Assembly: GCA_005883075.1 (NCBI GenBank)
Contig: VBAX01000054.1
Span: forward strand, 1 to 49,820
Direction of reading: 5' to 3'
Length of the DNA: 49,820 nucleotides
From: Candidatus Bathyarchaeota archaeon
Lineage (GTDB): Archaea; Thermoproteota; Bathyarchaeia; 40CM-2-53-6
The notes below the pieces were generated by a model. The model ran no database searches. It was not told the origin of the DNA and saw nothing but the letters and a program-made list of their open reading frames with translations. Positions 1 to 49,820 of this stretch are shown here, piece after piece. Position numbers and translations under genes: made by a program. How positions within the stretch are numbered: the first letter of the stretch is position 1; each line of letters opens with the position of its first letter.

Positions 1-136
1 CAAGTTCGTCTCGTCACCACGGTTATCTTTCAAGCTAAGAAGGTTACCGATGATATTGATAGCAAAGTAGGGAATCGGGGCCTAATGAGGCTTTGACCTC
101 CTTGTTCAAATAGCCGAAAGGACAATGTAATGACTA

Positions 137-334
137 ATGGCGGTCCAAGGAGACAGGCACATCTGTCCTGTCTGCCGGCAAATCGGGCCCTGCATCTATG
201 CTGGTCGGGACGACGGTGATGACTATAGAGTTCACAACTGTCACGTCTGCGGCTCAACGTGGGAGGAACCGAAAGCAGGTTTGGGTCACGCTGCCAAGTC
301 GACATTGGAACAGAAAGCTCAGCAGATAGCCTGA
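137..334 (+). CDS. Small zinc-ribbon protein (hypothetical)
   Basis: A 65-residue ORF from ATG. Two knuckles are visible, CPVC near residue 10 and CHVC near residue 35, spaced as in a treble-clef or zinc-ribbon fold that would bind one zinc ion. The segment after the second knuckle (GSTWEEP) is typical of short archaeal zinc ribbons. No other domain follows, and the C-terminal 20 residues look helical and charged. Function is unknown; nucleic-acid or protein binding is the usual role of such folds (inference). It stands alone, with no gene upstream in the window and the convergent M20 gene 216 bp downstream. The spacer 335-550 shows nothing recognisable. Confidence 0.55.
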   Translation: MAVQGDRHICPVCRQIGPCIYAGRDDGDDYRVHNCHVCGSTWEEPKAGLGHAAKSTLEQKAQQIA

Positions 335-550
335 GCGAAACCCAGATCCAACGTAGATATACCAGTCTCAACGAGACACTTCTCCGAACAGCGTTGCCGC
401 GTCAGTCTCGAATCTTTCGTATCAAGACTAGACAGAAAAGGACGAACAGGTCTAGAAAGCGCACGGGTTCGAGTCGAAAAATAAGCAACCCTTTCACGAG
501 CAAACATTAGCCCGAGGAACTAGTCCTCTCGCAAGAACGCTTCGAGTGTA

Positions 551-1978
551 CTAGCTAGCCATCTTGCTAAGATTGTCTAGCATCGTGACGAAGGATTTCT
601 CCATCGATGCCAATCCACCAGTCGGCCCGTTCTCGTCTATGACGATGTACTCGTTCGGCGAGTGTGCTAGGGCTCCGTGGCCGAGTCCTCCGATCACTAC
701 TGGGAGGTTGAGGGGTTTCCGGTTGAATATTGCGAATGGTGCGCTTCCCGCTATCGTGGGCCACAATTCCGGATCCTTTCCGAGCTCCTTGTAGGATTTG
801 ATTACGGCTTGGGCGAGCGGGCTCTGATAGCTTGTCCGTGACGATCCGTAGCCGGCTTCTAGTATTCGTATTTGGATGTCTTTGAATCCATAAGCGTCTA
901 GATGGTTTCTGATCATTGGTATCACGTCGTCCTTTCTCATGTTCGGGACGAGGCGTACGTCCATCTTGACGGTAATCTTGTGTGGGAGCAGAGTCTTTGT
1001 CTCCGGTCCCGTGTAGCCGCTCGCTATCCCGTTGATGTTTAGGGTTGGCTCGAAAAGATACTTCTTCAACGCTTCAATACCATGGCTGTCGCCGATGAAC
1101 CTGTCGACCTTCATCTCCTCTCTCACGGCGGCATCGTTGAAGGTCTTCTCCAGCTTCGGGAGGAGCTCGCGATCTTCCTTGTTGGGGACCTGAGCGTGAC
1201 GGTAGAAATCTTGGATCGTCACCTTGTTGCCGTCAGGACCGGTCATTGTGGCTAGCGCCTGGATCATCCTCCAGACCGGGCTGTCAACCCAGGCCTTGTT
1301 GCTTCCATGAATCCCAAACTCTTTGGGGCCTTTTCCCCAGGTCGCACCGTCGAGTTCGAGTTCGAAGAATACGATCCCCTTGACACCCAAGTACATTACC
1401 ACTTTTCCGGTTCGGTCTTGTGAGCAGAACGGGAAGAACACTGCCTTTGCTCCTTGCAGTTCTTTCTCGTGCTTTGAGATGAACTCGGGGAGGTGGCGGC
1501 TTCCGAGTTCCTCCTCTCCTTCAACAACGAATAACAGGTTGACCGGTATTTTCTGGCGGGTGGCTTTGATCGACTCGCAGGCATTCAAGAACCCTCGCAG
1601 CTCTCCCTTCGTGTTGAACGCGCCTCTCGCAACAAGGCATCGACCGAACGGAGGAACGTCCGTTAAGGTTCCTGCTAGCGGGTCTACGCGCCAGCCGGGC
1701 TCGTCAACCGGCATGGTATCATACATCATGTAGACAACGATTGTCTTGTCCGCTCCCGCGTCATAGTTGCCGTAGACTACTGGGTTTCCGCTGGTCTCCT
1801 CCAGGCTTGCTTTGGCCCCGAGGCCGGTGAGATAGCTGAGGATGAGGCTCGCGCAGTCTCTCACTCCCTTGTTTTCTGGGGAGATGGAGGGTTGGCGGAC
1901 TAGCTCCTGGAGCTTCGCTATGTGTTGTGGGAGGTTCTTGTCGATGTGGGTGAAGACTTTTCCACGATCGAGCGGCAT
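551..1978 (-). CDS. M20-family peptidase/deacylase with altered metal ligands
   Basis: A 475-residue protein of the ArgE/DapE/carboxypeptidase G2 (M20) clan, full length for the family. N-terminal and C-terminal catalytic segments flank a central dimerisation region (about residues 205-330). The glutamate pair GEEELGS and the C-terminal ligand histidine (HSPNEY) are present. The usual first metal site HxD is replaced by MYD (VYMMYDTMP), and the bridging aspartate of the GAADxK-type motif reads GAFNTKG. The paralogue at 39361-40737 keeps YGHYD and GAADSK. Known members hydrolyse peptide or amide bonds with two zinc ions; this one may use a different metal arrangement or be a non-canonical subfamily (inference). 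The gene is monocistronic, with the start at the ATG of MPLDRG. Confidence 0.85.
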   Translation of the reverse strand: MPLDRGKVFTHIDKNLPQHIAKLQELVRQPSISPENKGVRDCASLILSYLTGLGAKASLEETSGNPVVYGNYDAGADKTIVVYMMYDTMPVDEPGWRVDPLAGTLTDVPPFGRCLVARGAFNTKGELRGFLNACESIKATRQKIPVNLLFVVEGEEELGSRHLPEFISKHEKELQGAKAVFFPFCSQDRTGKVVMYLGVKGIVFFELELDGATWGKGPKEFGIHGSNKAWVDSPVWRMIQALATMTGPDGNKVTIQDFYRHAQVPNKEDRELLPKLEKTFNDAAVREEMKVDRFIGDSHGIEALKKYLFEPTLNINGIASGYTGPETKTLLPHKITVKMDVRLVPNMRKDDVIPMIRNHLDAYGFKDIQIRILEAGYGSSRTSYQSPLAQAVIKSYKELGKDPELWPTIAGSAPFAIFNRKPLNLPVVIGGLGHGALAHSPNEYIVIDENGPTGGLASMEKSFVTMLDNLSKMAS

Positions 1979-2033
1979 GAATGCCGCCTGAAAGAATGGT
2001 CGGGTATAAGCGTTGAGAGACGCGCTGGTTCTA

Positions 2034-2348
2034 CTATACTGTGGAAGAGGCGAACTGGTATGATTGTTGTAGGATTCTCATTATTCGGCGGAGATCCGGT
2101 CTGGGTCCGAGTTTGAGGATGACCCATCCTTCACGGTCGTGAACCTCTGGGGAGCGAGAGACTGTGCCTTGGCTGATCATGACCTCTTTGAGGTCCGGAG
2201 GTAAACGCAGTTCTATCCGGTCTGGGCTGTGGATGTGCGCGAAGGATTTTCCGCCCACATGCAACTCGATCTCCTCGTCTCCGTGGTCTTTCATCTCGAC
2301 GCCGGGGACGAGAAGCATCTCGCCCGCGATCATGTACAGTAGGCTCAT
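2034..2348 (-). CDS. DUF5519 / luciferase-domain-like small protein
   Basis: A 104-residue protein. The segment GKSFAHIHSPDRIELRLP followed by a C-terminal GWVILKLG block resembles DUF5519 (the Pfam Luciferase domain family, whose members lack proven light-emitting activity). The pattern is H-x-H, a polar strand, then a conserved tryptophan strand. The reaction is unknown. The start is taken at MSLLYMI; a second ATG five codons on is possible. It lies 55 bp upstream of the M20 gene on the same strand, so co-transcription is plausible, and just after the unknown gene 2403-2936, also on the same strand. Confidence 0.6.
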   Translation of the reverse strand: MSLLYMIAGEMLLVPGVEMKDHGDEEIELHVGGKSFAHIHSPDRIELRLPPDLKEVMISQGTVSRSPEVHDREGWVILKLGPRPDLRRIMRILQQSYQFASSTV

Positions 2349-2402
2349 GGCGGGTAGTGTTCTTGCCAGAGACGCGCTTATTTCTTTCTAAACTCTAATC
2401 GC

Positions 2403-2936
2403 CTAATGAGTGGGGCGCGGACCATCGTGTCTTCGTGTCGGATTCATGTATCTTCTCAATCGCGGCCAGCCCGTTTTGGCGTATTTGAGACGGTCAGGGT
2501 CATTCTTGACCCACTTTAGCATGTGAAAGAAGCTCCTCGCTCGCTTCTCATCTCTCTCAGCAATCGGTTCGTAGCCCAAGTTCCTGATCTCGTCCAAGTA
2601 GGCGGTCTCCACGTTGTTCTGAGCGTCTCCAGTAATCACGGCAGTCTTGACTCTTGTCTTTCCGTATTTCTCGGCTAAATGGGGTCTGGTCTCGTCGAAC
2701 AGGAAACTGCTGCATATCTCAATCTCCTCGTTCTCTCCCAGCTTCATCTGGTAGAGGAGATTGAGCGCGAGTTCTGTAGCCTTTTTCTGGTACGTTTTTC
2801 TTCCGAAGCTCGGGCTCTGAAAATAGGATACGGGGATCATGTCATAATGGAACTCCCCGGTCTCTTTGCGATGCGCGCCAACGACGACTCCGTGGAGGAG
2901 GTCACCGACACCGGCATCGTCAATCTGGATCGTCAA
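2403..2936 (-). CDS. Conserved hypothetical protein (177 aa)
   Basis: Not recognised as a named family. The N-terminus MTIQIDDAGVGDLLHGVVVG is acidic and glycine-rich and looks like the first beta hairpin of an RNase H-like fold, a weak structural guess only. The middle (about 60-130) alternates helices and strands with a TAVITGDAQNN stretch, and the last 40 residues are strongly basic (RARSFF, RLRRYM). No signal peptide or membrane segment is seen. It heads a possible same-strand trio with the DUF5519-like and M20 genes. Coding is supported by length, codon pattern and the absence of a better ORF on the other strand. Confidence 0.6.
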   Translation of the reverse strand: MTIQIDDAGVGDLLHGVVVGAHRKETGEFHYDMIPVSYFQSPSFGRKTYQKKATELALNLLYQMKLGENEEIEICSSFLFDETRPHLAEKYGKTRVKTAVITGDAQNNVETAYLDEIRNLGYEPIAERDEKRARSFFHMLKWVKNDPDRLKYAKTGWPRLRRYMNPTRRHDGPRPTH

Positions 2937-2990
2937 ACCAGTATGACTTCTGCTTCAACTCGGAATTAAGCATGATTTGCCGAATCCGCT

Positions 2991-3202
2991 CTCTTGCGTC
3001 GCGAGGTGTGCTGTGCAAGACCCCCCCTTTTGGAGGAGGAAATTTTCTGTCTGGCAATGATTATGGGCGAGACAGGCGATTCAGGGCACAGACCAAGCTT
3101 GGATCAGATGGCGTTTTAACGAGTCGTCAAGAACGGTTTGCTATGCAATTAAGGGGACGGCTCCCAGATTCGAGATCAGGGCTGATAATGGGCGAGTTCC
3201 GA
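2991..3202 (+). repeat. Dispersed repeat family 1, copy A (candidate structured RNA)
   Basis: This spacer resembles, by eye, 40874-41107 (reverse strand) and 46035-46266. Shared blocks in order are CTCTTG.. CGCGAGG, AAGACCCCC, TTTCTGTCTGG, GATTCAGGGCACA, and ATTCGAGATCAGGGCTGA near the end. Copy A is the most divergent, especially in its centre (about 3100-3160). The hairpin TCTGTCT/AGACAGG at 3046-3077 is kept with one G-T wobble. The track ORF 2972-3205 covers it but has no counterpart in the other copies, so the conserved unit is not protein-coding. Confidence 0.55.
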
Positions 3203-3242
3203 TAGCCTCCAGTTGCTCCGATGTTTATCTCGAGGGGGAATC

Positions 3243-3250
3243 TTTATATT
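3243..3250 (+). promoter_or_regulatory. TATA-like box for padR
   Basis: TTTATATT lies about 40-47 bp upstream of the chosen padR ATG at 3290, a position fitting an archaeal TATA box. It directly abuts the triple palindrome 3253-3288, so a repressor bound there would occlude the transcription start. Confidence 0.45.
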
Positions 3251-3252
3251 CT

Positions 3253-3288
3253 CGATATCGGTTATCCAATATCGGAAAAGCGATATCG
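3253..3288. promoter_or_regulatory. Triple CGATATCG operator upstream of padR
   Basis: Two perfect CGATATCG palindromes (3253-3260 and 3281-3288) and a degenerate middle one (CCAATATCGG, centred 3270/3271) are spaced exactly 14 bp centre to centre. They lie between the TATA-like box and the ATG of the PadR gene, which suggests autorepression. Related palindromes occur upstream of the second padR (CGATAATATCG at 4991) and of the V4R gene (CCCGATATCGG at 5935). Confidence 0.6.
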
Positions 3289-3289
3289 A

Positions 3290-3709
3290 ATGTTTCGCGG
3301 ATTTGGAATGTTCAGAAAACGCGGCCTCCGACCTTGGGTGCTCAACATACTCAGAAGAGCGCCCAAGAACGGCGCGGAAATAATGGACGAGATTGAGAAC
3401 ATGAGCCAGGGGTGGTGGAGACCCTCCCCAGGATCCGTCTATCCCATGCTAGAAGAAATGGTCCAAGACGGCCTGATCAAAAAGAGAGAGGACGGTAGAT
3501 ACGAGCTAACAAACAAGGAGCAGCAGGAAGAAGAGTGGCCCTTCAGCCACCACTTCGCTGGCCCTCGATCAATCGATGCGATGCTGAACGAGATCACCGG
3601 CTACATATCCTACTTCGAAGACCTGACAAAAACCGACCGAGCAAAGCTAGAGTCTCACAAGGACAAGATTAGAACGATAGCAGAACGACTCACGTCGCTG
3701 GTCAAGTAG
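3290..3709 (+). CDS. PadR-family transcriptional regulator (1)
   Basis: A winged-helix repressor of the PadR type, 139 residues from the ATG at 3290 (MFRGFGMFRKRG). The track start at 3221 would run through the TATA box and operator, so I prefer the internal ATG. The N-terminal wHTH (about 10-90) contains the diagnostic block SPGSVYPMLEEMVQDGLI and a wing rich in charged residues (REDGRYELT). The C-terminal half is a helical dimerisation region (ITGYISYFEDLTK). PadR proteins usually repress detoxification or transport genes and respond to small molecules. The triple CGATATCG palindrome in its own promoter points to autoregulation. It is convergent with thrC. Confidence 0.85.
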   Translation: MFRGFGMFRKRGLRPWVLNILRRAPKNGAEIMDEIENMSQGWWRPSPGSVYPMLEEMVQDGLIKKREDGRYELTNKEQQEEEWPFSHHFAGPRSIDAMLNEITGYISYFEDLTKTDRAKLESHKDKIRTIAERLTSLVK

Positions 3710-3721
3710 CACAGGGAACCC

Positions 3722-3740
3722 CCCTCTCTGTCTTTTTCTA
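3722..3740 (+). terminator. T-rich terminator between padR and thrC
   Basis: A pyrimidine run CTGTCTTTTTC begins about 20 bp after the padR stop in the 74-bp gap between convergent genes. Archaeal intrinsic termination needs only a U-rich stretch; no strong hairpin precedes it. Confidence 0.35.
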
Positions 3741-3783
3741 GATCCTAAGGGCAGAATATTATCCAGGAATCTGTTGACCATTC

Positions 3784-4932
3784 CTAGAATTGCTCTAGGG
3801 TCTTGAGCCCAGACCCGGTTGCTATGAGGACGACTTCTGCTGACCTATCGATCATCTTCTCACGATAGAGATGGTGTAGAGCAGCGATTGTTGCCGCGCT
3901 GGAAGGCTCGAGGAGAAGACCCTCATCCTTGAGGGCTTGACCCATGGACTTGCGGATCTCCTCGTCTGTAACGGACATGGCTATGCCGTCTGATTCTCTG
4001 AGGCATCGAAGAATCCATTTTCCAGCCAGTGGCTTAGGTATTCTTAGACCGAAAGCGATTGTCTGGGGATTCTTCCATTCGTCCACGTCATCTCTCTTGG
4101 ACTGGTAGGCCTTGACCACTGGCGCGCAACCGGTCGGCTGGACTGCTACGAATCTCGGTCTCGTTTTGACCCATCCGATTTTTTCTAGGATAGAGAACAT
4201 CTTCCACATACCTACAAGTCCGACTCCTCCCCCAACAGGGTATACAACATAGTCCGGGACCCTCCAGTCAAGTTGTTCGCAAATTTCCAAGGCCATTGTT
4301 CCCTTGCCGTCGTGGCGGTAGGGTGTGACAAAAGTCGAGGCGTTGTAGCTTCCTTCACTCTTTGCGAGAGCCTCAGTTCGGCGTCCGGCGTCTGCTATCG
4401 TGCCATCAACTAGGGTAATTTTCGCTCCCAGTTTCTGAGAAAGTTCGACTTTTGCTGGATTTACTTGCTGAGGTAGAAACACCCTGCAAGCTAGGTCTGC
4501 AATGTGTGAGTATAGGGCGAAGGAGCATCCTGCGTTGCCTTCAGAAGACAAGATGATCTCCTTGACGCCCGATGAGGAGAGAGCTGTAACTGCGAGAGAA
4601 GCGCCTCGGTCCTTGAACGTCCCGGTCGGGTTTTTCGTCTCATCCTTTACCCACACGTTCCCGTAAAAGGACCTGAGTTTTCTTAGAGGCGTGTCACCTT
4701 CTCCGGCCGAGACAATCCTGTCCTTCTCATCGACTGGCAAGAAGGCCTGGTACTTCCACATGGACGGAGTGGGGCCCAGATTGTCCTTCGAGATCTCGCT
4801 GAGAATCTCTGGATTGATTATTGTATCCAGTAACCCGTTACACTTTGGGCATTTCTGAAGAATCTCGCCCTTTGGATAGGTGGTGTGGCATTCTGTGCAC
4901 TGTAGCCCCTGAAAGGCCCTCTCTCGTCTCAA
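3784..4932 (-). CDS. thrC: Threonine synthase
   Basis: A PLP-dependent enzyme of fold type II converting O-phosphohomoserine to threonine in the cytoplasm. At 382 residues it has the usual archaeal length. An N-terminal zinc ribbon (CTEC near residue 12, CPKC near 28) precedes the catalytic core, a common archaeal arrangement. The PLP lysine lies in NPTGTFKDRGAS (about 105), the phosphate-binding loop in SSEGNAGCS (about 130), and a glycine-rich VYPVGGGVGLVG loop follows. The start is TTG at 4932 (MRRERAFQ), with the AT-rich palindrome 4962-4975 upstream. It stands alone, between the two padR genes. The cysteate synthase and diaminopropionate families are related alternatives, but the zinc ribbon and loops favour threonine synthase. 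Confidence 0.88.
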   Translation of the reverse strand: MRRERAFQGLQCTECHTTYPKGEILQKCPKCNGLLDTIINPEILSEISKDNLGPTPSMWKYQAFLPVDEKDRIVSAGEGDTPLRKLRSFYGNVWVKDETKNPTGTFKDRGASLAVTALSSSGVKEIILSSEGNAGCSFALYSHIADLACRVFLPQQVNPAKVELSQKLGAKITLVDGTIADAGRRTEALAKSEGSYNASTFVTPYRHDGKGTMALEICEQLDWRVPDYVVYPVGGGVGLVGMWKMFSILEKIGWVKTRPRFVAVQPTGCAPVVKAYQSKRDDVDEWKNPQTIAFGLRIPKPLAGKWILRCLRESDGIAMSVTDEEIRKSMGQALKDEGLLLEPSSAATIAALHHLYREKMIDRSAEVVLIATGSGLKTLEQF

Positions 4933-4961
4933 CTAGACCTGGGGAACGCCAGTGTGCGATA

Positions 4962-4975
4962 CCCTCTTAAGAGGG
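4962..4975. promoter_or_regulatory. Perfect 14-bp palindrome between thrC and padR
   Basis: CCCTCTTAAGAGGG is a perfect inverted repeat 30-43 bp upstream of the thrC TTG start, where its TTAA core could act as, or overlap, the TATA box of the divergent thrC promoter. It may be a regulator site or part of a bidirectional promoter. Confidence 0.4.
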
Positions 4976-4990
4976 GATTGTATTGAAATC

Positions 4991-5001
4991 CGATAATATC
5001 G
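4991..5001. promoter_or_regulatory. PadR-type operator CGATAATATCG
   Basis: An inverted repeat CGATA-A-TATCG 25 bp upstream of the second padR start, followed by a further half-site CTCGATAG. It resembles the CGATATCG palindromes upstream of the first padR and the V4R gene. Confidence 0.5.
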
Positions 5002-5025
5002 AATCTCGATAGTTCCCGTGAAACT

Positions 5026-5349
5026 ATGACAAGAGCGGTCAACGAGCGAATGGTGAAAAGCTTCCTTGATCTGTTCGTCCTCTCTCTCCTCGACAATGGA
5101 GGAAAACACGGATACGAGATAATGCGGGAACTGAAAGACAAGACCGGTGCCCACATCGGCGCGGGAACCCTTTACCCGTTATTATACGAGCTAGAAGAGC
5201 GCAGGCTGGTCGCTGGCGAATGGATGTCGCCAACACGGAGGAGCAGACGCGTCTACCGAATTACGGATCAAGGAGAAAGGTATCGGGACCAGTCATTCCT
5301 AGGATTGGATCGGTTGCTAAGAACCTCGTTCTCGAATTCGAACCACTAG
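5026..5349 (+). CDS. PadR-family transcriptional regulator (2)
   Basis: A 107-residue minimal PadR protein. The winged helix spans about residues 8-90, with the family hallmarks FVLSLLDNGGKHGYEIMRE and IGAGTLYPLLYELEERRLV and a wing SRRVYRITDQGE. Only a short tail follows, so it lacks the long C-terminal helical domain of PadR-s2 types. An operator-like palindrome CGATAATATCG lies just upstream. It converges on the V4R gene with 14 bp between stops, and the V4R promoter carries a related palindrome, so the two probably belong to one regulatory unit (inference). Confidence 0.85.
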   Translation: MTRAVNERMVKSFLDLFVLSLLDNGGKHGYEIMRELKDKTGAHIGAGTLYPLLYELEERRLVAGEWMSPTRRSRRVYRITDQGERYRDQSFLGLDRLLRTSFSNSNH

Positions 5350-5363
5350 TCGGATATTCTCTT

Positions 5364-5888
5364 CTACCGTTCTGCGTGTCGAGTTATCTCGGCGGGATCG
5401 CCTATTATCGCCTCACAGAACCGATCACCCTTTCCCTGGCAAGAAACCTCGAGCGACTCACATCTTCTCCCGAAGGTCTGTTCCATTGCCCCTGTGAGAA
5501 TTCCGCGGCCGAAATGACAGACCGGCGTCTTGCCTTTTCTGTTCCTTACCGAGACGCCATTTGTCCATCGTATTCTAGCCATTTTTTTCGCGAAGTCAAT
5601 ATCGACGATCGTAAGTTTTCCCCATCCACCGAGAGTACCGAGACGCTCCGCAATCTTCTGGAGATCATCGGGATTCTTGACATCTAGGCCGGATTTTTTC
5701 GCCATGCTCATGTATTGAGCCCCACCTTGTTTCCCGATACTGTACTGGAAACTAGTCGCAGTGATTGGTCCTAAACTTTCAGTTAACCTGTCCTCGATGG
5801 AATGAATCAAAGCGACAGGGATGAAGAGGAACCGTTCGTTGTAAGCTGTAATTATTCCCTTGGCCTCATCGATGTCTAACGCCTGCAT
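5364..5888 (-). CDS. V4R (4-vinyl reductase) domain sensor-like protein
   Basis: A 174-residue protein dominated by a V4R domain: GRGILTGAMEQTFGRRCESLEVSCQGKGDRFCEAIIG near the C-terminus has the characteristic spaced cysteines (C, C and C) and the Gx-E-x-C pattern of V4R small-molecule or heme-binding domains. The N-terminal 80 residues (FIPVALIHSIEDRL) fit the helical start of the same fold. Such domains bind ligands in regulators such as XylR/DmpR and occur as stand-alone archaeal proteins next to PadR genes. No DNA-binding domain is fused, so it may bind the inducer or act as a co-sensor. The palindrome at 5931-5950 lies 43 bp upstream of the start. Confidence 0.75.
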   Translation of the reverse strand: MQALDIDEAKGIITAYNERFLFIPVALIHSIEDRLTESLGPITATSFQYSIGKQGGAQYMSMAKKSGLDVKNPDDLQKIAERLGTLGGWGKLTIVDIDFAKKMARIRWTNGVSVRNRKGKTPVCHFGRGILTGAMEQTFGRRCESLEVSCQGKGDRFCEAIIGDPAEITRHAER

Positions 5889-5930
5889 TACGCTGCGGAG
5901 CCGCTCCGGCTTTTTGGTAGTGTTCAGAGG

Positions 5931-5950
5931 ATTTCCCGATATCGGAAAAT
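5931..5950. promoter_or_regulatory. PadR-type palindrome upstream of the V4R gene
   Basis: ATTTCCCGATATCGGAAAAT is a near-perfect inverted repeat (one mismatch per arm) containing CGATATCG, the core found three times upstream of padR 1. It sits 43-62 bp before the V4R start, placed to overlap its promoter. Confidence 0.55.
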
Positions 5951-6041
5951 ACAGCCTTGCTTAATTGGTCTTGCGAGAAAAAAGGTAAGCGCGACTCTAC
6001 CTATTCGGTAATCGAGAAGGTTTCAATGTTCTCTTGGATTC

Positions 6042-6740
6042 CTATGCAGCAGTGTCCTGTTGCGCGGGTCTCGGTGTATCGCCTTTATTCCCCCTGGAGC
6101 GCCGGTTCCGAAGTCTCCCAAGTAGTCTGCTTCGAAGACTGTCCTTGTGTCCCAGTAATCTCTTCTCCCAGTCGACGCGGATAATGAGATATGCGGTGGA
6201 GAGTACGAGTGCCGCTGACACTATTGATGCATAGACGTTTTCTCCGAAGAACTGGTCGACGGGTTGTTTGAACACTCTCGCGACGTAGAGGACAGAGAGA
6301 ATCCAGACGAATTTTCCCGTATAGAGGGCCAGGTAAGATTTCAGTGGGCTGTATCGAATAATTCCCATGGGAATGAAAGCCGCGTCAACTAGTGGAGAGG
6401 CGGCGAAGAGGACTCCTACCAGGAAAGTGCTTCCGCCCAAGAGTTTTCGTAGCGAGTCAAACCTTTCCTGCTTACGGATAGCTCGTCGAGCCCCATATCC
6501 GAGAGCGTAGCTGACGAGTTTTCCACTGGCCGCTCCAAGAGCCGCGATGGCTGCGATCTGTATTATTCCAATATAGCTTTCATCCAGAACGAGCCCGATT
6601 ACTATCACCAAGTAGGGAGTCGGAAAGAACGGTATGAGATTGCCGACAACACTGACAACAAAGACGAATAGAAGTGTTGCGAGAAGACCTGAAGGGTGGG
6701 TGGACAAAAACCCGAAGAGCCATCCAATCAGATCGACCAT
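6042..6740 (-). CDS. VTT/DedA-like (SNARE-associated) membrane protein
   Basis: A 232-residue integral membrane protein of the VTT (DedA/TVP38/YqaA) type. Hydrophobic segments lie at about 18-40, 42-65 and 68-85, followed by a re-entrant region with FAASPLVDAAFIPMGIIRYSPLKSY, in which a proline/glycine-containing amphipathic loop is typical of the family, then segments near 140-155 and 165-185. The C-terminal 45 residues are basic and low complexity (RSRLLGRLRNRRSRG), probably cytoplasmic. VTT proteins include lipid scramblases and undecaprenyl-phosphate translocases; the substrate here is unknown. It is monocistronic, reading away from the 6881 gene. Confidence 0.75.
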   Translation of the reverse strand: MVDLIGWLFGFLSTHPSGLLATLLFVFVVSVVGNLIPFFPTPYLVIVIGLVLDESYIGIIQIAAIAALGAASGKLVSYALGYGARRAIRKQERFDSLRKLLGGSTFLVGVLFAASPLVDAAFIPMGIIRYSPLKSYLALYTGKFVWILSVLYVARVFKQPVDQFFGENVYASIVSAALVLSTAYLIIRVDWEKRLLGHKDSLRSRLLGRLRNRRSRGNKGDTPRPAQQDTAA

Positions 6741-6880
6741 GATGCCAGATCGATCACGCTCTATCGGGAAGGGGTTGAAAAGCTATCTGGCGGGGACTCT
6801 TCTAGGCCAACTCGCTGAGAGAAAGTTCTTCTGAGCGGAATTATTCTCTCGGCCAACTGTGGCTGGACGGGTCTGACAAG

Positions 6881-7198
6881 ATGAGGATGAAGGACGTATA
6901 CTCGAAGAAGATCACCTCAGAAGAGGAACAGGGCGGTTACGTGATAGTCCTGAAAGACCGAATCTCGTTCTTCCCTTTGCTGGGCCGGAGATTCCAGATT
7001 ATCCAGAATGGCCGCTCGCGAAGAGCCATGGTAGAATCCTACCCCTGCACTTGCAGAGGACCCGAGCTTCCACACTCACACTCTTTCGTCAGGGTCAAGG
7101 CGGTGAAGTCAGGTGATCGAGTTACGATTCGGAAGGATTCGAAGAACGGAACCCGTTTTCTTCTCCAAATCCAAAGCCATCCTCGAAGAGGCGTCTGA
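6881..7198 (+). CDS. Small hypothetical protein with CxC and HxH motif
   Basis: A 105-residue basic protein. A compact block YPCTCRGPELPHSHSF near residues 55-70 places two cysteines and two histidines in metal-binding spacing. The flanking sequence is beta-rich (VIVLKDRISFFPLLGRRFQII; VRVKAVKSGDRVTIRKDS). I do not recognise the family. It ends 48 bp before the RNase J-like gene on the same strand. The linker contains a possible TATA box (CCTATAATC), so the two may be co-transcribed or separately initiated. A role in RNA metabolism is suggested only by position. Confidence 0.55.
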   Translation: MRMKDVYSKKITSEEEQGGYVIVLKDRISFFPLLGRRFQIIQNGRSRRAMVESYPCTCRGPELPHSHSFVRVKAVKSGDRVTIRKDSKNGTRFLLQIQSHPRRGV

Positions 7199-7246
7199 AG
7201 TCCTATAATCAGAGAACCAACAAAAAAACCCGAGAAGACTCTACTC

Positions 7247-8566
7247 ATGATCGAGATCACTTTCTACGGGGGAGCTGGCGAGATCGGTGGGAACATGATC
7301 CTCGTCCATGACGGGGATTCGAAGATCATGCTGGATTTTGGTATGAGCCTTGGAGAACGGGGACGATTCTTCTCCGAACCCTTCCTGTCGCCCAGAAACG
7401 AAAGCGGGCTAATCAGTCTGGGAATCATTCCCGACGTCGCTGGCCTCTACAAAGGAGAGGAGGAAGTACCCGCGGACGCTGTCTTTCTGAGTCATGCTCA
7501 CATCGACCATTCAATGTCTATCTCCCTTCTCAACCGTCAGATACCGGTTTACTGCGGCGAGACGACCAAGATGATTCTGGAGGCCTTGTCAACTGCTCGT
7601 CCGGGGGGCTTTGAGAACGATCTTGATGGGATCCAGTTCAAGACTTTCCGAACTGGAGACAGGGTGAAAATGGGAGGGATAGAGGTGGAGCCAGTTCATG
7701 TAGACCACAGCATGCCCGGATCGTATGGCTTCATAGTTCACACGTCGATTGGGACCCTTGCGTACAGCGGGGACTTCCGGGCTCACGGGCCGAGGTCGGA
7801 CATGACCCAGGATTTTGCGGAGAAAGCGGAACAGTCGAATCCAGAGCTGTTCCTCTGTGAAGGCACAAACCTAGTCCGTGGTGACTTGCAATCTGAAGCG
7901 GAAGTCGTTGACAAAGTTGACCATGTGGTTCGGAAAACAAACGGGCTGGTTCTAGCGAATTTTTCGACCGCCGACGTGGACAGGTTGAGAACGTTTTACG
8001 AGACTGCCAAGAAGAACAATAGGGTCCTAGCGGTCTCGTTGAGGCAGGCCCACCTGCTCCAAGCACTGCTGAAGGACAAGCACCTGACAATTCCAGATAT
8101 CTCTCGCGACCCCAACATCGTCATCTACCAGCGAACCAAAAAGACCTACTACAACTGGGAAAAAGAGGTCATGAAGAATAGCACGGTAAAGACATCGAAA
8201 GATGTCAAGGAATCACAGGGAAAATTCATTCTAGCTGCTAGCTCCTATGATATGAACGAGGTCTTGGACATCAAGCCTGATGCAGGTGGAGCGTTCATCA
8301 ACAGCAGCTCGGAACCGTTCAACGAGGAAATGGAGATCGACCACGAACGATTCATCAACTGGCTAAACCATTTCGGACTACCAATGTACCAGATCCACAG
8401 CTCGGGACACATGATGCCCACCGAGCTACGAGAAACGATCGCGAAGATTAGTCCAAAGACGCTCGTCCCGATCCACACAGAACAACCACATCTCTACGAA
8501 CTCTTCATCAAAGATCTCGCTAAAGTGCACCAGCCTATCAAAGGGTCAACCTGGAAAGTGGAATAG
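7247..8566 (+). CDS. RNase J-like metallo-beta-lactamase/beta-CASP nuclease
   Basis: A 439-residue MBL-fold hydrolase with a beta-CASP insertion, expected to process or degrade RNA in the cytoplasm. Motif I is in the N-terminal strand (LDFGMSL), motif II is SHAHIDHS (HxHxDH, near 85), motif III is the histidine in VEPVHVDHSMPG, and motif IV the aspartate in YSGDFRAHG. The beta-CASP domain covers about 200-360. C-terminal motifs follow: IHSSGHMMP (motif B-like) and PIHTEQP (motif C histidine). No KH domain is present, which sets it apart from aCPSF1/2 and favours the archaeal RNase J group. The length is typical. It follows the small CxC/HxH gene. Confidence 0.85.
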   Translation: MIEITFYGGAGEIGGNMILVHDGDSKIMLDFGMSLGERGRFFSEPFLSPRNESGLISLGIIPDVAGLYKGEEEVPADAVFLSHAHIDHSMSISLLNRQIPVYCGETTKMILEALSTARPGGFENDLDGIQFKTFRTGDRVKMGGIEVEPVHVDHSMPGSYGFIVHTSIGTLAYSGDFRAHGPRSDMTQDFAEKAEQSNPELFLCEGTNLVRGDLQSEAEVVDKVDHVVRKTNGLVLANFSTADVDRLRTFYETAKKNNRVLAVSLRQAHLLQALLKDKHLTIPDISRDPNIVIYQRTKKTYYNWEKEVMKNSTVKTSKDVKESQGKFILAASSYDMNEVLDIKPDAGGAFINSSSEPFNEEMEIDHERFINWLNHFGLPMYQIHSSGHMMPTELRETIAKISPKTLVPIHTEQPHLYELFIKDLAKVHQPIKGSTWKVE

Positions 8567-8573
8567 AACACGG

Positions 8574-8616
8574 ACCCGCTCAGTCTGAAGACCCTTCAGG
8601 TGACAATGGAGCGGGT
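8574..8616. terminator. Strong nested hairpin between convergent genes
   Basis: ACCCGCTC pairs perfectly with GAGCGGGT (8 bp), and inside it CTGAAG pairs with CTTCAG (6 bp) around a 3-nt loop. It starts 8 bp after the RNase J-like stop and precedes the convergent GNAT gene. A second potential stem (ACAGC/GCTGT) follows before 8660. It may terminate both transcripts or protect the mRNA 3' end; no U-run follows on the plus strand. Confidence 0.45.
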
Positions 8617-8658
8617 AATCCACTGACAGCCGAGTCCAGGCTTGAGAGCTGTGACCGC

Positions 8659-9261
8659 TCAGAGTTGCTTTCTTACAATTGCGAAACGTTCCAGTTGGCC
8701 ATGGATCTTGAAGCCAGCCTTGAGATACATGCCCAACGATCCTTTGTAATTCTCTTCGGCCCAGGGAATCTCCCTAGCTCGCTTGACGGGATTGGTTGTA
8801 GGATAACCCTCTGCGACGTGTAAGTTGTCTCGGCGGAACTTGTCGCAGGCAGCTTTCAGGAGCGCTGTGCCTACGCCTTTTCCTCTATGTCCCGGGGCTA
8901 CAAGGAAACACATGATCGAGCCGACTGGCTCCTTAGGATCGTCCACGACGGTAGCATATCTCCGCATGTTAAGGAATCTAGAGCGAGCCTGTGCATTACA
9001 CCAACCAACCACTTTTCCCTCTACGAGGGCTAGCAAGCCGTGGGCTTGGCCTGATCTGATTCGTTCGGCACGTGCCGCTCGATGTGCAGGCCCGGCTTTG
9101 GCGGAGGCATCCCAGTTATCCCCGGGTTCATCGTAGAATCCGCAGTAGCACTCGGACCATTCTGGAAAATCGGTGAAGGCGTCCTTGTCAAAGAACCTGA
9201 GATAGTCGTCGAGGAGTTCCGGAGTTAGCTCTCGAACTTCAACTTTCGCTGCGTGGCTCAT
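8659..9261 (-). CDS. GNAT-family N-acetyltransferase
   Basis: A 200-residue acetyl-CoA-dependent transferase. The core motif A lies in FLVAPGHRGKGVGTALLKAACD (about 118-140), giving the pyrophosphate-binding R-G-x-G-x-G signature. The preceding strand carries ALVEGKVVGWCNAQ. The N-terminal portion (FPEWSECYCGFYDEPGDNWD) is typical of a GNAT subgroup with an aromatic, cysteine-containing acceptor loop. The substrate cannot be told. A TATA-like CTTATACTC about 25 bp before the ATG suggests a leaderless or nearly leaderless transcript. It is convergent with the RNase J-like gene. Confidence 0.85.
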   Translation of the reverse strand: MSHAAKVEVRELTPELLDDYLRFFDKDAFTDFPEWSECYCGFYDEPGDNWDASAKAGPAHRAARAERIRSGQAHGLLALVEGKVVGWCNAQARSRFLNMRRYATVVDDPKEPVGSIMCFLVAPGHRGKGVGTALLKAACDKFRRDNLHVAEGYPTTNPVKRAREIPWAEENYKGSLGMYLKAGFKIHGQLERFAIVRKQL

Positions 9262-9328
9262 GACTGGCTCGCGTTTCTATGAATGAGTATAAGGGCCGTC
9301 TTTGAGGTCTTGTTAGAGACACAGGGAA

Positions 9329-10261
9329 TTAGCTCCGTGATCGAGCGTGGTCGGGAGCAGTCCGTCTTGACTTGAAGGTGGTAATCACAACTACTGCGAC
9401 TACTATGACTGAAGAAGCGAGCAGCGTCCGTAGCGTCAGCTGTTCGGCAGCAAGGAAGTAGCCGAGGAAGACGGCAACGACCGGGTTGACGTACGCGTAG
9501 GTGGAGACTCTGGCAGTCGTAGTCTTTGTCAGCAACCAGACGTAGGATGAGAAGCCTACCAGGGAACCGAATACTATCAGATAGATGAACGAGACAAGAG
9601 ATAGAAACGATACGTTACCCGGCTGAAAACCAGCCCATTCTTTAGAGATCAATGACGCCGCTAGGAGGAGGGCTCCACCGGCTAACATCTCCATTCCACT
9701 CCCTAGCAACGGCGTCGTTGGGAGGGGTGCGTTTCTAGAGTAGACTGAACCGATTGCCCATGAGAGCGCGGCGAATATCAGAACTCCAGCCCAGAGAGGG
9801 TTCAATCCACCGCTACCACCGAGGTCGCCTGGTCCTACCAGCAGAATAACTCCTCCGAAGCCTAGGACTAGGCCGACGACGACATGTAGAGTTGGGACGA
9901 TGCGGTCCTTTCGCAACAGCTCCAAAAGAGCCATCCAGATTGGAACAGTCGTGATTAATACGGCAGCCAAGCTCGAGGGAATCACCTGTTCGGCCTTCGT
10001 CACCCCACCGTTTCCTCCGAGCAACAATAATCCCCCGACGACGATCGCGGCCTTCCAATTGGCCCGTGTCGGGCGCGATGCCCCTCTCAAACGCATCCAG
10101 GCATAGAGCACTCCTCCTGCAATCAGAAATCGAATTGCAGCCATCAGAAAAGGTGGGAATGTTTCGATCGCGAAACGAATCGCCAAGTAAGTGGACCCCC
10201 AAATCGTGTAGATCGAGAGAAACGCCAAAGCGATACGTAGTCGCAGTGTCAACAGTGGCAT
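9329..10261 (-). CDS. EamA/DMT-superfamily transporter
   Basis: A 310-residue membrane protein with about ten transmembrane helices arranged as two EamA repeats (about 10-145 and 160-295). Hallmarks are IYTIWGSTYLAIRFAIETFPP in helix 1 and AYVNPVVAVFLGYFLAAEQL in the second repeat. Members export amino acids, nucleotide precursors or related metabolites; the substrate is unpredictable from sequence. The short C-terminal tail is basic. The start is taken at MPLLTLRLR. It is on the same strand as, and 68 bp upstream of, the GNAT gene; no shared function is evident. Confidence 0.88.
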   Translation of the reverse strand: MPLLTLRLRIALAFLSIYTIWGSTYLAIRFAIETFPPFLMAAIRFLIAGGVLYAWMRLRGASRPTRANWKAAIVVGGLLLLGGNGGVTKAEQVIPSSLAAVLITTVPIWMALLELLRKDRIVPTLHVVVGLVLGFGGVILLVGPGDLGGSGGLNPLWAGVLIFAALSWAIGSVYSRNAPLPTTPLLGSGMEMLAGGALLLAASLISKEWAGFQPGNVSFLSLVSFIYLIVFGSLVGFSSYVWLLTKTTTARVSTYAYVNPVVAVFLGYFLAAEQLTLRTLLASSVIVVAVVVITTFKSRRTAPDHARSRS

Positions 10262-10308
10262 AGCAGAGCCTCACTAAGGCAGCGGCTGTGCCGAGCCCAT
10301 TTGGCTTG

Positions 10309-10953
10309 CTATACTATCTCGGGATAAAGTGGCAGAACCACCGCGTCCTCGGGAGCTATCAATCCGATCGCGACTAGTTGCGTAACGACTTCTAGTATCT
10401 GCATCCGAATCTCAGTTGGGGAGACTTTCTTTTCCACTGCGAGTTCGGATGTTAGCTCGTCGATTGTCTTGCTTCCATCGCTCTTCTCCCAGAGGCTGGC
10501 GATGTCATCGTTCCCGAGGTAGCGTGAATTTGCCTCGTTGATCAGGACAATGGTCCCATCGGGGTTCTTGGCGATATGCCCCTTCTTTCTAGGCTTGAAA
10601 CTGGCGGGGTCGAATTCGATCGTCACTGGCTCTTGGTTTGCCTGGAGACGTTCGCGAGCCGCTGCGCTCATCTTGTCAGGGGTCCAAGGTGGATCCCAGA
10701 CGATGTCGACGTCAGCGTGTCTGACACCGGGTATCTTCTCGATTAGTTCCTTGACCTGATGACTCAGGTAGGCGCTGGCAGGGCAGCCCATGGCTGTAAG
10801 GGTCATTCGAACCTTTACTGTATCACTGTCTATGGTGACGCCGTAGACCAGACCGAGATCGACAATGTTGACTGGTATCTCGGGATCGTAGCAATTCCGG
10901 AGAGCGCCCATCACCCGTTCGACGGAGAGTTCTTCGCTCAAGGACTTGATCAT
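10309..10953 (-). CDS. DUF59 (SufT/MIP18-like) - PqqD-like fusion protein
   Basis: A 214-residue two-domain protein. Residues 10-105 form a DUF59/MIP18 domain of the kind that assists iron-sulfur cluster maturation, with DPEIPVNIVDLGLVYGV and the cysteine motif TAMGCPAS. Residues 125-200 resemble the PqqD-like peptide chaperone domain, with VLINEANSRYLGNDDIASLWEKSDGSKTIDEL. DUF59 proteins act in Fe-S assembly; PqqD domains recruit peptides to radical SAM enzymes. The fusion suggests delivery of a cluster or a substrate to an Fe-S enzyme (inference). No radical SAM gene lies nearby. The upstream region carries AGGGATATTTAC-like A/T-rich sequence. Confidence 0.75.
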   Translation of the reverse strand: MIKSLSEELSVERVMGALRNCYDPEIPVNIVDLGLVYGVTIDSDTVKVRMTLTAMGCPASAYLSHQVKELIEKIPGVRHADVDIVWDPPWTPDKMSAAARERLQANQEPVTIEFDPASFKPRKKGHIAKNPDGTIVLINEANSRYLGNDDIASLWEKSDGSKTIDELTSELAVEKKVSPTEIRMQILEVVTQLVAIGLIAPEDAVVLPLYPEIV

Positions 10954-11037
10954 ATCTCTAAAGGGTTTATCGCCTAATAGGGATATTTACACTCGCTCTG
11001 TCCAGCCCTTGGTTCTTACGCACCATTGATCGGCGCA

Positions 11038-11844
11038 TCAGAGGACTCTGTTGAGCATGTCGTATGCAGCTGGGAGAAGACGGTTTTCAGCATCGATCAA
11101 CGGTCGCAGTTCTCCCGATTTCAACAGCTTCGCGATTCCAGTTCCGGTTGCCAGTTTTCCGTGACGCCAGCTTCGTAGGATCGGGCCGTATTCTCCCTTC
11201 AGACTCTTTGTAACGCTTTTGACCACGTTCTGGCCTTTCTCGGACTTGCTCTCCACTTCGATCTCGAAGAGGCGTATCTTTTGATCGTCGAAGTCGTAAA
11301 GCACTGAGTCAATGTCTAATTCCGCCAGGACCGGGGAGCCTTCAGAGCCAGACGTCACATCTCGTACCAGCCGTTGTGTCTCCCGATGCTGGATAGGAAC
11401 TAGTCCTTTGCTCTTCAAAAGCTCAATCGGGCCTGAAGGAGTAGTTTGACCCGCGGAAATGGGAGGTTGATGGGGGATCTTTAGCTCAGAAACCACTTTT
11501 TCAATAGTCTCATCTGACCAGGGAACCTCCATCTCAGATCGGACCATTCCACCCCAGAGAGTTCGTCTAGGATGCGTCTTCATAGTGATCCAACGATCCT
11601 GGTTATCTGTCCGTATTCTCAGATTCAACTTGCGATGCGAAAGAAAGTGGTTGGGAGTGTCGAAGTATGTGTCGGCAAGAAGCTTCGTCTTCTCACCGAC
11701 CAATCGATAATCTCCGACGCTTTTCTTATCAGCAATCTTTCTGACAATTTCCTCAGGATGATCTGACAGTATGAGGAGGATCGATTCAATCTCGCGGCCG
11801 AAACCCAGAGCCTGCGGTAGCTTGACCATCCTAGTCCAACTCAT
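11038..11844 (-). CDS. CYTH-domain (triphosphate tunnel) protein
   Basis: A 268-residue protein. The CYTH fold is visible from TYFDTPNHFLSHRKLNLRIR (about 60-78) through MKTHPRR, the strand SEMEVPW (about 103), AELDIDSVLYDF and LFEIEVESKSE (about 195). These alternate acidic and basic strands build the tunnel that binds triphosphate or polyphosphate. The N-terminal ExExK motif is weakened: EIES is present but the lysine is missing. The last 40 residues are helical. CYTH proteins include inorganic triphosphatases and adenylate cyclases. Its place beside SixA, Ppx, CHAD and VTC-like genes argues for polyphosphate metabolism. It is divergent from sixA, 68 bp apart. Confidence 0.8.
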   Translation of the reverse strand: MSWTRMVKLPQALGFGREIESILLILSDHPEEIVRKIADKKSVGDYRLVGEKTKLLADTYFDTPNHFLSHRKLNLRIRTDNQDRWITMKTHPRRTLWGGMVRSEMEVPWSDETIEKVVSELKIPHQPPISAGQTTPSGPIELLKSKGLVPIQHRETQRLVRDVTSGSEGSPVLAELDIDSVLYDFDDQKIRLFEIEVESKSEKGQNVVKSVTKSLKGEYGPILRSWRHGKLATGTGIAKLLKSGELRPLIDAENRLLPAAYDMLNRVL

Positions 11845-11912
11845 GGTCTTGAACGGAGAAAGCGTGGTTACTGAACTTTATCTGACTCACTGAAACTTCC
11901 CATAGGGACAAT

Positions 11913-12530
11913 TTGACAGAGGCCAAAAGAGTAAGGAGACAACGCGGCGCTTTCTCGGACGACAAAGAGGTCGGCCATAAGAAGGCGACTTCATCAACAT
12001 CCGCTCGGAACCCATCAAAGACAGCGACCTCCATAAAGATCGACATTTTCATACTGAGACATGGAGATGCAGGGAACCGAGTGACAGTTGTGGAGAAAGA
12101 TTCCGAACGACCGCTTACGCCGGAAGGCCGGGCTGAGATGCAGAAAATAGCAAAGTCATTGAAGGCAGTCGGATTGCAAACCGATCGGATCTATACAAGT
12201 CCATTGAGAAGGGCTCGAGAGACCGCAGAAATTGCGGCCAAGGTCCTCAAGATCCCAACATTGGAAGAATGGAACGAATTGAAACCAGACGGAAGCAAGG
12301 CAGAACTATATCGCAAACTAGCAAGACTCGAACAAGACTCCAGACCAATCCTTGTAGGACACGAACCTTACCTGACTTCCATGATAGGAGAGATCATCGG
12401 GACAACGAATGCTAAAATTGTTCTGAAAAAAGGAGGCGTAGGAAAAGTCCGAATAACGTCATTTAACCCTCGAATCTCCGGCGAACTCCGCTGGCTTCTC
12501 ACACCGAAAATCATCACTATGATGTCTTGA
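11913..12530 (+). CDS. sixA: SixA-type phosphohistidine phosphatase
   Basis: A histidine-phosphatase-superfamily protein (205 residues from TTG). The catalytic RHG lies in FILRHGDAG (about 47), followed by TSPLRRARETAE and a late LVGHEPYLTSM with the second catalytic histidine. The lean single-domain core matches SixA. The first 40 residues are basic and low complexity, so translation may start further in, though no clear internal ATG exists before the core. SixA dephosphorylates phosphohistidine proteins. In CHAD/CYTH neighbourhoods it may act on phosphorylated histidines in CHAD proteins or on polyphosphate-linked signalling (inference). It is followed by the Ppx gene 66 bp on. Confidence 0.85.
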   Translation: MTEAKRVRRQRGAFSDDKEVGHKKATSSTSARNPSKTATSIKIDIFILRHGDAGNRVTVVEKDSERPLTPEGRAEMQKIAKSLKAVGLQTDRIYTSPLRRARETAEIAAKVLKIPTLEEWNELKPDGSKAELYRKLARLEQDSRPILVGHEPYLTSMIGEIIGTTNAKIVLKKGGVGKVRITSFNPRISGELRWLLTPKIITMMS

Positions 12531-12596
12531 TTACCAAAACGAATCACTATGACTGCGCCGAAGTGAAACGGAAACGACGGGCGGCCCTGGCCAAGT

Positions 12597-14063
12597 TTGA
12601 AAGTCTCCGTGATAGACCTAGGCTACAACTCGCTAAAACTGGTCAACTACGAGGTCAGGCGAGACAAGTCGTTCGTAGCGTATGGACAGCAATCGGTTCT
12701 CGCGAAAGTTGGAGAAGGGCTTGACCAAACAGGCTTCCTAGGAGCCAAACCCGTCCGACGCACTCTCAAAGCTCTGAAACAATTCCGCGCCATCGTGGAC
12801 CTTGAGCATTCAAAACATGTTCTCCCGGTCGCGACCAGCGCTGTGAGGGAAGCTGGGAACAGAGAGGAATTTCTTAGGCAAGCATATCTCGAGACCGGGT
12901 TCAAGTTCAAGGTTCTGTCCGAGAAAGAAGAAGCAGTATACGCGTTCGAAGGAGCCAAAGGCGCGACCAGCGTCCGCGCCGGCTTGTTTTTCGACCTTGG
13001 AGGAGGAAGCCTGGAAATGGTCATTTACTCGGAACCTATGATCAAGAAAATCCTCTCAGTTCCTCTCGGAGGATTAAGACTAACTGACCTTTACGCAAAG
13101 GCAGATGGATCTTACACAAAGAAAAACTATGCCCGGATGAGAAAACGGATACTCGAACTCCTGCCCGAGAAGAAGCATCTTCCGGCTTCGAAAAACCTTG
13201 AGCTAGTGGGTGTCGGAGGCTCGGTGCGCGCAATCGCGCGGTATGACCAGATGCGAAGACAGTATCCTCTAAACAAGCTACACAATTATTCGATGAAGAA
13301 GAACGCCGTGGAAGGAGTACACCGCGCCCTCCGCAGAATGACTCTTAGGACGATAAGAAAGAATCCAGCAATAGGCCAAGAGAGAAGCCAATCAATCATC
13401 GCCGGGTCTCTAGTAGTTCACCTCCTGCTGATGGAGAAGGCTGGCTTCCGCAAACTTATTGTCAGCACACACGGTCTCAGAGACGGGGTACTCTCAGCTT
13501 TCCTCGAAAACCCAAGCTCATATCGCCAAAGAGTGGTAGACAAGGTTCTGATGCGCGAAGGGACAACAACACGCACGAAGACGTCCGCCCCGGAAAGGTT
13601 GGCCAAATCTCTCTTATCGCATAGGAACCTGACGAAGAGAGAGTATGCGATCCTCTCAGAGGCTCTCGATCACGTCTTGCCTAGTCTTCCGACCTACAAT
13701 CCGGAGACCTTGTTCTACATTGTTTTGGAGGCTGATAGTCCACTGTCACACGAGGACCAGCTGATCATGGCCTTGTCTGTTGCTAGAGCGAATGGAATGA
13801 GGCGGACAGATTGGGCTCAGACAAGTTACAAACGCCTCCTCGACAAGAAAAGCATGGAGATGGTGAAGAAGATTTCAGTCCTGATGCAAATTGCTCAACT
13901 CCAGCAGAAAACGGACATCCATTTATCCATGAGTTCTGAGCGCGGAATCCCTCGGCTTCACATTGCCCAGGGCAAGCAGCACATTCCAAAAGTGCTCGTG
14001 AAGGATATTCTTAGAGACCTCGAAGACCTTGAAGGCTCTTTCAATCTTCAACTCGCCATGTAA
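12597..14063 (+). CDS. ppx: Exopolyphosphatase, Ppx/GppA family
   Basis: A 488-residue member of the ASKHA ATPase fold, releasing terminal phosphate from polyphosphate (or hydrolysing pppGpp). The N-terminal phosphate loop is VIDLGYNSLKLV, the catalytic glutamate region is LSEKEEAVYAFEGA (about 120), the second phosphate loop is FDLGGGSLEMVIY (about 140) and VGVGGSVRAIARYD (about 205) forms the third. After residue 310 comes an HD-like helical domain (EYAILSEALDHVLP; DQLIMALSVARANG) as in long Ppx proteins. TTG start. It lies in a plus-strand run with sixA and chad, probably one operon. Confidence 0.9.
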   Translation: MKVSVIDLGYNSLKLVNYEVRRDKSFVAYGQQSVLAKVGEGLDQTGFLGAKPVRRTLKALKQFRAIVDLEHSKHVLPVATSAVREAGNREEFLRQAYLETGFKFKVLSEKEEAVYAFEGAKGATSVRAGLFFDLGGGSLEMVIYSEPMIKKILSVPLGGLRLTDLYAKADGSYTKKNYARMRKRILELLPEKKHLPASKNLELVGVGGSVRAIARYDQMRRQYPLNKLHNYSMKKNAVEGVHRALRRMTLRTIRKNPAIGQERSQSIIAGSLVVHLLLMEKAGFRKLIVSTHGLRDGVLSAFLENPSSYRQRVVDKVLMREGTTTRTKTSAPERLAKSLLSHRNLTKREYAILSEALDHVLPSLPTYNPETLFYIVLEADSPLSHEDQLIMALSVARANGMRRTDWAQTSYKRLLDKKSMEMVKKISVLMQIAQLQQKTDIHLSMSSERGIPRLHIAQGKQHIPKVLVKDILRDLEDLEGSFNLQLAM

Positions 14064-14111
14064 ACGCCCGAGAAAACCTAAGTAGTCTCACTTCTCGAAC
14101 CCAGCCTTCCC

Positions 14112-14906
14112 TTGATTACTCGCGACTCTTTCGCGAAAGAGTACGACAAATTTGCGAAAGCGCTGACACGAAGAGTCAAGGCCTACCTGAGAGATCCCAA
14201 TGCCGAGAATGTTCACCGGCTTCGAACCGCGACTCGCCGTCTCCAGGCCGCTTTCGCATTACTTCCTAAGACGACACGGAAGCAGAACAAGGCACAGAAA
14301 GCCATGTCTCGCATAAGGGAGTTGATGAAGGTAAACGCCAGTGTGAGAGACCAGGATATCATCCTCTCGAAACTGTCAATGTACAAGGAGAATCCCAGAT
14401 ACGAACGACTCATAGAGGATCTGAGGAAATCGCGCAAGTCTCATCTGGAGCAGGCGAAAGAGCTAGCATTGTCCGTTCAGAAAAATCCGGGACCTCGTGT
14501 GAAACCCAGAGATCTTTCCGAACCCGTGCTCCGGAGAAGATACGACAAGGTAGTAAGAAAACTAGGCTCGAAGATTACGAGTGAACTCCCGCTAGTAAGG
14601 GAAGACCCCTCTAAAATGGAGGAATTGCACGTCGTCCGAAGAGACTGTAAACAACTCCGTTATGTTCTAGAAATGGGTGAATTCTCTAGACCATCAAAGC
14701 CGCTAGTAGCTCTCCGAACTTGGCAAGATCTACTTGGCACGATACGCGACCACGATGTGATGATCGCACATCTTCGGAGACTCAACAAATCGCCGGAAAT
14801 CCAGTTGGCGCTAAACACAGAAACCGAGAGTCGGAACAACAGCTATCGGAAATTCGTCGAGGCTTCGAGAGAGAATCCGGTTTCTAGATTTGCTGCCAAG
14901 CCTTGA
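14112..14906 (+). CDS. CHAD-domain protein (polyphosphate-binding)
   Basis: A 264-residue all-helical protein. CHAD is a four-helix-bundle pair with conserved histidines and basic residues. It shows the two hallmark helices VHRLRTATRRLQAAF (about 35-50) and LHVVRRDCKQLRYVLEMGEF (about 178-198). Both follow the H-x-x-R-x-x-x-[KR] pattern that lines the inorganic-polyphosphate-binding groove. The C-terminal ALRTWQDLLGTIRDHDVMIAHL is also typical. The start is TTG. Known CHAD proteins localise to polyphosphate granules. It lies 48 bp after ppx and ends 7 bp from the convergent VTC-like gene. Confidence 0.88.
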   Translation: MITRDSFAKEYDKFAKALTRRVKAYLRDPNAENVHRLRTATRRLQAAFALLPKTTRKQNKAQKAMSRIRELMKVNASVRDQDIILSKLSMYKENPRYERLIEDLRKSRKSHLEQAKELALSVQKNPGPRVKPRDLSEPVLRRRYDKVVRKLGSKITSELPLVREDPSKMEELHVVRRDCKQLRYVLEMGEFSRPSKPLVALRTWQDLLGTIRDHDVMIAHLRRLNKSPEIQLALNTETESRNNSYRKFVEASRENPVSRFAAKP

Positions 14907-14913
14907 AATCGTT

Positions 14914-16200
14914 CTAGTTCGGCAGGCTCATTAGCCACTGGTTTTTCGTCAGAATCGTGGGCTCCAGTGAGTACTCTTCTATGAGATAGTTGGCCATGGA
15001 TGCCACATCGTTAATGCTCCGCGTCTCGGTTCTAGGAGAAGGCGAGTTCAGCACGTCCTCCACCTCCAACTGATACAGTTCGTGGCCGCGATGCGTGCTC
15101 CTATCCATCATCACCGCGTACTCCCTGGTTCCCCCGTTCCGCTCAACCATGAAGTACTTTCTCCTCCTCGTGAGAACCTTGTAAGGCATCTTCAACATAT
15201 CCGGCTGAAGAGGTTCCTCAATCTCCCGCCTCTTGATCACGTTACCCAGTCGATAAGGATCTTGCACGACCTGAAAGTTCTCCTTGATCGTCGCGGACCT
15301 CGATTGACCACTAGTTTCGAACCTCACGTATTCATGCGTGGGCACCTGAACGTAATGGTAGAGCTTGCCAGTCTCCATAACATTCGGGTAAGAGTCAGAG
15401 AGTCTGAATCCCTCGATCTTGCCCTCTGATAGATCGTTTCTTATCCTAGGGAAAATGTCCTGGTCCTCTGCGTCAAGCGCAACTTTTGCTTTGATCTCTG
15501 TGTTGTGGCTCGGTTCCTTGTACGCTTCACCAGATTTTCTAGCTCGGTCCTCGATGAGATTGAAGATCGTGGCCTTCTTGGAAATGCCCTGTTCTGCGTT
15601 CTCTTTCCTGAGAAGACCGTGAATTTTTCTGACTAGTGGACGACTTGTTCTGCCCGGCGGAATCTTCAGCTCCACGATGGCCCGGTTGGAGGCCCCTAGC
15701 ATTGTTCCTGCAAGTCCCTCGAAGGTGAAGTACCGGACATCTTCGTCCATTGTAACCCGCACTCCTCGATCACTGTCAAGAAAGTGATTCCTAGAATAGC
15801 TCGCGGCTGCATAGAGACCCAGTTTGTGTGGAATCCTGACATGGCCGAGCCGGCCCATTCGTTTTACGCTCGACAAGATTTCTTGAAGAGGCAGCATCTC
15901 GTTTCGTCGTTTGTGTCTGATGAAGCGGCCATGTTCTGACCGAGTGTTCTTTACCTCGAAAATCCACTTGTCGCTCAGCTTGAGCTTGAACCGTTCCTTG
16001 AACGGCTTTTGCTCGTATCTCCTTCCCCTGATCGAGTAGGTGAAGGGGACCTCGTGCTCCTCATTGTTGAAGTACAGTGTTTGGTTGACGGGGTTAGGGA
16101 AGCTGTTCAAGCTCATGAGCTCGAAAAGGCTGAGTTTGAATCTCTCAGCTTTGCGAGCGTCAATGTAGTACCGAATCTCGGCCCTAACTTGACTTCGCAA
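14914..16200 (-). CDS. VTC-like polyphosphate polymerase domain fused to CYTH-like domain
   Basis: A 428-residue protein. Residues 1-225 look like a VTC domain, the triphosphate-tunnel polyphosphate polymerase of yeast Vtc4: RAEIRYYIDARKAERFKLSLFELM at the start, then VNQTLYFNN, a basic strand KERFKLKL, WIFEVKNT, and late AIVELKIPPG. Residues about 232-428 restart with HNTEIKAKVALDAEDQDIF and continue with KLYHYVQVPTHEYVRFE, IKRREIEEPL and LYQLEVEDVL, resembling a second, CYTH-type tunnel. No membrane segment or SPX domain is visible, so it would be soluble. The predicted role is polyphosphate synthesis or sensing from ATP (inference). It converges with the CHAD gene and has no PPK-like motif. 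Confidence 0.7.
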   Translation of the reverse strand: MRSQVRAEIRYYIDARKAERFKLSLFELMSLNSFPNPVNQTLYFNNEEHEVPFTYSIRGRRYEQKPFKERFKLKLSDKWIFEVKNTRSEHGRFIRHKRRNEMLPLQEILSSVKRMGRLGHVRIPHKLGLYAAASYSRNHFLDSDRGVRVTMDEDVRYFTFEGLAGTMLGASNRAIVELKIPPGRTSRPLVRKIHGLLRKENAEQGISKKATIFNLIEDRARKSGEAYKEPSHNTEIKAKVALDAEDQDIFPRIRNDLSEGKIEGFRLSDSYPNVMETGKLYHYVQVPTHEYVRFETSGQSRSATIKENFQVVQDPYRLGNVIKRREIEEPLQPDMLKMPYKVLTRRRKYFMVERNGGTREYAVMMDRSTHRGHELYQLEVEDVLNSPSPRTETRSINDVASMANYLIEEYSLEPTILTKNQWLMSLPN

Positions 16201-16420
16201 ATATCGGCGCTCCTCTAACCATCGTCTTCCCGGGAATGCCGGGGAAAGAGAATTTTCAGGACTCGGGCCTCATAAACTAGCTGAGCCTCAAACCGAGCGT
16301 TCACAAGGACCGGTCTAAACAGCTCTCATCAGTAAACTCCGGAACCTCCCTATGGACTGTAGGCTCTGGATTCCCCGCCTGAAACTGTCCGGTTTCGCGA
16401 GGGTCCAGCCTATCTATTAG

Positions 16421-17179
16421 CTATCGGGGCTTTGAACTCAGGATTTTCCGAACGGCTCTCCTATCAGGGATAACGCCCAGATTGGAAATCTTGGATTCCC
16501 AATACACCCGCTCAGCCTCTGTAGACTTGATTCTACCATTCCACTTCTCCACATGGAAGTAGTGAATTCTCTGTCTCTCACCATTGCTCGCTGTGTACAG
16601 GCTCTTCTGTACGAGTTTAGCCTTCTTGACGTTGATTCCGAGTTCTTCTTTCATCTCTCGTCTCAAGGTATCCTCCAAGGTTTCATCGGGGTCCACGTGA
16701 CCGCCAGGGATCTCTATCAGTCCCGGATCCGCATCGTCATCATCTCGCCTCCTCTCCACTAGGACTTTCCTTTCCTCCACCAAAATTCCATCCACGCAAT
16801 CGGCGATTGTTCTTCTATGAGTTCGGCCTCCGTCCACATTCTCGTTTGTCAATTCTGCCGGTAGAACGTCCATGCCAGCTTTTGTCATCTTACCATCACG
16901 AATTAGGTTCAGCGCACGCACTCTGTTGTACTTCGACCAGTTGGTTCTCGACCCACGCGGAGTAAAGCGTGCTCCAAGTTTTGTTAGGCCTACTCGCTTG
17001 ACTCTACTATCGATCCAACCGTAGCATATCGCTTCTTCGACCGCGTCGTTGAGGAAATCGCTGTATGGGATTGAACACGACTGGAAGAGTCTCTTATCAT
17101 AGACTAGCCAGACTTCCTGATCAGTTCGGTGGTTCTTTGCAAGCCAGGTTCGCCACTTTCTTCGCGAGGAAAAATTCAA
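16421..17179 (-). CDS. YdeI/OmdA-like domain fused to Nudix hydrolase
   Basis: A 252-residue fusion. Residues 1-100 match the YdeI (bacteriocin-protection, OmdA) family: EVWLVYDKR, DAVEEAICYGWIDSRVKRV, FTPRGSRTNWSKYNRVRALNLI and GKMTKAGM. Residues 115-245 are a Nudix domain with a full Nudix box, GHVDPDETLEDTLRREMKEELGI (Gx5Ex7REUxEExGU). Nudix enzymes cleave nucleoside diphosphate-linked substrates, and some cleave inositol pyrophosphates or polyphosphate; the closeness to the polyphosphate island makes that possible but not shown. The start is taken at MNFSSRRK. The 220-bp spacer upstream of the VTC-like gene start (16201-16420) shows nothing recognisable. Confidence 0.8.
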   Translation of the reverse strand: MNFSSRRKWRTWLAKNHRTDQEVWLVYDKRLFQSCSIPYSDFLNDAVEEAICYGWIDSRVKRVGLTKLGARFTPRGSRTNWSKYNRVRALNLIRDGKMTKAGMDVLPAELTNENVDGGRTHRRTIADCVDGILVEERKVLVERRRDDDDADPGLIEIPGGHVDPDETLEDTLRREMKEELGINVKKAKLVQKSLYTASNGERQRIHYFHVEKWNGRIKSTEAERVYWESKISNLGVIPDRRAVRKILSSKPR

Positions 17180-17266
17180 TCTCTTAGTCTTGGCAGGCGT
17201 GCTCGTCCAATCTCCCGAGGAAGAGGTCCGAATGCTCCAGACGAGACCGGACGAAGGAAATAGAGT

Positions 17267-17545
17267 TTAGCTAACGGGGAGGGAAGACCCGGAGTTTTCT
17301 TTCGTTCCCGATGAGATGGCATCCGGCCGCTCTTCCGCGCGCGAGACGGGATCAGAATTCGAATGCGAAAGCGCTTCCCTCGGTGGCTGGTCCAGCTTGC
17401 TAGCCTCGTGTCCCTCACACCATTTCGTGAGCGCATCCACAGCAGCTTCGCTCAGAGAGCCTCTACCATACCCGTAGACGCTCATAGCGAGCATCCTGAA
17501 TCGTCGATCAAGGTCTTCAGATAGGTACACTTTCAGTTCGGCCAT
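17267..17545 (-). CDS. Ribbon-helix-helix-like small protein
   Basis: A 92-residue protein from the internal ATG (MAELKVYLSEDLDRRF); the track start lies 14 codons upstream at 17587. The first 45 residues show a beta strand (ELKVYLSED) followed by two helices (LDRRFRMLAMSVYG; GSLSEAAVDALTKWCEGH), the layout of MetJ/Arc (RHH) DNA-binding domains that dimerise through the strand. The remaining half is low-complexity, polar and probably disordered. It may be an antitoxin-like or transcription regulator. No toxin gene is adjacent; the membrane protein 17685-18179 is divergent, so it could be the target. Confidence 0.6.
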   Translation of the reverse strand: MAELKVYLSEDLDRRFRMLAMSVYGYGRGSLSEAAVDALTKWCEGHEASKLDQPPREALSHSNSDPVSRAEERPDAISSGTKENSGSSLPVS

Positions 17546-17684
17546 CCTAACGGTCGTCTCCTTCTCAACATAGGGACTAAGGGACATGGCTAAGCGTCCA
17601 GTGTAACGGTGAGAGGGGTCGGAGAGTTAGGCCATGGGCTAATCCGTGGCTGGGCTAGGTAGCTCTTGGAAAAGTGTTTTTGAG

Positions 17685-18179
17685 ATGCCGACTAATACAC
17701 ATGACCCGTTCGGCGACTTTCGGCCCGTAGTGCCTTCCATCATACGACTGCTCGCGGGAATCATCGTCCTCATTGTGGTCCAGAGCATTGTCCTGGGCTT
17801 CCCCGGAATCACCACCCAGATAGTCCCAGGAACAGCGTTCAGCATCGCAAGCTTCGTCATCTTTACGCTCGGGCTCATCGTTGCCGCGGTCGTCTTGAAA
17901 TATGGAACACAACTCGCCAACGTCGTCTCGGACACCTACAAGACGTACAGGGCCTACGCGCCCATCTTGGCATGGATCTTCCAGCTGACGGCAATATACA
18001 TCCTATACAGTGTCAGTAAGACAATGGTCAGCAGCTTCTTCGCCAGCGCCCCGTGGGCGTACCCATTGATCTTCCTCGCAATGGCTCTCATACCGACCGT
18101 CAAAGTAGTCGTAGCAGTTGTACGCGCACTAGAAGGGCAGAACGTACACAAACAAACTGTCACCAGAGACCAGTTCTAA
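17685..18179 (+). CDS. Four-helix membrane protein (hypothetical)
   Basis: A 164-residue protein from ATG (MPTNTHDPFGDF); the track begins 13 codons earlier at a GTG. Four hydrophobic helices are visible: IIRLLAGIIVLIVVQSIVL, TAFSIASFVIFTLGLIVAAVVL, ILAWIFQLTAIYILYSVS and WAYPLIFLAMALIPTVKVVVAVV. The soluble loop between helices 2 and 3 is short and carries KYGTQLANVVSDTYKTYR. The family is not recognised. It is divergent from the RHH-like gene. Confidence 0.65.
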   Translation: MPTNTHDPFGDFRPVVPSIIRLLAGIIVLIVVQSIVLGFPGITTQIVPGTAFSIASFVIFTLGLIVAAVVLKYGTQLANVVSDTYKTYRAYAPILAWIFQLTAIYILYSVSKTMVSSFFASAPWAYPLIFLAMALIPTVKVVVAVVRALEGQNVHKQTVTRDQF

Positions 18180-18230
18180 GACCAGCCGACTAAACACGAC
18201 CAAGGCAGCATCCCGTGAAAGTCCAACCTC

Positions 18231-18257
18231 CAATATTTTTTCAATATTCGTCTCGTC
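18231..18257 (+). promoter_or_regulatory. A/T-rich promoter region before the zinc-ribbon ORF
   Basis: AATATTTTTTCAATATTC is the most A/T-rich stretch in this 400-bp spacer and contains two AATATT repeats. It lies about 55-80 bp upstream of the TTG of the 58-residue zinc protein, so it may be its TATA/BRE element or an operator. Confidence 0.3.
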
Positions 18258-18310
18258 TCGATTAGATCGAGCTTCAAAATCAACGATAAGTTATCGACGA
18301 GGATCACAAA

Positions 18311-18487
18311 TTGTCTCGGACAAGAAGATGCACGGTAAAACCGCCGGGATTCAGAGGGAAATTCTACCAGCCTCTTCGAACTAAAGCAGGTGGCCCTCGA
18401 AGATGTGCACGATGCGGCAAGGTAACTCGAGTTTCAAGGCATGGACTCTGTCCAGAGTGCAAGAAGATTCTCGGCAAATGGGTATAG
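18311..18487 (+). CDS. Short basic zinc-ribbon protein absent from the ORF track
   Basis: A 58-residue ORF from TTG (translated MSRTRRCTVKPP), closed upstream by TAA at 18287. It is strongly basic and carries two cysteine knuckles, RRCARCGKVTRV and GLCPECKKILGKW, spaced 16 residues apart as in a zinc ribbon. The N-terminal half (PGFRGKFYQPLRTKAGGP) is rich in arginine, lysine and glycine, like small ribosome-associated proteins. The layout faintly recalls uS14 (CxxCG...CxxC), but the usual RRYGL/CRQCF signature is not there. It is probably an RNA- or DNA-binding protein. The TTG start and length below 60 residues explain why it was missed. Confidence 0.5.
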   Translation: MSRTRRCTVKPPGFRGKFYQPLRTKAGGPRRCARCGKVTRVSRHGLCPECKKILGKWV

Positions 18488-18584
18488 GAATTTCTACATT
18501 ATGCCAGCCTTAGTTTCGCCCGTCTCAGCCTTCGGATTGGAAAGCTCGAAATAGACCTCTGATTGCATACTCAAGAGCGCAATC

Positions 18585-19085
18585 ATGTCTCAGGAGAAAC
18601 GGCTTAGGTTCCGAATCCGGACCCGTGACCAAGAAATTGAACTTGAAGGAGACTTCGAGTACGTCCGCGACAAATTCGAGAACCTTGTAGAGAACTTACG
18701 ACTTAAAGACGGAATAGTAGCGAAACCAGAAGCAGTCCAGACCCTAGAAACATCTGAACCGTCGGACCTACTAAAGGGAATAGTCCAGTTCAGCGGAGAA
18801 GGACGACCCTATCTCACTGTACCGGCCGATTCCCTGTCGGCAAAAGAAGCTCTCGCACTCGTACTCTACGCGACCCACCCGAAAACATTCGGGGACGACG
18901 AACTGAGCACTCTCCTAGGATCCTCATGGAAAACAACAAGCGGAGCGGTTGTGAGGGCGCGGGCGAGCGAATTGAAGCGCGAAGGCAAGTTGATCGCCGA
19001 GAAAGGGTCGTACGCGCTATCTGGGGCCGGGGTCCAGTGGGTTACAGGCGAGGTCATACCTGGCCTCAAGAAAACGATCCAGTGA
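18585..19085 (+). CDS. Hypothetical archaeal protein with winged-helix-like C-terminus
   Basis: A 166-residue protein from ATG. The N-terminal 50 residues (RFRIRTRDQEIELEGDFEYVRDKFENLVENL) form a beta-beta-helix unit seen at the start of several archaeal proteins that also carry a C-terminal helical domain. Residues 85-160 (LSAKEALALVLYATHPKTFGDDELSTLL...GAVVRARASELKREGKL) have the helix spacing of a winged helix, with a turn and a basic recognition helix. It could be a DNA-binding regulator. No operon partner; the next gene, a methyltransferase, has its own TATA-like box. Confidence 0.55.
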   Translation: MSQEKRLRFRIRTRDQEIELEGDFEYVRDKFENLVENLRLKDGIVAKPEAVQTLETSEPSDLLKGIVQFSGEGRPYLTVPADSLSAKEALALVLYATHPKTFGDDELSTLLGSSWKTTSGAVVRARASELKREGKLIAEKGSYALSGAGVQWVTGEVIPGLKKTIQ

Positions 19086-19158
19086 AGAGCAGCTCCGTAA
19101 CGCTCCTATGGTCTGACCAAATTTAATCTAGGCCGACAAATAGGCAAGGGCTGGTATT

Positions 19159-20100
19159 TTGCAAGTACAAGAGATGGAGAACCTCCCGAAACTGATGGGA
19201 ATGCAACTCGTAACCGAAGACGACTACCGTAGGTTCGTAGCTGAGAAGCAACACGTGAAAATAGAAAATGTTGACGTAGAGATAGGCAGATCGTGGCGAA
19301 TCAAAGAATTCGGACCCCCGAAAGATTACAAGTCGGAAGAATTCACAGTGTGGAGTTTCCCTAGTAGAGGCGACTGGGCGACCCATTCTGGGAATTATCG
19401 AGGAAATTGGAGCCCCTACATACCACGGAACTTGATCACGAAATATTCCAAACCTGGAGAGCTCGTTCTCGACCAGATGTGTGGAAGCGGGACCACTCTT
19501 GTAGAGAGCAAGCTCCTAGGCCGAGGCGGAATCGGAGTAGACGTCAACCCTGACGCCATCATGGTAGCGCAAGACAGGCTGAGTTTTGACTACAATACCC
19601 TTGATAGACCGAGCCGCGTGGCGACTCTAACCTATGTAGGCGATGCGCGAAACCTCGATTTGATCGGTGAGGAGACTATCGACCTTATTGCCACTCATCC
19701 ACCGTATGCCGGAATCATATCATATACCGGAAAGCGGATATTGGACGACCTCTCGCGTCTGAAGCTCCCTGCCTATATTGATGCGATGCGGAAAGTCGCG
19801 GCCGAATCATACAGAGTTTTGAAAAACAACCGATACTGCGGAGTTCTCATTGGAGACACGCGAAAGGGACGACATTACATTCCGATCTCGCTGGGAGTTT
19901 TGCAGGCATTTCTAAGCGTGGGCTTCATACTCAAAGAAGACATAATCAAGCTTCAACACAAGACGATGACAACTCGCCAGAGATGGCGGGGACATAGTTA
20001 CGACTTCTACAAGATCGCCCACGAACATCTCTACGTATTCAGAAAGCCAGCGCTCGACGAGAAAACAGCGCCGCTAAAGTATAGTAAGAAATGGTGGTAA
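19159..20100 (+). CDS. DNA methyltransferase, N4/N6 type (possible R-M methylase)
   Basis: A 313-residue SAM-dependent amino-methyltransferase. Motif I is DQMCGSGTTLVESKLLGRGGIGVDVNPDAI (about 112-140) and the catalytic motif IV is IATHPPYAGIISYT (about 180), an HPPY variant of the [D/S/H]PPY box of N4-cytosine or N6-adenine enzymes. Motif I precedes IV, as in gamma-type N6 and many archaeal methylases. A C-terminal recognition-like segment (KTMTTRQRWRGHSYDFYK) is present. TTG start, or ATG at 19174; a TATA-like AAATTTAATC lies near 19119. Its convergent neighbour 28 bp away has nuclease features, so the pair may be a Type II restriction-modification system. A tRNA or rRNA methylase is the alternative. 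Confidence 0.75.
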   Translation: MQVQEMENLPKLMGMQLVTEDDYRRFVAEKQHVKIENVDVEIGRSWRIKEFGPPKDYKSEEFTVWSFPSRGDWATHSGNYRGNWSPYIPRNLITKYSKPGELVLDQMCGSGTTLVESKLLGRGGIGVDVNPDAIMVAQDRLSFDYNTLDRPSRVATLTYVGDARNLDLIGEETIDLIATHPPYAGIISYTGKRILDDLSRLKLPAYIDAMRKVAAESYRVLKNNRYCGVLIGDTRKGRHYIPISLGVLQAFLSVGFILKEDIIKLQHKTMTTRQRWRGHSYDFYKIAHEHLYVFRKPALDEKTAPLKYSKKWW

Positions 20101-20128
20101 TAGGTCGATGAAGGATAGCATCTTCGAA

Positions 20129-20875
20129 TCACGTAGAAACCGGTCTCGGTTTGACCAAGGAGAAGATAGAACCATGACTCTTCCCAATTCCGTTTGAAAT
20201 GAATAGATCACGCTTAACTCTCTTACTCAGAGTGAGATAACTCGGGTTAGGAGCGGGAGCATATCCGTGAAACACTGTCTCGGGGGCGCTATCATACCAG
20301 GCTCTCGCCTCTGATAGTGAAAAACTCACTAACAGGTCCCTATCTACGCGCAGTTCTCGTAATAGGCGATTCTCAACTTCATCTGTTGGTTGATTGCCCT
20401 TTACGAGTTCCACGTATTCCGCGTAGAGTGGGTTTAGCTGGTTTTCTGTGTTGAGCAGGGCGAGGAAGTAGTAATAGACTTCATCGGCAGAGCTTGTAAA
20501 GAACCAGCCCGGCACATCTGGTTTTTGTCTAACCGGCAGAGTGCCATTTGTTGAAACCTTTCTCGATCTATCATACTGGAGCTGGCTGATTGTTTCAAGT
20601 AGAATGAAACCACTGTCTGGATTGCATAGACCTCTGACCTTGCGCGATGGATCAGATCCGATGTATGAGTCGACTTTGAGATCAATTGTCCTCTTCTGGG
20701 CATTTGGCAGATTGAGAACAAGATCGACGCCCTTATCGTAGAACTCCGGATTGGAATGCACGTCTCGAAGATCCCTGCTATCTTTGTCCTTCGTCAAGTA
20801 CCGTTTGACTACGGTCATTCCAAACCATTCGAACTTCCTTGCAACCCGAGTAGTGTGGACAGTATACTCTGCCAA
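20129..20875 (-). CDS. PD-(D/E)XK-type nuclease, candidate restriction endonuclease
   Basis: A 248-residue protein of no recognised named family. The N-terminal part shows the fold-typical order helix-strand-strand: FEWFGMTVVKRYLTK, then YDKGVDLVLNLP and the catalytic-like TIDLKVDSYIG (about 68), matching the D...(D/E)XK pattern with an aspartate in place of glutamate. Later segments (PGWFFTSSADEVYYYFLAL) are aromatic and may form the DNA-recognition or dimer region. It is convergent with the methyltransferase, 28 bp between stops, a common Type II arrangement. Function rests on this motif and context, so confidence is moderate. Confidence 0.55.
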   Translation of the reverse strand: MAEYTVHTTRVARKFEWFGMTVVKRYLTKDKDSRDLRDVHSNPEFYDKGVDLVLNLPNAQKRTIDLKVDSYIGSDPSRKVRGLCNPDSGFILLETISQLQYDRSRKVSTNGTLPVRQKPDVPGWFFTSSADEVYYYFLALLNTENQLNPLYAEYVELVKGNQPTDEVENRLLRELRVDRDLLVSFSLSEARAWYDSAPETVFHGYAPAPNPSYLTLSKRVKRDLFISNGIGKSHGSIFSLVKPRPVST

Positions 20876-20942
20876 GAAGATCAGGATAGCGGTTAGAAAC
20901 TAGGAGACTTATCTCTTACGAGATTCCTCTTGCGGAAACAGC

Positions 20943-22244
20943 CTAGGCTAAACTGTTTGGCGGTTTACTCACGATACTAGCTGAGTTCTCAAATTGCTTG
21001 TTGCGGTATAGAAGGTATCCGCTAGTGAGGCTTAGGCCTGAGAAGATTATGGCGGCCGAGTAGAAGACCGCCTGGACGCCACCTAGGTCGTCAGCTATTC
21101 CGGCTAGTACGAGACCGGCGGCTATTCCTGCGCTTAGCATGAGACTGTACAGTCCCATGGCTGAGCCCCGAAACTCTTTGGCGGCGTTGTCCCCGATGAA
21201 CGCGAGGATAGAAGGAACCAGGGCTGACCCGAGAAAGAACAATAACCCAGCAACAATGGCGATGGGTCCGACCATGTAGTAGGAGTCAATCCAAGGTGTG
21301 CCGGGAGGAATGCTGATCAGTGGTCCGAAGATCTCAGGAAGAACCAGAAGGAACCCTATCTCCCCCAAAGCTCCAACAGCCATAATCTTGGTTCGGCCTA
21401 GTTTGTCAGACAACCGCCCGAACAAGAGAGCTCCAGCCCCGAGAAGCACCAGCACGAGAAGTATGGCGGGTGCAGACTGGGAAAGATCGGTTCTTCCCAT
21501 CCGACCCACAATCCTCGGCAAGAAAATGTAGAATCCCAGTACAACCGTGAGAGCAAACCATACAGGAAGTATCGCCGCTACATCGCTTGTGAGGGTAGAA
21601 TACATCTCCTTCAGACTTCTTCGTTCGTGGGCGATGTGTGCAGGTTCCCGAAGGATGAGAAATACGGCAACGGTTGAGACACCGAGGATAGCAGAGACGA
21701 CTAGGAAACTTGCTCCTAGGTCCGCGGCGAAGACACCGCTGAAAACAAAACCTAGGACTATGCCCACCCCATAACCTGCGAGGTTGGCAAGGTCGAATCC
21801 TCCCATGCTAACTCCGCGGTTCGTCACAACAGTCAAGTCGGTGATCATCGTCAGGGACGCAACTGTTACCATAGCTGCGGCCAAACCTTCTATGCCGTGA
21901 GCACCGCCCACGAGCAGAAGGTTGTTGGATAGTCCGATCAGTAGGCTCAGGATTGCGATGAGCCCTAGACCCGCCACGAACACCTTTCTTCGCCCCTTGC
22001 GATCTACATAGGCACCAACGGGTAGAGCTGAAACTCCCTCGACCACAGGATAGATCGCAGTAACAACGCCCGCGAAAGCCGATTGAGTTTTCGGAATTGG
22101 AAGGTAGAGAGGGAAGATGACTAGGATGACGCCGAACCCTATCCGAGTGAGAAAGACAGCGAGATACAGTATGGACAGTGTTCCTAGCTTCGCGAGCCAG
22201 CCGGAACTTGGAGAGGGGCCCGATGCTTGAGCATCAACAGTCAA
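20943..22244 (-). CDS. MFS transporter
   Basis: A 433-residue protein with about 12 transmembrane helices in two six-helix halves. The MFS signature loop 2-3 reads GAYVDRKGRRKVFVAG (the D-R-x-G-R-R motif), and the equivalent loop in the second half reads GRLSDKLGRTKIMAVGALG. Helix 4 and 5 segments and AMGLYSLMLSAGIAAG in the second half fit drug- or metabolite-efflux members. The substrate is not predictable. The start is the GTG/ATG-like codon before MTVDAQASG; the first 15 residues are a disordered tail. It is the last gene before the tRNA-Phe. Confidence 0.88.
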   Translation of the reverse strand: MTVDAQASGPSPSSGWLAKLGTLSILYLAVFLTRIGFGVILVIFPLYLPIPKTQSAFAGVVTAIYPVVEGVSALPVGAYVDRKGRRKVFVAGLGLIAILSLLIGLSNNLLLVGGAHGIEGLAAAMVTVASLTMITDLTVVTNRGVSMGGFDLANLAGYGVGIVLGFVFSGVFAADLGASFLVVSAILGVSTVAVFLILREPAHIAHERRSLKEMYSTLTSDVAAILPVWFALTVVLGFYIFLPRIVGRMGRTDLSQSAPAILLVLVLLGAGALLFGRLSDKLGRTKIMAVGALGEIGFLLVLPEIFGPLISIPPGTPWIDSYYMVGPIAIVAGLLFFLGSALVPSILAFIGDNAAKEFRGSAMGLYSLMLSAGIAAGLVLAGIADDLGGVQAVFYSAAIIFSGLSLTSGYLLYRNKQFENSASIVSKPPNSLA

Positions 22245-22404
22245 CAGTTAGACCCATTTCTATGGTTCGGCAAGCTTGAAAGGTCCGCAGTTAAGGCCTT
22301 TCGATACCTGGGACAGTGCATCGTCGCCTTCATCCTCAATCTCTCAGTTACTATCTAGAAAGCTTAATTCTGTTCTTGAAAAGTGTCGTGCTCGCCGAGG
22401 AAAT

Positions 22405-22546
22405 GCCGAGGTAGCTCAGCCTGATCCTCTCAGAAGAGGAGGCGAGGGAGAGCACCCGGCTGAAGATGGTAACATCTGATACCGGGCTGACGGTCCCTTG
22501 TCAAAGACCGGCCCAGTCGCAGGTTCAAATCCTGCCCTCGGCACCA
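22405..22546 (+). tRNA. tRNA-Phe(GAA) with three introns
   Basis: The 142-nt locus gives a cloverleaf after removal of about 65 nt. Acceptor GCCGAGG pairs with CCTCGGC, followed by discriminator A and encoded CCA. D-stem GCTC/GAGC, anticodon stem CCCGG/CCGGG with loop CTGAAGA (GAA, Phe), and T-arm GCAGG-TTCAAAT-CCTGC are present. Insertions: about 22 nt in the D-loop (near 22423-22445, containing TCCTCT/AGAGGA), 15 nt at 22466-22480 between positions 37 and 38 (canonical site), and about 27 nt in the variable loop (near 22490-22516, containing CGGTC/GACCG). The mature variable loop would read CTGTC as in archaeal tRNA-Phe. Exact splice points of the D-loop and variable-loop introns are uncertain. 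Confidence 0.85.
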
Positions 22547-22595
22547 ATTAACAAGCTCACGGCGTAACCACCACGGGTCAATTCTGGTCATATTT
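22532..22595 (+). repeat. tRNA-Phe 3'-end direct repeat, copy 1 (in the tRNA and its flank)
   Basis: CTGCCCTCGGCACCAA at the 3' end of tRNA-Phe recurs exactly at 23400-23415. Looser similarity continues for about 60 bp (CGTAACC and CAATTCTGGT recur in the same order). This copy includes the functional tRNA end and lies just before the DHFR-like gene. Confidence 0.7.
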
Positions 22596-22599
22596 CCGG

Positions 22600-23184
22600 T
22601 TAGTGAAGAGTACCGTGAGGTTGGTAGACGAGTTTCACTGCTCCTGATTTGAACTGCTTCACATCTATCAGGTTCAGTGAGTACCTTTCATTCAGGTCCT
22701 TGAACTCAGGCCTCCCCATCCCCAAGACGACGGGATAAACAAGTAGCTGATATTCGTCTATTAGTCCCACTTTCATCAGCGTGGAAACGAGCGTAAAGCT
22801 CCCGAGGATCACCATGTCCGTCCCCGGTTCCTGCTTCATCTTGCTGACCGTCGCGGCAGTGTCTTCCCTGACTAATTTCGCCGTTCCCCAGTCGCCCCAA
22901 GCGACCTGTTTCAGAGACCGCGAGAAAACGAACTTGGGCAGGTTATTCATTCTTTCAGTGATAACGGGGTCATCATCAGTCCTCGTAGGCCAACGGCTAG
23001 AGAACTCTTCGTAGGTCTGTCGTCCCAGCAGAATGGCGTCCACGCTTCTTAGGAGAGTGCGTGTGTATTTCCCTAACTCTGTTCCTTTCAAGAACCCCTT
23101 AAACGCGAACCAGTCCAGCTCCCCATTCGGCCCCGACGCGAAACCGTCGAGGGACATGGAGTTGGAGACAATTACCCGTCGCAT
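22600..23184 (-). CDS. RibD C-terminal / dihydrofolate-reductase-like protein
   Basis: A 194-residue protein from the internal ATG (MRRVIVSNSMSLDGFASG); the track start 16 codons upstream adds a non-conserved leader. It has the DHFR fold of the RibD_C family (YwjB/YyaP type): SMSLDGFASGPNGELDWFAF at the N-terminus, AILLGRQTYEEFSSRWP, DMVILGSFTLVSTLMKVGLIDEYQLLVYPVVLGMG and a final strand. Members are NADPH-dependent reductases of often unknown substrate; true DHFR function cannot be claimed. The gene lies entirely between the two tRNA-end repeats, so it may be cargo of an integrated segment. Confidence 0.8.
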   Translation of the reverse strand: MRRVIVSNSMSLDGFASGPNGELDWFAFKGFLKGTELGKYTRTLLRSVDAILLGRQTYEEFSSRWPTRTDDDPVITERMNNLPKFVFSRSLKQVAWGDWGTAKLVREDTAATVSKMKQEPGTDMVILGSFTLVSTLMKVGLIDEYQLLVYPVVLGMGRPEFKDLNERYSLNLIDVKQFKSGAVKLVYQPHGTLH

Positions 23185-23399
23185 GGTCCGGGAGGTCTTC
23201 CAGCTGAACAAATAAAGCCGAGTTTGAGGCACTCACGAAGACTCCTCTTACAGGCAATCACCGGGAGTGTTTCTGTGGTATTTCCAGATACCGAGGGTGC
23301 GATAGTATGGATCACCCAAAGTGTTCTCGGAGCACAGAGTCTTGGTGTGGCGTCTTTAACTCCAGAAGTAGTCTGGAACCATAAGATCGCTCTTGGATG

Positions 23400-23471
23400 C
23401 TGCCCTCGGCACCAAAGAACACCTTAACGTGTCGTAACCTACAGATTCCAATTCTGGTTAACATCTCCACC
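23400..23471 (+). repeat. tRNA-Phe 3'-end direct repeat, copy 2 (downstream att-like copy)
   Basis: A 16-bp exact copy of the tRNA-Phe 3' end, CTGCCCTCGGCACCAA, with diverged flanking similarity to 22548-22595. No acceptor 5' half, D-arm or anticodon arm precedes it, so this is a fragment. The 23233-23399 spacer before it shows no gene. The pattern fits an attachment-site duplication or an old segmental duplication. Confidence 0.65.
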
Positions 23472-23570
23472 TTACTGGATTCTCAAGAAGTACGAAGACA
23501 CGAACGGGCAACTCGGGGCAATCGCAGAAAGCCCTAAGCGTCGGGAAGCTTTCCGAGATTCCGCTTGAAT

Positions 23571-23978
23571 TTACCTCTCACCCAAATGAGACTTACCCAG
23601 GGTCGCTAGGGAGAACCCGACTGCGTAAATTATCGAGCCCGAAAGAAGAGTCACGACCAAGCCGTACACTGCCAGCGCCTCAGATAGTATTGCGCCTGTT
23701 GAGAGAACGAGGTATGTCCCTCCAACAGGGTTGGTCTTTACCATCTTCTCAAGGAATCTTTGGTTGGTTTGGGTAAAAGCGAGGACGCCAATGTTCACGA
23801 CGGAGACGGCTATCAGTCCCAAAAGGACTGGGAGAATAATTTCTGGGTTACGGGCAAGACCGGGTCTTCCGAATACAACTATGGTTGCGATCACGATGTA
23901 CACGGCGGGGGTGATCCCTAGCATGACGAGGAGAATGTTTGCCTGGCGGACCATTCTGTTCTTGTCCGGAAACATCAT
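23571..23978 (-). CDS. Small membrane protein, ATP-synthase-c-like hydrophobicity
   Basis: A 135-residue hydrophobic protein with four transmembrane helices: ANILLVMLGITPAVYIVIATIVVF, IILPVLLGLIAVSVVNIGVLAF, GGTYLVLSTGAILSEALAVYGLVVTLL and SIIYAVGFSLATLG. A glutamate sits in helix 3 (SEALAVYG), in an environment resembling rotor c-subunits, but the glycine-zipper pattern is too weak to call it. The family is not recognised. Start at MMFPDKN or at the next ATG. It lies in a region of small membrane ORFs before the HTH-ACT gene. Confidence 0.6.
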   Translation of the reverse strand: MMFPDKNRMVRQANILLVMLGITPAVYIVIATIVVFGRPGLARNPEIILPVLLGLIAVSVVNIGVLAFTQTNQRFLEKMVKTNPVGGTYLVLSTGAILSEALAVYGLVVTLLSGSIIYAVGFSLATLGKSHLGER

Positions 23979-24158
23979 GCTGCCCGATCAGTATGGCCTG
24001 AAAAGATTAGTTAAAGAGAACGTGCGAAGAAGACCGCGTTCTCCAAGGGCTTGCGAAAAGTGGTTCGTAGTCGGTGATAGCAGGCATGTCCCACCCGTCG
24101 CGAAACTCCACGCAGTTCTCCCCCCTTGTTCTTACCTTAGGACAGGTCCGGTTTGTAA

Positions 24159-24410
24159 CTAGGCAGCTTCCAGTATCGGAGGTTTCGGAGATGGCTTCTT
24201 ACGACGACCAATCTCGCCCGCTAACACCAGAACGGCTCCTGCAGTGGCCACTACAAACCCTGTCTGGCCTTCAGACGATGACAGGTCGCACGGGCCCTAG
24301 GCGAACAGAAGGAAATACGGGCAAACGGAGAGAATTGCCAAGGTTGCGAAGAGGGTTAGAACGGCACCGAGAACCTCGAGGAGCTTCCAGCTAACTCTTG
24401 TTTTTGCCAT
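24159..24410 (-). pseudogene. Small two-helix membrane ORF interrupted by an in-frame TAG
   Basis: From ATG at 24410 the frame reads MAKTRVSWKLLEVLGAVLTL, a first hydrophobic helix, then TAG at 24297-24299 (codon 38), and continues in the same frame with GPCDLSSSEGQTGFVVATAG, a second helix, and a basic RRKKPSPKPP tail, ending at TAG 24159. The two parts together look like one 83-residue, two-helix protein. Explanations: a nonsense mutation, a sequencing error, amber read-through (pyrrolysine or other), or two separate micro-ORFs. No pyl gene lies in the window. The track ORFs 23731-24162 and 24074-24394 on the other strand look like shadows. Confidence 0.35.
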
Positions 24411-24470
24411 GCCTGTCTGTCAAGACCGCTCACCCTGTCCCTGATCGCTACGTTGAGGGATCCTCGGGAA

Positions 24471-24977
24471 TCAATAGACTGAGACTCTAGCCACTCCTTT
24501 GATTCTAAGCATCTCGGGGATTAAGTTGCCCGGCACATTCGTGTCTCCAATGAGGGTAAGTTTTGGGTCTGGGGACAGTTCGGGATCGTCAACAATGGCT
24601 TGACGTACGCTAATGCCAGCGTCAGCTAAGAGCTTGGACGCACCGGCGAGTATGCCGACATTTTTCGGATCGCTGGCAGTAATCTCCACGACGCCCAGGC
24701 CTAACTGCTTCGCGATCCCTTTGAGGGAGAGCCCAGCTGACTGCAACCGTCCAAAAATAGCCTGCAGACCCCTATCACTCTGTATCATCTTCACGGTCTC
24801 CACAACAGTCCTTCTGTCCACTCCCGCTGCTCTGGCAACTCGCGCGGTTGGTATCTCTATTTGGTTAAGGTAGATTCCGTCATCGCGTATGGCCAAGCCG
24901 TTCTCTATGCATAGCCGGGCGACTTTGAGTCGTTCGGGATGACGAGGTCCCAGTAGTTGTTGGATTTTGTTCCACAT
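24471..24977 (-). CDS. HTH-ACT regulator of amino-acid metabolism
   Basis: A 168-residue protein from the internal ATG (MWNKIQQLLGPRHPERLKVAR); the track start at 25001 lies within the inverted repeat 24985-25000. Residues 1-70 contain a helix-turn-helix (IEIPTARVARAAGVDRRTVVETVKMI). Residues 90-168 form an ACT domain (LGLGVVEITASDPKNVGILAGASKLLADAGISVRQAIVDDPEL...IKGVARVSVY), which binds amino acids. This HTH+ACT architecture is the archaeal predicted regulator of amino-acid metabolism (COG2150-like). It is divergent from trpB with 62 bp between starts, so control of tryptophan synthesis is the natural guess. Confidence 0.85.
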   Translation of the reverse strand: MWNKIQQLLGPRHPERLKVARLCIENGLAIRDDGIYLNQIEIPTARVARAAGVDRRTVVETVKMIQSDRGLQAIFGRLQSAGLSLKGIAKQLGLGVVEITASDPKNVGILAGASKLLADAGISVRQAIVDDPELSPDPKLTLIGDTNVPGNLIPEMLRIKGVARVSVY

Positions 24978-24984
24978 AGGTGTA

Positions 24985-25000
24985 TGTACTAAACTGTACA
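24985..25000. promoter_or_regulatory. Inverted repeat TGTAC-N6-GTACA between regulator and trpB
   Basis: TGTACTAAACTGTACA lies 7 bp upstream of the regulator ATG and 40 bp upstream of trpB, inside the 62-bp divergent promoter. A dimeric HTH regulator would fit this spacing, so it is the likely operator of the ACT regulator. Confidence 0.5.
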
Positions 25001-25007
25001 AGCAAGC

Positions 25008-25019
25008 TTAAAATTTTAC
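25008..25019 (+). promoter_or_regulatory. TATA-like box for trpB
   Basis: TTAAAATTTTA sits 21-32 bp upstream of the trpB ATG at 25040, the spacing expected for a leaderless or near-leaderless archaeal transcript. Confidence 0.5.
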
Positions 25020-25039
25020 GTAAAGTCACAATACCTGTC

Positions 25040-26407
25040 ATGCTTGAGACCGAAGGGACGATGCTTCCCCAGAACCGAGTCAATCTAGAGGAAGATGAGA
25101 TTCCTACGCGATACTACAACATACAGGCTGACCTTAGAGAGCCTCTTCCTCCACCCCTCGACCCGAAGACCAAGCAACCAGTCAATCCTGCCAGCCTCGA
25201 AAGGATCTTCGCCAAGGAGCTAATCCGCCAGGAGATCAGCCCAGAACGCTACATCACCATACCAGATGAGGTTCTGCAAGCCTATCTTGAGATTGGCCGT
25301 CCGACTCCTCTAGTACGAGCTACCCGGTTGGAGAGATTTCTCAAAACTCCCGCCAAGATATTCTACAAGGCAGAATACCTCAGCCCTACCGGCAGCCATA
25401 AGCCCAACACAGCCATCGCCCAAGCCTACTACAACAAGAAACAGGGGACCGAGAGACTAGCGACAGAAACCGGCGCCGGCCAATGGGGATCCGCGCTAGC
25501 GCTAGGCTCTGAGATGTTTGGATTGAAGTGCAAAGTGTACATGGTCCGGGTTAGCTACCAACAGAAGCCCGGGAGGCGCGTTATGATGGAGACGTACGGA
25601 GCGGAGGTTCGGCCCTCACCCAGCGAGGACACGAATTTTGGGAGGTCCTTGCTAGCCCAAGACATGAACCATCCAGGAACTCTCGGCATCGCAATCAGCG
25701 AAGCGCTCGAAGACACCGTTACTCACGATAACACGAGATACTGCCTTGGCTCGGTCATGAACCATGTTCTGACTCATCAGTCGATTATTGGCCTTGAAGC
25801 GAAGAAACAGTTCGAATCGATCGACATACAGCCAGACATAATAGCGGGATGCATCGGCGGTGGCTCCAACTTCGCAGGCTTCGCCTACCCATTTCTCGGC
25901 GACAAGCTCCAAGGGAAACTCGACGCGGATTTTGTGGCATGCGAACCAAAGGCCGTCCCATCCACAACGCGCGGAACTTTCACGTATGATTTTGGAGACG
26001 CTGCCGAAATGACACCGCTCCTAAAAATGTACACTCTCGGGCACAAGTTCCAGTCTCCTCCCATTCATTCAGGCGGCCTCAGGTACCACGGAAAAGCCCC
26101 ATCGCTATCCTACCTCATCAACAAAGGCCACGTCCACTCAGTTGCCTACCACCAGAACGAAGTATTCCAAGCCGCAAGAACCTTCGCGCAGACAGAAGGA
26201 GTCATCCCGGCACCTGAAACCGCTCACTGCATCAAATACATCATAGACCAAGCCATCCAGTGCAAGAAGACCGGCGAGGAGAAAGTACTCGCCTTCAACA
26301 ACTGTGGCCACGGTCTGCTAGACCTCAAAGCCTACGAAGACTTCCTGGGAGGAAAACTCACCGACTACGAGCCGCCAAAAATTGAAATCGAAACGTACGT
26401 AAAATAA
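25040..26407 (+). CDS. trpB: Tryptophan synthase beta chain, TrpB2 type
   Basis: A PLP enzyme joining indole and serine to make tryptophan. From ATG 25040 (MLETEGTMLPQNRV) it has 455 residues, longer than TrpB1. The N-terminus carries the TrpB2-like RYYNIQADL and PPLDPKTKQPVNP. The PLP lysine is in SPTGSHKPNTAIAQAYY, the catalytic loop TETGAGQWGSALALG follows, and the glycine-rich phosphate loop is CIGGGSNFAGFAYP. No trpA or other trp genes lie nearby, as usual for TrpB2, which works alone with free indole or with other partners. The divergent HTH-ACT gene probably regulates it. The track start at 24980 would overlap the operator. Confidence 0.93.
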   Translation: MLETEGTMLPQNRVNLEEDEIPTRYYNIQADLREPLPPPLDPKTKQPVNPASLERIFAKELIRQEISPERYITIPDEVLQAYLEIGRPTPLVRATRLERFLKTPAKIFYKAEYLSPTGSHKPNTAIAQAYYNKKQGTERLATETGAGQWGSALALGSEMFGLKCKVYMVRVSYQQKPGRRVMMETYGAEVRPSPSEDTNFGRSLLAQDMNHPGTLGIAISEALEDTVTHDNTRYCLGSVMNHVLTHQSIIGLEAKKQFESIDIQPDIIAGCIGGGSNFAGFAYPFLGDKLQGKLDADFVACEPKAVPSTTRGTFTYDFGDAAEMTPLLKMYTLGHKFQSPPIHSGGLRYHGKAPSLSYLINKGHVHSVAYHQNEVFQAARTFAQTEGVIPAPETAHCIKYIIDQAIQCKKTGEEKVLAFNNCGHGLLDLKAYEDFLGGKLTDYEPPKIEIETYVK

Positions 26408-26455
26408 CCGAGAATATCAAAGCCTTACCTCTCTTCTAGACCGTCTGGTGCCTCA

Positions 26456-27265
26456 TTACATGCCTAGTACTGGAAGAACAGCAGTGACAACCTTGGACCA
26501 TGCATCTGATTCTGGATCAATCAGCTCGAAATGGCCAACGCCTTCTAGTTTGACAAGAGTGGGCTGTTCACCCAGCTGTTCAGCTCTCTCGACGAACTTC
26601 TCGGACTGAGAGAACGGGACGATGTCATCCTCAGTTCCGTGGATTAGAATTTGTCTCGATCCACTTGGCAGGAGCTCGATAGGGCTCCCGGCATCAAATC
26701 GCTCGGGGTACTGGTCTGGCGATCCACCCATGAGCTTGGCAACAGCGCCGTTTCCCAGTTGTTGCCTCCAGGCTGCCCGAAGGTCGGATACGCCAGCGAG
26801 AGAAACCGCACGGACAAAACGATACTTCTGAGCCCTCCGCAGAGGTGACGCTTTGGGAACGCGATGCGTGCTTGCGAGCCATAGTGCAAGGTGCCCTCCA
26901 GCCGAGTGTCCCATGACCGCTGCCCTGGCAACGTCGACGCGTGAATCTGAAGAGATTGTATCCATAATATTGTCAGTCGCGAGGCTGACATCTTGAAAGG
27001 TTCCAGGCCAGCCGCCACCAGAGTTTCCGATCCGTCGGTATTCGAGGTTGCAGGTGACGATTCCTTTGTCGGTGAGTGCAGCGCACAGGGAACCAATGTG
27101 CTTCAAGTCATAGGCGGATTGCCAGAAACCCCCATGTATCACCAATAGGAACGGGAACGGACCCGCGCCATCAGGTAAACGCAATTCAGCAAAGTGCTGA
27201 GGATCCGAGCCGTACTCGATGCGCTTGTCGAAATTCGGTGGATGTCTCTCCAAGAGATCGCTCAA
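26456..27265 (-). CDS. Alpha/beta hydrolase (esterase-like)
   Basis: A 269-residue serine hydrolase. The oxyanion-hole motif is LVIHGGFWQSAYD (HGGFW, near 43), the nucleophile elbow AVMGHSAGGHLALW (near 118), the acid DDIVPFSQSEKF (aspartate near 215) and the histidine GVGHFELID (near 246). The HGGFW/GHSAGG combination occurs in BD-FAE-like and kynurenine-formamidase-like esterases. The kynurenine-formamidase group is interesting next to trpB but not proven. There is no signal peptide, so it is cytoplasmic. Convergent with trpB. Confidence 0.85.
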   Translation of the reverse strand: MSDLLERHPPNFDKRIEYGSDPQHFAELRLPDGAGPFPFLLVIHGGFWQSAYDLKHIGSLCAALTDKGIVTCNLEYRRIGNSGGGWPGTFQDVSLATDNIMDTISSDSRVDVARAAVMGHSAGGHLALWLASTHRVPKASPLRRAQKYRFVRAVSLAGVSDLRAAWRQQLGNGAVAKLMGGSPDQYPERFDAGSPIELLPSGSRQILIHGTEDDIVPFSQSEKFVERAEQLGEQPTLVKLEGVGHFELIDPESDAWSKVVTAVLPVLGM

Positions 27266-27371
27266 GTCTTTTCAAAATCAGATAACCGGCAGTGGCCGTA
27301 TAAGATCAGCCAATGAAAGGGGTTAGAAATACTCGGTTAATGGCGGGTTTTCTTTAGATACTACTTAGTCA

Positions 27372-29819
27372 ATGAGCCTCTGGAAACCCGAATTGGCGAT
27401 TAGCGAACTTTCTCCGGAAAAATTGCGGTTCGAATGCCCACCCGGAAAGGTCGAATGCAAGACCAGCCAAGAACTCTCTCCCCTCGAAGGAGTCGTAGGA
27501 CAAGATCGTGCACTCAAAGCTCTCGTATTCGGAGTGGAGATGAAAGCAAAGGGATTCAACATCTTCGCGGCCGGGCCCCCGGTCACTGGGAAGAGGCCTG
27601 CGACTAGAAGTTACTTGGAAAAAATCGCAAAGACCAAACCTACTCCGCCCGACTGGTGCTACGTAAACAATTTCCAAAATCCTTACGAGCCGAAGGCACT
27701 CAAGCTCCCGGCGGGCAAAGCGAAGATCTTCCAGAAAGATCTGAAGAATCTCATAGACCAAGTCAAGAGAGCCGTCCCTGCAGCTCTTCAGAGCGAAGAG
27801 TTTGCAGCCCGAACAAACAGCATAACAAAAAGATCCGTGGAAGAGAGAGATAAGATTCTCAACGAGCTCAACGATGTAGCCAAAGAGTCGAGTTATGCCG
27901 TTCGGATGAATCAGCTAGGCATTGGAATAGTCCCCATCCGGGCGGGAAAAGCGCTCAGTCAAGAGGAATATGACGCCCTACCCGCGAGCACGAAGAAAAA
28001 ATTCGAACAGAGCAGAGAGACGGTAAGAACCGCGCTAGACAAAGCAGGGAAGCAAGTAAACGAACTAGAAGCCAATACTCTAGATGAGCTGAAAAAACTC
28101 AGAGACGACACGGTGCACTATTCCATGGGCGGCTTGATCAGCAAGCTGACCTCTCGTTATCAGGATCAACCAGAAGTGATACAGTACCTCAATGACATGA
28201 GAGACGATATTCTAGAAAACACCGAATTGTTCGCGCTGAGTGGAGCGGAACAGCAGAAGAAGGATTCTGACACACCACCTAGTCTCATAGAGAGAGACTT
28301 GCCTGACCTTCTGTTCAGAAGATATCAGGTCAACCTCATCGTTGACAACTCCGACTTGAAAGGTGCACCGGTGATCGCCGAGGACAACCCGACAGTGACG
28401 AATCTCCTTGGAAGAATCGAGAGCGAAGCCAAGTTCGGAACTCTCTCAACGGATTTCACCCTGATCAAAGGAGGATCGATCCACAAGGCTAACGGTGGAT
28501 TTCTCATACTCGGGGCCCGGGAGCTCCTGACTAGCCAGTTATCGTACGAGGGTCTCAAGAGAGCGCTTCAGAACGGAAACATTGCCATCGAGGAAACAGG
28601 CCAGAGACTCGGAGTCGCAAGCACGAAGAGTCTCACTCCACAACCGATACCATTGGACGTGAAGATTGTGCTGGCGGGCGACAATCAGATCTACCAAGCC
28701 CTCTACGTCGCCGACCCCGACTTTGGCCTACTCTTCAAGGTCAAAGCCCAGTTCGATGACACAATCGAGAGAAACGACGAGAACATGAAAACCTACGGCC
28801 GGTTTGTCCATACTTTATGCGAGAAGGAGAATCTCAGCCATCTTGAAGCGGCCGCGATTGCAAAGGTGGTCGAATATGGTTCAAGACTTGCAGAGGACCA
28901 GACAAAGCTCTCTACGAAATTCCCTGAGATCGCCGATCTAGTCAGAGAAGCCAACCACTACGCATCCCAAGACGAGTCCAAATACATCAAGGACACCCAC
29001 ATTCTAAAGGCACTTAAGGAGAAGATCTATCGCTCCAATCTTCTAGATGAAAAGACCAAAGAGATGATCGAGAGAGGCATCATACTCATCGACACCTCTG
29101 GGACAAAAACGGGTCAGGTAAACGGGTTATCTGTAATCAGCTTGGGCGACTTCGACTTTGGCCAACCATCAAGGATCACCGTTAGCGTTGGACTTGGAAG
29201 AGAAGGAGTCATCGACATCGAACGCCAAGCCAGGCTGGGCGGACAACTACACACGAAGGGGGTCCTGATAATATCAGGCTATCTGGAAAACAAGTACGCA
29301 CGCGACAAACCACTGAGCGTGGCTTGCAGGCTAGTCTTCGAACAAAGCTACGGTGGAGTCGACGGTGACAGCGCGTCCAGCACCGAACTCTACGCGATCC
29401 TCTCAGCCCTCTCCGACCTTCCCATCAAGCAGAACCTCGCTGTTACCGGATCTGTGAACCAGAAGGGCGAGGTTCAAGCAATTGGAGGAGTGAACGAGAA
29501 GATCGAAGGATTCTACCATACGTGCAAGGCAAAAGGCTTGAAGGGTGACGAGGGAGTCCTAATTCCAAAGAGCAACGTACAACATCTAATGCTCAGCGAG
29601 GAAGTAGTGGAAGCTGTCAAGCAGAGACGGTTCCACATCTATCCAGTAAGCACGATAGACGAGGGTATCGAGATTCTAACAGGCGTAAAGGCAGGAGCGT
29701 TGAAAAGCGATGGAGATTATGAAGCGGACACGGTCCATTTCAAGGCCAACAAGCGACTTACTGAAATGGCTAGCGAGATTACAAAGTTCGGACAATTCAC
29801 AAGAAGACCAAGTGACTAG
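27372..29819 (+). CDS. Lon-family protease (LonBA/AAA_32 type) with altered Walker motifs
   Basis: An 815-residue ATP-dependent-protease homologue. Residues 1-85 hold a degenerate Lon substrate region leading to the AAA part (FNIFAAGPPVTGKRPATRSY). A long helical insert (100-290) precedes the second ATPase half (TDFTLIKGGSIHKANGGFLILGARELL). The Lon protease domain (about 590-790) has the catalytic serine in GVDGDSASSTELYAIL and the lysine in GGVNEKIEGFYH. Most relatives read GPPGTGR[ST] and LDAR; here the Walker A reads GPPVTGKR and the Walker B aspartate is glycine. The serine-lysine dyad looks intact. No membrane segments, so it is the soluble type, not LonB. Monocistronic. Confidence 0.85.
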   Translation: MSLWKPELAISELSPEKLRFECPPGKVECKTSQELSPLEGVVGQDRALKALVFGVEMKAKGFNIFAAGPPVTGKRPATRSYLEKIAKTKPTPPDWCYVNNFQNPYEPKALKLPAGKAKIFQKDLKNLIDQVKRAVPAALQSEEFAARTNSITKRSVEERDKILNELNDVAKESSYAVRMNQLGIGIVPIRAGKALSQEEYDALPASTKKKFEQSRETVRTALDKAGKQVNELEANTLDELKKLRDDTVHYSMGGLISKLTSRYQDQPEVIQYLNDMRDDILENTELFALSGAEQQKKDSDTPPSLIERDLPDLLFRRYQVNLIVDNSDLKGAPVIAEDNPTVTNLLGRIESEAKFGTLSTDFTLIKGGSIHKANGGFLILGARELLTSQLSYEGLKRALQNGNIAIEETGQRLGVASTKSLTPQPIPLDVKIVLAGDNQIYQALYVADPDFGLLFKVKAQFDDTIERNDENMKTYGRFVHTLCEKENLSHLEAAAIAKVVEYGSRLAEDQTKLSTKFPEIADLVREANHYASQDESKYIKDTHILKALKEKIYRSNLLDEKTKEMIERGIILIDTSGTKTGQVNGLSVISLGDFDFGQPSRITVSVGLGREGVIDIERQARLGGQLHTKGVLIISGYLENKYARDKPLSVACRLVFEQSYGGVDGDSASSTELYAILSALSDLPIKQNLAVTGSVNQKGEVQAIGGVNEKIEGFYHTCKAKGLKGDEGVLIPKSNVQHLMLSEEVVEAVKQRRFHIYPVSTIDEGIEILTGVKAGALKSDGDYEADTVHFKANKRLTEMASEITKFGQFTRRPSD

Positions 29820-29825
29820 CGCTCT

Positions 29826-30428
29826 CTAGAGAAACGCGCTTCTCAGCCCTAGAAGTATTCGCTCGTGAACCTCGACAGCTGGCCTCGTGCCATCTACAAT
29901 ATGCCATCCAAATCTGTGGGCTAGCGAACGATAGTTTCTCCGCACTTTCTCTAGGAACGCTCGGTCTCGCTCGTTGACATCCCGTCGACGGGTCTTTCTT
30001 GAGAACGACTTCGGAATGGGAACATCCAGGACAAAGACGGCACGAGCCTCTGGCAGACCCGCGTCGAGGCCTGCGAGCCATTGAACACTCAAGCCCCTTG
30101 CCTCGCCGTAAGCCAAGTTGGAAGGAGTGTATCTGTTACAGATAACAAGATCATTCTTCTTTAGAGCGCCAGTGATCGTTTCCATGTTTTCCCAACGGTT
30201 AAGGGAATAAAGTAAGTGCAATGCGTGCGGTGAAGTTTTGGCTCTCCCGGCGAGGAAGGATCGGATAAGTCGCCCTGAACTTGTAGAGTAGATTGGAAAG
30301 CTTAGAGTGCCGACCTTGAACCCTTCACGGCGCAAGCTTGCCGACAAGAGTCTCGTCTGAGTCTTCTTCCCTGCTTGGTCAATGCCTTCAAGCGCAATGA
30401 GACGGGAGGGCACGAGACAATCGAACAT
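29826..30428 (-). CDS. tmk: Thymidylate kinase
   Basis: A 200-residue P-loop kinase phosphorylating dTMP to dTDP. The P-loop is LIALEGIDQAGKKTQTRLL (GxDxxGKxT, with K in place of T at one site), the DR[YF]-like motif is VICNRYTPSNLAYGEARGL and the lid contains KTRRRDVNERD. The sugar-binding and phenylalanine positions around SLNRWEN fit tmk. Convergent with the Lon gene, 6 bp between stops. TTG/ATG start near MFDCLVPSR. A deoxynucleoside kinase is less likely given the motif order. Confidence 0.85.
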   Translation of the reverse strand: MFDCLVPSRLIALEGIDQAGKKTQTRLLSASLRREGFKVGTLSFPIYSTSSGRLIRSFLAGRAKTSPHALHLLYSLNRWENMETITGALKKNDLVICNRYTPSNLAYGEARGLSVQWLAGLDAGLPEARAVFVLDVPIPKSFSRKTRRRDVNERDRAFLEKVRRNYRSLAHRFGWHIVDGTRPAVEVHERILLGLRSAFL

Positions 30429-31116
30429 GCTCGGGTTGCTTATTACGTTAAGCTGAGACTGGTCGTTCTAAGAAGGGAAATGAATCGTTAATCGCCTTCT
30501 CCGTGCTTCAGCCTCTCATGTCCTCATTCTTCGGCCCCAACACTGGTTCACCAAAGCAGAATCACTGATCTCGAAGCTGTCGCAGAGCAATCGGTTCGTC
30601 GAAGGGCGATCAAAAGCGTTGAACAATCAAGATGGCGCTGTGTCCCTGATCGCCGTAGGTATCAACGGCTAACTACTTCTATCCGTAGCCTCTCGTGAGG
30701 CATTGGTGCACCACAAGTCTTAATATGAAAAATCGCAAGAGGCATAGGCCTGACCAATGGAGACGTCCCGTCCTACTTTGGGTTCCGAGTCAAGCGTGCA
30801 ACGAACAATTTTCTTCGCCCTCATCCTCTCCTACTGCGGCGACTCGGCGTTGTCGGACAGCCAAACTTTCACGTCCGAATCTGATCCATTTGTTCAGGTC
30901 GGAAATTACCTCCGTCCTCCTTCCTTCCCGGAAGACCCCTCAAAGCTCGTGAATTCGTAGGCCGCGGATGAGATCCGACGGCCAAAGAGTCCGGCTTCGT
31001 CAAAAAAAGCTCCACACTGGCCACCACGAAACTGGGAGGGATGCTAAGAATTCTCTCCTTGCAGAGACTTGGCAAAAATTCGAGACTACTGCGCCGGAAA
31101 ATTACTGCAAACGGGA
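30429..31116. other. Gene-poor spacer
   Basis: No convincing gene. Track ORFs 30695-30952, 30757-30960 and 30869-31075 are low-complexity and overlap on opposite strands. On the plus strand a frame from about 30484 to 30673 is open (VLILRPQHWFTKAESL...) but has no start codon, so it may be a decayed gene fragment. Nothing else is recognised before the repeat at 31117. Confidence 0.4.
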
Positions 31117-31196
31117 CGGGCTCCCCGGCAAAACCCGAACCAAGAGGACCCTAAGGTCTCTTGGGTGGTCATCAGGTTAAGACCCCGGGAAGCCCG
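31117..31196 (-). ncRNA. Repeat family 2, copy 1 (candidate structured RNA)
   Basis: Read on the minus strand, the element starts CGGGCT.CCCGG and ends CCGGG.AGCCCG, an 11-bp interrupted outer stem. Inside, AACCTGATGACCACCC is followed by the hairpin CCAAGAG/CTCTTGG and then TTCGGG. The same blocks in the same order occur at 39010-39083, with different loop sequences. Minus-strand TATA-like TTCTTATACTC lies just upstream (near 31217) and a U-rich GAATTTTT downstream (near 31076), as expected for a small independent transcript. Confidence 0.5.
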
Positions 31197-31312
31197 CTAG
31201 GAATAAAAACGCACGAGTATAAGAAGGAAACAGCGTACTTAGGACATACTAGAGATAGCATCAGGTATACATCGCAGCAAAAAGGAACCATCAAGCGATA
31301 GGAAGAATAATA

Positions 31313-31402
31313 TTGACCCCTGCTGAAAGCTCCAGCCAATCTCCGAGCCGAAGAGAAGCCGTTGACTTGCTAAGTCTTTTGGGCGAGAATGTTTTTCACT
31401 AA
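31313..31402 (+). CDS. Possible 29-residue micro-ORF
   Basis: TTG to TAA, preceded by an AATAATATT A/T-rich box. The translation (MTPAESSSQSPSRREAVDLL...ENVFH) is protein-like in composition, with an amphipathic helix REAVDLLSLLGEN. It ends 2 bp before the convergent membrane-protein gene. Too short to be sure; it could also be a truncated gene start. Confidence 0.2.
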   Translation: MTPAESSSQSPSRREAVDLLSLLGENVFH

Positions 31403-31404
31403 TG

Positions 31405-32205
31405 TCAAATCTTCCTGATGTTGATCAGGAAGTGGGCCGACACAACCAAAGGGACAGAGCAAGACAAAGCAACCACTGTTCCAAGCCCTACCCCAAAAAT
31501 TGGATAGAGGTATCCTACGAGAAGACTGTAGGGAAAAGCGGTTAGTCCTCCAGATATAAACAACGGTTTCGTCAATGCTCGCGACAGCGCCATCCCACGG
31601 GTCCGGTATGTGAAAAAGAGGGTGAGGCTGAATATTGCCGGGAACGATGAAGCTATGCCGCCTAGTTCAGGGCCTCCGAGCTGGCTTGACAAAACTGCCA
31701 GAGTAACGATGCCTCCACCTATCAAAGCCCTGAATGCTATTTGAGCCAGAGAGTAAACGATCTTCGCACCTGCGACGGAGGGAAGCTTCATTTTCATCTT
31801 GAACAGATAGAAGTAGACACTGCAGACGGAAAGAAAAACTCCGACCGAGAAGAAGAGATTTCTCAAATCAAGATAAGCTGTGATCGTTGAGAGGCCGACC
31901 CAGACGAGTAGCGCACCGACAAACGCTAACGGGAAACCTCTTTCCGAAAGAACCGCGTAGACGAGTAGGAATGACATTGTAAAGCTGAGGGCGAGAGGGA
32001 AGACTATCGTAGCCTGCGATGCAGTCGTTGCTCCTTGGTTGAGGCCGATGAAGAGAAACGAGACTATGGATATTGCAGGAAGCCCGCCCACGAGACCTCC
32101 GAGTGCGCTACCATATCTCTCAGCGATTAGCGTAGCCGAACTGACCCATGCGCCACCGACCGTGAATGCGAGGATTAGATGTAGAATCAGAAGATCGGTC
32201 ATCAA
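31405..32205 (-). CDS. DUF3147-like membrane protein with internal duplication
   Basis: A 266-residue protein with about nine to ten transmembrane helices. Two halves resemble each other: YGSALGGLVGGLPAISIVSFLFIG near residue 32 and LGGPELGGIASSFPAIFSLTLFF near 175, each a GG...GG.PA motif followed by a hydrophobic helix. This duplicated pattern fits the DUF3147-type transporter-like fold. Substrate unknown. Monocistronic; start MMTDLLIL. Confidence 0.65.
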   Translation of the reverse strand: MMTDLLILHLILAFTVGGAWVSSATLIAERYGSALGGLVGGLPAISIVSFLFIGLNQGATTASQATIVFPLALSFTMSFLLVYAVLSERGFPLAFVGALLVWVGLSTITAYLDLRNLFFSVGVFLSVCSVYFYLFKMKMKLPSVAGAKIVYSLAQIAFRALIGGGIVTLAVLSSQLGGPELGGIASSFPAIFSLTLFFTYRTRGMALSRALTKPLFISGGLTAFPYSLLVGYLYPIFGVGLGTVVALSCSVPLVVSAHFLINIRKI

Positions 32206-32361
32206 TGACCTGCTGTGACGTGCCCTGTCCAGACACGAGCAGGGCCGCTTTCTGGGCTACATAAGCCCGCGCATTTGCGATAACAGCTGAGAAAGCTGTC
32301 TTAGGCTTCCCTCGAGCGCCATCCTTTAGAAGTCGGCAAGAAGTCGAGTCTCCCAGATTAC

Positions 32362-32898
32362 ATGTCATTGCGGGAGCTATTGAAAGTAAATTCCCGCGAA
32401 CATCTCGCAATATACGCTCTAGCCGCCCTCGCTAATCTTCTCCTTTCCATCCCTCAATATCTCGCCGTCAATACCGCCCTCGAACTCGCCGTAAATCCAA
32501 AAGGAGCGACGGCCAGTTTGATCGCTCAGTATGGTTCGAGCAATGGCCTAGTCTTAGACTTTCTCAGATCGGCTCTCATCTTCCAAGGAGTCATGGCAGC
32601 TCTAGTGATCGGGCTTGTCGGAGCTGCTTCGTCTCAAAGGAGCTGGAAGTGGCAATACCCGCTGACGGGTGTGTTCGTCTCCACCTATCTCGCATACCAT
32701 CTAGGCGGCAAGTTTCTGAATGCACTCGGTTGGATCGGAGTACTAGAAACCAGCGGCGTAAGTGTTTCCAATGTCTACGGAGATCTCTTCTGGTTCGGGC
32801 TAGGCACGGCAATATGTTACCTGCTCGGAATTCTTGTTCTCAGGCGCTCTTACAATAGACTGGCAGAGGCTAGAGATGCCCATAGCCGTTCTTACTGA
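32362..32898 (+). CDS. Hypothetical membrane protein (178 aa)
   Basis: From ATG. Four hydrophobic segments: YALAALANLLLSIPQYLAV, GLVLDFLRSALIFQGVMAALVIGLVGAA, YPLTGVFVSTYLAYHLGG and LFWFGLGTAICYLLGILVL. The loop between segments 1 and 2 is polar (ELAVNPKGATASLIAQYGSS). The C-terminus is charged and cytoplasmic-looking. Not recognised. Convergent with the giant PKD gene. Confidence 0.6.
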   Translation: MSLRELLKVNSREHLAIYALAALANLLLSIPQYLAVNTALELAVNPKGATASLIAQYGSSNGLVLDFLRSALIFQGVMAALVIGLVGAASSQRSWKWQYPLTGVFVSTYLAYHLGGKFLNALGWIGVLETSGVSVSNVYGDLFWFGLGTAICYLLGILVLRRSYNRLAEARDAHSRSY

Positions 32899-32958
32899 TT
32901 GCTGACTCTTCTGACCATCGGGCGGACTAGGGAGGAAAAAAAATGCTTACTCTTTCCG

Positions 32959-35900
32959 TTACCCGCAAACTAGTCGTCGGGATCTCCGAAGCTGTGCTCG
33001 GGCCCGCCTAGTGCCCACGGCAAGGGTAGTTGTCAGTCCAATCATTCCACTAAGCAGAAGCAACCAAGGATTGGTTGTCACAGTCGAAGTGCGCAAAACC
33101 GTTCCGGCAGTAGAGAAGAATTCGCAGATGAAACAGCGGCCGTTTCCGTTGTCCACATGAATGATTAGGACCTTCGAGTCTTGGAAAACCATTGAGCCGT
33201 CACTGGTCAACGTAAACGTGATGGTGTAAAGGCCTGGTTGCACAGAGCTGACGTTCCAGTTGAAGAATCCAGTAGAGGGATCGAAGCTCGCACCATCGGG
33301 AAGTCCGCTGGCGGCCAAGGTCATATTGTCCGCTGCCCAGTCGGGGTCAGTCACATTTACCATGAAACTTAGGTATTCTCCCTGCCGAACGTGAACTGGG
33401 CCTGGAACGATTAGTACTGGTTGCTCGATTACTTCATTGACGAGGATACTAACGTTGGCCGAGACGACTAGCGTCCCGTCTGATGCAGATATGGTCATGA
33501 TGTACGTGCCTGGTCCTCTACCTTCAGATGGTGTCCAGGTGAAGTTCCCGGACGCAAAACCGAGACCGCCATTCAGGGTGAAAGTTGCTCCGATGGCGAG
33601 GCAATTATCGCATGCAAGATTGATTGTCCGCGAGGGATCGCCTGTCGCTGAGACGTTGAAGGCGAGTGAAGAGCCTTCGTTGACAGTCTGAGAAGCAGGA
33701 ACAACCAGTGTAAGCAGTCTTGTTGTGATCGTGATGGTTTGGGAGGCAATTGCCGTTTCATTGGGGACGGAACTGTCCGTAACCGTCAGAGTAACAGTGT
33801 AGTTCCCCGTCGTGAAACTGTGAGAGACCGGGTTTCCAGTCGAGACTGATGAGGCGCCAAAGCTCCACGAATAGAGGTACGGAGAAGTCCCTCCGCTAGA
33901 AGTTGCCATGAAGGTGACTGATTGTCCGGCCTGAGCGGATGCCGAACTCATTGTAAAGCTCGCTGAGAGGGGGGCAGGGGGAGACTGAGAGACTGTTATG
34001 ATCTGGGTGATGGTTGTCTGGGTCATGCTTGAGTCCGTAACTGTCAGTGCTACTGTAAATGACCCGGCAGTTGCGTATGTGTGCGATGCTGGGTTTCCTG
34101 TTGCGGTGTTGTCGTCGCCAAGATTCCAAGCGTACGAGTATCCACCAGTGCCTCCCGAAGCAGATGCAACGAAGGTAACTTGAACACCAATTGTTGGGCT
34201 GGTTGAGACTGTGAAGCTTGCGGTAATTGGAAGAGCTACTACTGTCACACTCTGTGAAGCAATAGACGTGTTCGCATTGGCATCGGTGATCGTCACTGAA
34301 ACGGTGAAGGTTCCTTCCGTGCTGTAAGTCGTGGAGAAGCTTGCGCCTGTGCCTGAAGCTGGACTCCCGCCTGTTGCCGTCCACGCAAATGTGTACGGTG
34401 TCGTCCCTCCTGATCCAGTCGCAGTAAACGTGACCACTCTGCCTACTGTTCCAGTCGTGGGTCCACTGATCGTTACTGCAAGTAAAAGCGGATTAACCAA
34501 GATCCCGGCCGGTACCGTAACGGTCATTGCGTTTGCATCCGTTACCGTTACTGTCACCGTGTAAGTCCCAGGCATATTGAAGCTGTGATTTACCGGGTTT
34601 CCTGAAGCCGTGGTTCCATCACCAAAGTTCCAGTTGAACGTGTAAGGAGAAGTCCCGCCAGAGACGGAAGCAGTGAAGCTAGCGAGTTGTCCAACTATTA
34701 GTCCTGATGATGGTGTCATCGCGAAGCTGGCGGTCAGAGGCGATGGTGCAACAGAGAGGGTCTGAGTTGAGGCTGCTGTTTGAGCATTCGCATCCCTAAC
34801 TGTAAGCGTGACTGTGTAAGTTCCTTGAACAGAGTAAGTGTGGCTGACGACGTTTCCATTCCCGGAACTATTATCTCCAAAGTTCCAACTGAAAGTGAAC
34901 GGATTCGTTCCACCAACGATGGTGGCTGTGAAGGTCACCGATTGACTACTTATCGCCGACGTCGGGGTGATTGTGAAGCTAACGGTTGGCCGCGCGTTGA
35001 CGACCTCTGAAACTGTCTTGGATGCAGTAACTCCTAGGCTATCTTGCGCAGTCACGACGACCGTGAAGGTTCCTAGATTAGAGTAGACGTGTGTCGCCGA
35101 GCATCCAGTACTTGATGCGCCATCGCCAAAGGTCCAGTTGCAAGAGACCCCTCCGACACCACCATTGGTACTGGCCGAGAAGTTACTAGGAACGCCCGCA
35201 TCATTCGGGTTTGGACTAGCCATAGCAGATGGCACTGTTAGAGCTGCAACAACTGTGATTGATCTCGAGCTGGTCGCATTCTGGGGGGGCGAAGACGAGT
35301 CAGTGGCAGTCACGGTGATACTAAAGGTCCCACTAGTTCTGTAGACGTGAGTCGAAGTGATACCTGTCCCTGCGCTTCCGTCTCCGTAAGCCCACACGAA
35401 AGAAACCGGGGCGCTACAATTGGTTGCTGTGGCGGTGAAAGTCACCGGGGAAGTAGCCTCGGGCGTGGCGGGACTGAACGCTAGGCTAACGGTACATTGG
35501 GGAGCAACAGTAATTTTCACCACGATGCTCTCTGATATTGCGACGCCTAGACTGTCCTTCACTGTTACCATCGCTGTGAAATTCCCGGCTGTGATGTAGA
35601 CATGGTTGGTCGAGCATCCGGTGCCACTCGCGCTGTCGCCGAAGTTCCAAGTGCACGTGACTGGTGCAATTCCTCCAGAAGTCGTTACGATGAAGTTGAC
35701 CGTTTGTCCGGTGTTGGCTGGGTTTGGACCGGCGGTAGCGGTTGACACGCCGAGACCCGCTTTGACGACCACCGATTGAGCGGATGATGTTCCAGTCTTG
35801 CCGGCTGAGTCCATTACCGTGACTGTGACGCTGAAGGTTCCGGCAGCAGTGTAACCATGCGTGGGGGTGTTACCCGAGCCCAGAACTGAGCCGTCCCCGA

Positions 35901-38664
35901 AATTCCAGCTGAAGCTCACATATGGAGGAGTTCCCCCAGTAACCGTTGCACTAAAAGACACAGGTACGTTGACCTCAGTTGGACTAGTGCTCAACGTGAA
36001 GTTTGCCGTCATAGGAACCAGAGCAATCGCAAGGCCCTGACTCGAAATAACTTGGGTATTGACCGCGTCCGTTAAAGTAAGCGTTACAGTGAAGCTGCCT
36101 GCAGTCGAATACGCGTGAGTCACCGTCGCCCCTGATGCGGTCTGGCCATCTCCAAACATCCAGGAATACGTGTATGGTGTTATTCCTCCAGCGCCGGATC
36201 CTGTGAAGGTGATCAAGCTGTTTACTTGAGGCGATGATGGTGTGAACGTGAACGAGGCAGCCAACGCAGGGATAGTTACGGTTACAGTCTTACTTGCAAT
36301 AGCCTTTTGTTGCGGGCTGCTAGCGTCCGTTACGGTCAGAGTTACAGCGTAGGTCCCGGCCGAGGAATAGGCGTGGCTTGAATTCTGTCCGGTGGCCGTG
36401 GCACCATCCCCAAAACTCCACGAGTACGCGTAGGGTGTTGTTCCACCGCTGGCAGTGCCAGCGAATGATACGCTTTGACCTATTAGTGGAGAAGATGGCG
36501 CGAAGCTGAAGCCAGAGGTCAACGCTGGAGGCGCTGCTGTCGTGAGTTTCACATTGTACCAGTTCACGTCTAGTTCCTGGAACTGGAATCCCTCCGTCCC
36601 TATCTCTATCCCAGCAAGCTCACACGGAGTAGTGGTTGGTAGTCCCCATGCCGTTAGGTCGTCTTGGCACTGTTGCAGGACGTTGGCGGTTAGCGTGCCC
36701 GATTGTCCTAGGCTAGTTTGCAGAGTAACCTGGTCCCAACCGAATGAGTCTCCCGGGTTGTAGGTTGCAGTAGAACCAATTGTGCTGAATATTCCACCTA
36801 CATTCTCTACTCGAACCTGGGTGTCGAGACACTGATACGTGGAACCGCCTGCAGAAACAGGTCCGTTTGGAAGCCAGTAATAGAGCGCGATATAGATATG
36901 GTATCTATCTGAGCTTGGACTTGAGCCGGGATTGTAGGAGAGAACCGTGAAGTTTGCGCTCACACTTGATAGTCCGGTAGGAATGACACCTGACACTGGA
37001 GCCTGACATGGACTCCAAGGAAATGTTCCTTTCTGCGTCGTAGCGTAGTAGTAGATGGTGTCGCTTCCTTGGCCTGGATTTGACTGGCGAGTCTCTAGTA
37101 CGCCGTTAACAATCGTGGCGGAGCTGGTTGATGGAATAGCATTGCCACAACTCCAACCCTGAGGAAGGTTTGAGCAATTGCCAAAGTTCCCCGTTGGAGG
37201 TAGTATCACGGAAACGGTTTGTGAGCTCGTCGCTGTTTGTTGCAGTGAGGACGAATCCTTCCCTGTCTCAGCTACCGTGAACGACTGGGCCGTCATGTAA
37301 GTGTGGCTTACAATCGTTCCTGTTCCCGTTGACCCGTCGCCGAAGTTCCAAGTAAAAGTGTAGGGTGCGGTCCCGCCTGTGGTCACGGCGGTAAAGGTGA
37401 CCGGTGAATTAGTCGACGGAGTTGTTGGAAGAAACGTGAACCCAGTCGAGAGGGGAGGCGGGGTTCCCAAGACAGTCACGGTGCTAGAGCTCGTCGCAGT
37501 CTGGGAGGGAGAAGAAGAGTCCGTCACTTTTTCTGTCACTGTGAACGTTTGTGCACTGGTAAAGGTGTGAACGATCGATGATCCTGTTCCAGACGCGCCA
37601 TCGCCAAAATTCCAGCTGATGGAATACGGGGAAAGGCCACCGCTGCTTGTGGCCGTGAAAGTAACCGGTGCGTTCACCAGCGGCGCTATTGGTGAGACCG
37701 TAAAGCTTGTCGATAGTGGCGATGGTGTCGTCGTGCCAAAGAATTCGGTCATGGGGGTCGCGGTGCAGTCTGTTGAGACGATGCATGCGAGGCCCCAGTT
37801 CTTCTCCATCGTCGCGAGTAACGAATAATGATCGTACAGGGCCGTTGACTTGTAAGCAAGTTTCGCCGCGGGTCCGGCGAGAATTGTATAGACATAGTCG
37901 CTGGGGTAGCTGTTGTTTCCCTCGTCGAATGTTACGATGAGAGCAGCCTTGGTTGTGGTGAACACTGTGGAGCTGAGAATCTGCGGGATGAGAGTGCTCA
38001 TGTACGTGTCTCCTGAGGATATCGAGTTGTCGTGCATGTTGTGGCTGTTGTCAGGGTTGATCCAGATCAGGTTCGCCCCCCCGCCGTTGAGTTCAGTCAA
38101 AAGATTCGTAGGGGTGCTTGTCGAGAACGAGTGGATGTGGGAGCATCTGTTCGAACTGCTCACAATGTCGTTCATGAAGAGTAGGCTGGCGTGGTACGCA
38201 GTGCCGAAAGATTGGTCACAGCCACCTGAAGAACCCTCATAGTAAGCATCCCAGGTTAGTCCTGCTGATTCCATCCTGTCAATTAGATTAACCGCGTTTG
38301 AGGAATACGATCCACCCGGAGCAGTTGGTCCACTGTCGGTGGTGCTGTTACCGCCTCCTGAGAGACAGCCCCCTATGTTGGGAGAAGAATTGCTACAATC
38401 TCCGGCGAGTCCAGAGACCAAAGCGAGATAGTTGGGCTCGCTCGGGTGGTCTACCGCGCTGTATCCTTGAGAGAGAGACCATGCGTTAGCTAGCCCTGTG
38501 AGATACGGAGCAGAACTGCTTCCGTATATCTCGTTCAAATTGTGATTCTCTAGGATGAGAACAACAATATGGTCAAACATGCTCGGAGAAGCAGCTGATG
38601 CATTGGCGTTGGAGGCCGCAAACGCGGTTGCCGGTATGGCAAGTGCGATTGATGCCAGCAGCAA
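32959..38664 (-). CDS. Giant surface phosphoesterase with about 13 PKD repeats
   Basis: A 1901-residue secreted, membrane-anchored protein. A signal peptide (LLASIALAIPATAFA) is followed by a phosphoesterase-family domain (about 28-310: LILENHNLNEIYG, SEPNYLALVSG, IVTFDEGN), as in acid phosphatases/phospholipase C. PKD repeats with W.FGDG cores follow: two before a beta-rich, LamG-like segment (about 495-715) and about eleven after it. Two Ig/cadherin-like domains (NVSATGDPS; MVNVTDPDW) lead to a C-terminal helix (WLLLLSGMIGLTTTLAVG) and basic tail. PKD domains bind glycans or act as spacers. The TTG start lacks a basic n-region; the frame stays open upstream to a CTG at 38706 that adds GRRPLLAI, a better signal peptide. 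Confidence 0.88.
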   Translation of the reverse strand: MLLASIALAIPATAFAASNANASAASPSMFDHIVVLILENHNLNEIYGSSSAPYLTGLANAWSLSQGYSAVDHPSEPNYLALVSGLAGDCSNSSPNIGGCLSGGGNSTTDSGPTAPGGSYSSNAVNLIDRMESAGLTWDAYYEGSSGGCDQSFGTAYHASLLFMNDIVSSSNRCSHIHSFSTSTPTNLLTELNGGGANLIWINPDNSHNMHDNSISSGDTYMSTLIPQILSSTVFTTTKAALIVTFDEGNNSYPSDYVYTILAGPAAKLAYKSTALYDHYSLLATMEKNWGLACIVSTDCTATPMTEFFGTTTPSPLSTSFTVSPIAPLVNAPVTFTATSSGGLSPYSISWNFGDGASGTGSSIVHTFTSAQTFTVTEKVTDSSSPSQTATSSSTVTVLGTPPPLSTGFTFLPTTPSTNSPVTFTAVTTGGTAPYTFTWNFGDGSTGTGTIVSHTYMTAQSFTVAETGKDSSSLQQTATSSQTVSVILPPTGNFGNCSNLPQGWSCGNAIPSTSSATIVNGVLETRQSNPGQGSDTIYYYATTQKGTFPWSPCQAPVSGVIPTGLSSVSANFTVLSYNPGSSPSSDRYHIYIALYYWLPNGPVSAGGSTYQCLDTQVRVENVGGIFSTIGSTATYNPGDSFGWDQVTLQTSLGQSGTLTANVLQQCQDDLTAWGLPTTTPCELAGIEIGTEGFQFQELDVNWYNVKLTTAAPPALTSGFSFAPSSPLIGQSVSFAGTASGGTTPYAYSWSFGDGATATGQNSSHAYSSAGTYAVTLTVTDASSPQQKAIASKTVTVTIPALAASFTFTPSSPQVNSLITFTGSGAGGITPYTYSWMFGDGQTASGATVTHAYSTAGSFTVTLTLTDAVNTQVISSQGLAIALVPMTANFTLSTSPTEVNVPVSFSATVTGGTPPYVSFSWNFGDGSVLGSGNTPTHGYTAAGTFSVTVTVMDSAGKTGTSSAQSVVVKAGLGVSTATAGPNPANTGQTVNFIVTTSGGIAPVTCTWNFGDSASGTGCSTNHVYITAGNFTAMVTVKDSLGVAISESIVVKITVAPQCTVSLAFSPATPEATSPVTFTATATNCSAPVSFVWAYGDGSAGTGITSTHVYRTSGTFSITVTATDSSSPPQNATSSRSITVVAALTVPSAMASPNPNDAGVPSNFSASTNGGVGGVSCNWTFGDGASSTGCSATHVYSNLGTFTVVVTAQDSLGVTASKTVSEVVNARPTVSFTITPTSAISSQSVTFTATIVGGTNPFTFSWNFGDNSSGNGNVVSHTYSVQGTYTVTLTVRDANAQTAASTQTLSVAPSPLTASFAMTPSSGLIVGQLASFTASVSGGTSPYTFNWNFGDGTTASGNPVNHSFNMPGTYTVTVTVTDANAMTVTVPAGILVNPLLLAVTISGPTTGTVGRVVTFTATGSGGTTPYTFAWTATGGSPASGTGASFSTTYSTEGTFTVSVTITDANANTSIASQSVTVVALPITASFTVSTSPTIGVQVTFVASASGGTGGYSYAWNLGDDNTATGNPASHTYATAGSFTVALTVTDSSMTQTTITQIITVSQSPPAPLSASFTMSSASAQAGQSVTFMATSSGGTSPYLYSWSFGASSVSTGNPVSHSFTTGNYTVTLTVTDSSVPNETAIASQTITITTRLLTLVVPASQTVNEGSSLAFNVSATGDPSRTINLACDNCLAIGATFTLNGGLGFASGNFTWTPSEGRGPGTYIMTISASDGTLVVSANVSILVNEVIEQPVLIVPGPVHVRQGEYLSFMVNVTDPDWAADNMTLAASGLPDGASFDPSTGFFNWNVSSVQPGLYTITFTLTSDGSMVFQDSKVLIIHVDNGNGRCFICEFFSTAGTVLRTSTVTTNPWLLLLSGMIGLTTTLAVGTRRARAQLRRSRRLVCG

Positions 38665-38716
38665 TATGGCCAGAAGCGGTCGTCGGCCATTGCTGATTGG
38701 GGTCAGCTAGAATTGT

Positions 38717-38736
38717 CTCCCAGCCTCAGGTGGGAG
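38717..38736 (-). promoter_or_regulatory. Hairpin in the leader of the PKD gene
   Basis: CTCCCA and TGGGAG form a 6-bp stem around an 8-nt loop, 11 bp upstream of the possible CTG start at 38706 and 53 bp upstream of the TTG. It could be a leader structure or a terminator for the opposite strand; no U-run is obvious. Confidence 0.3.
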
Positions 38737-39009
38737 AGCATACTAGTTGCTCTCGCCATGCTGGGTTGGCGCTTGCAACCGTGAAGCGTGTCAGCTAGAT
38801 TGTTTCTGACGTGACTCCTCAACCTGATGACCAAGGCAGACAGGGTCGTCCATGCAATAAGAACGTTTCGAAACTTTGACGACGTGGGACTGTTACTCGC
38901 GTGGGATGTCGATAAAACGCGGAGGGCAAGATATACTGGAACTGAATGGTTGAAAAGTCTCGTTAGGTGACGGCTTGTTATTAGGCGTGGTCCAACGTTC
39001 TGATCCTGT
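38737..39009. other. Spacer with a partial repeat-family-2 motif
   Basis: No gene is seen. CAACCTGATGACCA at 38820-38833 matches the conserved core of the family 2 elements exactly, but the partner hairpin CCAAGAG/CTCTTGG is absent. Some other short stems (GTCAG/CTGAC; GTCGTC/GACGAC) are present. It may be a decayed copy. Confidence 0.35.
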
Positions 39010-39083
39010 CGGATCCCGGGTTTCCAACCTGATGACCACCCAAGAGCACGACAGCTCTTGGTTCGGGCTGTGCCTGGGACCCG
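39010..39083 (+). ncRNA. Repeat family 2, copy 2 (candidate structured RNA)
   Basis: CGGATCCCGGG pairs with CCTGGGACCCG (10 of 11, one G-T wobble) as an outer stem. Inside are AACCTGATGACCACC, the 7-bp hairpin CCAAGAG/CTCTTGG around an 8-nt loop and TTCGGGCTGTG. The minus-strand copy at 31117-31196 keeps these blocks while its outer stem differs in sequence but still pairs. The rest of the spacer, 39084-39360, shows nothing recognisable. Confidence 0.5.
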
Positions 39084-39360
39084 CCCACTTAGCTTCCCTA
39101 TCTTTGATCCAACGACGATCGGACCGTGAAACTAATCATTGACGCGTTCGCAGTAAAGATCCCAGAATGACTACGCGAGTTCCGGGAATTGGAAATCTTT
39201 TCTGGTTAGTATAATGTATGGCAACCGAGGCTTAGCCTGTTCCTAACCCCGATCTGCCCTGATTGGTTCAAGAGCCAACTGTACCTTGGACTCTAACGTG
39301 GAAACTGAATGGCTGGGACTACGAGAGAAAGCCCGGTGAGGCCCGATGTGTGGAGAGGGA

Positions 39361-40737
39361 TTAGACTATACTTGCGTATTGGTGGATTATAGCGGTGATG
39401 TATCGTATTCCTGCTATGAAATCGTCCGTTGTCGTATACTCGTTTGGCGCGTGGGCGTGGCTGTAAGCTGAGGGTGGCCCGCTTCCTGTCCAGATACTGT
39501 CCAGTCCTAGTCGTTTCGTGAATAGGTAATCGGGGCCTGATGCCGGGTTTCTCGGCAGAACCACAGGGCTACGCCCGTAGGCTATCTTTGCAGCCCTATC
39601 GGCAGCCTGGGCAATCGGTGCCGATGGCTTTGTTCTGGAGGGTTCTAGAAATCCTAGCGCTTTGACTTGGATGTCATCAAATCCGTGCTGATGCAAGTGA
39701 TTCTTTAGAACGGCGAGCAGTTTTTTCGGGTTCTGGTTGTATACGAGGCGGAAGTCGATCTTCAGCATCGCGTTTCCAGGAAGAACGGTTTTGGATCCTT
39801 GCCCGATGTACCCCGTTTTGAAGCCGCAAATTGTGCAGGTTGGTTCCATCAGGTATTTTTTCAATGCCTCTCTGTTTGTTTTTGCGTTGAGGAATTTTTT
39901 CAGGCCCCATTCTTTGAGATAGTTTTCTCCTCGGAATGGAATCTTGCCGACGAGCCTTGATTGTGCGGGCGTGAATGGTTCGACGTTGTCGTACCATCCT
40001 TTGATCAGGATCTTTCCGTCTGGGTTTTTCATCGTGTTCATTGCCCAGACTAGTCGCCAAGCTGGGTTGTCGACGAGGGGAGCGTAGGATGAGTGAAGAT
40101 CTTCTCTAGCCTTCTTGCATCTTAGTTCGACATAGAGTAGTCCTTTGACGCCTAGGCTGATCTTTGGGCGGCCTGTCTCGTCGAAGTCTCCATCGTAGCA
40201 GACAACACTGTCGGCTTTCAGTCGCTCCTTGTTATCGTCAATGAATCCTGGCAGGTGGGGGCTGCCGATCTCTTCTTCTCCTTCGAAGAGAAATTTCAGG
40301 TTGAGCGGTACATCACCGGTTGCCTTCAGAAAGCTCTCTGTGGCTTTGATGCAGCTGATGACGTTATTTTTGCTGTCGGCTGCGCCTCTCGACACAATCT
40401 TTTTTCCCTGCAATTTCGCATCGAAGGGTCCGGAATCCCATTCTTCCAGCGGCTCGACGGGTTGGACGTCATAGTGACCGTAGACTAGCAAGGTTTTGCC
40501 GGAAGATTTTGATTTTACCTCTCCGTAGACGATCGGGTTACCGTTTTTTTCTGGGAGAATCTGAGTCTTTATGCCGGCTGAGTCCATGTTCTTCTTGACG
40601 ATTCGGGCGCAGTCCGCGATGCCTTTCCCTTGGGCAGATACGCTTGGTTGTCGTAGGAGTGTGCGGAAGTCTCGGAGGAAGGGTTCCTTGTTTTTTTGGG
40701 TGTATTCGAAGGCCTGTTTCAGGCTCTGCTCTTTCAC
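39361..40737 (-). CDS. M20-family dipeptidase/deacylase (intact metal site)
   Basis: A 458-residue paralogue of the 551-1978 protein with the full set of co-catalytic zinc ligands: VYGHYDVQPVEP (HxD, near 88), GAADSKNN (bridging aspartate, near 117), FEGEEEIGSPH (glutamates, near 151), CYDGDFDETG (aspartate) and SHAHAPNEY (histidine, near 430). A dimerisation domain spans about 210-340. Such enzymes release amino acids from dipeptides or deacylate amino acids, and resemble the CNDP/PepV-like dipeptidase subgroup. Cytoplasmic. Start at MKEQSLKQAFEY; upstream is the family 1 repeat on the minus strand. Monocistronic. Confidence 0.9.
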   Translation of the reverse strand: MKEQSLKQAFEYTQKNKEPFLRDFRTLLRQPSVSAQGKGIADCARIVKKNMDSAGIKTQILPEKNGNPIVYGEVKSKSSGKTLLVYGHYDVQPVEPLEEWDSGPFDAKLQGKKIVSRGAADSKNNVISCIKATESFLKATGDVPLNLKFLFEGEEEIGSPHLPGFIDDNKERLKADSVVCYDGDFDETGRPKISLGVKGLLYVELRCKKAREDLHSSYAPLVDNPAWRLVWAMNTMKNPDGKILIKGWYDNVEPFTPAQSRLVGKIPFRGENYLKEWGLKKFLNAKTNREALKKYLMEPTCTICGFKTGYIGQGSKTVLPGNAMLKIDFRLVYNQNPKKLLAVLKNHLHQHGFDDIQVKALGFLEPSRTKPSAPIAQAADRAAKIAYGRSPVVLPRNPASGPDYLFTKRLGLDSIWTGSGPPSAYSHAHAPNEYTTTDDFIAGIRYITAIIHQYASIV

Positions 40738-40873
40738 AAGCCTATGGCTGGACTAACGTACTAATAGCATCTTCCAGAACACGGGGGTTCGAGCGAGCCC
40801 TCAATCCCATACCAGAAAACTGTCGTTAGGCCATTTTCTACACCCTTCACAAGCATAGACCCTCAAGAGTAGT

Positions 40874-41107
40874 CCGCGGATTCGCCCATTTTCAGCCCTG
40901 ATCTCGAATCTGGAACGTGCCCTTCAACTCTCCCGAGATTCGTTCGGAGTTGTCGCCATCTTTCGATTACTATCTCAGCCAGGATTGTGCCCTGAATCGC
41001 CTGTCTCGCCTCTTATCGCCATCAGACAGGAAATGATTTTTGGAAAAGGGGAGTCTTAGCGACTGACCCTCGCCCCGTAAGAGTGGTTCCCTTGGACTAT
41101 TGCGAAA
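40874..41107 (-). repeat. Dispersed repeat family 1, copy B (candidate structured RNA)
   Basis: Reading the minus strand: TTTCGCAATAGTCCAA.., GGGTCAGTCGCTAAGACTCC (stem GGGTC/GACTC), CCTGTCT...AGACAGG (7-bp stem), GATTCAGGGCACA, GAGATAGTAATCGAAAGATGGCGACAA, CAACTC...GAGTTG stem, and ATTCG...CGAAT near the end. It is most like copy C at 46035-46266, with long identical blocks. The region around it, 40738-41177, holds no gene. Confidence 0.6.
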
Positions 41108-41177
41108 CTAACCGGTTTGAGAATGAAAGTACAGATTTCTCGCCGACGGCGATCGAATTCCGGTTCAGGACCAGTCC

Positions 41178-41568
41178 ATGTCATCTGATGACAAATGGAA
41201 ATCTTTTAATCAGAACCCAGCCCGTGCTGCCTTCTGGGCTAGGATGCGTACAGAGCTAAGACGCCCATCCAAGAGACTGGTGAAAGCGCCTGCAAAAAGC
41301 AAAACGGAAAGAAGAATACGAAACACGGATAAAACAGGCCCTAGTCGTACTCAACGAAGTCTCCAATGACAATACAACCCCTCGCAACATCCGGCGCGCA
41401 GCCAAAGGCGCCATGGACGCGCTCCAGGCACAGGGTCACACAATAGGCGTTCGCGCCTCAAACGCCATATCAACGCTCGACGAGATCTCCCAGGATCCTA
41501 ATATGCCACCGTACACGCGTGTCAAGTTGTGGAACGTTGCTAGCATTCTCGAAGCAGTGAAAGACTAG
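41178..41568 (+). pseudogene. UPF0147-family protein, apparently frameshifted
   Basis: Two overlapping frames join into one archaeal protein. Frame 1 (ATG 41178) gives MSSDDKWKSFNQNPARAAFWARMRTELRR; frame 2, entered near an AAAAA run at about 41294, continues RLQKAKRKEEYETRIKQALVVLNEVSND and then the UPF0147 core NIRRAAKGAMDALQ, GVRASNAISTLDEISQDPNMP and WNVASILEAVKD to TAG at 41568. Frame 2 has an in-frame TGA at 41281 and no ATG/GTG/TTG before the core. One extra base in the A-run, a real mutation, programmed frameshifting or CTG initiation could explain it. UPF0147 function is unknown. Confidence 0.65.
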
Positions 41569-41656
41569 TCGCCTTCTCCAAATCCTTCTCAGCAGCCACG
41601 AGCCCGGCGTTAGCGCTCACCCGCCGGAGTTACGCGAAGGCCCGTTTTTTGGACAA

Positions 41657-41664
41657 GTATTTAT
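41657..41664 (+). promoter_or_regulatory. TATA-like box of the DUF4129-MoxR operon
   Basis: GTATTTAT lies about 25 bp upstream of 41682-41690, where an ATG (out of frame) and a CTG (in frame) mark the likely start of the first gene. It suggests a near-leaderless transcript. Confidence 0.45.
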
Positions 41665-41818
41665 CGCCAATCCCCACAATCATGGCCTGCTCGGAGCGGG
41701 AACCCTGAAAGGAAACCGGCTTCTACCCTTCCTTATCGCCCTCATACTACTAGCCTTCGCCCTGGGATCCCTCCCGAAGACCCAGTCCGGCGGATCAATC
41801 CTAATCAATTCTTACTGG

Positions 41819-42625
41819 TTGCTCTACATGCTATCTCTCGCACCCCTAGTTGGCCTCGGACTTATGGTTGGCCTGATAATCCTCCTAGTCTACAACTCAC
41901 GTCTCTTCTCGGACTCTCTTGGATATGGAATAGCCGGAAAGAGAAAACGGAGTAAGAAAGGGTCGATGCTCCTTCAGCTGATTATCGCCCTCGCCGCTTG
42001 GGTTGTCGCCCTGCAAGTCCTCGTCGCCAGATGCAATGGAATTTTCTGCACCTCCCCCAGAATAGTCCCGGACAACTCTACGCAAATTGCCGGAGCGGTT
42101 CCAATGAACCAGACCATCAATATCCCACTGCTCGGAGCTGCAAACCGGATCGGGAACTTTGTCCAGACAAACTGGTTCTACGCGGCCTTTCTAGGTCTTT
42201 TAGTTGTAAGTTCTGTAATCGTTGCCCGAGGAATCATCATGTCCTGGCAACAAACTAAGGCAGAACTTGCAGGCCTCATACCTGCAGCTCGGGCTGAGGC
42301 AATAACCTCAGTCGAGGATGCCTTCCGCATACTCAAGGCGCAGCCTGAGTCGGATCCCCGGACAAGAATCATCAACTGTTACCAGCGGATGGTTCAGGCT
42401 GCCCAGCGCCTTGGCGCGAGTATCACTTCGGATCAGACTGCTAGAGAACTGGAGGCGGCCGTAAGCAGGATGTTAATGATCAAAGGCTCATCTCTTCGAG
42501 AACTCACGGATCTCTTCGAGGAAGCTCGCTACAGCCTTCATCCGATCACTGAGACCGACGCAGAACAGGCACAACAGTGCCTGCTTAGTATTGCTGGAGA
42601 GATGAACATCACACTCAGCGTCTGA
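41819..42625 (+). CDS. DUF4129-domain membrane protein (operon gene 1)
   Basis: 268 residues from the TTG. Hydrophobic helices lie at MLSLAPLVGLGLMVGLIILLVY, LLQLIIALAAWVVALQVLV and WFYAAFLGLLVVSSVIVARG. The C-terminal cytoplasmic DUF4129 region contains RIINCYQRMVQAAQRLGA, QTARELEAAVSRML and LRELTDLFEEARYSLHPI, the fingerprint of the TgpA-type C-terminal helical domain. The frame continues upstream of the TTG with LLPFLIALILLAFALGSLPK, a further helix, back to CTG 41687, so the true start is probably upstream. DUF4129 proteins accompany MoxR and DUF58 partners in cell-surface assembly or proteolysis. The next gene starts 4 bp downstream. Confidence 0.8.
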   Translation: MLYMLSLAPLVGLGLMVGLIILLVYNSRLFSDSLGYGIAGKRKRSKKGSMLLQLIIALAAWVVALQVLVARCNGIFCTSPRIVPDNSTQIAGAVPMNQTINIPLLGAANRIGNFVQTNWFYAAFLGLLVVSSVIVARGIIMSWQQTKAELAGLIPAARAEAITSVEDAFRILKAQPESDPRTRIINCYQRMVQAAQRLGASITSDQTARELEAAVSRMLMIKGSSLRELTDLFEEARYSLHPITETDAEQAQQCLLSIAGEMNITLSV

Positions 42626-42629
42626 AAAA

Positions 42630-43148
42630 TTGAAACGCAGCACTCTAACCCTTCTAGTCCTTGCCTCAGCCTTCTACTTTTTTCTTCTAACAATATTCCG
42701 AAATATCATTCCCGAGTCCGTAGCTCCCACCTTGTCGCTGCTGGCGTTTCCCCTCATTGTCTTGGCCCTGATTCTCACCTTGGACCTTCGACATCGCTCG
42801 ACCGCTCCAACGGAAACGAAGGTCCAGGAAGAGTCTAGAACGTTGCGCGCCAGGGACGTTCAATCGCTCACCAGACAAGTAGAGGTCGCGGGCAACGCTA
42901 GTCCGGCATATTTCGAGACGATCCTTCGAAACCGGCTTCGCGACCTCCTCGCTGCGAAGGTGAGCTTGGAAACCGGGATGGAAAAGGACTCTGTCAAGAA
43001 GGCTCTCGGGGACAACCAGCTTGGTCCGCGGCTTCTGAAAGATCCGAAGACTTACGCGCTACTATATTACCCTCCACCGCGCAGCCCGCACTCGCGCCTC
43101 CAAATGCTACGAGAAATTATCGATCGGATAGAGGGTTGGAAGGCTTGA
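42630..43148 (+). CDS. Membrane-anchored operon protein (172 aa)
   Basis: Not recognised as a named family. Two N-terminal transmembrane helices (LTLLVLASAFYFFLLTIF; LSLLAFPLIVLALILTL) are followed by a charged cytoplasmic part with a helical repeat-like VAGNASPAYFETILRNRLRDLLAAKVSLETG. TTG start 4 bp after the DUF4129 stop; its 3' end overlaps the MoxR start by 13 bp. The placement between DUF4129 and MoxR suggests a membrane adaptor of the MoxR machine. Confidence 0.7.
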   Translation: MKRSTLTLLVLASAFYFFLLTIFRNIIPESVAPTLSLLAFPLIVLALILTLDLRHRSTAPTETKVQEESRTLRARDVQSLTRQVEVAGNASPAYFETILRNRLRDLLAAKVSLETGMEKDSVKKALGDNQLGPRLLKDPKTYALLYYPPPRSPHSRLQMLREIIDRIEGWKA

Positions 43149-44095
43149 AGGTAGAGGACGCACGCGAGAAATGCAAGGAAGTTGTTGACCAAGTCAAGAA
43201 CGTCATCGTTGGCAAAGAGCCTGTCCTCGAGAAGGTGATGCTCGCGATCCTAGCGAACTCCCACATTCTATTCGAGGACTATCCTGGTCTCGCGAAGACC
43301 TTGCTGGCGCGAAGCTTCGCGATGAGCATGGGCTGTAACTTTTCCAGAATACAATTCACACCCGACCTTCTACCATCCGATATTACAGGGACGTACGTGT
43401 ACAACGTCAAGAACGGCGAGTTTGATCTCCGACGAGGCCCGGTTTTCACGAATCTGTTGTTGGCTGATGAGATAAACAGGGCTCCTCCTAAGACACAGGC
43501 TGCTCTCTTGGAAGCGATGCAGGAACGTCAGACAACGCTGGACGGGAAGACTCATCTTCTTACTGACCCGTTCATTGTTATCGCGACTCAGAACCCTATC
43601 GAGTACGAAGGAGTCTATCCTCTGCCTGAAGCCCAGCTCGACAGATTCCTTGTCCGTCTCCAGCTAGGATACCCGAACCGTGCGGAGGAGGTGGAGATTC
43701 TGAAGAGACGGATGCAACGGGGCCAGGAAGATATTCGGCTTGAGCCTGTTGCGAGCGCGGAGACGATTCTCGATCTCCAAAAAACAGTTGAGGGAATCCA
43801 CGTGGACGACGATGTTCTTGGATACGTGACCGATATTGTACAGTCCACAAGAGCTCAACGACAGGTCGAGGTCGGCGCGAGTCCCCGCGGATCTCTCGCG
43901 ATATTCAAGCTCGCTAGGGCGAGAGCGGTTTTCCACGGGCGAGACTACGTTATCCCGGATGATGTAAAAGAGGTGGCCGCGCCCGCTCTCGTGCACCGGA
44001 TGATCATGAAGGCAGAGTCTTGGGTCAAAGGCGTCAATCCTCGCCTGGTTGTAGACGAGATCTTGAAGACAATCCCTGTTCCCAAGGCCAAGTGA
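43136..44095 (+). CDS. MoxR-family AAA+ ATPase
   Basis: A 319-residue AAA+ chaperone. Walker A is EDYPGLAKTLLARSFA (near 45), with the alanine variant GLAKT common in archaeal MoxR. The helix-2 insert reads SDITGTYVYN, Walker B is LLLADEINRAPPKTQAALLEAMQERQ (near 110) and sensor 1 is VIATQNPIEYEG (near 145). The arginine/sensor 2 region ASPRGSLAIFKLARA lies near 245. MoxR proteins remodel metal- or surface-protein complexes with DUF58 partners. It starts TTG 43136 (or 43145), overlapping the preceding gene, and is followed by DUF58 12 bp on. Confidence 0.9.
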   Translation: MEGLKVEDAREKCKEVVDQVKNVIVGKEPVLEKVMLAILANSHILFEDYPGLAKTLLARSFAMSMGCNFSRIQFTPDLLPSDITGTYVYNVKNGEFDLRRGPVFTNLLLADEINRAPPKTQAALLEAMQERQTTLDGKTHLLTDPFIVIATQNPIEYEGVYPLPEAQLDRFLVRLQLGYPNRAEEVEILKRRMQRGQEDIRLEPVASAETILDLQKTVEGIHVDDDVLGYVTDIVQSTRAQRQVEVGASPRGSLAIFKLARARAVFHGRDYVIPDDVKEVAAPALVHRMIMKAESWVKGVNPRLVVDEILKTIPVPKAK

Positions 44096-44107
44096 TTCAC
44101 ATAGTCC

Positions 44108-45379
44108 TTGTTTACACGGAAGGTCAGTCTCTACTTTGCGCTAGCAGCGATCCTACTAGTTCTTGGGCTCTTTCTCGAAGACTTTCAGCTCGCCACTATG
44201 GTCCTTCCGCTCGCCTCGCTGTTCTTCTTTGCAAACTTCTGGGGGTTGCCTGAAAAGGTGGAGCTTGAGACAAGCCATCGGGTGGATCCCACGGACAGTT
44301 TTGGTGACGAGGACATTACCATCGTGGTCAATGTCTCGAACAAGACCAGCATATCGCTTGGAAACGTGGAGATCGAGGAGAATCTCCCGAGCATGATAAA
44401 ACTGGAGAGAGGAACGAGTCGTGCGCTGACGCGGCTGGCTCCGGGTGAAAAGGCGGAGTTGCGTCTGGAGTTTCACAGTCCGATCCGTGGACACTACAGG
44501 ATCGGGCCTCTGGTCGCTCGGGTTCGGGATCCTTTCGGATTCTATCTTGTCGAGCAGCGGTCGGAGGAGGAGGTTCTCTCGATAATGCCTAGGCCGGAGG
44601 GGATCAGGGGGGCGGAGCTGCGTCCTCGTCATCTGGGTCCCTGGCCGGGAATGATTCATGCGAGAATTCGAGGGCCTGGAACGGAATTTTACAGTATACG
44701 TGATTATGTGTCCGGTGATGATCCGAAACGAATCAACTGGAAGGCATCGGCCAAGCAGGGTCACTTGGTCATTAACGAGATGGAGGCGGAGAGGGTTACT
44801 GATGTGATGATAGTTCTCGACACGGACGTCAGCTTCTACGAAAGCGCGGAGGCGGAGTTGTTCGAGCGAGGAGTTAGAGCTGCGGCTTCGATGGCAAGCT
44901 TGTTGCTGAAGCAGGGAAACCGGGTCGGACTAATTCTCCAGGGAGAGGAGCGGGGAGTAATTCCGCCTCGTTTCGGTAAGAGGCACGAGCGGAATATTCT
45001 CTTTCTTCTCGCAGCCGCGAAGCCTGGAAGAGCAATGCTCTCGACTAGCTATGTGATGACGTTGCTCGCGCACTTGATGTTGCCTGCTATGGCCCAGCTC
45101 GTAGTCATCTCTCCGTTACTGGATTCCTCGCTGGTTGGTGGGATACGTGAGCTCGCCGCGACAGGTTACAGCATTCTGGTTGTCTCGCCTTCGCCGCGGC
45201 AACCTGCTAGGTTCGAGTCCGAAAACGAGGAGATTGCCTATCGCCTGTTGATGCTTGAACGATCCAATACTCTCCTGGCTTTGGAGAAAATCTGCGCAGT
45301 CGCCCAGTGGCCTGCAGGCGTTCCACTCTCAACCGTTCTCAAGGAGGTAAAACGTCCACGGCTAATTATACGAGTCTAG
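44108..45379 (+). CDS. DUF58 protein, MoxR partner
   Basis: 423 residues. Two transmembrane helices at the N-terminus (SLYFALAAILLVLGLFLE; MVLPLASLFFFANF) place it in the membrane. A beta-rich extracytoplasmic-like part follows (residues 60-150), then the DUF58 core DYVSGDDPKRINWKASAKQGHLVINEMEAERV (near 195-225), and a vWA-like domain with MIVLDTDVSFYESAE (MIDAS-like DxxxS) and RAAASMASLLLKQGNRVGL. TTG start. DUF58 works with MoxR in surface or enzyme maturation. Same operon. Confidence 0.88.
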   Translation: MFTRKVSLYFALAAILLVLGLFLEDFQLATMVLPLASLFFFANFWGLPEKVELETSHRVDPTDSFGDEDITIVVNVSNKTSISLGNVEIEENLPSMIKLERGTSRALTRLAPGEKAELRLEFHSPIRGHYRIGPLVARVRDPFGFYLVEQRSEEEVLSIMPRPEGIRGAELRPRHLGPWPGMIHARIRGPGTEFYSIRDYVSGDDPKRINWKASAKQGHLVINEMEAERVTDVMIVLDTDVSFYESAEAELFERGVRAAASMASLLLKQGNRVGLILQGEERGVIPPRFGKRHERNILFLLAAAKPGRAMLSTSYVMTLLAHLMLPAMAQLVVISPLLDSSLVGGIRELAATGYSILVVSPSPRQPARFESENEEIAYRLLMLERSNTLLALEKICAVAQWPAGVPLSTVLKEVKRPRLIIRV

Positions 45380-45381
45380 GA

Positions 45382-45987
45382 TTGGGAACGAGGGTCGCAT
45401 TTCTGCTGGTGAGGTTCCACTACATGATCTTGGCTCCCTGGATCGTTCTCGGAGTTCCGTCGCAGGTGTTTCTAGAACTCGGGACTCTCTTCATCCTGTT
45501 TATCATTGCTCTCGGATTGTCAGGGATGCTGGCAAAGCAACAAGTGCCTACGACTCTAGCCTCTGTAGGATTGTTGGTGTTGCTTGTGACAGGGAAGGTT
45601 GGGACAGATCTTGCAAGGGCTCAGTCTCCAGATACTGCGGTTCTCTTGCTTGAGTTTGTCACGGTCATATTTTTCATGGAGGCCTCAAGAGTTGTTATTT
45701 CCTATGACAAAGAGGCAGGGGAGCTTGCAGGCAGGACGGATGAATTGTCGCAAGCCGCCAAGGGACGACTGGTGATATGGGTCAGAGGCCAGCTGAGCAG
45801 GCAAGCGCGGCTCATCGCCGGAGCCTTAGGACTCTCGCTGGTGCTCCTTGTCTTGGGAGGACTCACGAGTGTATCGATTAACCAGCTGTCGTTCTCGGCA
45901 GTCCTTGTCTTGCTCGTGGTCGGAGCTCTTCTCTTCCTCATAACACAAAGACGTGAACCGGAGACGCGCTCGGTCCGGCTCGCTTAG
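45382..45987 (+). CDS. Membrane protein, last gene of the MoxR operon
   Basis: 201 residues from the TTG at 45382, 2 bp after the DUF58 stop; the track start at 45307 overlaps DUF58 and is less likely. Hydrophobic helices: FHYMILAPWIVLGVPSQVFLELGTLFILFIIALGLSGML, TLASVGLLVLLVTGKVG, LLEFVTVIFFMEASRVVI, LIAGALGLSLVLLVLGGLTSV and FSAVLVLLVVGALLFLI, about five to six in all. The long loop EAGELAGRTDELSQAAKGRL is charged. Not recognised; the position suggests an operon-specific membrane partner. Divergent codon use was not noticed. Confidence 0.7.
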   Translation: MGTRVAFLLVRFHYMILAPWIVLGVPSQVFLELGTLFILFIIALGLSGMLAKQQVPTTLASVGLLVLLVTGKVGTDLARAQSPDTAVLLLEFVTVIFFMEASRVVISYDKEAGELAGRTDELSQAAKGRLVIWVRGQLSRQARLIAGALGLSLVLLVLGGLTSVSINQLSFSAVLVLLVVGALLFLITQRREPETRSVRLA

Positions 45988-46034
45988 AGCCTATGCCAAT
46001 CTTATCGTCATAGCACGGAACCTGTGTTTCTTGC

Positions 46035-46266
46035 TTTCGCAGGGGTCCGAAGAGAGGACTCTTGAGGCGCGAGGGTCGGTCGCTAAGACCCCCTATTTTT
46101 CCAGGAACATTTTCTGTCTGGCATGGATTATCGGCGAAACAGACTGATCAGGGCACAGTCCAGGCTGAGATAGTAATCGAAAGATGGCGACAATTCCGAA
46201 CGGATCTCGGGAGAGTTGAAGGGCACGTCCTAGATTCGAAATCAGGGTGGACAATGGGCAATTTGC
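46035..46266 (+). repeat. Dispersed repeat family 1, copy C (candidate structured RNA)
   Basis: GGGTC/GACCC stem at 46073-46091, TCTGTCT/AAACAGA-like stem at 46112-46143 (outer pair changed from C-G in copy B to T-A here), GATCAGGGCACAGTCC, then GAGATAGTAATCGAAAGATGGCGACAA, the CAATTC/GAGTTG pair and ATTCGAAATCAGGG near the end. Copy B shares nearly all of these. The spacer 45988-46468 has no gene; track ORFs 45953, 46062 and 46093 lie across it on both strands. Confidence 0.6.
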
Positions 46267-46468
46267 TAGAAGATATTCACAAGATTCCACCTTGAGTACG
46301 CTTTCAATCGTTTCTCAGTCCGTGTCTCGGTAGGCCAAGGCTTGCTGAATTCGAAGCTTGCCTTCTTCCTGCCGGGAAGAAGCGTGCACCCTCCGAATTG
46401 AGGGTCTGAATAGTTTCGCAGGTGTCCACTGTTCTTAAGAGACCGAATGTCCAACAGCCGGAAGAAAC

Positions 46469-46777
46469 TTGTCGAATTACGAAACAGGCAGAAGGCTAGA
46501 GTACAGAATCAGAGATATTTTCCGAAGAGAAGGATACTTGGTCATAAGGGCAGCGCAATCGAAACCCATCGACCTAGTCTGCATGAGAGACGGAAGATCA
46601 GAATGCAAGACAGACCGATCGTGGCTTGGCAAAGATAGGAAAAAAGAGCTTCTAGGATTGGCTGAGCAGGCAGGCACGCCGATTATCCTAGCTAAACGAA
46701 AGAGACGCAAAGTAGAGCTGACAAACCTAGCCGATGGAAAAATGTTCGACCCGAAGAACCTAACAACTATTCCTTGA
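46469..46777 (+). CDS. Hjc-like Holliday-junction resolvase / PD-(D/E)XK nuclease
   Basis: A 102-residue protein from TTG (MSNYETGRRLEYRIRDIFRREGYLVIRAAQ). The archaeal Hjc layout is clear: an N-terminal helix with the metal glutamate (GRRLEYRIRD), a GYxVIRAAxS loop (serine replaced by alanine-glutamine), IDLV (the D of PD), then the strand GRSECKTD with the E-x-K pair, and a hydrophobic C-terminal strand. Length is slightly short for Hjc (about 120-145 residues). A related archaeal endonuclease of unknown role is the alternative. It converges with the Sjogren-antigen gene; their ends overlap by 11 bp. Confidence 0.8.
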   Translation: MSNYETGRRLEYRIRDIFRREGYLVIRAAQSKPIDLVCMRDGRSECKTDRSWLGKDRKKELLGLAEQAGTPIILAKRKRRKVELTNLADGKMFDPKNLTTIP

Positions 46778-47120
46778 ACGAATCCTTCAGGCCCCTAAGC
46801 TTCTCCAGCATCGACAGCCAACCGAAAACCAGGTTACTGTACAACGAGAGCTTCTCAGGATCCTTCTCGATTTTCAATACTTCGTTCGCCTCACTGATCT
46901 TCCCGACGATCGTCATCTCAACCGATTCCAAGAGATAGCCTGGGGAGAGGGCGGCCTGGGGCGACATAGCCTTCTGATAGACCACTGGTTTGTTACACTT
47001 GGCACAGAAGACTTCACCCTTCACCTTGAAGAGGGGCGTTCCGCAGACGGGACAAACGTCAGAGAGCATAGTGGCACCTGACTTCAGCAGGTCTGCCATA
47101 CGCTTCACATCCTCAGACAT
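46767..47120 (-). CDS. Sjogren/scleroderma autoantigen 1 (p27)-family protein
   Basis: 117 residues with the family signature MADLLKSGATMLSDVCPVCGTPLFKVKGEVFCAKCNKP at the N-terminus, a zinc ribbon (CPVC...CAKC). The C-terminal half is helical (TIVGKISEANEVLKIEKDPEKL; LVFGWLSMLEKLRGL). Human homologue binds centromere components; archaeal function is unknown. The TATA-like sequence ATTTATAGA about 32-39 bp upstream on the minus strand suits a nearly leaderless mRNA. Convergent with hjc. Confidence 0.85.
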   Translation of the reverse strand: MSEDVKRMADLLKSGATMLSDVCPVCGTPLFKVKGEVFCAKCNKPVVYQKAMSPQAALSPGYLLESVEMTIVGKISEANEVLKIEKDPEKLSLYSNLVFGWLSMLEKLRGLKDSFKE

Positions 47121-47294
47121 CGTCCACTAACAGGAGGGTATGCTCAGCGCTCTATAAATCGCACGGGACCGAGAGCTGCCGATCCCGGCTTCAGGGAAGT
47201 TACGGGTCTAGAAATCGCCCCAAAGAGCGCCAAAAGCCATTATAGCCAGCCAAGTATCAGCCAACAGCGCTCAAACTTCGAGGAGTTGTAGTCG

Positions 47295-47849
47295 TTGCCA
47301 AACGATCTAAAGGGAAAGAAGGCGGCCTTCGTTGTCGCGGATGAGTTCGAGGACCTTGAACTATTCCATCCACTATACCGCCTGCAAGAGGAGGGAATCA
47401 GCACCATTGTCATCGGACTAACGAAGGACCCTATCAAGGGAAAGAAAGGATACTCGATCACACCCAACGCATCAATTGACGAGGTAAGTTCAGAAAAATT
47501 CGACTTTCTAGTCGTACCTGGAGGAAAATCGCCAGAAAAACTACGACTCAGCAAGGAGATCCTCAGATTCGTAAAGGATTTCGATACTCAGGGCAAGCCT
47601 ATTGCTGCCATCTGCCACGCAGGCCAAGTGTTAGCCTCGGCAGGGATTGTGAAGAACCGAACGCTTACATGTGTTGCGGGAATAAGGGATGACATGATCA
47701 ACGCCGGAGCTCACTATGTCGACCAAGCTGTCGTGACGGACGGAAATCTCGTAACATCAAGAACCCCCAGCGATCTTCCAGAATTCGCGAGAGCAATGAT
47801 CGAGGTCTTCCGGAAGCCGCAACTCTTGCAAGCCCCACGATCAAGGTAG
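47295..47849 (+). CDS. DJ-1/PfpI-family protein (glutamine amidotransferase fold)
   Basis: 184 residues from TTG (MPNDLKGKKAAFVVADEFED). The nucleophile elbow IAAICHAGQVLASAG contains the conserved cysteine (near 105), and the N-terminal glutamate of the active site is in ADEFEDLEL. Members are proteases (PfpI), glyoxalases or protein deglycases; assignment is not possible from sequence alone. Full length. Upstream TATA-like ATTATAG near 47237; no operon partner, though it stands just before cdc48. Confidence 0.88.
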   Translation: MPNDLKGKKAAFVVADEFEDLELFHPLYRLQEEGISTIVIGLTKDPIKGKKGYSITPNASIDEVSSEKFDFLVVPGGKSPEKLRLSKEILRFVKDFDTQGKPIAAICHAGQVLASAGIVKNRTLTCVAGIRDDMINAGAHYVDQAVVTDGNLVTSRTPSDLPEFARAMIEVFRKPQLLQAPRSR

Positions 47850-47897
47850 TTCTGGCGAAAGGGACACCAATAGCCTGTCTTGACAAGAGTCAGGTAG

Positions 47898-49820
<1,923 letters not shown>

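Follow-up and report, generated by a model that had tools for sequence, protein, structure and literature searches.

The five-gene island at positions 11038–16200 of the window (the whole 49,820-nucleotide stretch of the Candidatus Bathyarchaeota contig VBAX01000054.1 analysed here) raises the question of which protein makes polyphosphate (polyP) in its host, and whether the VTC-like protein encoded at one end of it could be that enzyme. The source genome is a MAG of 1.9 Mb in 147 contigs, 88% complete, and its nearest named relatives are soil MAGs labelled "Candidatus Bathyarchaeota" or "Crenarchaeota". The initial annotation had described adjacent CYTH, SixA, Ppx/GppA, CHAD and VTC-like genes, with convergent chad/vtc and divergent cyth/sixA pairs and very short gaps, and the open reading frames and their domains bear this out (Table 1). 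The CYTH and SixA genes diverge across 68 nt, SixA and Ppx are separated by 66 nt and Ppx and CHAD by 48 nt, these three genes being adjacent, and CHAD and the VTC-like gene converge across 7 nt. All five domains exceed their Pfam cut-offs. The translation start of SixA probably lies near 12039, downstream of the ORF start, since the N-terminal stretch is missing from distant relatives. The five-gene arrangement recurs intact in close members of the genus, at 75–95% protein identity, and the island is therefore neither a chance grouping nor a misassembly.

Table 1. Features of the island in the window.
Feature	Position	Strand	Profile match and remarks
CYTH-domain protein, 268 aa	11038..11844	-	PF01928 1.1e-14; short-chain polyphosphatase/triphosphatase-like
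SixA-type phosphohistidine phosphatase, ORF 205 aa	11913..12530	+	TIGR00249 9.3e-26, residues 44–198, above cut-off
Ppx/GppA exopolyphosphatase, 488 aa	12597..14063	+	PF02541 1.1e-39; TIGR03706 2e-70
Stand-alone CHAD polyP-binding protein, 264 aa	14112..14906	+	PF05235 1e-21
VTC-like protein, 428 aa, candidate polyP polymerase	14914..16200	-	PF09359 7e-7

The island could in principle serve a function other than polyP metabolism, namely nucleotide or protein-phosphate signalling, with GppA-like hydrolysis of pppGpp, a SixA acting on phosphohistidine and a CYTH cyclase. Some members of each of the Ppx/GppA, SixA and CYTH families act outside polyP metabolism, and the Ppx of the window scores 237 bits against TIGR03706, under the model cut-off of 307. 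However, experiments have shown that CHAD domains, archaeal ones included, bind polyP (PMC6537752), Ppx and CHAD are paired with PPK1 in related islands, and a Ppx from Sulfolobus is a known exopolyphosphatase. We consider a signalling cluster highly improbable. A defence role was rejected, as PADLOC returned only insignificant matches.

Not all of the five genes belong to the island to the same degree. Gene order is conserved in the genus, but the CYTH gene is not a constant member and adjoins the other island genes in the closest subclade alone. In G002, G008, G010, G011, G016, G018 and G020 its homologue lies on contigs without island genes, and these include the two divergent VTC-bearing members, G002 and G011. 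These homologues on other contigs elsewhere in the family rule out CYTH as a core member; its gene is loosely attached, having entered the cluster in that one subclade.

PPK1 was found in none of the 18 genus members examined, the source genome included, and among 61 relatives it occurs in only two genomes, from another family of the same order. On the other hand, a profile search of the contigs of the source genome detected a PPK2 on contig C108 (5.6e-73). The earlier statement that neither PPK1 nor PPK2 is present thus stands for PPK1 only, and the proposal of a complete system in a PPK-free genome has to be given up, as a PPK2 elsewhere in the genome is just what was to count against it. 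This protein matches TIGR03709 (1e-112), its best PDB matches are polyP:AMP phosphotransferases (5lc9, 1e-97), and it is class-III-like; a PhoU-domain gene lies two genes away. It is not a stray contaminant, since 11 genus members carry PPK2 and, among the other loci read, two have the same MFS gene next to it. PPK2 accompanies the VTC-like gene, which is present in 12 of the 18 genus members: it was found in 11 of these 12 and in none of the six that lack the VTC-like gene (Fisher p 3.8e-4, a value that ignores phylogeny and, as the genomes are related and several are incomplete, is not a true probability). PPK2 enzymes of the class-III-like type normally spend polyP on AMP or ADP, running toward nucleotide synthesis. 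Such enzymes are mostly known for consuming polyP; the presence of one points to a polyP pool more than it accounts for one, and agrees with a system in which a maker is required as well.

To place the island, Ppx neighbourhoods were compared across the phylum, with 20 loci sampled outside the class. In 16 of these 20, SixA and Ppx occur with two adjacent thymidylate-kinase-like P-loop genes (TMK), usually in the order SixA-Ppx-TMK-TMK-CHAD. Five AOA-like loci differ in having the kinase pair on the opposite side, where it diverges from SixA. The families sampled are taken to be Sulfolobales and ammonia-oxidising archaea (AOA). CHAD was recognised in eight of the 16 SixA-Ppx-kinase loci; the small profile used misses most CHADs of the Sulfolobales type. 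The same kinase-type island occurs in the genus of the window: G010 has SixA-Ppx-TMK-TMK-CHAD and G008 has SixA-Ppx-TMK-TMK, followed by the end of the contig. Both genomes, the only kinase-type ones available in the genus and both incomplete, are without the VTC-like gene and without PPK2. Within the class, the TMK pair was found in these two genomes only, at 262–524 bits, as compared to at most 116 bits for ordinary thymidylate kinases, one of which the window itself encodes at 29826–30428. In the VTC-bearing members the VTC-like gene abuts CHAD and the kinase pair is absent, and the island of the window likewise contains no such pair. Other Bathyarchaeia have PPK1-CHAD-Ppx (L110–L112). Comparison of the PPK1, kinase-pair and VTC neighbourhoods therefore places the same Ppx/CHAD core beside each of the three.

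Such an exchange might be mimicked by incomplete MAGs, the kinase pair being present in the VTC-bearing genomes but left unsequenced, and the genus genomes are indeed only 52–95% complete. The sequenced VTC-type islands, however, have Ppx and CHAD as neighbours, with no room for a pair, and the pair is absent from all 12 VTC-bearing genomes, four of which combine a completeness of 90% or more with a contamination of no more than 5%. We therefore regard an assembly artefact as quite unlikely.

In the Ppx tree, the root of which was placed for drawing only, the five sampled VTC-type islands form one clade (99/98), and its sister group is the two kinase-type islands from this genus (the seven together have 100/100); the closest outgroups are again kinase-type islands. 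Most simply read, the tree calls for a single loss of the kinase pair and a single gain of the VTC-like gene. When genes are exchanged at a constant place within a conserved pathway cluster, one enzyme has often been replaced by another of like function. Together, the Ppx tree and the absence of the kinase pair are the best evidence for the VTC-like protein as the polymerase of the island. An exchange within one genus and at one island points to both the VTC-like protein and the kinase-like pair as the step at which polyP is made; the pair itself is a candidate polymerase only.

The N-terminal half of the VTC-like protein (about residues 6–215) corresponds to a VTC/TTM domain. In the profile comparison proposed for it, the window protein scored 29.4 bits against PF09359, above the cut-off of 23, and the same profile matched 10 of 11 VTC-like members at E<=1, with a best value of 1.4e-8. 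A PDB sequence search with the full protein or a narrow profile gave nothing credible, and Vtc4 was found only when the profile was widened by the single-domain VTCs. An AlphaFold2 model was built with ten sequences of the genus and can be used for the N-terminal half alone (pLDDT mostly 55–87; whole-model pTM only 0.47), for which it predicts the TTM tunnel fold. In a Foldseek search with this model, the top four matches were Vtc2p, two Vtc4 structures and the VTC complex (E 2e-7 to 4e-7), while CYTH and other tunnel proteins ranked below Vtc2p and Vtc4.

Most of the basic and metal-binding tunnel residues are kept. R6, E82, K84, R137, R148, D152, E177, K179 and K209 are invariant across the archaeal VTC set, and the first six of these align with R196, E279, K281, R361, R373 and D377 of Vtc4. 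R10 aligns at Vtc4 K200, and Y43 is kept when the protein is aligned with the archaeal single-domain VTCs and with Vtc4 of yeast. Judging by the LEVK motif and their position, the invariant E177 and K209 would correspond to E426 and K458 of Vtc4. In Vtc4, the ATP-binding residues R264 and R266 are essential for synthesis (PMC8749416). The automatic alignment pairs them with K72 and K74, which vary in the two divergent members, being R/H and D there. In our own reading, which is not a computed result, the invariant strand R58-x-R60-x-Y62 appears to be a better motif match. The expectation that the tunnel residues are retained is thus borne out for most positions, but not securely for the counterparts of these two arginines.

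The C-terminal half, of 210 residues, was considered as a second VTC or CYTH domain and rejected as such, as Pfam and profile comparisons with the VTC set and the island CYTH were negative, and a separate model of it gave no assignment (pLDDT 36). On a motif reading alone it may form another tunnel domain and so provide an internal partner, comparable to Vtc3 for Vtc4.

These features bear on whether the VTC-like protein is instead accessory or hydrolytic, like the non-catalytic Vtc2 and Vtc3 or the TTM triphosphatases, so that polyP would come from PPK2 or import and the island would only bind and degrade it. Among TTM proteins hydrolases are commoner than polymerases, the top structural match is Vtc2p, a non-catalytic subunit, and K72 and K74 are not conserved in the divergent members. 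The near-constant co-occurrence with a PPK2 that matches TIGR03709 so strongly points the same way, and PPK2 could also make some polyP. Against this, the nearest PDB relatives of that PPK2 are polyP:AMP phosphotransferases, a class that normally runs toward nucleotide synthesis, the residues at Vtc4 E279, K281, R361, R373 and D377 are kept, and the loss of the kinase pair from the same island would then need another reason. We view an accessory or hydrolytic role as a possibility to be taken seriously, though not as the favoured one.

That the VTC-like protein is a polyP polymerase, taking the place of the thymidylate-kinase-like pair in a polyP island, is in our judgement an even call. The initial annotation had named it as the polymerase; the exchange with the kinase pair and the proximity of the N-half model to Vtc2 and Vtc4 support this, while the similarity to VTC is weak at the sequence level (29 bits) and the match to R264 and R266 is uncertain. 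If the protein is a polymerase, a cytosolic VTC-like protein would make polyP from ATP, its N-terminal tunnel domain moving the gamma-phosphate of ATP onto the growing chain. To judge from their families, the CHAD protein would bind this chain, Ppx would hydrolyse it to phosphate and the class-III-like PPK2 encoded elsewhere in the genome would recharge AMP or ADP from it, while short chains may be broken down by the adjacent CYTH protein. In the weakest step of this scheme, SixA would take phosphate off a protein or small partner. More tentatively, and somewhat short of even, we propose that a divergent soluble archaeal VTC replaced the kinase pair, and that PPK1, the kinase pair and VTC are unrelated, interchangeable polymerases around one polyP core. 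The finding bears on polyP synthesis in archaea that lack PPK1 and, if true, would mean that VTC-type polymerisation also occurs in archaea, in a protein that lacks the membrane complex of eukaryotes.

A cluster of SixA, PPX, dTMP kinase and CHAD is drawn for the Sulfolobales in the legend to Fig. 2 of PMC10892726, and a distinct crenarchaeal PPK family, with an enzyme from Sulfolobus, is attributed to Hofmann et al. 2026 where PMC13318637 cites that work. Calling the system previously undescribed was thus too strong. The cluster of SixA, Ppx, kinase pair and CHAD is a known, recurrent one in Thermoproteota, and the island, a form of it with the VTC-like gene and without the pair, is not wholly new. 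Like the Sulfolobales cluster, the island of the window joins SixA, Ppx and CHAD with short gaps, and this grouping with two kinase-like genes also occurs in AOA-like and Bathyarchaeia genomes. Unlike it, the island lacks the kinase-like pair and has a VTC-like gene that converges on CHAD; in the close subclade there is also a CYTH gene that diverges from SixA. The crenarchaeal PPK family likewise concerns the PPK missing from archaea. We suspect that it corresponds to the kinase-like gene next to Ppx, in which case the VTC-like protein would have taken over its function.

The PPK1-CHAD-Ppx cluster of other Bathyarchaeia (family f11) also places CHAD and Ppx beside a polymerase. There, however, the polymerase is PPK1 and CHAD lies inside a protein of ~780 aa; in the related protein that was read from end to end (L103) it is fused to calcineurin-like and HD-type domains. 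Neither SixA nor VTC was found beside the f11 cluster. As compared to eukaryotic Vtc4, the N-terminal half resembles it in its match to PF09359, in its model and in most tunnel residues. It differs in the extra C-terminal half and the uncertain counterparts of the two essential arginines; no Pfam match to an SPX domain was found in the protein, nor to a Vtc1-like membrane partner among the island proteins.

With a profile of the full protein, the VTC-like gene was detected in 12 genomes, all of one genus, while the remaining 245 genomes of the class gave no match. Only the same group came out of a pattern scan over 85,462 species genomes, which reaches only sequences sharing short conserved stretches. 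PF09359 alone found one of the 12 VTC-bearing genus members, and surveys using only that profile therefore miss the divergent form. Ordinary single-domain VTCs, which share the PF09359 domain, occur in archaea of the same class, in 14 other genomes. They are mostly 220–260 aa long, as compared to 428 aa for the highly divergent island protein, which is next to CHAD and Ppx. The three such loci opened lie away from polyP genes, with no island gene near, and carry a DUF4956 gene within 1 kb.

In the Ppx islands of Thermoproteota, a tandem pair of thymidylate-kinase-like genes is almost always included. One gene of the pair may be degenerate, because the second copy gave no match to a simple P-loop pattern in 13 of the loci carrying the pair (among L093, L145-L160 and L163). 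In the related genome G016, an orphan CHAD gene is 87% to the CHAD of G010, a genus member with a kinase-type island, and is flanked by the same genes as in G010, while SixA, Ppx and the kinase pair are missing.

The VTC-like gene of another relative, G006, lacks part of the region of residues 80-137 and contains internal stops, and is either a pseudogene or an assembly fault. The archaeal VTC-like gene of this group is also present, together with CHAD, in L045, a record entitled 'bacterium isolate Centralia_MAG_577', which looks mislabelled.

Near PPK2 in the genome of the window lies a gene for a PhoU-domain regulator, with an HflX-like GTPase gene in between. In Bathyarchaeia, one protein fuses CHAD to a phosphoesterase of the calcineurin-like type and to an HD/Ppx-GppA domain III; in L110-L112 this protein adjoins Ppx as well as PPK1. 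Within the window, the DUF59/PqqD-like fusion gene adjoins the island, and a 1,901-aa protein, on visual inspection of its translation, seems to begin with a phosphoesterase-like N-terminal stretch and to carry PKD-like repeats as well as a membrane stretch at its C terminus.

Coordinates of the features in the window and in loci (L) of related genomes
Feature	Location	Remark
PPK2 region, genome of the window	L116:4342-7579	
Tandem thymidylate-kinase-like genes	L093:4589-6123; L145-L160, L163	Thermoproteota Ppx islands
Orphan CHAD, G016	L092:8317-9648	
Broken VTC-like gene, G006	L043:10001-11117	
~780-aa CHAD fusion protein	L103:470-2818; also L110-L112	adjoins PPK1
DUF59 (iron-sulfur assembly P domain) + PqqD-like domain fusion	window 10309-10953	
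1,901-aa protein	window 32959-38664	judged by eye from translation
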